Source of the DNA: Candidatus Methanoperedens sp.
GTDB lineage: Archaea; Halobacteriota; Methanosarcinia; Methanosarcinales; Methanoperedenaceae
NCBI GenBank assembly: GCA_028715885.1
Contig: JAQUQX010000016.1
Span: forward strand, 1 to 35,241
Length of the DNA: 35,241 nt
Reading direction: 5' to 3'
Positions 1-35,241 of this stretch are shown piece after piece. The translations under genes and the position numbers were made by a program. The notes under the pieces were generated by a model. That model searched no databases. It was not told the origin of the DNA and worked only from the letters and a program-made list of their open reading frames with translations. Each line of letters starts with the position of its first letter. Position 1 is the stretch's first letter.

Positions 1-183
1 TTCCTTAGCATGGTCTATATAGTTGAGTCCTACGCAGATTATTTTGCTGGGTTGCGTTGGCGGCAGCAACTGGAGTTCTGAAAGCAAAAACGTATCACAG
101 TAAAGGTCATTTTTAACAATGACCCGCATACCCTTAACCTCGCCGTAGAATATTTCATTCCCGCATTTGAATCTTCCAATCAT
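1..183 (-). CDS. Fumarylacetoacetate hydrolase (FAH) family protein, N-terminal part
   Basis: This is the first 61 codons of a minus-strand gene that runs off the left edge of the window. The ATG is at 183-181 and the frame stays open to base 1. The translation begins MIGRFKCGNEIFYGEV and reaches KIICVGLNYIDHAKE. That last stretch is the hallmark entry into the catalytic FAH fold, where GLNY/DHA is typical of 2-hydroxyhepta-2,4-diene-1,7-dioate isomerase or acylpyruvase-like members. The family cleaves or isomerises beta-diketo acids and uses a divalent metal; the metal-binding Glu residues lie outside the window. The exact substrate cannot be read from this piece. It is divergent from the flavoprotein gene at 495. 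Confidence 0.82.
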   Translation of the reverse strand, partial: MIGRFKCGNEIFYGEVKGMRVIVKNDLYCDTFLLSELQLLPPTQPSKIICVGLNYIDHAKE

Positions 184-286
184 AATACATTTAGCCTGTT
201 ATCCTGTGCCCTCTGTTTGTTCATGTGCATCTTTCCCTATTAATATTTTGATGCGGCATGAACATATAATTTCCCAAAATGAAGCT

Positions 287-306
287 CCCCACAGCAAGCT
301 GTGGGG
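287..306. repeat. Hairpin repeat, copy 1
   Basis: This is a perfect inverted repeat (CCCCACAG, CAAG loop, CTGTGGGG) followed by TATC. It shares the core CAGCAAGCTG and the trailing GGGGTAT with the copy at 357-372, and the outer stem pair differs in a base-pair-preserving way. Such short palindromes resemble REP-like elements or the subterminal hairpins of IS200/IS605-type elements. No transposase is adjacent, so the assignment is inference. The rest of the 311-base gap (184-494) shows no gene that I can support. Confidence 0.7.
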
Positions 307-356
307 TATCTCATGGCTCCTCGACTGTTGTTGCTCTTCCAATCGGCTGTACCCAA

Positions 357-372
357 CCGCAGCAAGCTGCGG
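357..372. repeat. Hairpin repeat, copy 2
   Basis: The stem is CCGCAG, loop CAAG, CTGCGG, followed by GGTAT. It is the second copy of the element at 287-306, 70 bases downstream in the same orientation. Relative to copy 1, an A-T pair in the stem is replaced by G-C on both sides, so the structure rather than the sequence is kept. Confidence 0.68.
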
Positions 373-483
373 GGTATTCCGATAAAATAAACATCTTAAA
401 AGCAAAACCCAGCCTGACTTCAAGACGCATCACCCTTGATAGCACACAAAAGCTATTTGATAAATCGAGACCATTTCAATCAA

Positions 484-489
484 AGGTGA
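484..489 (+). promoter_or_regulatory. Ribosome binding site deciding the Isf start
   Basis: AGGTGA matches the archaeal anti-Shine-Dalgarno well and lies five bases upstream of GTG 495. It argues against the much longer open frame that would translate the hairpin repeats at 287-372. Confidence 0.65.
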
Positions 490-494
490 ATATC

Positions 495-1127
495 GTGGGC
501 GAAAATATCAGACTATTCGGGATTTCGGGAAGCCCGAGAAAAGGCGCAACGGATTATATCGTACTGGAAGCGTTGAAATACGCAGAGGAGAAATACAGCG
601 CAGAGACCGGATACTTCCCTGCGATGGGCAAGAAAATAAACTTCTGCATACACTGTGACTACTGCATTCGTGAGAAAAAAGGGTGTATTCATAACGATGA
701 CATGCAGGAGGTCTATACTAAACTCAAATGGGCGGACGCGCTAATAATCGCAACGCCGGTATATCAGGGCATGGTGAGCGGGCAGACAAAAGTTATCATG
801 GACAGGTGCAGGGCGGCTGCAGCGCAGAATCCACATTTTATCCTGAACAAGCCCGGCGCAGCTTTTGCAGTCGGGGGCGACAGAATCGGGGGGCAGGAAC
901 CCTCGATACAGGCAATACTCAATTTTTATATCATAAATGAGGCGCTACCTGTGGGCGGGGGCTCATTCGGCGCAAACCTGGGCGGGACATTCTGGTCAAA
1001 AGATATGGGCGCAGAGGGCGCAAAGGAAGACGAGGAAGGGTTGAAAAGTATGCGCAAGACCATCGACAGGTTAATGAAACTGACTTTGGTTGTAAAGAAA
1101 ACCGGGAAACTTAATAAAAACCGATGA
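495..1127 (+). CDS. Iron-sulfur flavoprotein (Isf-like, NADPH-dependent FMN reductase family)
   Basis: This is a flavodoxin-fold redox protein of about 210 residues. Near the N-terminus it has the FMN phosphate-binding stretch LFGISGSPRKGATD. A compact cysteine motif follows, Cys51-x2-Cys54-x2-Cys57-x6-Cys64, which is the signature of the Methanosarcina Isf family that binds a [4Fe-4S] cluster next to FMN. Later conserved pieces are the ATPVYQG flavin loop and the VGGDRIGGQE region. Isf proteins pass electrons between ferredoxin and acceptors such as oxygen species. The frame is open from 279, but that upstream part crosses the hairpin repeats. A Shine-Dalgarno AGGTGA at 484-489 sits five bases before a GTG at 495, so I choose GTG 495. 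Confidence 0.85.
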   Translation: MGENIRLFGISGSPRKGATDYIVLEALKYAEEKYSAETGYFPAMGKKINFCIHCDYCIREKKGCIHNDDMQEVYTKLKWADALIIATPVYQGMVSGQTKVIMDRCRAAAAQNPHFILNKPGAAFAVGGDRIGGQEPSIQAILNFYIINEALPVGGGSFGANLGGTFWSKDMGAEGAKEDEEGLKSMRKTIDRLMKLTLVVKKTGKLNKNR

Positions 1128-1181
1128 ACTTAAAACGTTTTGGCAATATTAAAATAGACCTGTAACTTATTGACAATAATT

Positions 1182-2261
1182 ATGGGAGATACTCCAGCGC
1201 TTAAACCTTTGGAAATCAATAACATTACTATACCTAACCGCATCGTTTTCCCGGCTGTCCAAACAAATTTCGCTACAAGAGAAGGGTTTGTCACAGAAAG
1301 ATTGCTCAGGATGTACGGGAAAATAGCACACGGGGGATGCGGCTTGATAATAGCCGGATGTATCGCGGTTTCGGACGACGGCGCCCCGAGTACCAATGTT
1401 TTGAGAATAAACAGTGATAAACATATTGCTTCCCTTAAAGAGCTATTTGCAATCATCAGGGAAAATGGCGCAGTACCGGCAGCCCAGTTGATGCATGCGG
1501 GGCGGCAGACCCTATCCGCGATGACCGGTCATTCGCTCGTAGCGCCATCTGCCATTCCCTGTCCGGTCATGAAAGAGACACCGCTCGAACTTGACAATAG
1601 CGGGATAAAGAGGATTCAGGGTGATTTTGCAAAGGCTGCGGGCAGGGCGAAAAAAGCCGGGGCGGAATTGATTGAACTTCATGGCGCTTTTGGATACCTG
1701 ATTGGCGGATTCCTTTCGCCATATTCGAATAAACGCACGGATGAATACGGCACGGATAAGGCGCTATTCTTTACCGAGATAATCGAAAAAGTCAAAACAA
1801 AAGTCGGGGAGACACCTGTTTCATGCCGCATCAGCGCGGATGAATTCGTTGATGGCGGGCTGACTCTCGATGAGACCGGAAAAATCGCTCCCCGCCTTGT
1901 TAAAGCCGGGGCAGATGTCATCAGCGTCGGCGCGGGAACGTATGCAAGCATGAACCACATGGCGCCCACAATGGACATGGGCGAGGGCGTACATGTTCAT
2001 CTGGCTAAAGGAATTCGCGATTCTGTGGATGCGCCTGTGATATGCGCGGGAAATATACGAAGCATGTCATATGCAAATGACATAATTTCAGGAAAGAAAG
2101 CAGACCTTGTCGCGATATGCAGACCGCAGGTGGCAGACCCGTTCTTTGTCAAAAAATCCATAAATAACGAATCTGTTGTGCAATGTACGGACTGCGGCAC
2201 ATGCTTATTCTTCTTGCATGGCGCGAGTGCTGTTTCATGCCCGCAAAACCCGGAGCTTTAG
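1182..2261 (+). CDS. Old yellow enzyme family NADH:flavin oxidoreductase with a C-terminal Fe-S motif
   Basis: This is an FMN TIM-barrel oxidoreductase of about 359 residues. It starts with the usual LKPLEINNITIPNRIVFPA segment, has QLMHAGRQ, and carries the family motif GGFLSPYSNKRTDEYG near residue 175. The end has Cys335-x2-Cys338-x2-Cys341-x11-Cys353, the [4Fe-4S] site of the 2,4-dienoyl-CoA reductase/trimethylamine dehydrogenase branch. The protein stops right after this motif, so the FAD/NAD(P)-binding domains of the long members are absent and another protein must supply electrons. The frame also allows a TTG at 1170, but ATG 1182 lies about 30 bases after a TATA-like AATATTAAAA (1145-1154), so a leaderless transcript is likely. 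The histidine kinase start follows four bases after its stop. Confidence 0.87.
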   Translation: MGDTPALKPLEINNITIPNRIVFPAVQTNFATREGFVTERLLRMYGKIAHGGCGLIIAGCIAVSDDGAPSTNVLRINSDKHIASLKELFAIIRENGAVPAAQLMHAGRQTLSAMTGHSLVAPSAIPCPVMKETPLELDNSGIKRIQGDFAKAAGRAKKAGAELIELHGAFGYLIGGFLSPYSNKRTDEYGTDKALFFTEIIEKVKTKVGETPVSCRISADEFVDGGLTLDETGKIAPRLVKAGADVISVGAGTYASMNHMAPTMDMGEGVHVHLAKGIRDSVDAPVICAGNIRSMSYANDIISGKKADLVAICRPQVADPFFVKKSINNESVVQCTDCGTCLFFLHGASAVSCPQNPEL

Positions 2262-2265
2262 GATT

Positions 2266-4017
2266 ATGGTTTGTGATGAAAAATCAAAACTCAAGGCGCT
2301 GTCTGATATAGCGTCCATAGATATCACGCATGAATTTGGTTCTATCCTGCAAAACATCCTCAAAATAACATACGAAACGATGAATGCACATTCATGCACA
2401 ATGATGCTGATCGAAGAAAATAACAAACTCAAGATGATGGCATCATACGGATTGGCGCCTGATTATCCTGAAAGGGTGCATGAAGCTGCAAAAAAAGCGG
2501 GCGTGCCTTTGACATTCAGTCCGTCTGGAGTGGTTTTAGAGACTGGTAAGTGTTACATCGTCCCGAATGTATTCGACGAACCAAGATGTAAACCGTGGGA
2601 TAATTTAGCTAAAGAATTTGGATTTTCATCCCAGATATTTACTCCGATGAAAACTGGTTTGAAGATTATAGGGCTATTAAATGTTTATATGGTAGACCCT
2701 CACCAATTCACGGAAGAAGAGATTAATTTTGTAGCCATAGCCGCATCCCAGGCTTCATACGTGATCGAAAATGCCAGAATGTGCCGCACATTGAAAAACA
2801 ATATTTCGGAACTTAATGATTATAAGGAAAATCTCGAAAAGAAAATAAAGGAAACGCATAAGAGATTATATGAATCCGAGGCAAAATTCCGCGACCTTTT
2901 CGAGAATGCCAGTGATTTCATCTGGGCATCGGATGCTGAGGGTTACCTGATTACGATTAACAATGCAGGACTCAAGATATTTGGATGCAAAATGGACGAA
3001 ATAATAGGCACTCATTTTACAAAATGGTTCACGCCCGATAGCATTAAAATCGTACAGGATGATTTGAAAAAACATATCTCTGGGGAAAAGGTAGAACAAT
3101 CGATAACAGTTGAGATTGTTAGTAAGAACGGGGAACATAGATGGCTGGAGATACGCACCGGGGCGATCAACGAGGAAAACGGCGTGAAAGGACTCCATGG
3201 CATAGGCAGGGACATAACTGAAAAAAGAAGGCTGGAGCAGGAGCTCAGGGAATACAATGAAAAATTACAGGAATCCTATGAAGAGCTCAAGGAAGCTGAC
3301 AGGATAAAAACCGAGTTCATATCAAATATAACCCATGAATTATTCACGCCCATGACGTCCATTAAAGGATTTGCGGAATTACTAAGGGACGAAACGATGG
3401 GAAATATTAATGATGAACAACAAAAGAGCCTGGAAATTATTCTGCGGAACTCGGACAGGTTAATCAGGCTTATTAAGGAATTACTGGACGCTGCACACCT
3501 CAAAAAAAATAGAATGGGGCTGCAATTTGGTCTGGTTTCGCTAAACAGCATTCTCTCAAAATCAATACAGGACATACATCCCCAGGCTAAAGATAAACAT
3601 ATTACCATAATCCAGGATATCCAACCGCTTCCCCGTGTATGGGGGGATGAAGAAAGACTTATGGAGGTTATGACGAATTTACTTTCCAATGCGATAAAAT
3701 TCACGCCGCAAAAAGGTAAAATAACAGTAGCCGCAGGCGAGGACACGAATCACGTTAATATCAGTGTAGCCGATACAGGTATCGGTATTCCGGCTGAAAA
3801 ACTTTCATGCATATTCGACAGGTTCTACCAGGTGGACGGTTCAACAAGCAGAAAATACGGCGGCGTCGGACTCGGGCTTTCGATATGCAAAGGCATACTA
3901 GAAAAACACAAAGGCTCCATCCGGGCTGAAAGCAATGGAAATGGCAGTACTTTTCACATAACGCTGCCCAAATTGGCGCCGTTTGAAGGAGAATGGAATG
4001 TTCAACCCGGCTCTTGA
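2266..4017 (+). CDS. Hybrid-sensing histidine kinase (GAF-PAS-HisKA-HATPase)
   Basis: This is a soluble sensor kinase of about 583 residues with no membrane segment. A GAF domain fills roughly residues 15-170, a coiled coil 175-205, and a PAS domain starts at FRDLFENASDFIW (about 205) and ends in GIGRDITEKRR (about 315). The phosphoacceptor is His357 in THELFTP, where Phe replaces the common Arg. The ATPase has the N box with Asn471 and Asn475, DTGIGIPAEK near 503 and a GGVGLGLSI loop near 531. No response regulator lies nearby. ATG 2266 is chosen because it follows the oxidoreductase stop by four bases, with GGAG at 2252-2255; the longer open frame from 2176 overlaps the upstream gene. Co-transcription with the flavoenzyme suggests redox or ligand sensing, which is inference. 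Confidence 0.9.
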   Translation: MVCDEKSKLKALSDIASIDITHEFGSILQNILKITYETMNAHSCTMMLIEENNKLKMMASYGLAPDYPERVHEAAKKAGVPLTFSPSGVVLETGKCYIVPNVFDEPRCKPWDNLAKEFGFSSQIFTPMKTGLKIIGLLNVYMVDPHQFTEEEINFVAIAASQASYVIENARMCRTLKNNISELNDYKENLEKKIKETHKRLYESEAKFRDLFENASDFIWASDAEGYLITINNAGLKIFGCKMDEIIGTHFTKWFTPDSIKIVQDDLKKHISGEKVEQSITVEIVSKNGEHRWLEIRTGAINEENGVKGLHGIGRDITEKRRLEQELREYNEKLQESYEELKEADRIKTEFISNITHELFTPMTSIKGFAELLRDETMGNINDEQQKSLEIILRNSDRLIRLIKELLDAAHLKKNRMGLQFGLVSLNSILSKSIQDIHPQAKDKHITIIQDIQPLPRVWGDEERLMEVMTNLLSNAIKFTPQKGKITVAAGEDTNHVNISVADTGIGIPAEKLSCIFDRFYQVDGSTSRKYGGVGLGLSICKGILEKHKGSIRAESNGNGSTFHITLPKLAPFEGEWNVQPGS

Positions 4018-4164
4018 AGCAAGCATGACAGGAATATGGTAATCTTCGTTTTCATAGGGCGGTCGCCTTCAGCTTAGCACAGGTCTGAATATCTATCCTG
4101 GCATTCGGGCAGCATGATGAAGCGGCTGCATGGGCAATGACAGGCATAATGGTATTTGCGGTTT

Positions 4165-4671
4165 TTAACAGCCCAGATACTCTCCCTGTATCTTCACAAC
4201 CTCGGTGCTGTCCTTTGCCTTGGAATACCTTTCCAGAGGTTCCTGGTTTAGTTCCAAAAAAATCGGCCCCCATTTGAACTTGTTGAGGATGAGCGCAGCC
4301 TGCTCTTTCTCACCGAGTATGTAGAGCGCAGCAGCAAAAGCCTCAACAGTGCTGAGCTTGAAAGGCTTGCCGAAGTTCACGGCATTGGCAGCGAGCAGGT
4401 AGGGAAGGGCGCGGTGTCTCAGCCTGAGTTTTTGCAGCATCGGGAATACGCGCTCCACCTCCACCCACGAGCAGTCGAGCACAACGATGCCCCTGCCTGC
4501 ATTATCAGAGGGAGAGAGAGCCTGCTCGGAAAACGGGTCAAGAAATATGGCTTCCGGGGGAAGTGTTCTGGGAGAATCATGCAGCGTTGCGAGCTTGAAT
4601 CTGGCGAGCTTTTTTCCTGTGCACTTCTTGGGGTCGCACTGGTTGGCATGATAGAGGTGAAGGGGAATCAT
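4165..4671 (-). CDS. tsr3: Tsr3-type rRNA aminocarboxypropyltransferase (DUF367)
   Basis: This SPOUT-like enzyme transfers an aminocarboxypropyl group from S-adenosylmethionine to a hypermodified small-subunit rRNA nucleotide near the P site. Visible features are an N-terminal RLI-type motif ([17 protein letters not shown]), [12 protein letters not shown] in the middle, and [18 protein letters not shown] followed by [15 protein letters not shown], which together are diagnostic for the family. The reading starts at Met 4671, giving 168 residues close to the typical archaeal N-terminus. An in-frame ATG at 4713 would add 14 residues and overlap the DUF262 gene by 17 bases. Neither start has a clear ribosome binding site. 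Rli1, encoded at 32464, shares the N-terminal RLI motif and also acts on ribosomes. Confidence 0.88.
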
Positions 4672-4696
4672 ACGGTATAATTGATACTGCAGGGTA

Positions 4697-6469
4697 TTAT
4701 CCACTATTTTCATTAGAAATTCTAAATAATTCCGAAGCTTGGTTAATCAATTTATCATTTCTAGCTTGTATATCTTTAATAGTCCATGTATCTTTATTGC
4801 ACAATTCTTTGTTAAGGTATAATCCATTTTTATAACCAACATAATCACCTTTATTATCTTGTCTATCTCGTTTCTTTTCAAATGATAGATTACCCAGAGT
4901 TGGATTATAACCAGTAAGTGTTAAATTACCTAATTTATGAGCCCAATCTGTCTTTAATTTTTTTGCTTCTTCATAATTTCCATTTGATATCATATCAACC
5001 CATGGTTTTGGAATGTTGTCTCCCTCTGGAAATATATGTTCTATTGTCCATGCATATTTATTATCATCTTTTTTCCATAAATCCGTATAAATTTCTTTTG
5101 TTTGATGAGTTTCTTCCATTTTGCAAAGTATAAAGCGGGCAACATCTACATTTTCTTCATAGATATGTCCCCTTAATTTTTCTTCAAATATTTCTAAACG
5201 AGCAAATCTATTAGGCTGAGTCAAGTAATTGATAATTATTTGTGATGAAAGATTGTTTTTATTTTTTTCACATTCATCTACTAATCCTATGAATATAGAA
5301 TCAAGGTCTCGTGTACCTGGGATGTCCGTTAGATTTCTTCTCACAAAATATTTTACAAGAAAATCTATGGATTCTTCGATTAATTCAATATTATCCTTAT
5401 GCTCACAAAACAAATAAAGTAAAAAAGTATAGGATGGCGCGGCTTGAATATGCAATAAATCAGTTAATTTTTTAGAATAGGCATTATGATTTTCATTATT
5501 TTGAGGTTTTATAAAACAACTATACATTTTTGATTTTTCTACTAATTCGTTGAAAATAAGATTAACATCTGTTTTTATTAACTCTTCATATATTTTAATT
5601 AAATTTGATTTAGTTGCCTTTGGAATTCCTTTTATTTTTATTTCATTTCTATATCTAAAAGCGTTGTAATATTGCCTTAGAAATCTTTCTTGAATTGGAT
5701 AATCAGATAAATTCTCAACTAATTTTATCCATTCACTAAAAGCATCTTCTATTGATTTGATTTCTCTGTTTTCTAACTCGGATAAAACATTATTTTTTAT
5801 TAAATCAATTGGCGATAATGGTTCCCCTCGATTATTTAAACTTTCAAAAAGAACATAAGCATCTGAATGACTATTCACATCGATTTTGACGACCACAGCA
5901 GAATCAATTTTTTCTAATATTTCAATAATTTTTTCAAACTCATAATCTGAAATCCGCTTTTTGAAATATTGGTATGCTCTATATATCTTTCTATTACCTA
6001 AATTGGATGGCTTATTTGCATTATTAAGAATTTTTATTTCATTTAATACAGAAATATAATCTATTAAATTTTGATTTTGTTCCGAAAGTTGAAGTTTCAA
6101 TTCATTCGTATGTTTTTGTATTAATTTATATTTGAGATTAGTTCTCTGAGCTATAAAATCGTCATCTGTTCTAGTCTCTTTCGCATATCTTTCGTAAATT
6201 GCAGCATATAACAAAGAAATAGTAATGAGTCTCTGTTGCCCATCTATAATTTCATGTTCAGTGTTACCTAAAACTTGAGATATTATTTTTGGAATTGAGA
6301 TAACAGTACCAAGAAAATATCCTTTTTCATTATCTAATAAATCATTAAATAAATTTTCCCAATGTTCTCTTCTCCAGACATATTCTCTCTGAAATCTTGG
6401 AATAACATATTTTACCGTATCAATACCAAAAATATTTGATATAGGATGTTGATAAGCGGACTGTATCAT
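4697..6469 (-). CDS. GmrSD-like DUF262/DUF1524 defence protein
   Basis: This is a 590-residue single-chain protein. The N-terminal DUF262 (ParB/Srx-like NTPase) domain shows [10 protein letters not shown] around residues 23-32 and DGQQRL at 76-81. The C-terminal DUF1524 HNH-type nuclease has IEHIFPE near residue 478, then [20 protein letters not shown] and KKRD. This architecture is that of Type IV modification-dependent restriction (GmrSD) and related anti-phage proteins that cut modified or foreign DNA using nucleotide hydrolysis. The gene is visibly more AT-rich than tsr3 and hdrC on either side, which suggests horizontal transfer. No methyltransferase or other restriction subunit is next to it. 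Its 3' end sits against tsr3. Confidence 0.88.
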
Positions 6470-6550
6470 TTTAATTCCATCTCCATATTTTTTGAATCGG
6501 TTAAATACTTGATTTGGTCTTATATTAACTTGGCGTTATCACATCCATTT

Positions 6551-6577
6551 CTTTGCGTCCTTTGCGCTCTTTGCGGT
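6551..6577. repeat. Three tandem 9-base units with core CTTTGCG
   Basis: CTTTGCG recurs at 6551, 6560 and 6569 with an exact nine-base period and two variable bases between cores. It lies in the intergenic region between the divergent DUF262 and hdrC genes. The forward frame reads LCVLCALCG, which would look like a cysteine-rich peptide, but it is a property of the repeat and not evidence of a gene. Confidence 0.75.
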
Positions 6578-6626
6578 GTGTATCTAATATCTACTCTCAT
6601 GTTTAAACCCAAAAATCCCTTAAACC

Positions 6627-6634
6627 CTTAAATA
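6627..6634 (+). promoter_or_regulatory. TATA-like box for hdrCB
   Basis: CTTAAATA lies about 29 bases before the hdrC ATG at 6659, with no ribosome binding site between. This fits a leaderless or nearly leaderless archaeal transcript. Confidence 0.5.
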
Positions 6635-6658
6635 CAAGTTTCCACATTATTCCCTTCA

Positions 6659-7099
6659 ATGAAAAGCTCCGAAATACTCACCTGTTTCCAGTGCGGCACA
6701 TGCACAGGCAGTTGCCCCTCAGGCAGGTACACAAGCCTGAACGTCAGGAGGATTGTCAAGGATTCGGTAAAGAAAGACATCTCGGGCGAGCCTGACCTCT
6801 GGATGTGCACCACCTGCTACAACTGCCAGGAAAGATGCCCGCGCAGCATAAAGGTTACAGACGCCATACTCCAACTTCGAAGCGAAGCAGTGAAAAAAGG
6901 CAGGATACTTCCTGCCCACAGGAAAGTGTGCAGGTTCCTCATTAAAACCGGACATGCCATCCCGATTGACGATGTCCACAGCGCCATACGGAAAAAAATC
7001 GGGCTTGGCGCCCCTGAAACAGTCCACAAATACCCCGAAGCCTTAAAAGAAGTGAAAAAAATTCTCAAATCAACAGGATTCGATGAGCTGGTAAAATAA
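6659..7099 (+). CDS. hdrC: CoB-CoM heterodisulfide reductase subunit C (HdrC-like)
   Basis: This is a 146-residue electron-transfer subunit with two [4Fe-4S] sites: Cys9-x2-Cys12-x2-Cys15-x3-Cys19 and Cys50-x2-Cys53-x2-Cys56-x3-Cys60. In the soluble HdrABC complex HdrC relays electrons between HdrA and the catalytic HdrB. The length and the direct coupling to hdrB fit HdrC rather than a generic ferredoxin. Its TAA overlaps the hdrB ATG (TAATG), so translation is coupled. There is no hdrA in the window, so the partner is encoded elsewhere or is a different electron donor. Confidence 0.9.
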   Translation: MKSSEILTCFQCGTCTGSCPSGRYTSLNVRRIVKDSVKKDISGEPDLWMCTTCYNCQERCPRSIKVTDAILQLRSEAVKKGRILPAHRKVCRFLIKTGHAIPIDDVHSAIRKKIGLGAPETVHKYPEALKEVKKILKSTGFDELVK

Positions 7100-8007
7100 T
7101 GAAAGAATTATCCCTTTTCCTGGGATGCCTCATCCCCAACCGTTATCCGGGCATAGAAAAAGCCACAAAACTCGTCCTTGACAGGCTCGGAATTAAATGG
7201 AGCGAACTGAAAGAAGCTTCGTGCTGCCCTGCGCCCGGGGTTTTCCGCTCGTTTGATAAAATTACATGGCTTACCGTTGCCTCAAGGAACCTTGCGCTGG
7301 CTGAGGAAAAGGATACGGATATACTCACGATATGCAACGGCTGCTTCAGTTCTTTGATGGACGCAAACAACATCCTGAAAAACGATGCCGTGCTTCGAGA
7401 TGAAGTGAACAGCCATCTTAAAAAGATAGGTAAGGAATATACCGGAACTGTCGAGGTCAGGCACATAATCGATTTTCTCTATAAGGATATAGGCGCTCAT
7501 AAAGTAAGAAATGCAATCGAGAAGCCTCTTGAAGTCAGGGCTGCCGTGCATTACGGATGCCATCTCCTGAAACCCACGAAGGACAGGAAACTTGGAGGTG
7601 CAGAATGCCCGGTGTTTTTCGACGAACTTGTGGAGGCAACAGGCGCGGTGAGCGTGCCGTACGAAGGCAAAACGAGCTGCTGCGGCGCAGGCGGAGGCGT
7701 TCGGTCTGCAATGCTTGAAACCTCGCTGAAGATGACTGAATACAAGCTTGAACGCATGAAAAAAGCTGGCGTTGACTGCATCGTGGACGCATGTCCTTTC
7801 TGCCACCTGCAGTACGACGGGGGGCAGGTGGAACTGGCAAAAGCCGGCAAAACATATAACCTGCCTGTGATTCATTATAGCCAGTTCCTGGGGCTTGCAT
7901 TTGGATATACGCCCGAAGAGGTGGGGCTTCACCTGAATGCAATAGTAAGCCCTGGATTTGAAGAGAAAATAGCAAGCATACAAAAAGGGAACAAGCTTCT
8001 TGAATGA
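7099..8007 (+). CDS. hdrB: CoB-CoM heterodisulfide reductase subunit B (HdrB-like)
   Basis: This is the 302-residue catalytic subunit with two CCG domains. The first is Cys10-x31-CysCys(42,43)-x35-Cys79-x2-Cys82. The second is Cys154-x39-CysCys(194,195)-x36-Cys232-x2-Cys235. Both match the published CX31-39CCX35-36CXXC pattern that binds the noncubane [4Fe-4S] clusters which cleave the CoM-S-S-CoB disulfide. All ten cysteines are present, so the protein looks functional. It starts inside the hdrC stop. Outside true methanogens, HdrB-like proteins can act on other disulfide or thiol substrates, so the physiological acceptor here is inference. Confidence 0.92.
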   Translation: MKELSLFLGCLIPNRYPGIEKATKLVLDRLGIKWSELKEASCCPAPGVFRSFDKITWLTVASRNLALAEEKDTDILTICNGCFSSLMDANNILKNDAVLRDEVNSHLKKIGKEYTGTVEVRHIIDFLYKDIGAHKVRNAIEKPLEVRAAVHYGCHLLKPTKDRKLGGAECPVFFDELVEATGAVSVPYEGKTSCCGAGGGVRSAMLETSLKMTEYKLERMKKAGVDCIVDACPFCHLQYDGGQVELAKAGKTYNLPVIHYSQFLGLAFGYTPEEVGLHLNAIVSPGFEEKIASIQKGNKLLE

Positions 8008-8022
8008 TTTTTAAAAGGGATT

Positions 8023-8073
8023 AGTGGGCAGGAGGGTTGATGGTGGTTGCAAAAAAGTTATTTTCTGCCCACT
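8023..8073. repeat. Inverted repeat downstream of hdrB
   Basis: AGTGGGCAG (8023-8031) and CTGCCCACT (8065-8073) are exact nine-base complements around a 33-base spacer. The repeat starts 16 bases after the hdrB stop and ends just before the 18-base palindrome at 8077. It could be a transcript-end structure or the trace of an insertion-element end. Confidence 0.55.
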
Positions 8074-8076
8074 ATA

Positions 8077-8094
8077 GTTCGTATATATACGAAC
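8077..8094. promoter_or_regulatory. Perfect 18-base palindrome
   Basis: GTTCGTATATATACGAAC reads identically on both strands. The size and symmetry fit a dimeric regulator site, and the TATATA centre could also be a promoter element. The half-site ACGAAC recurs upstream of the YHS-domain gene at 35035-35069. No bound protein can be named. Confidence 0.5.
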
Positions 8095-8148
8095 ATAATA
8101 TTTATAGTTTATGCATGGACAGGATTTGTATCGTCTCTCCAATTAACA

Positions 8149-8298
8149 TTAACACATGGGACAAATTTTAAAATAAGGATTTATTGTGCCCCATTTTCTC
8201 TGGTGCTCAACACTTTTCTGCATCATTTTCATCCATATATTGCGCCCAAGCTTCAAATCAATCCCTGCTGTCTGTGCTGGTGTCCTGCCGTCTAAGGC
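8149..8298 (-). pseudogene. C-terminal remnant of a DDE transposase/integrase
   Basis: Read on the minus strand from 8298, an open stretch of 49 codons without a start gives ALDGRTPAQTAGIDL, then LGRNIWMKMMQKS, and ends in a stop. The pattern (a)LdGkTPAe.aGi..l followed by a Trp-containing basic segment is the usual C-terminal end of DDE/rve-fold transposases such as archaeal IS6-like elements. The catalytic DDE core is missing because the winged-helix gene occupies the upstream side. I see no intact element ends, so this is decayed DNA. The forward open frame 8047-8295 is only its antisense shadow. Confidence 0.62.
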
Positions 8299-8302
8299 AA
8301 AT

Positions 8303-8527
8303 CTATTTCAACAATTTTAAAAACATTTTTCCATTATCTGTCAGATAGTACAATTTCTTTCTTCCAGATACCTTTTGCTCAACTAAATTATGTTCTTGAA
8401 GGTCTTTTAGATGCTCATAAGCAGTCGAAAATGGAATACCAAGATTAATAGCAAGTAGATAACCGTGCACTGGTCTTTTATTGATTTCTTCCAAGATTTG
8501 CTTTTTGGTTTTGCCTATGATACCCAT
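8303..8527 (-). CDS. Small winged-helix transcriptional regulator
   Basis: This 74-residue protein is essentially one winged-helix domain: a first helix TKKQILEEINKRP, a turn HGYLLAINLGIPFSTAYEHLK as the helix-turn-helix, and a wing LVEQKVSGRKKLYYLTDNGK. It resembles PadR/ArsR-like or MarR-like repressors, without metal-binding cysteines. A seven-base inverted repeat spans its own start codon (8520-8538), which suggests autoregulation. It is divergent from the lipoprotein gene at 8617 and may also control that gene. The ligand is unknown. Confidence 0.78.
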   Translation of the reverse strand: MGIIGKTKKQILEEINKRPVHGYLLAINLGIPFSTAYEHLKDLQEHNLVEQKVSGRKKLYYLTDNGKMFLKLLK

Positions 8528-8538
8528 AATCTGGGTAT
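8520..8538. promoter_or_regulatory. Inverted repeat across the winged-helix gene start
   Basis: ATACCCA and TGGGTAT are exact complements separated by five bases, and the ATG of the winged-helix gene lies inside the left arm. A dimeric repressor bound here would block its own initiation region. The assignment is inferred from symmetry and position. Confidence 0.5.
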
Positions 8539-8616
8539 ATCAATAGGAGTATTACTGACAAAAAGTATATAACTGAAAAATCCGATATAGTCAAACGCAT
8601 AATATGGTGGTTTGAT

Positions 8617-9930
8617 ATGAATTTAAAGACGGTTTGTTTACTTGCAGCAGTTATAGGGTTAGCGATTAGTGTTTCGGGTTGTACTGGCGGTCAGGATGTT
8701 ACACCAGTGTTCAAAGCTTTACCTGAAGTTCAACAATTTATGAAAGAACACCCGAACGCTAAAATAACAGTTACCTATTGGTCAAAAGAAGAAGTAGCAC
8801 AGTCTTCACAAGAAATCAGCCAGCAGTGCGATAAGCCGATAACGCCTGTGGCTATGTATAAAGCAACCGTCAGCGAGGGGGATTTAAAAATTGTTTCATG
8901 GATTAATGCTGAAAATCAGATAGTAATATGTTCTGTAACAGAAGGACAAAAAACAACCACAACCGTAACAACAACTCCGATTACAACGATTACACCTACA
9001 CCAATAGTTACACCAGTCATAGCGACACAAACTCCAATACCGACAGCAACAGGAACAGCAGTAGTAACAGGAACAGCATCGCCAACGGTGGCAGCGCCCG
9101 GTAAATTCCGCGTTGGTCCGTCAGTTACGCTAAGACCGGTAATCGATGTGATAGATACCAACCAGGATGGTATTGTTGAGTTGTTTATGAATAACCCGTC
9201 TTTAAACGATGTGACGCTTAATGTGGATGCACGCGTCGGCGTACCCTCTGGCATACATGTTTACGGCGAGAGTTTCGGACAGGCGGCAGGCGCCGGAGTG
9301 GTAGCCGGTACGTTCAGTGTTCCGCCGGGCACAGCAAGAACTATAACAATAGTCATAAAAGCGGATAAATCAGCAAGGATTGGTTCTCATACTCTCCAGT
9401 TCACAGGATTGTATTGGCCAAGCGATGATAAAAACAATTTCCAGCCAATGAGTCTTACATACTATGTAACAGTCAAAGAACCATCAAAGAATCCAGAGAG
9501 TGCAGAACCTTCGACTCCAACACCTACAATAACCCCAACTCCACCACCAGCAACACCAATAGCAACAGGAACAGCGAAAGCAACCGGAACAGGAACAGCA
9601 ATAGCAACTGCAACAGTAACAGCAGTAGTAACCCCTGGCGTGACACCAGGCATAACTCCACTTACTTATAAAACATTAGGTGAAAGAGAAGTATGGGACC
9701 TGGGAAACGGATATAGTCTGAAAGCGTCTTCAATATGTGTTAAATGTATTCCAAAGCAGGCAGGAATTGAATTGCTCAGAAATGGCAATTACCTTGATAG
9801 TTGGATTATCAACGAGGGAGATTTTAACATAAAAGAGCTGACCAGGGATGCCATACGTTTTAAAGTTAATAGTATTTTTTCTTCTGCATCAAGTAACATG
9901 GTTCAAATCACAGATTTCACGGTGGGGTAA
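8617..9930 (+). CDS. Exported lipoprotein with Thr/Pro-rich linkers and an S-layer-like C-terminal domain
   Basis: This 437-residue protein has a lipoprotein signal peptide (lipobox SVSGC, Cys22). A small N-terminal domain is followed by a Thr-rich linker around residues 108-160. A beta-rich middle domain spans about 165-285 (NPSLNDVTLNVDARVG, then FSVPPGTARTITIVI), a second Thr/Pro/Ala linker about 290-345, and a C-terminal domain starts GEREVWDLGNGYSLKASSI. That last piece resembles the S-layer-like DUF1608 unit of Methanosarcina envelope proteins, which is a family-level guess. The linkers are built from short ACA/GCA/GGA codon runs prone to slippage. An in-frame fragment of a similar lipoprotein follows past two stop codons (9940-10167). 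Confidence 0.75.
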   Translation: MNLKTVCLLAAVIGLAISVSGCTGGQDVTPVFKALPEVQQFMKEHPNAKITVTYWSKEEVAQSSQEISQQCDKPITPVAMYKATVSEGDLKIVSWINAENQIVICSVTEGQKTTTTVTTTPITTITPTPIVTPVIATQTPIPTATGTAVVTGTASPTVAAPGKFRVGPSVTLRPVIDVIDTNQDGIVELFMNNPSLNDVTLNVDARVGVPSGIHVYGESFGQAAGAGVVAGTFSVPPGTARTITIVIKADKSARIGSHTLQFTGLYWPSDDKNNFQPMSLTYYVTVKEPSKNPESAEPSTPTPTITPTPPPATPIATGTAKATGTGTAIATATVTAVVTPGVTPGITPLTYKTLGEREVWDLGNGYSLKASSICVKCIPKQAGIELLRNGNYLDSWIINEGDFNIKELTRDAIRFKVNSIFSSASSNMVQITDFTVG

Positions 9931-9939
9931 ACAACATGA

Positions 9940-10167
9940 ACAGCAATAGCAACAGGAGTTGCAACACCGACTCCAAAGAAATCCGTACCTTTGAGTTTTA
10001 TTGTTAAAGATAATGGAAATTATATCTCTTGGGTTGATGAGTATGTCGAATATGTAACTGTTCAAAATACTGATACGATTGGCGGGTATTTTAGTGTAAC
10101 CATAACAGCAACAACGACTAAGGGAACATATACAAAACAAAGTGAACAGAGGTATTTATCACCATAA
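9940..10167 (+). pseudogene. Start-less lipoprotein fragment in frame with the preceding gene
   Basis: After the TAA at 9928 and a second in-frame stop at 9937, the same frame stays open for 75 codons. It begins TAIATGVATPTPKK, a Thr/Pro linker like those upstream, and then gives a compact beta-type domain with SFIVKDNGNYISWVDEY and EYVTVQNTDTIGGYFSV before TAA at 10165. There is no ATG, GTG or TTG with a ribosome binding site. The linker bases match the second linker of the preceding gene (GAACAGCAATAGCAAC in both). It looks like the tail of a related lipoprotein joined here by recombination in the repeats. It fills most of the 328-base gap 9931-10258. Confidence 0.6.
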
Positions 10168-10258
10168 AAAAGAGGAAAATTCTAAAAGATATGTATTTAT
10201 AGTGATAAACTCACGTATTAACAAAACGATTAATAGAGTTATATAAGAGGAATAAAAT

Positions 10259-10504
10259 ATGGTTCAAGATGATATGGTTCGTGCAGAATTTGACCGGTCA
10301 GTGGATATGGAAAACAATTGTGATGAATTTTTAGACCTAAAAGATTGTGTTAATACCGCACGTCATGAGAAAGAGCGATATGATGGGCTTATTGAGGGAG
10401 TTAATATAGCATGTAAAAAAAGGCTGCGGTTGGAACTTGTTAGAGCACGGGAAGAAGAAAAAAATATAACAGATTATTGGATTAAACAAAAGAATTTAAG
10501 CTAA
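10259..10504 (+). CDS. Small charged hypothetical protein
   Basis: This is an 81-residue protein with no signal peptide or membrane segment, rich in Asp/Glu and Lys/Arg, and probably helical (a long heptad-like stretch from DLKDCVNTARHEKERYDG to REEEKNITDYW). It contains three cysteines with no metal-site spacing. AGAGG at 10246-10250, eight bases ahead of ATG 10259, supports translation. I do not recognise a family. It lies directly upstream of the PIN-like nuclease gene but 87 bases separate them, and the intervening repeat contains a promoter-like sequence, so a toxin-antitoxin pairing is only a possibility. Confidence 0.55.
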   Translation: MVQDDMVRAEFDRSVDMENNCDEFLDLKDCVNTARHEKERYDGLIEGVNIACKKRLRLELVRAREEEKNITDYWIKQKNLS

Positions 10505-10527
10505 TGGAATAAATTTAACTTTCTTAT

Positions 10528-10569
10528 TTCAGCCGACCGATAATGAAATGTGTTTATACTTTCCTATAC
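10528..10569 (+). repeat. 42-base direct repeat, copy 1 (promoter-like)
   Basis: This begins TTCAGCCG and ends in a 22-base identical block containing GTTTATACTTTCC, a TATA-like sequence. By eye about 36 of 42 positions match the copy at 11097-11138. Copy 1 ends 22 bases before the ATG of the PIN-like gene, so it may serve as its promoter. Confidence 0.72.
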
Positions 10570-10591
10570 ATGAAGTTAAGCGAAGATAAAA

Positions 10592-11062
10592 ATGAATGAA
10601 GAAGAGATAGAATGTGTACGAGGAAAAACAGCAGAAGGAAAATTAAAAATATTAGTTGATGAAAATAGATTGGATAATAATCTTATCAAGTCCCTTGAAA
10701 AAAAATTTAATGTAAATATGGCTGTTAAGAACAGGGGATTAGACGATAAACACGTGCATATACAAGCAATTACAGAATCCAGAGCAATTCTAACTAATGA
10801 CGGGCATTTCTGGGATAATAAAAAATGTCCGATGCAAGAAACCAAAGGAATTATAATTATTCCTCCAAATGATACCGATGAAACTATCAAGACTTTGGAT
10901 ACTTTTTTTAAAAATTTATACAAGCTATTTGGTATATGTAGGTACTGCAATGGATGGTGGATGGGAAAAAAAGTTAAAGTTCAAAAAACAGGATTTACTT
11001 GGAAATATATCACCTACGATGGTAATATTTCTCATGAAGAAAGAATTGAATATGAACTATAA
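10592..11062 (+). CDS. PIN-like nuclease (DUF5615/Mut7-C type)
   Basis: This is a 156-residue protein. Residues 19-100 carry the DUF5615-like pattern: ILVDEN with Asp23/Glu24, GLDDKH with Asp51/Asp52, and ILTNDGHFW with Asp70, followed by GIIIIPP. These acidic residues form the metal site of PIN-fold RNases. The usual domain ends near residue 115. Here a C-terminal extension of about 40 residues follows (CRYCNGWWMGKKVKVQK and an acidic tail) with a Cys-x2-Cys pair, unlike most family members. Family relatives often pair with a DUF433-type antitoxin, which is not seen here. The gene is flanked by two copies of a 42-base direct repeat, suggesting a mobile cassette. Confidence 0.75.
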   Translation: MNEEEIECVRGKTAEGKLKILVDENRLDNNLIKSLEKKFNVNMAVKNRGLDDKHVHIQAITESRAILTNDGHFWDNKKCPMQETKGIIIIPPNDTDETIKTLDTFFKNLYKLFGICRYCNGWWMGKKVKVQKTGFTWKYITYDGNISHEERIEYEL

Positions 11063-11096
11063 ATGAACTCAAAAACATCAATTTTTCGGATTGAGA

Positions 11097-11138
11097 TTCA
11101 GCCGCAAGATAGGGATATGTGTTTATACTTTCCTATAC
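11097..11138 (+). repeat. 42-base direct repeat, copy 2 (promoter-like)
   Basis: This is the second copy of the repeat at 10528-10569, in the same orientation and 569 bases away. It lies 49 bases before the dihydrouridine synthase ATG, so it may be the original promoter of that gene. Confidence 0.72.
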
Positions 11139-11187
11139 GTTAAATAATCAAAAAAAAATTGAGCCCACAACGCAGGATTAAAAACAT

Positions 11188-12147
11188 ATGAACATCGGAA
11201 AACTAAGGCTTGACGGGAATCTCCTTTTAGCCCCCATGTCAGGCGTCACCAATCTTCCCTTCAGGCTGCTGTGCAAAAAATATGGCGCGAAATTAGTATA
11301 TTCGGAGATGACTTTTTCCGAGGCGATTGTCCGGGAAAACCGAAAGAGCATGAAAAGAGGATTTACCTGCACTGAGGAAAGACCGCTTGGCATCCAGTTG
11401 CTGGGTTCCAATCCCGATACGATGGCAAGGTCTGCGGTAATCCTCCAGGAAAGATTCATGCCCGACCTCATCGACATAAATCTTGGCTGCCCTGCCAAGA
11501 ACATTATAAAAAACGAATGCGGTTCAGCCCTTTTAAAAAAGCCGGAACTGATAGGGGAAATTGTAGAAAAACTTACCCAATCCCTGGATACTCCGCTTAC
11601 TGCGAAGATGCGGGTGCTGGACAACCCTGAAAAGACGCTGGAAATTGCGCGTATTATTGAAAAAGCAGGCGCTTCCGCGCTCGTAGTCCACGGAAGGACG
11701 CCAAAGCAGGGTTATTCCGGCACATCCAGCCATGCCATCATTAAAAGCATCAAAAACGGGCTTTCCATTCCCGTGATTGCGAACGGGGATATCCGCGATG
11801 AAAAGACAGCTATGCATGTGCTTGAATATACGCAGTGCGACGGGCTTATGATAGGGCGGGCTGCGATAGGGAATCCCTACATATTCAGGAGGATTTCGCA
11901 TTATCTTGATACCGGGGAAATATTGCCTGAAAGGACTTTCGGGGAAAGACTGGATGATTTTTTTGAGTATGCCGCATTATGCCGCAAATATGATGTGCTG
12001 GCTTACAGCGACCTGAAACTCAAAGCGCAGCGGTTCCTTAGAAATAAGGAGAATATAAAACCTGTGAGAGAGAAGATAAATTATGCGAGGGATATTGATT
12101 CGATAATGGGGACTATGGAGGGACTGAGGAGTGGGAAGCTCGGATAA
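11188..12147 (+). CDS. tRNA-dihydrouridine synthase
   Basis: This is a 319-residue FMN TIM-barrel enzyme that reduces uridines in tRNA D-loops. Family motifs in order are LLLAPMSGVTNLPFR near the N-terminus, GIQLLGSNP, DINLGCPAKNIIKNECGSAL with the conserved Cys, TAKMRVL, VVHGRTPKQGYSG, VIANGDI and GLMIGRAAIGNPYIF (FMN phosphate site). A C-terminal helical domain (residues about 250-319) completes the usual two-domain length. It is DusB-like by overall pattern, and the precise tRNA position modified cannot be told. ATG 11188 lacks a clear ribosome binding site; the promoter-like repeat at 11097-11138 lies upstream. Confidence 0.92.
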   Translation: MNIGKLRLDGNLLLAPMSGVTNLPFRLLCKKYGAKLVYSEMTFSEAIVRENRKSMKRGFTCTEERPLGIQLLGSNPDTMARSAVILQERFMPDLIDINLGCPAKNIIKNECGSALLKKPELIGEIVEKLTQSLDTPLTAKMRVLDNPEKTLEIARIIEKAGASALVVHGRTPKQGYSGTSSHAIIKSIKNGLSIPVIANGDIRDEKTAMHVLEYTQCDGLMIGRAAIGNPYIFRRISHYLDTGEILPERTFGERLDDFFEYAALCRKYDVLAYSDLKLKAQRFLRNKENIKPVREKINYARDIDSIMGTMEGLRSGKLG

Positions 12148-12207
12148 GGAGAAAGATAGAGGATGCAATGGGATTAACGAAATTTGAGGAGTTGGAAGAT
12201 TAAAGCT

Positions 12208-12933
12208 TTATTTTATCGTATCAAGGATTCTTGATATTTTTGCATCTTGTTTTCTTGCTAATTTCATTGCGTTTTCTATAGTCATTACATTGCTTTTTTC
12301 GGTATCAAAATAAATAATAGATACGATATTATTTTTTCTAAATATTAGTTTTATGATTAAGTTAACATCGTTATTTTTAATTGTATTTAAATCTTCAATA
12401 GTATATATAGTTCCTGCATCACCGATAGCGATTTCATTTTGTTTGTAATGATAATATTTGCTATCTTGGGAATCTATTGCTCTATCCTTTGAGTAAAATC
12501 TTTTTGTCCTTTCAATATCAGTAAAAACTAAGGTTTTGATAGTAACTGGTTTTGCAAAATTTTCTCCTCTACCTCCAGATATATCATAAAATATTATTTT
12601 ATAAAATGGTTCTTCATCGTAAATTACCTCAACCCCTTCTGCAGCGTCGATTCCGTCATCTTGCCATACACCTATCCCACCAGAGTCTACATTTTTCCAA
12701 CTACTTCCTAATACTTCTTTTATCTCAGTATCATCAAGAATGATTTGTTGAGCATGTAAGTTAATGATTTTATGTTCATCTTGTGGGTATGTTTTTTCAG
12801 TTGCTACAATGCCTATAGGTTCGTATTGTGGTTGTATTTTTTGAGTTGATTTATTGGAATTTAAACATCCCGAAACGATAACCAACAAGCCTATGACTGC
12901 TATTAATAATATAGTTGGATTATATTTCGCCAC
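12208..12933 (-). CDS. Hypothetical lipoprotein
   Basis: This 241-residue exported protein has a signal peptide and lipobox IVSGC (Cys23), so it is likely anchored outside the membrane. The mature part is mixed alpha/beta, with VLGSSWKNVDSGGIGVW, VEVIYDEEPFYKIIFYD and a Lys-rich C-terminal helix MTIENAMKLARKQD. The general look (a DUF-like domain with a C-terminal helix that would follow a beta-sheet, as in small PsbP/NTF2-like folds) is suggestive only. I do not recognise the family. The gene is AT-rich. A TATA-like TTATTTAAG on the minus strand near 12963-12970 lies about 33 bases before the ATG. It is divergent from the thermosome gene. Confidence 0.68.
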   Translation of the reverse strand: MAKYNPTILLIAVIGLLVIVSGCLNSNKSTQKIQPQYEPIGIVATEKTYPQDEHKIINLHAQQIILDDTEIKEVLGSSWKNVDSGGIGVWQDDGIDAAEGVEVIYDEEPFYKIIFYDISGGRGENFAKPVTIKTLVFTDIERTKRFYSKDRAIDSQDSKYYHYKQNEIAIGDAGTIYTIEDLNTIKNNDVNLIIKLIFRKNNIVSIIYFDTEKSNVMTIENAMKLARKQDAKISRILDTIK

Positions 12934-13045
12934 AGTGCCACCAAAGTTTAAACCACGTACTCTTAAATAAAACTACCGATGATTAACTTTATAAAGGTTA
13001 CTATCTGCAAATACCCCTTAACTTTACAGTTTCCGTAACACCAAA

Positions 13046-13090
13046 TTATTTATAGAACTACAAACACTAAGAAACATCTCACTTTGGAGG
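13046..13090 (+). promoter_or_regulatory. Promoter and ribosome binding site of the thermosome gene
   Basis: A TATA-like TTATTTATAG at 13046-13055 is followed by a leader and by GGAGG at 13086-13090, nine bases ahead of ATG 13100. Unlike many genes here, this one has a leadered transcript with a strong Shine-Dalgarno, as expected for a highly expressed protein. Confidence 0.55.
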
Positions 13091-13099
13091 TAATTCATT

Positions 13100-14743
13100 A
13101 TGGCAGGACAATTAACAGGACAGCCTATTATCATACTGGACAGGGATAAAACAAGGTCTCAAGGGAGAGACGCACTCGGATTCAATATCTCAGCCGCAAA
13201 GGCGGTAGCAGATGCGGTCAGGACCACGCTGGGTCCCAAAGGCATGGACAAAATGCTTGTGAACCCGGTCGGGGATGTGGTAATCACCAATGACGGAGCC
13301 ACGATTTTACGGGAAATGGACATACAGCACCCTGCTGGAAAAATGATGGTAGAAGTGGCGCGGACACAGGAAGACAAAGCCGGCGATGGAACCACAAGCG
13401 CGGTCGTGCTTGCCGGGGAACTCCTTAGCAAAGCGCATGCGCTGGTAGAACAGGGCGTTCACCCCACAACTATCACGCGGGGCTATGGTCTTGCTTCCGA
13501 GGAAGCGCTGAAAATACTGGACGAACTGGCTATTGAAGCGTCGGATGAGCAACTGGAAAATATCGTAAGGACCGCCCTCACCGGAAAAAGCGCAGACCTC
13601 GCCCTTGAGTCGCTGGTACAACTATGCGTGCAGACCGCAAAGGCGATTAAAGAAGGCGGCAAGGTGAACGTAAAGGAGAACATCAATATCATCCACCAGC
13701 GCGGCGGAAGCATTAAAGATACAAAATTCATTCGCGGGCTTGTGATTGACAAAGCCAGGGCGCATAAAAACATGCCAAGGAAGGTTGAGAATGCAAAAAT
13801 TGCCATTCTTGATACAGGGATCGAAATTGAAAAAACGCAGGTTAAATCAAAGCTCAAAATATCAAATCCTGAACTTATCTCCGAGGCAAGGCTTGAAGAA
13901 AGCAAACTTGTGGAAGAGAGAGTGGAAGCTCTTGCAAAAAGCGGCGCCAATGTTGTATTTACAGAAAAAGGCATCGATGATGCCGGAATTCATTACCTTG
14001 CAAAAAAGGGTATATTCGCAGTCAGGAGATGCAAGGAGGAAGAAATTAATAAACTGGTAAAAGCAACAGGCGCACGCATAGTTTCTAAAGTTGATGGGGT
14101 TTCCGAGGAAGACCTGGGGAGCGCCGAATTAGTCGAGGAGCGCGGCGTTGGCAATTACAAGATGGTCTATGTGGAAGGGTGCAAGAATCCAAAAGCCGTC
14201 TCAATCCTGATATACAGCGGGGCGGAACACGTAGCAGATGAGGTTGAGCGCGCTCTTGACGATGCGCTGCGCGTTGCGGGCGTGGTGCTTGAAGACGGGA
14301 AGATAGTAGCAGGCGGCGGCTCGCCTGAAATCGAGATGGCGACAAGACTCAGGAAATTTGCAACCACCCATGGCGGCAGGGAACAGCTCGCGATAATGGC
14401 TTATGCAGATGCACTTGAGGAAATCCCAAAAGGTATCGCCGAAAACGCAGGACTTGATGCTATAAATATAATCGTCGAACTCAGGAATAAGCACAATAAA
14501 GGTATCAAAACAGCAGGATTAAATGTTTTCACAGGCAAAGCCGAGGATATGCTTGAACTCGGGGTCGTTGAACCCCTGCGCGTAAAGACGCAGGAAATCA
14601 AATCCGCAACCGATGTGGCTGTAATGATTCTGCGCATAAATGATGTCCTGATGGCTAAGGAAACAGGCATGATGGATGTCAGACCTGAGCATACGGCGGA
14701 TTATTATGATGGTATCCAGGCTCCTTCAGGTGAAGAAGACTAA
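13100..14743 (+). CDS. thsA: Thermosome subunit (group II chaperonin)
   Basis: This 547-residue subunit of the ATP-driven, lid-bearing double-ring chaperonin folds cytosolic proteins. The ATP-site motifs are clear: [42 protein letters not shown] and [17 protein letters not shown]. The apical domain contains [12 protein letters not shown] and the helical-protrusion region. The C-terminus ends in PSGEED instead of the Gly-Gly-Met repeats of some archaeal subunits. Length matches the family. Which paralogue (alpha, beta or gamma) cannot be judged without the rest of the genome. It is followed by grpE-dnaK-dnaJ on the same strand. Confidence 0.95.
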
Positions 14744-14860
14744 CATTAAATAGAAAAAAGTATAAAATGATACGTTAGTATCCATGTCGAAGGTGTTAGT
14801 AAGTATGCTGCATGATTTGGAGATTTAATTTTTTTGAGGTTAACAGGGAGTTGTTTACGA

Positions 14861-15469
14861 TTGAACAAAGAAGACATGAAAAGGGGAAAAAAACAAATTA
14901 ATGAAGAGGAAAATACATCCTCCGATGCCGGAGAGGGCGAAGAAGAATTTGGTGTTTCAGAACTCCATGAAATGGACTTCCAGAAAGAACTGGACAGCGT
15001 TAAAAAACAACTTGAAGAGGAAAAAGACAGATGCCTTCGCCTGAATGCCGAGTTTGAGAATTCCAGGAAAAGAATCCTGAAGGACAGGGAAGAATTCATA
15101 AAATATGCAAATGAGAAACTGATATTAGAGCTAATTGATGTATTGGAATCTCTCGAGCGCGGTATTGAAACTACAAAGAAGGCAGGCGATAAAGATAAGT
15201 TAATCGAGGGCATGGAGTTAGTATATAAGCAATTCAAAAACGTTCTGGAAAAAAATGGTTTGACTCCCATTAAGGCTCTCGGGGAAAAATTCGACCACTA
15301 TAAACACGAAGCGATGATGCAGACGATTACGGATGAATGTGATGAAGGGACCATTCTTGAAGAGTTTGCACGAGGTTATATGTTATACGGAAAAGTCATT
15401 CGTTATTCTAAAGTAAGAGTATCGAAAAATAAAGAATCAGAGGATAAAATAGAACATGAGGTGAGTTAA
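14861..15469 (+). CDS. grpE: GrpE, DnaK nucleotide exchange factor
   Basis: This co-chaperone of about 202 residues speeds ADP release from DnaK. An acidic, low-complexity N-terminus ([18 protein letters not shown]) is followed by the long dimerising coiled coil ([18 protein letters not shown] to [13 protein letters not shown]) and the beta-wing domain that contacts DnaK ([14 protein letters not shown], then [19 protein letters not shown]). The start is uncertain: TTG 14861 has GGAG ten bases upstream, while ATG 14876 is the first Met and has no such site. The last codon overlaps the dnaK start (TAATG). Confidence 0.92.
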
Positions 15470-17319
15470 TGGCAAAGATAATAGGAATAGATCTGGGTAC
15501 AAGCAATTCAGCCGCTGCGGTTATGCAGGGAAATAGACCTGTGATAATACCGAGCGCTGAAGGGGTATCGCTTGGAGGGAAAGCATTCCCGTCATACGTG
15601 GCATTTACAAAAGACGGGCAGAGGTTGACCGGGGAAGCGGCAAGGAGACAGAATGTGACAAATCCGGAAGGTACAGCCTATGCTTTTAAGAGAAAAATGG
15701 GTACCGATTATAAGTATAACCTTCGCGGGAAAGAATACAGACCGCAGGAGCTTTCAGCTTTCCTGCTGCAAAAGATAAAACAGGATGCTGAGGCATTCCT
15801 TGGAGATAAGGTCGAAAAAGCGGTAATCACCGTTCCTGCGTATTTCAACGATAACCAGAGGCAGGCGACCAAGGATGCGGGAGAAATCGCAGGACTTGAA
15901 GTGGTAAGGATTATAAATGAACCCACTGCGGCTTCGCTGGCTTATGGTCTTGATAAAACAGGCGACCAGAAAATCATGGTATTTGACCTCGGGGGAGGCA
16001 CACTCGACGTGACCATTATGGAAATGGGCGGCGGGGTATTTGAAGTCAAAGCCACTGCTGGCGATACGCAGCTTGGCGGCACCGATATGGATAATAAACT
16101 TGTTGATTACATCGCAGAGGAATTCAAAAAAGAACACGGCATTGACCTGCGAAAAGACAGGGTGGCAAACCAGAGGCTGCGCGATGCGGCAGAGAAGGCG
16201 AAAATCGAACTTTCCACATCGCTGACCACGGAGATTAACCAGCCATTTATAACAGCAGACGTAAGCGGTCCGAAACACCTGACCATGACGCTGACACGCA
16301 CTAAACTGGAGGAAGTGATACGCCCCGTAATAGACAGGTGCCGCGCCCCCATGGAGCAGGCGTTGTCTGATGCAAAATTGACAAAAGACACTATTGGTAA
16401 AGTAATCCTTGTCGGAGGACCTACACGTATGCCTGTAGTGCAGAAGTTCGTCGAGGGGTATGTCGGGAAAAAAGTAGAAGGTGGCGTTGACCCGATGGAA
16501 TGCGTTGCAATGGGTGCAGCCATACAGGCAGGCGTGCTCTCAGGCGAGGTGAAAGATATCCTGCTGCTTGACGTTACACCGCTCACACTTGGTATCGAGA
16601 CGCTCGGGCATGTAATGACAAAGCTCATCGACAGGAACACCACAATACCGACGCGGAAAAGCCAGATATTCTCCACCGCCGCAGATTCCCAGACCACCGT
16701 GGAAATCCACACTCTACAGGGTGAGAGAGCGATGGCTTATGACAATGTAACGCTTGGCAGGTTCAACCTCGTGGGCATACCTCCAGCGCCGCGCGGCATT
16801 CCGCAGATAGAGGTTACGTTTGATATCGATGCAAACGGCATCCTTCACGTAACGGCAAAAGATCTGGGAACAGGCAAAGAGCAGAAGATGACCATCACTG
16901 CGCCGCTCAAGATGGCTTCCGATGAACTCGACAGGAAGATAAAAGACGCTGAGAAATACGCCGAGGAAGACAAGAAACGGAAGGAGAAAGTCGAGGCACA
17001 GAACCAGGCTGATACGCTGATATATACAACCGAGAAGACGCTCAAGGAACTTGGCGACAAAGTCACCGCAGACCAGAAAGCAAAGGTTGAAAAAGCAATT
17101 GAATATGCAAAAGAAGCGCTAAAGAGCGATGATGTGGGCAGGATTAAATCCGCCATCGAGGACCTCACGAAAGAGATGCACGCGATAAGCACCATACTCT
17201 ACCAGCAGCAGGCACAGCAGGGCGGGCAGTCGGGACAGCAGGAAGAGGGGAAAGAAGAGAAAAAAGATGAAAAAGTAACAGATGCGGAATATAAGGTAGT
17301 GGATGAGGATAAGAAATAA
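15469..17319 (+). CDS. dnaK: Molecular chaperone DnaK (Hsp70)
   Basis: This is a 616-residue Hsp70. The actin-like ATPase has the phosphate-1 loop [64 protein letters not shown] and the adenosine motif [10 protein letters not shown]. The substrate domain includes [14 protein letters not shown] and [15 protein letters not shown]. The C-terminal lid ends in a charged tail ([10 protein letters not shown]-like). Length is normal. Translation is coupled to grpE, with GAGGTGA at 15458-15464 before ATG 15469. The family in archaea is regarded as acquired from bacteria. DnaJ follows after a terminator-like hairpin, so dnaJ probably has its own promoter. Confidence 0.97.
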
Positions 17320-17337
17320 TACAACGCATCATGAACT

Positions 17338-17359
17338 CGGGGTATTTTCGAATACTCCG
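17338..17359 (+). terminator. UUCG-loop hairpin between dnaK and dnaJ
   Basis: A nine-pair stem (CGGGGTATT with AATACTCCG, one G-T wobble) closes a TTCG tetraloop and is followed by a T-rich stretch (17368-17377). It starts 18 bases after the dnaK stop. It could end or attenuate the grpE-dnaK transcript. The TATA-like TTATACTTAAT near 17383 would then start dnaJ separately. Confidence 0.55.
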
Positions 17360-17421
17360 TCCCTCTCATTTTTGTTTTACCGTTATACTTAATGTTTAAG
17401 GGAGCATGAGAATCGCAATTT

Positions 17422-18573
17422 ATGGCTACTAAAAGGGATTATTACGAGATTCTCGGCGTTGAGAAAAAAGCATCAGCCGACGACATCAAGACGGCATACC
17501 GCAAACTTGCAATGCAGTACCATCCGGACAGGAACAAGGCCCCTGACGCCGAGGAGAAATTTAAGGAAATATCAGAAGCCTATGCCGTACTGGAAGACCA
17601 GACCAAGCGCCAACAGTACGACCAGTATGGTCATGCAGGCATTGATATGAGGTATTCGCAGGAAGATATATTCAGGGGTGCTGCTCCTGACATTGAAGAT
17701 ATTTTAAGAGATTTCGGAGGCGCTGGCGGAGGTTTCGGCAGGGGCGGCGGCATTTTTGATATATTCTTCGGCGGCGGTGGAAGGCGCGAGGGTCCAAGGC
17801 GCGGGTCGGATGTCCTTTACGAGCTGGCTATTAACCTGGAAGATACCGCAACCGGAAAAACTGTTGAGCTGGAAGTACCAAGGACGGAAACCTGCGATAC
17901 ATGCAGCGGAAGCGGAGCCAAACCCGGGACATCCCCGAAGACCTGCCCGGCATGCCGCGGGAGCGGTCAGGTGAACAGGGCGCAGAATACACCTTTTGGA
18001 AGGTTCATGACAACCTCAACGTGCGGAACGTGCCGCGGACAGGGACAGATCATCGAGTCTCCGTGTACTTCATGCCACGGCTCGGGCACGGTGCAAAGAC
18101 GCCGCAAACTGGAAGTAAAGATTCCTCCCGGCGTTGATACGGGTTCAAGGCTCAGGGTGCACGGAGAAGGAGAAGCGGGAGAGAAGGGCGGACCTCCGGG
18201 CGACCTGTATGTGGAGGTGCATGTAAGACCACATAGTATTTTCACCCGTTCCGAAGATGATATAATACTTGAAGCCACGGTCAGTTTTACGCAGGCTGCG
18301 CTCGGTGATGAGATAGTCGTGCCAACGCTGGACGGCAAGGCAAAGATGAAAATTCCGCCAGGGACGCAGAACGGACAGGTGTTCCGCCTGCGGGGAAAAG
18401 GCGTTCCGAGCCTTCACATATCGGGGAAAGGCGACCAGCTTGTGAAAATTAAGGTGGAAGTTCCGACTAAATTGAATGATAAGCAGAAGCAGATATTGCG
18501 TGAGTTTGCGGAGATAAGCGGTGAAAAATCAAGAAGCAAGGGCATTTTTGATAAGGTAAGGGAACATATCTGA
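17422..18573 (+). CDS. dnaJ: Chaperone DnaJ (type I Hsp40)
   Basis: This 383-residue type I J-protein stimulates the DnaK ATPase and delivers substrates. The J domain has the HPD motif at residues 34-36, followed by a Gly/Phe-rich region with GGGGRR (about 95-125). There are four zinc-binding repeats: [24 protein letters not shown] and CTSCHGSG. The C-terminal substrate domains contain [19 protein letters not shown] and [20 protein letters not shown]. All features are intact. It is preceded by the hairpin at 17338 and its own TATA-like sequence. A short inverted repeat (AGCCT, AGGCT at 18579-18596) follows the gene. Confidence 0.97.
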
Positions 18574-18578
18574 AATCC

Positions 18579-18596
18579 AGCCTGAGAAAAAAGGCT
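18579..18596 (+). terminator. Short hairpin after dnaJ
   Basis: AGCCT and AGGCT pair around an A-rich eight-base loop and are followed by AAAACATT. The stem is short, so a role in ending transcription is only possible. Confidence 0.3.
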
Positions 18597-18674
18597 AAAA
18601 CATTATTCTGACCGCAAAATTAATTAACGTTTAAATCTTTCTTCACGCTCAAACAATGGAGAGGCAGGTATAAA

Positions 18675-20672
18675 ATGCAAAAACTAATCGTAATTTCTCT
18701 GGTATTGCTGGCATTAACAAGTGTAGCGGCAGCCCAGCCAGTTGTGGATTATTTAAACATCAACGCGGATGTGAACAACGGTTATGCCATAACCACCGTG
18801 GAAGAAAAACTGACAAATCCTCTGGACATTGCAACCGAGGATGAATTTAAGTTCATGATTCCTGAGGAGGCGTTCATATCCGGTTTTACTTTAATCATAG
18901 ATGGCAAGGAATACATCGCAGATGTGCTTCCAAAGCAAGAGGCAAAAGAAAAATTTGAACAGGCAGCTTCCCAGGGCAAATCAGCCGGATTGCTTGAAAC
19001 AAAAAAGCAAAACATGTTCTCTTATTCCCTGAGCTTCGCGCCGCGCCAGAGCATAATAGCCCGCCTGAAATACGAGCAGGCAGTGAAAAAAAGCCTGGGC
19101 GAATATGAATATGCGGTGTTCCTGAGCCGCACGGATCAGGCGCACATCGTGAATACCCTTTCAGTGAATCTGAACATCTCATCACTGAACGATATCACTA
19201 CCCTTGAAACCCCGGGTTTTACAGGAGCAAGTGTAAAATACCTTTCCACAACGAAAGGGCAGGTGAAATACAGCGCTAATGCACTTCCTGATAAGGATCT
19301 TACGGTGGTCTATACCACAAATAACCCTCCCCTGAACGGTGACATGCTCTTTTACAACACAGGCGGCAAGGGATACATGATGCACGTATTCTCGCCTTCG
19401 GAAGCTGACCTCGGTACCACTGCTTTGAGCAAGGATATTATTTTTGTAGTAGATAAGTCAGGCTCTATGGGCGGCGAAAAGCTTGCGCAGGTGAAGAGAG
19501 TATTCACCGGCATAATTTCCGATTTGCCGCCTGATGATTATTTCAACGTAATATTTTTCGATGATGCTGTCCGGGCTTTTTCACCCACGCTCATGGAAGC
19601 AAACACAAAGAACAAAGCAGATGCTGCAAACTTTGTGAACAGCCTTGAAGCCGGAAGCGGCACAAACATAAACCAGGCTCTGCTGGATGCCATCGCCATG
19701 TTCGGAAAAAGCTCGCGCGTTCCTATAATCGTGTTCCTCACGGATGGCGAACCTACGGAGGGTATTACCTCTCCTTATGTTATCCGCAAGAATGTCAGGG
19801 ATGCCAATAAGCTAAAGGTGTCGATATTCACTATCGCCTTCGGGATTGAGGACGAGAGCAACTACGATTTCCTCAAGGCGCTGAGCCTTGAAAATTACGG
19901 TAAAGCGCAACGGTTTTACCTGGAAGGAGGTGTCGAGGAGGAAATGAAGAATTTCTACAAAACCATCTCTACCCCGTTAATCACAAACATGAGCTTTACT
20001 TATAATGCAGTTTCGGATGTGGTGAACACCGGACAAAATAATCTTTTTGCTGGTTCGGATGCCATCGTGCTGGGTAAGTACAGCCCCGGCGCAAGTACAA
20101 TAACTTCCGATGTTGATGCAATTACGCGTACAGGAAGCCGTAATTTCAAGAATTCGTTTAATGTTGCCTCCATGCCGGAAAATGCCTTCATCCCAAGGCT
20201 CTGGGCATATACGACGATTCGAAAACTGATGGATAGGATAGATGTGGAGGGCGAGACAGAACCCCTAAAATCCGGGATTACACAGTTTTCCCTTGAGTTC
20301 AAGTTCGTGACGCCTTACACCTCGCTTTTCGTGGAAGTGCCAGTGAACAATACTAAGACTGCCGCTACATCCATAGATGCAAAGGCTGAGACAAAAGCAG
20401 CTACTGCAGCAACAGCAGCAGCTACCGTCATGGCTACACAGGCTGCAATGAAACCGGGGGTAACAGCAACACCAGCGGCGGCAGCAACCGCGCGGTCGGC
20501 AGTTTCAACACAAGCTGCCTATTCTACGCCTGACCGTAGCACTTCCGAGGTTGGTAAACCGGCAGCTTCACCTCCTGCCGCAACTTCAACCCCGGCGCCT
20601 AAAGAACCTGGATTTGAGTCTGTATTTGCAATAATCGGATTGCTTTTCTTGGTACTGCGCAAACGCAGGTAA
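18675..20672 (+). CDS. Surface protein with VIT and von Willebrand A domains, PGF-CTERM-like tail
   Basis: This 665-residue exported protein has a signal peptide (LIVISLVLLALTSVAAAQ), then an N-terminal VIT domain (residues about 25-170, with FKFMIPEEAFISGFTL and RQSIIARLKYEQAV). A VWA domain follows, with the metal-ion site DKSGS near residue 260 and TDGEPTEG later. An Ala/Thr-rich linker (about 565-640) leads to a C-terminal EPGFESVFAIIGLLFLVLRK segment. A PGF motif, a hydrophobic helix and basic residues are the pattern processed by archaeosortase and lipid-linked in S-layer-type proteins. Function is likely adhesion or protein-protein contact at the envelope. GGAGAGG at 18658-18664 lies ahead of the ATG. 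It converges with the next gene at nine bases. Confidence 0.87.
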   Translation: MQKLIVISLVLLALTSVAAAQPVVDYLNINADVNNGYAITTVEEKLTNPLDIATEDEFKFMIPEEAFISGFTLIIDGKEYIADVLPKQEAKEKFEQAASQGKSAGLLETKKQNMFSYSLSFAPRQSIIARLKYEQAVKKSLGEYEYAVFLSRTDQAHIVNTLSVNLNISSLNDITTLETPGFTGASVKYLSTTKGQVKYSANALPDKDLTVVYTTNNPPLNGDMLFYNTGGKGYMMHVFSPSEADLGTTALSKDIIFVVDKSGSMGGEKLAQVKRVFTGIISDLPPDDYFNVIFFDDAVRAFSPTLMEANTKNKADAANFVNSLEAGSGTNINQALLDAIAMFGKSSRVPIIVFLTDGEPTEGITSPYVIRKNVRDANKLKVSIFTIAFGIEDESNYDFLKALSLENYGKAQRFYLEGGVEEEMKNFYKTISTPLITNMSFTYNAVSDVVNTGQNNLFAGSDAIVLGKYSPGASTITSDVDAITRTGSRNFKNSFNVASMPENAFIPRLWAYTTIRKLMDRIDVEGETEPLKSGITQFSLEFKFVTPYTSLFVEVPVNNTKTAATSIDAKAETKAATAATAAATVMATQAAMKPGVTATPAAAATARSAVSTQAAYSTPDRSTSEVGKPAASPPAATSTPAPKEPGFESVFAIIGLLFLVLRKRR

Positions 20673-20681
20673 GGAGAAGCA

Positions 20682-21995
20682 TTACCGCTTTTTGATTAAA
20701 AACAGCGCCAATAATCCGATAAGAGCGGACTGCGCTTCAAAACCAGGTAGCCACATTCTACTGCCTGGCGTGTTCGTGGCGGTTGGCTGCCCTGCACCCG
20801 CTCTTACCTTGATTGGAAGTTTTAGCGTGTGATCCTCAGAGTTTGTACTGTCGTCATTAAAGTAATAAACTATCCTTCCCTGCACTTCAAACTCGCCGAT
20901 CTGGTTCGACTTTATCCTGACCTCGATGTCCCTTCCTTTGCCGGGCGGAATCTCGTACGTAGTTGTAAACTGACCTCCGCCGGACTCGACGAACTCGGAC
21001 GAGGTAACGCTCATCCCGGAGGGAGGAAGGATGATGACCTGCACATGCATCACTGGCTTATTAATGAGATTGACGGCAGAAAGCTTGAGAAAAACGTCTT
21101 CCCCAAGCACAACATCTGTTTTCTCGCCGTGCAACTGGACGCTGGCGTTGGAAATTTGTGAAGGGGTTGGTGTTGCATTGGATGGGATGACCTGAACTGT
21201 GATGATGTTGGATTTGCCTGTGTTTGATGAGCCGTCTTTATCATAATAAGAGACGGTTGCAGGCTCCAGGTTGAATGTGCCTGTCTCGGATGGCTGTATA
21301 ACATACTGGAAACTCCTGGAATCTTTCGGTTTCAATAGCTCGTAGTTCTTGTCAGGTTTACCGCTTACCAGGGTGAAAACGGGCGTGAGAGTATCTATTA
21401 CTGTAATGTTTCTCAGTTCGGTGGTTCCCGTATTTGTAAAAGTAAGGGTTACGGTTGCGGTCTGTCCCTGTTCTATGGACTGGGGTGAAACGGCTTTTGT
21501 GAGAGAGATTGTATCAAGCCTGTATATCTCAACTTTTAAAAAGCCGGCATTGTTATCGTAATCCCCCCTCTCGCCTGTGGTATAGGTGTCGTATATACTG
21601 AACCTGATTTTCTTGCCATTACCTTTTCTGTAGAATGTGTATGTGTGGTTATCTACGTCACTCAGGTCAGCGGAAATCCTCTCCCCATCGAATTCAATGG
21701 AATTGAACGGCTGATTATAATTTCTGCCAGCGCCCATGCGGTACTGCGCATCCGCATAGCCCCAATCAGCGCCTGCTTTAAACTGGTATGTGCCTGAGAC
21801 CACTATCTTATATTCCGAATCGTTTTCAAGAACCACAGATGAATTTACAGAAGAGCCTGTATCCTTTGGTCCGAATGCCGGAACGTTGAAGGTATCAAGC
21901 GCCGCGTTCTGGGCTGAGGCTGCGCCAGTGCCTGCAAGTATGGCAATCACCAGTGCCGCAAGCACCCCTATCACCATTACACTTTTTTTTATCAT
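20682..21995 (-). CDS. Exported PGF-CTERM-like protein with a DUF11-type domain
   Basis: This 437-residue protein has a signal peptide (VMVIGVLAALVIAILAG). An N-terminal beta domain about 30-155 resembles a carbohydrate-binding or lectin-like sandwich (SEYKIVVSGTYQFKAGADW and KIRFSIYDTYT). A DUF11/Ig-like repeat spans about 160-265 (SIEQGQTATVTLTFTNTGTT). A second beta domain follows at 285-400 (GEDVFLKLSAVNLINKPVMH). The C-terminus is LPGFEAQSALIGLLALFLIK plus basic residues, a PGF-CTERM-like sorting tail. The third domain resembles the last domain of the neighbouring 878-residue protein (EDVNVVLSAVNPIGNPKM), so the two are related. It is probably co-transcribed downstream of that gene (50-base gap). 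Confidence 0.82.
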   Translation of the reverse strand: MIKKSVMVIGVLAALVIAILAGTGAASAQNAALDTFNVPAFGPKDTGSSVNSSVVLENDSEYKIVVSGTYQFKAGADWGYADAQYRMGAGRNYNQPFNSIEFDGERISADLSDVDNHTYTFYRKGNGKKIRFSIYDTYTTGERGDYDNNAGFLKVEIYRLDTISLTKAVSPQSIEQGQTATVTLTFTNTGTTELRNITVIDTLTPVFTLVSGKPDKNYELLKPKDSRSFQYVIQPSETGTFNLEPATVSYYDKDGSSNTGKSNIITVQVIPSNATPTPSQISNASVQLHGEKTDVVLGEDVFLKLSAVNLINKPVMHVQVIILPPSGMSVTSSEFVESGGGQFTTTYEIPPGKGRDIEVRIKSNQIGEFEVQGRIVYYFNDDSTNSEDHTLKLPIKVRAGAGQPTATNTPGSRMWLPGFEAQSALIGLLALFLIKKR

Positions 21996-22045
21996 GTTCT
22001 AATCCTCATCAAGTTCCATAATATAAACACCTAAATTTGTATGTA

Positions 22046-24682
22046 TTACCGCTTTCTTTTTAAAAGTATGGCTAACAACATGCCGCTTGTGCCCATAACC
22101 ATTCCAAATCCGGGAACGGGCTTTTGCATAGGAATTTGCGTGCTTGTTGATATCGTGGTCGGCTTAGTTTTTGGTTTAACAACCAGCATCAGTGTTTCAT
22201 ACCGTGTTGGCGACCTCTGACCGCCTTCATACTGGTAGTATACTTCAGCATCTATCTGGTATTCTCCAGCCCTGTCCGCTTTCATGCGTATTGATACAGA
22301 CCTCACGCTATCCCCGGGTTCGATTTCAAACTTACCTGTGCACTGACCAGAATAACCCTTGCAATCGCTCTCGTATGTGGAAACTCCATTGCCTGGAGGT
22401 TTCAGGATTAGCAACGCCTCCATCTTGGGATTGCCGATAGGATTAACAGCAGATAAAACAACGTTAACATCTTCCCCTTCGTTTACTTCGTACCTTGATT
22501 TCGGGAAGTAAACACTTGGGCCTGCACGTGCTGCATTAATCTTGAGTTCTTCCTTATTCTTATTCCCATTCGTGTCTATTGCCTCAACTACTATGGAGTG
22601 TTCGCCTACCGACAAGGCATCTGTTGTAACGGTGTAAACGCCTTCATTGTTGCGCAGGTCTATCATGTTTCCATCTAATAGTAATTTTATAGACTTTACG
22701 CGGATATCGTCATTTGCCCCGTAAGTGATAACTAATTTTTCGCCTTCGTCCAATTGACCGTTTTTGTTTAAATCCACAGTCTGCTTGCTCAGAGAAATGG
22801 ATGGGGGAGAATCTGTTGGCGCTGGAGTCGTAATGGTCGGGGTAATTGTTTCTGTGGCTGTGGGTGTCAGCGGCGCTGAAACGGTTACAGTCTGTCCAGC
22901 CACCACATCGACGGTAGTTGACCAGTCTTGGTAGTCGCTGAGTTTCAAAGTTATTGTGTGGCTGTCAGCAGGCACATTATTGATGGTGTAGGGCGTGGTT
23001 GATTGATATGAGCCATCGAGATAAATACCGGCGCCTGAGGGAGAGGAGGAAACTGAGATTGAGCCTGTTGTCTGAATTGGGGTATATGTCCCGCTAAATG
23101 TTATGCTTCCGCCTGCTGAGAGAGTTTTAGTCTCAGACGGCGGCGCATTGTAGCCTGTTACTGCTCCATAGGTAATAGTATATGTGCCAGCGGGAGCAGT
23201 AGCTGGACCCCAAGAAGTTCCACTTCCAGAATAAGAAGCAGTGCCGGATATCATGAAACTTGCGCTTGCGAGATTTGTATTAACGGTTATTGCCCCCGTC
23301 GGTTGCAGCGGTTGGGTTACGGTTAGTGCGTAGGCTGAAGAATGCGTTTTTCCTCCGCCGGTGCCCGTGATTGTTAAAGAATAGGTTCCTAGCGGTGCAG
23401 TAGAATATGTCCCAATCCCAAAGCTAATAGAACATGGCGGAGAACAGGTATCAGCGGGTAAGCCTTCGAGGTCGTGTGTTCCAACATTCGAGGGGAGACC
23501 TGAAAGCAATAAAGTCACAGGCTGGGTAGAACCGCTAAGAAGGTTTAAAGTCACTGTTCCTGCCGGAGTTAAAGCATTACCTGCTGCACCAGAACCTGAG
23601 TTTGGTGAGACAGAAATTGAAAAATCAAAAGCAGGAGGTTGTTGATAACTTACGGTCACTGAAGCTTCTGCAATGTTCCCAGAAGTATCTGTTGCTCTGG
23701 CATAAATTGTATTTGAGCCTGAAGATAAGGTCACCTGTGCGCTCCATGATATTGTACCTGATGCAAGCTGCCAGCTTCCGGCGCCAACTTTGACTTCGAC
23801 TTTGCTGAGGGCAACATTATCCGATGCTGTTCCGCTAACGATTATGGTGCTTGTGGTGAGAGTCTGACCATTGGAGTGGGACAAGAAGGAAATGGTTGGT
23901 GGAGTTGTATCAATGACCATAAGTACTCCGGATTTCCAGCCACTTGTAGCATATTGTGTCCCCGTGCCCGGTGTACCTGACCAGATTGCCTGAGCAACAT
24001 CATAGCTGCCAGCAGAAGTACTCGAAGGAACTGTAAAGGTTCTTGAATAGGTATTCGTCCCGGGAGCAGCAGAAATTACCAAGTCATTTGATGTATCCAC
24101 GATCTCGCCGTATGTACCTGAGGGTCTTATGCTCAGTCCCAAGCCAACATTCATACTGTTTGAATTCGGATTGTTGATAACATAATATCCCGTGAATGAT
24201 TGTCCTGCTGGAACACTTGAGGGGGAGATGTAGGTATTCGAAAGAGTCGGATTAGCAGTGACTGTAAGTACTCCGGATTTCCAGCCACTTGTAGCATATT
24301 GTGTCCCCGTGCCCGGTGTACCTGACCAGATTGCCTGAGCAACATCATAGCTGCCAGCAGAAGTACTGGAAAGAACTGTAAAGGTTCTTGAATAGGTATT
24401 CGTCCCGGGAGCAGCAGAAATTACCAAGTCATTTGATGTATCCACGATCTCGCCGTATGTACCTGAGCGTCTTATGCTCAGTCCCAAGCCAACATTAATA
24501 CTGTTTGAATTCGGATTGTTGATAACATAATATCCTGTGAATGATTGACCTGCTGGAACACTTGAGGGGGAGATGTAGGTATTCGAAAGAGTAGGGTTAA
24601 CTGCCGCACCCGTTTCCGCAAACCCTATGAAAACCAGCGCCGCCGCAAGCAGCCATACCGCCATTCTGCCCATGTTTCTCAA
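22046..24682 (-). CDS. Large exported repeat protein with Ig-like and PEGA domains, PGF-CTERM-like tail
   Basis: This 878-residue protein has a signal peptide (MAVWLLAAALVFIGFAETGA). Two nearly identical 115-residue units (residues about 30-260) follow, each with TLSNTYISPSSVPAGQSFTG and YDVAQAIWSGTPGTG. Then come an Ig-like cadherin-type unit (PPTISFLSHSNGQTL, then RATDTSGNIAEASVTV), a further Ig-like region, a PEGA-type domain (SVSSSPSGAGIYLDG) with a Thr/Pro linker, and a last domain shared with the downstream protein. The tail VPGFGMVMGTSGMLLAILLK plus basic residues is PGF-CTERM-like. It is likely a long stalk-like envelope protein. The internal duplication is 345 bases with about six differences, so it is recent. 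Confidence 0.85.
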   Translation of the reverse strand: MRNMGRMAVWLLAAALVFIGFAETGAAVNPTLSNTYISPSSVPAGQSFTGYYVINNPNSNSINVGLGLSIRRSGTYGEIVDTSNDLVISAAPGTNTYSRTFTVLSSTSAGSYDVAQAIWSGTPGTGTQYATSGWKSGVLTVTANPTLSNTYISPSSVPAGQSFTGYYVINNPNSNSMNVGLGLSIRPSGTYGEIVDTSNDLVISAAPGTNTYSRTFTVPSSTSAGSYDVAQAIWSGTPGTGTQYATSGWKSGVLMVIDTTPPTISFLSHSNGQTLTTSTIIVSGTASDNVALSKVEVKVGAGSWQLASGTISWSAQVTLSSGSNTIYARATDTSGNIAEASVTVSYQQPPAFDFSISVSPNSGSGAAGNALTPAGTVTLNLLSGSTQPVTLLLSGLPSNVGTHDLEGLPADTCSPPCSISFGIGTYSTAPLGTYSLTITGTGGGKTHSSAYALTVTQPLQPTGAITVNTNLASASFMISGTASYSGSGTSWGPATAPAGTYTITYGAVTGYNAPPSETKTLSAGGSITFSGTYTPIQTTGSISVSSSPSGAGIYLDGSYQSTTPYTINNVPADSHTITLKLSDYQDWSTTVDVVAGQTVTVSAPLTPTATETITPTITTPAPTDSPPSISLSKQTVDLNKNGQLDEGEKLVITYGANDDIRVKSIKLLLDGNMIDLRNNEGVYTVTTDALSVGEHSIVVEAIDTNGNKNKEELKINAARAGPSVYFPKSRYEVNEGEDVNVVLSAVNPIGNPKMEALLILKPPGNGVSTYESDCKGYSGQCTGKFEIEPGDSVRSVSIRMKADRAGEYQIDAEVYYQYEGGQRSPTRYETLMLVVKPKTKPTTISTSTQIPMQKPVPGFGMVMGTSGMLLAILLKRKR
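23921..24593 (-). repeat. 345-base tandem duplication inside the surface protein gene
   Basis: The stretches 23921-24248 and 24266-24593 align at a constant offset of 345 bases (115 codons) with about six mismatches by eye. Some mismatches change residues (Pro/Leu, Pro/Arg, Met/Ile), and the frame is preserved. Near-identity at silent sites points to recent duplication or gene conversion. Confidence 0.9.
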
Positions 24683-24820
24683 GTTTTTAGTCCTCCTTTT
24701 GTTTCGATTTTAGATAATACCCATGTGATTTTCCTGTAATGCTTACCCACCAAAGAATTTAAAGCTGCCGATACACAGCAAGGAATCGTATGTTGAAATC
24801 CGCCAGAAGAGGGGCAAGCA

Positions 24821-24830
24821 TTATATATTT
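24821..24830 (+). promoter_or_regulatory. TATA-like box of the DUF4349 lipoprotein gene
   Basis: TTATATATTT lies 22-32 bases before ATG 24853 with no ribosome binding site, so transcription is probably leaderless. Confidence 0.5.
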
Positions 24831-24852
24831 ACATGGTCTATAATCATATTGC

Positions 24853-25680
24853 ATGAAAAGCAAAACCCTGGTAATATTCTCGATTCTCCTCCTGGTAATA
24901 GCAGCAGGATGTCTGGGCAAACAGGAAACCCCTGTACAGGAAAAATATACATCTTCTTTAAAATCAGCACCTTCACTGGATACGGAATCGGTCAGCTACG
25001 AAAACAAGGCAGTTACTCCTGACAGGAAGATTATTTCCACCGCAAGCCTCACAATAGAAGTAAAAAGCGTCCAGGCGGCTTTTGATAGCATTGCGAAGAT
25101 AGTGCAGGCAAACCAGGGTTTTATATCGAGTTCATCAACATACGATACGGCAGGACGCAAGAACGGTCAGATGACCGTCAGGGTTCCCCAGAAGAATTTC
25201 AATCCAGCCCTTGAACAGGTAGAAGTGCTGGGAACGGTAAAGTCCAGGCAGATTTCAGGGCAGGATGTTACCGAGGAATTCATAGACCTTGGCGCCCGCC
25301 TCGGCAACCTGAAAAAACAGGAAACAAGACTTGCGGAAATCCTGAAGAACGCTACAACTGTAAAAGACGTACTTGAAGTGGAGCGGGAACTTGAACGCGT
25401 GCGCGGCGAGATAGAGCGCCTTACAGGCAGGCTGAATTACCTCAACCAGAGCGTGGAGATGTCAACCATCTCGGTAAGCGCAAGCGAACCTACGCCAATC
25501 GGCGGGCAGGGATGGGGCATAACCGACGCGCTGAGTGAAGCAGTAACGGGATTCATCGACAGCATAAAAGGTATAATTGTTTTCGTCGGGATTATCCTGC
25601 CGGTAGTGGTATTCATTGCAATAGTGTATTATATTGCACTGGCAATTAAAAGGAAAGTCCTTCCGAAGCCGAAAACATAG
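24853..25680 (+). CDS. DUF4349 lipoprotein
   Basis: This 275-residue lipoprotein has lipobox VIAAGC (Cys20). The mature part is the DUF4349 pattern: RKIISTASLTIEVKSVQAAF, GRKNGQMTVRVPQKNF, EFIDLGARLGNLKKQETRL, then a long coiled coil ERELERVRGEIERLTGRLNY and MSTISVSASEP. A C-terminal transmembrane helix (IIVFVGIILPVVVFIAIVYY) ends with basic residues. The domain is membrane-associated in bacteria and archaea and has no proven activity. The coiled coil suggests self-assembly. The next lipoprotein gene starts 21 bases downstream, so the two probably form an operon. Confidence 0.85.
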   Translation: MKSKTLVIFSILLLVIAAGCLGKQETPVQEKYTSSLKSAPSLDTESVSYENKAVTPDRKIISTASLTIEVKSVQAAFDSIAKIVQANQGFISSSSTYDTAGRKNGQMTVRVPQKNFNPALEQVEVLGTVKSRQISGQDVTEEFIDLGARLGNLKKQETRLAEILKNATTVKDVLEVERELERVRGEIERLTGRLNYLNQSVEMSTISVSASEPTPIGGQGWGITDALSEAVTGFIDSIKGIIVFVGIILPVVVFIAIVYYIALAIKRKVLPKPKT

Positions 25681-25701
25681 AAAAATCAGGTAATCGTCAC
25701 A

Positions 25702-26412
25702 ATGTATGGAAAAATAATCCTCCTGATAATTGTATTTTTTATATCAGGCTGCATTGACTCTAATCAGATTAGTCCTTCTGGCAAAATAAACACGTCAGCC
25801 AATGAGACTCCGGTAACGAAAGAACCTGAAGTAACAACAACTCCTTTAACAACAACTCCTGTTCCCACCCCTTTGCCTCTGGATAACAGTAGTACTACAG
25901 AAACCGCACCAAAAGTAAAACCGGATAGGTTGCTGATAGACAATATATCCGAAGATATGACCTCTTTTTATAATAAGAAATGGTACAATCTTTACATGGG
26001 AAATGAGCTTGACTGTTCCAGGATGTCTACATATTTCTGGAAATATATCAGGGATAAATACCATGTGGCTCCAAAGATAATCGTTTCCTACCAGAGACAG
26101 CATGCATGGCTGGCGCTGAAGGTCAAAGACGTGGGGAATTCCAGCTACTACAGGCACTGGAAACACAGCAACGTAGAATATTATTACCTTGAAGCTACGA
26201 TACCAAAGATTGTAGTTGATGACAACCAAAGGTTTTTGATTAACGACCAGGAATACACATCCGCTGAATTCTATAATGCCACGATATATGTTTTTGACAC
26301 ACCGCAGGAGGCGGGTGATTTCCATGCGGATTATTCAATAATTCGCGGATTTAACCAGGAATTCGTATTGAAAAAGAACGACCTTGATAAGATTGAGCTG
26401 TTTTTGAAATAG
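25702..26412 (+). CDS. Lipoprotein with a transglutaminase-like domain
   Basis: This 236-residue protein has a lipobox FFISGC (Cys17) and a Thr/Pro linker (TTTPLTTTPVPTPLPL, about 50-65). The compact domain that follows has Cys105 in LDCSRMSTYFWKYI, His134 in QHAWLALKV and Glu164 in YYLEAT. This Cys-His-acid order and spacing matches transglutaminase-like cysteine peptidases, where Asp or Glu is the third member. The assignment is inferred from motif order and is not certain. The gene lies 21 bases downstream of the DUF4349 lipoprotein, with AGGTAAT near 25689. Its stop abuts the mfnF stop (convergent). Confidence 0.66.
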   Translation: MYGKIILLIIVFFISGCIDSNQISPSGKINTSANETPVTKEPEVTTTPLTTTPVPTPLPLDNSSTTETAPKVKPDRLLIDNISEDMTSFYNKKWYNLYMGNELDCSRMSTYFWKYIRDKYHVAPKIIVSYQRQHAWLALKVKDVGNSSYYRHWKHSNVEYYYLEATIPKIVVDDNQRFLINDQEYTSAEFYNATIYVFDTPQEAGDFHADYSIIRGFNQEFVLKKNDLDKIELFLK

Positions 26413-27369
26413 CTAACACTCGCTCAAGAGCCTTGCCACCGCATATGCAGGGAATACTTTTGATATTTCCTTTCCATATTTTTCCGAGATAAGAACAACA
26501 TCAAATCCCAGTTCTTCTGCTGCCTTTTTTGCCAGGAATTCACCAAGACCGCATGCAACTATACTTCTAATGCTGTGTCTCTCTGCAACCTCACGCAAAG
26601 CCCCCACGACCGCTCTTACCTGTGTTTCCATGACCTGCTGCGCTATCAAAACCAGCTCATCGTCTCCTATCTCGGAGAGGTCTGCGCATACCACGCGCGC
26701 AAGCCTTCTTCTGGCATCGGGCAGTGATTTCCCCGCGCCGTCCGGGGTTTCGCATGTATATTCATCCTCTTGAATCATGCCCAGTACCATATAGGCGTCA
26801 GCAGTTATGGCAAATAGCTCGGAGGAGATGCGACAGGCTGCGCCGCCAAGCATGACTTTGTCAAGAATTGCAGCGATGTTTGTGCGCAAAACCCCTGTAT
26901 AAACAAGCTCGCTGTTTTTGAGGCGGTTAAAGTCTGTCCTGCCCGCGCAGGGCATGCCTTTACGTATGGGGATTATATCCGTAGTGGTTGAGCCTATATC
27001 CACGAATATGCAATCCGTATATTCCTTTCCAACAAGAAGCGCCGATGCCATCCAGTTGGCGGCTGCCAGCTCGCGTTTTTTTTCTTTTGTAAAAATCCCG
27101 CTGCTGTCAAGGAAATAAGCATCGGAAAAGGCATTGTTTACAGCGTCGATAATGTAAGAGATGCCGGAATCCTTATCCGGGAAACAGTCTGCAAGCTCGC
27201 CTGTTATCACTACTCCTGCTTTTTCAGGTCTCAGGCGCGCCGATATATCAAGGAGCAGTTCGGGCAGTTTTGTGTTTTTCCAGAGAGGAATGTAATGCAG
27301 TTCTATGAGTTTGCCGTCGCTGGATGCCACCTTGGTGTTTGCGCCGCCAATGTCGATGCCGAGAATCAT
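26413..27369 (-). CDS. mfnF: MfnF-like hydantoinase/oxoprolinase-family protein of the methanofuran pathway
   Basis: This protein of about 318 residues has an actin-like ATPase fold (MILGIDIGGANTKVAS phosphate loop, IFVDIGSTTTDIIPI second loop). The pattern is that of the H4MPT-linked C1-transfer family that includes MfnF, which joins the furan and tyramine-glutamate parts during methanofuran biosynthesis. Other family traits are AAANWMASALLVG, MLGGAACR and SIVACGLGEFLAKKAA. The frame is open further upstream to 27426, but MILGIDIGG at 27369 is the natural N-terminus. MfnF is established in methanogens; orthology here is inferred from sequence pattern. It is convergent with the transglutaminase-like gene and divergent from vapB. 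Confidence 0.84.
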   Translation of the reverse strand: MILGIDIGGANTKVASSDGKLIELHYIPLWKNTKLPELLLDISARLRPEKAGVVITGELADCFPDKDSGISYIIDAVNNAFSDAYFLDSSGIFTKEKKRELAAANWMASALLVGKEYTDCIFVDIGSTTTDIIPIRKGMPCAGRTDFNRLKNSELVYTGVLRTNIAAILDKVMLGGAACRISSELFAITADAYMVLGMIQEDEYTCETPDGAGKSLPDARRRLARVVCADLSEIGDDELVLIAQQVMETQVRAVVGALREVAERHSIRSIVACGLGEFLAKKAAEELGFDVVLISEKYGKEISKVFPAYAVARLLSEC

Positions 27370-27443
27370 GAGATATGGTTTGGTTAAGGTAGTTAAAAAG
27401 ACTTTTGAAAATGTATTCATTCTCATGGCATAACCTTTTTATT

Positions 27444-27464
27444 GTATAACGTTATACGTATAAC
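27444..27464 (+). promoter_or_regulatory. Three-heptamer operator candidate of vapBC
   Basis: GTATAAC (27444-27450), its exact inverse GTTATAC (27451-27457) and GTATAAC again (27458-27464) lie end to end, finishing one base before the antitoxin ATG. The first two form a perfect 14-base palindrome. This is the arrangement expected for an AbrB-type antitoxin that represses its own operon. Confidence 0.6.
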
Positions 27465-27465
27465 T

Positions 27466-27702
27466 ATGACCGAAGTAAAAGTCCACGACAAATACCTGAT
27501 AGTAATCCCGAAAGACGTGCGCGATGCCCTGGGAATAAAAATCGGGGAGACAGTAGAGTTTGTAATTGAGAAGGGCAAGGCTGTGCTGTATCCTCACCGT
27601 GGGAACGCAGCATCTGTAGGGCGTGTTCATGGAATCATCAGGCATAAAGGCACGATAGACGAAGGCATAGAAGAAGGGTATGCGGTTATGGGAGCAGAAT
27701 GA
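27466..27702 (+). CDS. vapB: AbrB/SpoVT-type antitoxin (VapB-like)
   Basis: This is a 78-residue swapped-hairpin AbrB DNA-binding protein. The N-terminal domain (MTEVKVHDKYLIVIPKDVRD, then IKIGETVEFVIEKGKAVLYP) binds DNA. The acidic C-terminal tail (DEGIEEGYAVMGAE) is where such antitoxins wrap their toxin. The start ATG 27466 directly follows the heptamer operator. The longer open frame from TTG 27442 would translate through the operator and is unlikely. Its last four bases overlap the toxin ATG (ATGA). Confidence 0.88.
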   Translation: MTEVKVHDKYLIVIPKDVRDALGIKIGETVEFVIEKGKAVLYPHRGNAASVGRVHGIIRHKGTIDEGIEEGYAVMGAE

Positions 27703-28109
27703 GGTACGTTGATTCCAACATATTCATCAGCAACCTTATCGGGGATAATCGGCTGGGCGAAGCTGCTAAGAAGTACCTCGAAGCCGTTGCTTCCGGAAAA
27801 GAGGCGGCGGTAACCTCTGTCCACACCATGATTGAGATATATGCTTTCCTGAAAGGCAAAAAACTATCAGAACAGAAAATAGCAGGAATATTGAATGATA
27901 TCATGTCGCACGGCGTAACCCTGCTGCCTTTTGAGCCGATATTTTTCAAGGAGGCGCTTACTATGACAAAAAAAGGCTGGAAACTGGGCGACGCTATCCA
28001 TTATGCGACGATGATGAAACATAACATAAAAGAGATTGTTACCGACGATGCTCACTTTGACGGCTTAAAAAATATAGAGAGGATAGATATCCTCAAAACC
28101 AGTTTTTAA
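27699..28109 (+). CDS. vapC: PIN-domain toxin (VapC-like)
   Basis: This is a 136-residue PIN-fold ribonuclease. The metal-binding acidic residues are Asp5 (YVDSNIFI), Glu46 (MIEIYAFL), Asp98 (LGDAIHYATM) and Asp116/117 (VTDDAHFD), a complete VapC set. VapC toxins cut tRNA or rRNA and are neutralised by the antitoxin encoded immediately upstream. The start overlaps the antitoxin stop by four bases, so production is coupled. A small membrane protein gene converges on its 3' end. Confidence 0.9.
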   Translation: MRYVDSNIFISNLIGDNRLGEAAKKYLEAVASGKEAAVTSVHTMIEIYAFLKGKKLSEQKIAGILNDIMSHGVTLLPFEPIFFKEALTMTKKGWKLGDAIHYATMMKHNIKEIVTDDAHFDGLKNIERIDILKTSF

Positions 28110-28112
28110 AAA

Positions 28113-28262
28113 TTATTTCTTATCAATCAAATAGCTGGCGGCAGCAATCACAATCAAAGATACCACGCTTATCGGTATACTTTTACCAACCGCTCCTTCC
28201 ACGCCGCCTATTATTCCAACTGCATACAGTATATAACCTGCCATTTTTGCTGTACAGCACAT
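28113..28262 (-). CDS. Small membrane protein (49 residues), unknown
   Basis: This short gene reads MCCTAKMAGYILYAVGI and then IIGGVEGAVGKSIP, a second hydrophobic run SVVSLIVIAAASYLI and DKK. Two hydrophobic segments are separated by a Gly-rich turn with one Glu and one Lys, so a two-helix hairpin in the membrane is likely. AGGTGAT on the minus strand sits three bases ahead of the ATG, a strong ribosome binding site that supports translation. The gene ends four bases from the vapC stop and starts 140 bases from the divergent radical SAM unit. I do not recognise a family. The short length means its reality rests on the ribosome binding site and clean amino-acid composition. Confidence 0.62.
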   Translation of the reverse strand: MCCTAKMAGYILYAVGIIGGVEGAVGKSIPISVVSLIVIAAASYLIDKK

Positions 28263-28402
28263 AATATCACCTGATTTGTCATGTTTATTATAACATTTAT
28301 ACCTTTCTTTTAGCCAATTTCAATCTCGAAGCTGTTTTTCACGCCGCAGGACGAATAATTTAAAAACATGTAAACTAATAGTTTGATTATCAAGTGATTT
28401 CA

Positions 28403-28567
28403 GTGGTAAAAAAAGAAACTAATCCCTATGTAACCCTCATCTGCACCCACTGCGAATTCTTCAAGGAAGACGACATCGAGCTAGAATGTGCGGCATTCAA
28501 GGTACTGAAAGAAATGCTCAATAAAGGCAGGATTACACAGGAAGAAATAAAAGATGCCTTCAAATGA
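28403..28567 (+). CDS. Small three-cysteine protein coupled to the radical SAM gene
   Basis: This 54-residue protein starts VKKETNPYVTLICTHC and has Cys14, Cys17 and Cys29 in a Cys-x2-Cys...Cys layout, then a helical, charged C-terminus (AAFKVLKEMLNKGRITQEE, then IKDAFK). The GTG at 28403 has AAGTGAT just upstream; an in-frame GTG at 28394 is the alternative and would be near-leaderless after the TATA-like AATTTAAAAACA (28357-28368). The last 14 bases overlap the radical SAM start. Possible roles are a peptide substrate (RiPP-like precursor), a small metal-binding partner or a regulator. No leader/core cleavage signal is obvious. I do not recognise a family. Confidence 0.62.
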   Translation: MVKKETNPYVTLICTHCEFFKEDDIELECAAFKVLKEMLNKGRITQEEIKDAFK

Positions 28568-29735
28568 ATTGCCTGTTCTGGCGCAGGGTTATGTCCTGAG
28601 GAAACTTGAGGCGCCTTATGTCTATAACATCCCCGAAGACCAGTTGTATGAACTGGATGACGAGGCGTTTGGATTCTTAAAAAAATGCAACGGGAGAAAT
28701 CCCCTGGCAAAACTGCTTGAAAATGCCGGAATGGACAGCCGGGAATTCCTTGAATACCTGTTAAACGAGGGTATAATCAGTATTCAGAAAGGAGCGAGGA
28801 AAATAAAAGTGAGGGAATCACCCATCCCATCCCTCCGGTATCTTCTTCTGAATATCACTGACAAATGCAATCTTGCATGCAGGCACTGCTATCTTGGAAG
28901 CCCGGGCAATACTAACATTGACCTTCACGTTTTTCAAAAGGCGGTTTCACAGTTTGAAGACATGGGAGGGCTGAAACTCATGGTCTCAGGGGGAGAACCC
29001 CTTCTTCATCCTGAATTCCGGGCTCTTATGGAAATTCTCCCCTCCTATGAACTCAGGGTTGTGCTTCTGTCCAACGGGACGTTAATCGATAAGAAAGCGG
29101 CGAAAAAACTCTCGTGTTTCGTACATGAGGTACAGGTGAGCATTGACGGCATCAACTCGCATGACCTGCTGCGCGGGAAAGGTTCTTTTGACAAAGCAAT
29201 GCATGGGATTTCCAATCTTATAGATGCCGGGGTACCGGTTTCAATCGCCACAATGGTACACAAATACAATGCGGAGGAATTCGATGGGATGCAAAAGCTT
29301 TTCTCTGACCTTGAAGTGGCTTCCTGGAGCGTGGATGTACCCTGTGTGACTGGAGAGCTTGCTGGAAATAAGGATTTTATCCTTAATATGAAAGATGCGG
29401 CGCTGTTATTGAAATACGGCTCCGGCGCCGGAGGACATGAAAGCTCAGGCGATTACACATGCGGCTCTCACCTGTGTGCCGTATCACCGGATGGTACGGT
29501 CAGCAAATGCGGGTTTTTTGCTGGTGAACCGGTCGGGGATGCCGCAGATTTGCGATCTGCATGGGCGGAAATTTGTAAAAAATATCTGTGGACTCTTGAT
29601 AAACTTGATTGCCGTGATTGCAAAGTACTACACGATTGCAGGGGAGGATGCAGGTTCAGGGCAAGACAATACAAAGGGATTTTCGCACCCGACCCTGTTT
29701 TATGCCATGTCAATGGCGTTACGGAATTCCTATGA
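28554..29735 (+). CDS. Radical SAM/SPASM protein with PqqD-like N-terminal domain
   Basis: This 393-residue enzyme has three parts. Residues 1-95 resemble a PqqD-like/RRE winged helix (YNIPEDQLYELDDEAFGFLK, then EFLEYLLNEGIIS), the module that binds precursor peptides in RiPP maturases. The radical SAM core holds Cys105-x3-Cys109-x2-Cys112 (CNLACRHC), with VSGGEPLLHPEF and LSNGTLI. The SPASM region carries Cys303, Cys308, Cys319, Cys353, Cys356, Cys362, Cys366 and Cys384, enough for two auxiliary Fe-S clusters. Such enzymes modify peptides (for example PqqE, mycofactocin MftC) or cofactors. The gene overlaps the preceding small-protein gene by 14 bases and the convergent hypothetical gene by six. 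The substrate is unknown; the neighbour is the natural candidate. Confidence 0.87.
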   Translation: MPSNELPVLAQGYVLRKLEAPYVYNIPEDQLYELDDEAFGFLKKCNGRNPLAKLLENAGMDSREFLEYLLNEGIISIQKGARKIKVRESPIPSLRYLLLNITDKCNLACRHCYLGSPGNTNIDLHVFQKAVSQFEDMGGLKLMVSGGEPLLHPEFRALMEILPSYELRVVLLSNGTLIDKKAAKKLSCFVHEVQVSIDGINSHDLLRGKGSFDKAMHGISNLIDAGVPVSIATMVHKYNAEEFDGMQKLFSDLEVASWSVDVPCVTGELAGNKDFILNMKDAALLLKYGSGAGGHESSGDYTCGSHLCAVSPDGTVSKCGFFAGEPVGDAADLRSAWAEICKKYLWTLDKLDCRDCKVLHDCRGGCRFRARQYKGIFAPDPVLCHVNGVTEFL

Positions 29736-30338
29736 TACCTTGGGAAGCGGTACTTCAGCCTCAGGAAACAACTTTTTGGTTTTCATGAACTCGCGCGCCT
29801 TCTTAATCGCAGTTGAATAGACAAACATCCATCCTTCATTAATGAAGATAGTCCCATCCCGGATGGTTTGTTTGTCCAGCGTTCCGACCCCGAACTCCAG
29901 AAGCAACTGGATAGTAGCCACACATGCGGCGGAATATTCATCCCTGTCCTTTGATTCGGTTGTAATATCATGAAGCAGCATTTTAAAAAGGCTTCTGAAT
30001 TTATTGGAGGGTATGTACTGTTTATCCCCGGTTTTTAAAAGAGCGTTGATTTCAATAAGGTCGCTTATCAGTTTGTTGATCTTGCTTTCACTCCAGTGTT
30101 CTGTAGGGGTATCCGTTGTTTCATACGCCGCCCATACATCACGCAGGATTTCTTCTATTTCGTCCTTATTTTCAATCCTTCTTATAGCATACTCGGATGA
30201 TTTTAATTCAGGTATGGTGGATATGTAAAGCCTCAAAAGATTCCTGAGTTTCTCACCGTCATTCCCTTCAACGATTTTCACTTTTTTAAGAATCTCGTAT
30301 TCAAGGTCGCTCAGGGTTACTGTCAAATCTTTTGGCAT
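29730..30338 (-). CDS. Hypothetical protein with RHH-like N-terminus
   Basis: This is a 202-residue soluble protein. The start (MPKDLTVTLSDLEYEILKKV, then GEKLRNLLRLYI) looks like a ribbon-helix-helix DNA-binding module: a short strand followed by two helices. The rest is mostly helical and charged (DIEEILRDVWAAYETTDTPT-like and LISDLIEINALLKTG), ending in PLPKVS. I do not recognise the C-terminal part. It converges on the radical SAM gene with a six-base overlap. A further minus-strand gene (V4R-like) lies 77 bases upstream, and the two may be co-transcribed. A regulatory role is inference. Confidence 0.68.
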   Translation of the reverse strand: MPKDLTVTLSDLEYEILKKVKIVEGNDGEKLRNLLRLYISTIPELKSSEYAIRRIENKDEIEEILRDVWAAYETTDTPTEHWSESKINKLISDLIEINALLKTGDKQYIPSNKFRSLFKMLLHDITTESKDRDEYSAACVATIQLLLEFGVGTLDKQTIRDGTIFINEGWMFVYSTAIKKAREFMKTKKLFPEAEVPLPKVS

Positions 30339-30415
30339 TTCACACCTTTAAAATAAAAACATGATTGGAGAGTTGGCAGCAGTCCCATCAAAGTAGAGTA
30401 TATGATTAATATAAT

Positions 30416-30793
30416 TCATTCAATCAGCTCCGCAACGAAAATACACTGGCTTCCCCCCTCAAGTATGCATTCGCCGCCTTTTTTGCAATAATACCGGGTA
30501 TCGATATGTTTTCGCGCCAATCCTCCAAAGAATCCTCTTAATATATCGCACAACGTACATTTTTTACCTTTAAAAGGCAGGTTTTTTACATGAAATGTAA
30601 CTTTTTTTTCGGATATCTCAATTGATGTTATAATGTCTTCTTTTTCAAACTCTTTTTGAATATCCTCGATTTTCAAGGTTTTAATATCCATTGCCGCCTG
30701 CTCCCCGGCTTCGAACATCAACACGGAATTTGCTGCTTCTGTTACGATATTATTGCACACATCAATATAAGATTCCAAAAATTTCCTGAACAC
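30416..30793 (-). CDS. Small V4R-like protein
   Basis: This is a 125-residue protein. The C-terminal third (ARKHIDTRYYCKKGGECILE, GGSQCIFVAELIE) matches the end of V4R (4-vinyl-reductase) domains, where a Cys or His before a short loop and a second Cys-x-Phe motif bind small hydrophobic ligands, heme or metal. An internal TLCDILRGFFGGLARKH segment adds another Cys. The N-terminal helical part (MFRKFLESYIDVCNNIVTEA) is unfamiliar. V4R domains usually act as sensors fused to or next to regulators. The ORF ends 77 bases before the RHH-like gene on the same strand, compatible with a sensor-regulator pair, which is inference. Confidence 0.6.
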   Translation of the reverse strand: MFRKFLESYIDVCNNIVTEAANSVLMFEAGEQAAMDIKTLKIEDIQKEFEKEDIITSIEISEKKVTFHVKNLPFKGKKCTLCDILRGFFGGLARKHIDTRYYCKKGGECILEGGSQCIFVAELIE

Positions 30794-30910
30794 TTATTCA
30801 CACCCTTTATTGATTTATAACAGTCGAATTGCATCCGTAATAAGCCTTTCTCTTGTGATAGGAATTATACGTGTACAGAAAATTAAGCAAAAGTGAAACC
30901 TAAGAATAAG

Positions 30911-30920
30911 TTTTAATATC
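30911..30920 (+). promoter_or_regulatory. TATA-like box of argB operon
   Basis: TTTTAATATC is centred about 27 bases before ATG 30942. No ribosome binding site lies between, so the argB transcript is probably leaderless. Confidence 0.52.
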
Positions 30921-30941
30921 CGTATCCACATTTTACCACCG

Positions 30942-31826
30942 ATGCTCAAACGTGAAAACATCTTAATCGAAGCGCTGCCCTACATCCGCGATTTCTATGA
31001 TTCAATCATGGTAATCAAGATGGGGGGACACGCCATAGTTGACCCTGGCATAATGGAGAAGATAGTGCAGGACATAGTGCTTTTAAAATTTGTGGGAATA
31101 CATCCTGTAATCGTGCACGGGGGAGGACCTGAAATCACTGACAAGATGGAACGCATGGGAAAGAAGCCTGAGTTCGTGGCAGGATTGCGCGTCACGGACG
31201 ATGAGACGCTTGAGATAGCACGGATGGTGCTGGTGGGCAATGTCAACAGCAAGATAGTGTCGCTGATAAACAAGCACGGCGGCAAAGGCATAGGTCTTTC
31301 AGGCAGCGACGGAAGGCTTATCGTGGCAAAAAAACTTGCGCCGCAGCGTGTGACGGTGGAGGGGGTCGAGAAAGAGATAGACCTTGGCTGGGTTGGCGAA
31401 ACCGAGGTCATCAATCCCGAGATAGTAATGATACTTGCAGGCAAGGGATACATACCCGTAATATCCCCTATCGCAACGGATGAAAAAGGGAACGACCTGA
31501 ACGTGAATGCAGACACTGTTGCCGGGGATATAGCAGCCGCTCTCGGAGCCAGAAAGTTAATAGCCCTTACAGACGTGCCCGGGGTTCTGCGCGACCCGAA
31601 AGACCCCAGTACCCGCATTTCCAGGATAGCGTTTGATGATATTGAAACGCTTATAGCAGACAGCATTATCAGCGGCGGAATGATACCGAAGGTCAAATCA
31701 AGCGCTGCCGCAATAGAGGGCGGCGTGGGACAGGTTCATATCATCGATGGGAGCATGCCGCATTCCCTGCTGCTTGAACTGTTTACGGATGAAGGTATTG
31801 GAACAATGATATACAGGAAAGAGTGA
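30942..31826 (+). CDS. argB: Acetylglutamate kinase
   Basis: This 294-residue enzyme phosphorylates N-acetyl-L-glutamate in arginine biosynthesis. It shows the amino-acid-kinase fold motifs: VIKMGGHAIVDPGIM, VIVHGGGPEITDKMERMG, the acetylglutamate site FVAGLRVTD, VNSKIVSLIN, NVNADTVAGDIAAALGA, LTDVPGVL and GGMIPKVKSSAAAI. Length is typical. No other arginine gene is adjacent. The membrane-protein gene starts four bases after its stop, and the ABCE1 gene follows 12 bases after that, forming an apparent operon. Confidence 0.95.
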   Translation: MLKRENILIEALPYIRDFYDSIMVIKMGGHAIVDPGIMEKIVQDIVLLKFVGIHPVIVHGGGPEITDKMERMGKKPEFVAGLRVTDDETLEIARMVLVGNVNSKIVSLINKHGGKGIGLSGSDGRLIVAKKLAPQRVTVEGVEKEIDLGWVGETEVINPEIVMILAGKGYIPVISPIATDEKGNDLNVNADTVAGDIAAALGARKLIALTDVPGVLRDPKDPSTRISRIAFDDIETLIADSIISGGMIPKVKSSAAAIEGGVGQVHIIDGSMPHSLLLELFTDEGIGTMIYRKE

Positions 31827-31830
31827 AATC

Positions 31831-32451
31831 GTGAAAGAGAACGTGGAAAAGGAAAAGAAAACTGAGACAGAACCTGTTGTTAAGAGCATTACACCGGATG
31901 AGCGAAAGCGGTTATTGATCGAGGGAATCAAAAAAACAGTGCTTCCTGCATTTATCAGCGCGGCTTTTGCGATTGCGTTTTTCATGAAATTTGGAGCTGC
32001 AAAAGAGGGAGTTTCATGGTTTTCTGTTCTTCTCCTGGTAGCCCTTCTCTCCTATTACATCCAGAGGTTTTTGTATCCTTTAGTTGGCGTCAGGGTGAAG
32101 GAATTTGAGACAAAAGACTGGTTGTATGTGGAATTCCTGACCATAATATACTTGCTGGTTATCTGGACACTCTTGATAAATATCGGAACACTGAATATAA
32201 CCGCGAGTCCTACTACAATAACTTCCGGCGTACCAAGAGATGTGATTGCCAATGTTTACAGCAACGATCAGATAATAGTCGGAGCCATGGTAAATCTGAG
32301 TGGTGCTGGTGTTAACATGAGTGCTATAACAGGAAGCGATGGTATAGCACACTTTTATAATGCAAATGCCACCAGTGCTGGAAACATAACACTGACCGCA
32401 CGGATGAAGGGTTATGGCGGCGGAAGAACGAATATAACATCCATAGAATGA
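31831..32451 (+). CDS. Membrane protein with three helices and an exported Ig-like tail
   Basis: This is a 206-residue protein with a charged cytosolic N-terminus (KENVEKEKKTETEPVV). Three transmembrane helices follow, at roughly 35-55 (TVLPAFISAAFAIAFFMKF), 62-84 and 96-121 (LTIIYLLVIWTLLINIG). The C-terminal 80 residues form a beta-rich domain with Asn-Xaa-Ser/Thr sites (NIT, NLS, NMS), resembling a carboxypeptidase-regulatory or Ig-like fold, and are likely outside the cell. GTG 31831 has GAGTGA at 31821-31826 upstream, overlapping the argB stop. I do not recognise the family; its place between argB and rli1 does not reveal its task. Confidence 0.75.
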   Translation: MKENVEKEKKTETEPVVKSITPDERKRLLIEGIKKTVLPAFISAAFAIAFFMKFGAAKEGVSWFSVLLLVALLSYYIQRFLYPLVGVRVKEFETKDWLYVEFLTIIYLLVIWTLLINIGTLNITASPTTITSGVPRDVIANVYSNDQIIVGAMVNLSGAGVNMSAITGSDGIAHFYNANATSAGNITLTARMKGYGGGRTNITSIE

Positions 32452-32463
32452 TAAGGGTGTCTA

Positions 32464-34233
32464 ATGCGACTTGCGATTTTAGACCGTGATAGATGCCAGC
32501 CCAAAATGTGCGGGCTTCAATGCATAAAGTTCTGCCCGAGAGTGAGAACCGGCGATGAAACGATAATAATTGGCGATGATGAAAAACCCGTAATCTCGGA
32601 AGAATTATGCGTGGGCTGCGGTATCTGCGTCAACCGTTGCCCTTTCGGGTCAATTATGATTATCGGTCTGCCTGAGAAACTCAAAGAGACCACGCACAGG
32701 TACGGTAAAAACGGGTTTGCATTATACGGGCTTCCCGTCCCTATCGTGGGGAAAGTAACAGGCATACTTGGACCAAACGGCATAGGAAAAAGTACTGCCA
32801 TCAATATACTATCAGGCACACTGAAGCCCAACCTGGGGCGCGGCAGGATCGGATGGGAGGAGATACTTGAATATTACGCAGGCACCGCACTTGCAGATTA
32901 CCTTGAAGGCGTTTCAAAAGGAAAGGTGAAGACCTCCCAGAAGCCGCAGTACGTGGACATGATTCCAAAAAAATTCAAGGGTAAGGTGTCGCAGCTATTA
33001 TCAAAAACAGATGATAGGGGAATACTTAAGGAACTTGTATCCAGGCTTGACATAGCAGACATTATTGACCGCAAAATCGATGAATTAAGCGGCGGCGAGC
33101 TTCAGAGGGTGGCGCTGGCTGCATGCGTGGCAAAGGAAGCGGATTTCTATTTCATTGACGAGATAAGCCCGTATCTTGATATTTACCAGAGAATAAAAGC
33201 TGCTCAGATTATCAGGGAACTTGCACAGGATAAAGCCGTTATGGTAGTGGAGCACGACCTTGCCATACTTGATTTGCTCGCCGACGTGGTTCATCTCGCA
33301 TACGGCACGCCCGGAGGTTTCGGCGTCATTACCCATCCCAAAGGCATCCGGGTGGGAATAAACGAATATCTCAAGGGTTTCCTGCGCGAAGAGAATGTAA
33401 GGATACGCACGGAAGCCATAAAGTTCGATGTTCATGCGCCGCAGCTCACGAAGGAGGTCTCGTCTCTTTTAACTTTCGGGGAGTTCTCTAAAAAGTATGA
33501 CGGGGGTTTTGAGCTTGCGGCGGAGGGCGGTGAGATTCGCAAAAGCGAAGTGACAGGCATCGTGGGACCAAACGGTATCGGGAAATCCACTTTTGTGAAG
33601 ATACTGGCTGGGGAGATAGAACCCACGACCGGAAAGCTGGAGCTGAATGTAAAGGTATCTTACAAACCCCAGTATATCAAAGCAGAAGAGCCTGTCAAAG
33701 TCTCGGATTACCTGCGCTCGATTACCAACCAGGTGGATACGAGTTATTACCAGACCGAGATTTTAAGACCGCTCCAGCTTGAGAGGCTCATGAACCAGAA
33801 GCTTGATGACGTAAGCGGCGGGGAACTCCAGAGGGTGGCGATTGCAGCCTGCCTCTCCCGAACGGCAGACCTGTATCTCTTAGACGAGCCTTCGGCGCAT
33901 CTTGATGTGGAGCAGAGGGTGCTGGCTACGAAGGTCATAAGGCGCTTTGCCGAGAACAATAAGGTGACAGCGATGGTGGTTGACCATGATATTTACATGA
34001 TAGACATGCTGAGCGACAGGCTTCTTGTGTTTGAGGGCGAGCCGATGAAGAGGGGCGAAGTTCACGGACCGTTTGACATGAGGCAGGGGATGAACAGGTT
34101 CCTGAAAGGCATCGGGATTACATTCAGGCGGGATGAGGAGACCAAGAGACCGAGGGTGAATAAGCTTGATTCGCAGCTTGACAGGACGCAGAAGGCTGAG
34201 GGGGAGTATTATTATAGCGTGGAGGGGAGCTGA
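32464..34233 (+). CDS. rli1: Ribosome recycling ATPase Rli1/ABCE1
   Basis: This is a 589-residue ABC-type protein that splits 70S post-termination ribosomes in archaea. The N-terminus holds the two ferredoxin-type cysteine sets (CQPKMCGLQCIKFCP and CVGCGICVNRCPF) that bind [4Fe-4S] clusters. NBD1 has Walker A GPNGIGKST near residue 102 and signature LSGGELQRVAL. NBD2 has GPNGIGKST near 367 and VSGGELQRVAIAAC. Both NBDs have a Walker B end with Asp-Glu (FIDEISPY, LLDEPSAHLD) and the H-loop His (VEHDLAI, VDHDIYM). The protein is complete. It follows the membrane protein gene by 12 bases. Confidence 0.97.
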   Translation: MRLAILDRDRCQPKMCGLQCIKFCPRVRTGDETIIIGDDEKPVISEELCVGCGICVNRCPFGSIMIIGLPEKLKETTHRYGKNGFALYGLPVPIVGKVTGILGPNGIGKSTAINILSGTLKPNLGRGRIGWEEILEYYAGTALADYLEGVSKGKVKTSQKPQYVDMIPKKFKGKVSQLLSKTDDRGILKELVSRLDIADIIDRKIDELSGGELQRVALAACVAKEADFYFIDEISPYLDIYQRIKAAQIIRELAQDKAVMVVEHDLAILDLLADVVHLAYGTPGGFGVITHPKGIRVGINEYLKGFLREENVRIRTEAIKFDVHAPQLTKEVSSLLTFGEFSKKYDGGFELAAEGGEIRKSEVTGIVGPNGIGKSTFVKILAGEIEPTTGKLELNVKVSYKPQYIKAEEPVKVSDYLRSITNQVDTSYYQTEILRPLQLERLMNQKLDDVSGGELQRVAIAACLSRTADLYLLDEPSAHLDVEQRVLATKVIRRFAENNKVTAMVVDHDIYMIDMLSDRLLVFEGEPMKRGEVHGPFDMRQGMNRFLKGIGITFRRDEETKRPRVNKLDSQLDRTQKAEGEYYYSVEGS

Positions 34234-34332
34234 AGCAGCGCGTAATGATTCAAGTATAGGCTCAAATCATTCTATCCAACGGTAGCTTCGCAATTTGTTC
34301 CGTCAATTTACATTTTATTACCAAAACGATTA

Positions 34333-34358
34333 AGTAATACTAAAATAAATGTATTACT
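34333..34358 (+). promoter_or_regulatory. Inverted-repeat operator candidate of the second vapBC
   Basis: AGTAATAC (34333-34340) and GTATTACT (34351-34358) are exact complements separated by ten AT-rich bases and end three bases before ATG 34362. The 18-base centre-to-centre spacing would place two antitoxin dimers on similar helix faces. Autorepression is the simplest reading. Confidence 0.58.
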
Positions 34359-34361
34359 ATT

Positions 34362-34619
34362 ATGAAATCAAGACAAAGAATTGTTGGTATTACATCAAAA
34401 GGTCAGGCAACAATTCCTGCTGAAATGAGAAGGCGGTATAAGTTAGAAAATCGGGCACTCATAGTTGATACCGATAAAGGTCTGCTGATATTGCCCCCTC
34501 CAAAACCTGAGGATGAAATGGGAAGTCTTAAGGGACTATTCAATAAAAAGGCTGGGGAACTGCTGAAGGAAGCTCGCAGAAAGGATAAAATAAGGGAAAG
34601 GGCGCTGGAGGAGCTTTGA
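34362..34619 (+). CDS. vapB: AbrB-type antitoxin, second VapB-like
   Basis: This is an 85-residue AbrB/MazE-fold antitoxin. The N-terminal DNA-binding hairpin reads IVGITSKGQATIPAEMRRRY and then LENRALIVDTDKGLLILPPP. The C-terminus (residues 55-85) is a basic-acidic helix that would cover the toxin. The start directly follows the inverted repeat at 34333-34358. The TGA shares two bases with the toxin TTG, so the two proteins are translated as a unit. It differs from the first antitoxin (27466) in sequence and operator, so the two are separate systems. Confidence 0.87.
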   Translation: MKSRQRIVGITSKGQATIPAEMRRRYKLENRALIVDTDKGLLILPPPKPEDEMGSLKGLFNKKAGELLKEARRKDKIRERALEEL

Positions 34620-35008
34620 AGTACGTCTTTGATACCGAAGTGATATTGAAATTTTATCTCGGTGAAGATGGCGCACCAAAGGTGCTGAAGTTGCTTGAAC
34701 GCGTTCAGGACAAAAAAGAAAAAGGCTATATCAGTGTGATAAATCTCACTGAATTTTATTACATTCTTTACCGCAAAAGCCCTGAAATCGCAAAGCAAAA
34801 AGTTGAAAATCTACTCTCTTTCGGATTGGTGCCCTCTGAAATAAAAGACAATGACCTGTGGAGAGAAGCCGGAAAACTGAAAGCGCTCCACAACATCCCG
34901 CTGGCTGACGCATTCGCAGCGGCTACCGCGAACCACCTCAAAGCTACCCTTGTGGCAGGGAAGGATGCTGATTTTGAAGGGGTAGATGTGGATATTATGA
35001 GGGTGTGA
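34616..35008 (+). CDS. vapC: PIN-domain toxin, second VapC-like
   Basis: This is a 130-residue PIN ribonuclease with Asp6 (KYVFDTEVILKF), Glu46 (NLTEFYYILY), Asp98 (PLADAFAAATA) and Asp117/Asp119 (AGKDADF) as the metal-site set. GGAGGAG at 34607-34613 just before the TTG start (34616) supports this unusual start codon, which is otherwise weak. Presence of two VapBC pairs in the window fits the many such modules in archaeal genomes. Confidence 0.88.
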   Translation: MKYVFDTEVILKFYLGEDGAPKVLKLLERVQDKKEKGYISVINLTEFYYILYRKSPEIAKQKVENLLSFGLVPSEIKDNDLWREAGKLKALHNIPLADAFAAATANHLKATLVAGKDADFEGVDVDIMRV

Positions 35009-35034
35009 GGCTTACTCGTACTGTTTTTTTAACA

Positions 35035-35069
35035 ACGAACTCAGTACGAACTCTCGTCGTCGAGTTCGT
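35035..35069. promoter_or_regulatory. Repeated ACGAACTC octamers upstream of the YHS gene
   Basis: ACGAACTC occurs at 35035-35042 and 35046-35053 (11-base period, one helical turn), and its exact complement GAGTTCGT at 35062-35069. The last copy runs into the palindrome CGTATACG. The half-site ACGAAC also forms the ends of the palindrome at 8077-8094. It is a likely protein-binding cluster. Confidence 0.5.
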
Positions 35070-35150
35070 ATACGTTCTCTGTTTTTGATGCACGATTTCC
35101 GCTTTTCACTACAGAAACCATTTTAACCTTCCGAATAAAATTAACATCTA

Positions 35151-35241
35151 ATGGCAATCGACCCAATCTGCAAAAAAATCATAGACGAAACAACACCATT
35201 CAAATCCATTTACAAAAACAAAGAATACTATTTCTGCTCCG
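35151..35241 (+). CDS. YHS-domain protein, N-terminal part
   Basis: The ATG at 35151 opens a frame to the window edge reading MAIDPICKKIIDETTPF, then KSIYKNKEYYFCS. The DP-x-C start and YYFCS ending match the first half of a YHS domain, a short metal-binding module found in copper or heavy-metal handling proteins and as a stand-alone 50-60-residue protein. The common Gly-Met after the Cys is replaced by Lys-Lys. No ribosome binding site is seen. The gene is cut by the window end, so its full form cannot be judged. Confidence 0.72.
   Translation, partial: MAIDPICKKIIDETTPFKSIYKNKEYYFCS

Follow-up and report, generated by a model that had tools for sequence, protein, structure and literature searches.

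A gene for a 54-residue protein with three cysteines overlaps the start of a radical SAM/SPASM enzyme gene in Candidatus Methanoperedens sp., and we propose that the two genes form a dedicated maturation pair, in which the target of the enzyme is the cysteine core of a mini-protein that stays resident in the cell. We put the probability of this reading at roughly 0.6. Whatever the chemistry, it is very probable that the mini-protein serves the enzyme as target or as permanent partner. The proposal draws on the enzyme's best structural matches, which are RRE peptide maturases, on the co-occurrence of the two proteins in three phyla, on their strict adjacency in archaea, on natural fusions, and on a form of the small protein that follows the enzyme tree. 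It draws further on the lack of any other gene conserved beside the archaeal pair and on the precedent of QhpD and QhpC.

Results

The locus and its surroundings

The window, i.e., the whole stretch of 35,241 nucleotides that was analysed, carries the pair with the following features:

28403..28567, + strand: mini-protein gene (Cys14, Cys17, Cys29); from the ORF list and the sequence, kept in all full-length genus orthologues, pN/pS 0.22
28436..28501, + strand: mini-protein cysteine core, residues 12-33, LICTHCEFFKEDDIELECAAFK; presumed modification or metal site; 32-member alignment, pN/pS about 0.10
28502..28564, + strand: C-terminal helical hairpin of the mini-protein, residues 34-54; possible recognition element; AlphaFold pLDDT 84-93, SHOCT-like below threshold
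28554..28567, + strand: overlap of the two genes, 14 bases, from the sequence
28554..29735, + strand: radical SAM/SPASM enzyme, 393 aa; Pfam Radical_SAM E 2.4e-21, AlphaFold pLDDT 93 and pTM 0.91
28572..28784, + strand: RRE/PqqD-like N-terminal domain, residues 7-77; model secondary structure, Foldseek matches to SuiB, SkfB and CteB, family HMM through the CteB RRE
28866..28889, + strand: CX3CX2C motif for the radical SAM [4Fe-4S] cluster, C105/C109/C112; invariant in 33 homologues
29460..29705, + strand: SPASM domain, canonical seven cysteines from C303 to C384; all seven invariant in 33 homologues

A preliminary description of this DNA had reported the overlapping three-cysteine gene, and the ORF list and the sequence bear it out. 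The gene starts with GTG; an alternative GTG at 28394 would extend the product to 57 residues. The overlap makes translational coupling of the mini-protein and the enzyme likely.

The ORFs upstream (27442-28109) and the two opposite-strand genes downstream are separate from the pair. The upstream ORFs, on the + strand, are an AbrB-like ORF (recognised by eye) and then a PIN-domain (VapC-type) gene, likely a toxin-antitoxin pair. Between the PIN gene and the mini-protein gene lies a 49-codon ORF with a hydrophobic stretch (28113-28262, − strand), possibly a small membrane protein. Downstream, a gene for a 202-residue protein with no assigned family (29730-30338, − strand) overlaps the end of the enzyme gene by six bases and occupies this position in several other Methanoperedens genomes as well, where the protein is 74-83% identical. 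It travels within the genus with a gene for a 125-residue V4R-like protein (30416-30793, − strand; below the Pfam cut-off). Elsewhere in the same genome there is a decayed C-terminal fragment of a second enzyme copy (contig C1, 126230-126490; positions 1731-1991 of locus L227 of genome G000), which is 61% identical over residues 315-388.

Architecture of the enzyme

The radical SAM core named in the preliminary description was confirmed by its match to Pfam PF04055 and by the invariance of C105, C109 and C112 in an alignment of 33 diverse archaeal and bacterial homologues. The SPASM region assigned there also stands, but its count of eight cysteines does not: the region has nine (303, 308, 319, 341, 353, 356, 362, 366 and 384). 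Seven of them are invariant across the same homologues with canonical spacing (C303-x10-G-x4-C319, C353-x2-C356-x5-C362-x3-C366, C384); C308 and C341 are not conserved.

The same description had supposed a PqqD-like fold within residues 1-95, and the confident AlphaFold model of the enzyme contains one. The first 80 residues form four short strands, three helices and one short strand, which is the RRE/PqqD topology. The top Foldseek matches of the model are SuiB with its peptide (5v1t; TM 0.67-0.71), SkfB and CteB, aligned at about 14-20% identity. PqqE is also a PDB match of the enzyme. Furthermore, at the sequence level, the family HMM aligns through the CteB RRE. The Pfam PqqD model, applied to sequence only, hardly detects the domain, matching 1 of 16 members of the enzyme family (E 0.019), and this counts against the maturation reading. 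Scans of the N-terminal region with Pfam and NCBIfam gave nothing above cut-off.

No NCBIfam maturase model came near its cut-off with the enzyme; the best score was about 100 bits, and the cut-offs of the 25 listed families lie between 231 and 850 bits. Identity with a named NCBIfam maturase (NirJ, mycofactocin, GeoRSP, SynChlorMet, ACGX, PapB, etc.) was therefore rejected, the scores falling below every cut-off.

Conservation of the mini-protein

Across 32 aligned family members, C14, C17, F19, E28 and C29 are invariant. In the one-module form of the protein (see below), D24 and E28 are near-invariant and the Glu28-Cys29 pair is invariant, and the most conserved part of the protein is the cysteine core, CxxC...EC. 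The mean pN/pS over 13 Methanoperedens small genes is 0.22, and over codons 12-33, the stretch of the three cysteines, it is about 0.10; by this codon-level measure, the core is under strong purifying selection. Within the genus, residues 12-33 are 88% identical, compared with 66% for the enzyme. The core is thus the most conserved part of the system, unlike a typical RiPP core peptide.

In the AlphaFold model, the C-terminal hairpin is well defined (pLDDT 84-93), and the cysteine part, modelled without ligand, has low confidence. SHOCT models match 12 of the 32 members (best E 0.00046), all below the gathering score, with the window's mini-protein at 16.1 bits against a gathering score of 24; by the Pfam criterion, a SHOCT domain in the C-terminal half was rejected. 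Pfam and NCBIfam scans of the mini-protein gave nothing above cut-off, and PDB searches by sequence and by fold returned no match. As judged by these scans, neither protein is covered by a curated family at its cut-off.

Co-occurrence in archaea and bacteria

The small gene overlaps or directly precedes the enzyme gene in every full-length orthologue of the genus, and this constant placement indicates that the pairing is more than chance. Two genomes of the genus (G010 and G020) carry neither gene. We then surveyed 393 genomes of the window's archaeal phylum, searching independently with the mini-protein and with the enzyme. The small gene was found in 24 of the 25 genomes with the enzyme; in the 25th, the enzyme gene runs off the end of its contig. 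None of the 393 genomes had the small protein without the enzyme. When tested from the mini-protein side, the enzyme was adjacent in 21 of 21 archaeal genomes. Matches occurred within the family of the window and, in the same order, in a single genome from a different family (G024); others were in family f9, which has Archaeoglobus and Geoglobus as its named relatives, and in two more families. The pair is absent from the sampled genomes of another family (f5) of the window's order. Hence the small gene stands beside orthologues in related genomes, a point on which the preliminary description had staked its reading, throughout the genus and far beyond it.

The enzyme is present in 68 of 198 sampled Nitrospirota genomes, 63 of which also have the small protein: 62 times as a tandem two-module protein and once as a one-module protein directly upstream of the enzyme (G454). 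Similarly, 34 of 326 Desulfobacterota genomes have the enzyme and 33 of these have the small protein, with 24 two-module proteins and 9 one-module proteins encoded directly upstream of the enzyme; the remaining enzyme copy (G688) is truncated at the edge of its contig. For the three phyla together, the small protein occurs in 120 of 127 genomes with the enzyme versus 9 of 790 without it. Fisher tests of the surveys gave p 1e-37 to 1e-43; these values are descriptive and ignore relatedness, the genomes not being independent.

The one-module form thus occurs in archaea and some bacteria and the tandem two-module form in bacteria, and the distribution of the two forms tracks the enzyme tree. In profile comparison, each half of the tandem protein matched the single module (E 2e-10 and 1e-9), from which it follows that the two-module protein is a duplication. 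The acidic residue preceding the third cysteine is not kept in this form, a second point against maturation.

Fusions and stand-alone modules

At least six Desulfobacterota genomes (loci L302, L303, L304, L306, L309 and L339) have one uninterrupted frame of 507-572 codons that encodes module 1, module 2, the RRE, the radical SAM core and the SPASM domain; a seventh fusion (G793) is indicated by equal open-frame lengths. These fusions are direct genetic evidence that the mini-protein and the enzyme act together. In a further sequence (Desulfobacterales CP070769.1; L300, 1501-3012), module 1 is followed by a TAA stop and module 2 is in frame with the enzyme, reflecting either an interrupted fusion or a sequencing error.

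The two-module protein was found without a detectable enzyme in seven Desulfobacterota and two Nitrospirota genomes, so the module can exist alone. Of the seven, at least five hold a diverged clade and one (G737) holds a broken fusion. The members of the diverged, stand-alone clade (L342, L345, L347, L348 and L349) lie in some cases beside an apparent RluA-type pseudouridine synthase gene.

Gene neighbourhoods

In archaea, no gene besides the pair itself is conserved around it, and no protease or transporter gene is conserved near the homologues in any lineage surveyed. One Nitrospirota lineage has the small gene at the head of, or inside, a run with a rubrerythrin-like gene and the genes for both subunits of a 2-oxoacid:ferredoxin oxidoreductase; three loci (L238, L242 and L243) have the same run with the enzyme 2-7 kb away. 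In another Nitrospirota lineage, the small gene follows cutA and the enzyme is elsewhere in the genome. The kor and cutA neighbourhoods are each a lineage-bound synteny block and are suggestive; we do not use them as functional proof. They argue nevertheless that the mini-protein may have a life outside the enzyme, and a small gene in a separate operon, with the enzyme elsewhere, is as expected of a product that is used elsewhere.

A cupin-like gene adjoins or is fused with the small gene in a few loci. In two ORFs (L231, 6099-6788; L232, 6381-7085), the two-module protein ends in a cupin-like domain, and rubrerythrin-like and 2-oxoacid:ferredoxin oxidoreductase genes lie downstream. Single neighbourhoods elsewhere are suggestive only: one Methanoperedens copy (L032) is followed by lipA and pyruvate dehydrogenase genes, two Archaeoglobaceae copies (L157 and L158) have a dihydrolipoamide-dehydrogenase-like gene next to them, and one copy (L166) lies beside ferredoxin:thioredoxin reductase and glutaredoxin genes.

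Discussion

Substrate or accessory subunit

Could the mini-protein be a part of the enzyme rather than its substrate? Its cysteines might hold an iron-sulfur cluster or a metal and feed electrons or position a substrate, the enzyme's real substrate being elsewhere. We regard this as possible but rather unlikely. The strict partnership and the single-chain fusions agree with it, as do the CxxC...C pattern, the low confidence of the cysteine part when modelled without a ligand, and the conservation of the whole mini-protein with no variable core. The fusions in fact fit both readings: a lasting fusion with the enzyme is odd for a substrate and suits an accessory domain equally, and cysteines in a CxxC...C arrangement could simply bind metal. 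The nine two-module genomes without a detectable enzyme likewise count against maturation; yet the diverged small protein that certain enzyme-less genomes retain also speaks against a subunit, as does the location of many Nitrospirota small genes apart from the enzyme, beside the 2-oxoacid:ferredoxin oxidoreductase or cutA genes. Moreover, the RRE architecture serves peptide substrates in solved relatives (PMC8172795).

Comparison with known maturation systems

The domain order and fold of the Methanoperedens enzyme are those of SuiB, CteB and SkfB, RiPP maturases in which an RRE precedes a radical SAM core and a SPASM or twitch domain. The substrates of these enzymes are short peptides with a leader and a core, whereas the Methanoperedens mini-protein is conserved over its whole length. 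It is improbable, then, that the mini-protein is a classical RiPP precursor whose cross-linked cysteine core is excised, to be exported as a bioactive peptide or to serve as a small redox cofactor once released. An RRE-type maturase next to a small cysteine gene is indeed the usual two-gene layout of such systems, and the pair shares with RRE maturases the conserved small gene beside the enzyme. On the other hand, it has neither a RiPP-type leader with a separable, variable core nor protease and exporter genes; the core does not diversify, the fusion partner is the enzyme itself, and the distribution is single-copy and housekeeping-like. Of the options raised in the preliminary description, a protein-modifying pair therefore fits better than a secreted RiPP. 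That the two genes are neighbours by chance or through general operon structure is scarcely credible: its only support is that the pair's surroundings in the window's genus are ordinary housekeeping genes, and co-occurrence over three phyla, unlinked cases included, together with natural fusions, refutes it.

The systems of PqqE, PqqD and PqqA and of mycofactocin resemble the Methanoperedens pair in having an RRE, a SPASM radical SAM enzyme and a conserved, single-copy small partner. They differ in that the Methanoperedens pair has its RRE fused in the enzyme and lacks peptidase or oxidase partner genes, and in that its small protein is larger, with the cysteines as its conserved feature. In PapB/freyrasin, other ranthipeptides and the Asp-Cys peptides of SSN clusters 59 and 115 (PMC9062424), a cysteine at or near an acidic residue is the likely site, comparable to Glu28-Cys29. 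The precursors of these peptides have short motifs that are often repeated, and lie in peptide gene clusters, whereas here there are one or two compact conserved modules.

Among functional precedents for a target that is a resident protein, the nearest is QhpD, which makes three Cys-to-Asp/Glu thioethers within the small protein QhpC (PMC7876137). QhpC is the gamma subunit of quinohemoprotein amine dehydrogenase, a small resident protein encoded in an operon shared with QhpD (PMC7876137, PMC8172795). The likeness drawn here is one of logic: QhpC carries a leader of 28 residues, undergoes cleavage by a protease and is exported, whereas the Methanoperedens pair has no protease or transporter, and none of the qhp operon partners (protease, transporter, flavoprotein) is conserved near the homologues.

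A model for the proposed maturation of the mini-protein

If the two genes are a maturation pair, the RRE of the enzyme would hold the mini-protein, perhaps through its C-terminal helical hairpin, and the radical SAM centre, together with the iron-sulfur clusters of the SPASM domain, would then act on the CxxC...EC core. The simplest chemistry would be a thioether, in which one or more cysteine sulfurs are joined to a carbon of a neighbouring residue. Candidate acceptors are D24 and E28, by analogy with the Asp and Glu of QhpC and PapB peptides. Neither cut nor exported, the product would remain cytoplasmic and work there as a small protein, probably with a redox- or metal-related function.

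More tentatively still, the pair may represent a two-component system, so far without a name, that anaerobic archaea and bacteria share. Its enzyme would permanently modify a cysteine-module protein and so convert it into an intracellular carrier, redox or metal, for central metabolism (in Nitrospirota, perhaps for 2-oxoacid:ferredoxin oxidoreductase), in trans or fused to the maturase. We consider this broader scheme unlikely.

Significance

The kinds of components are known. The searched family models and the papers found do not cover their pairing and its wide spread, the duplication of the module, its fusion with the enzyme, or the absence of export and cleavage machinery. We found no paper on the pair in Archaeoglobus, Methanoperedens or Nitrospirota in the open-access literature, a scope that leaves out most subscription papers, where an earlier description is possible.

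The RRE-type radical SAM maturases known so far mostly produce secreted peptides or cofactors, and their genes lie in scattered clusters. A single-copy machinery of this type across Methanoperedens, Archaeoglobaceae, Nitrospirota and Desulfobacterota, with a highly conserved partner and fusions, suggests a housekeeping protein modification. The pair gives a name to a small protein family that lies above no curated cut-off and provides a defined putative enzyme-substrate pair. It may also bring to light a carrier of electrons or metal that has so far stayed hidden in anaerobic methane and sulfur metabolism.
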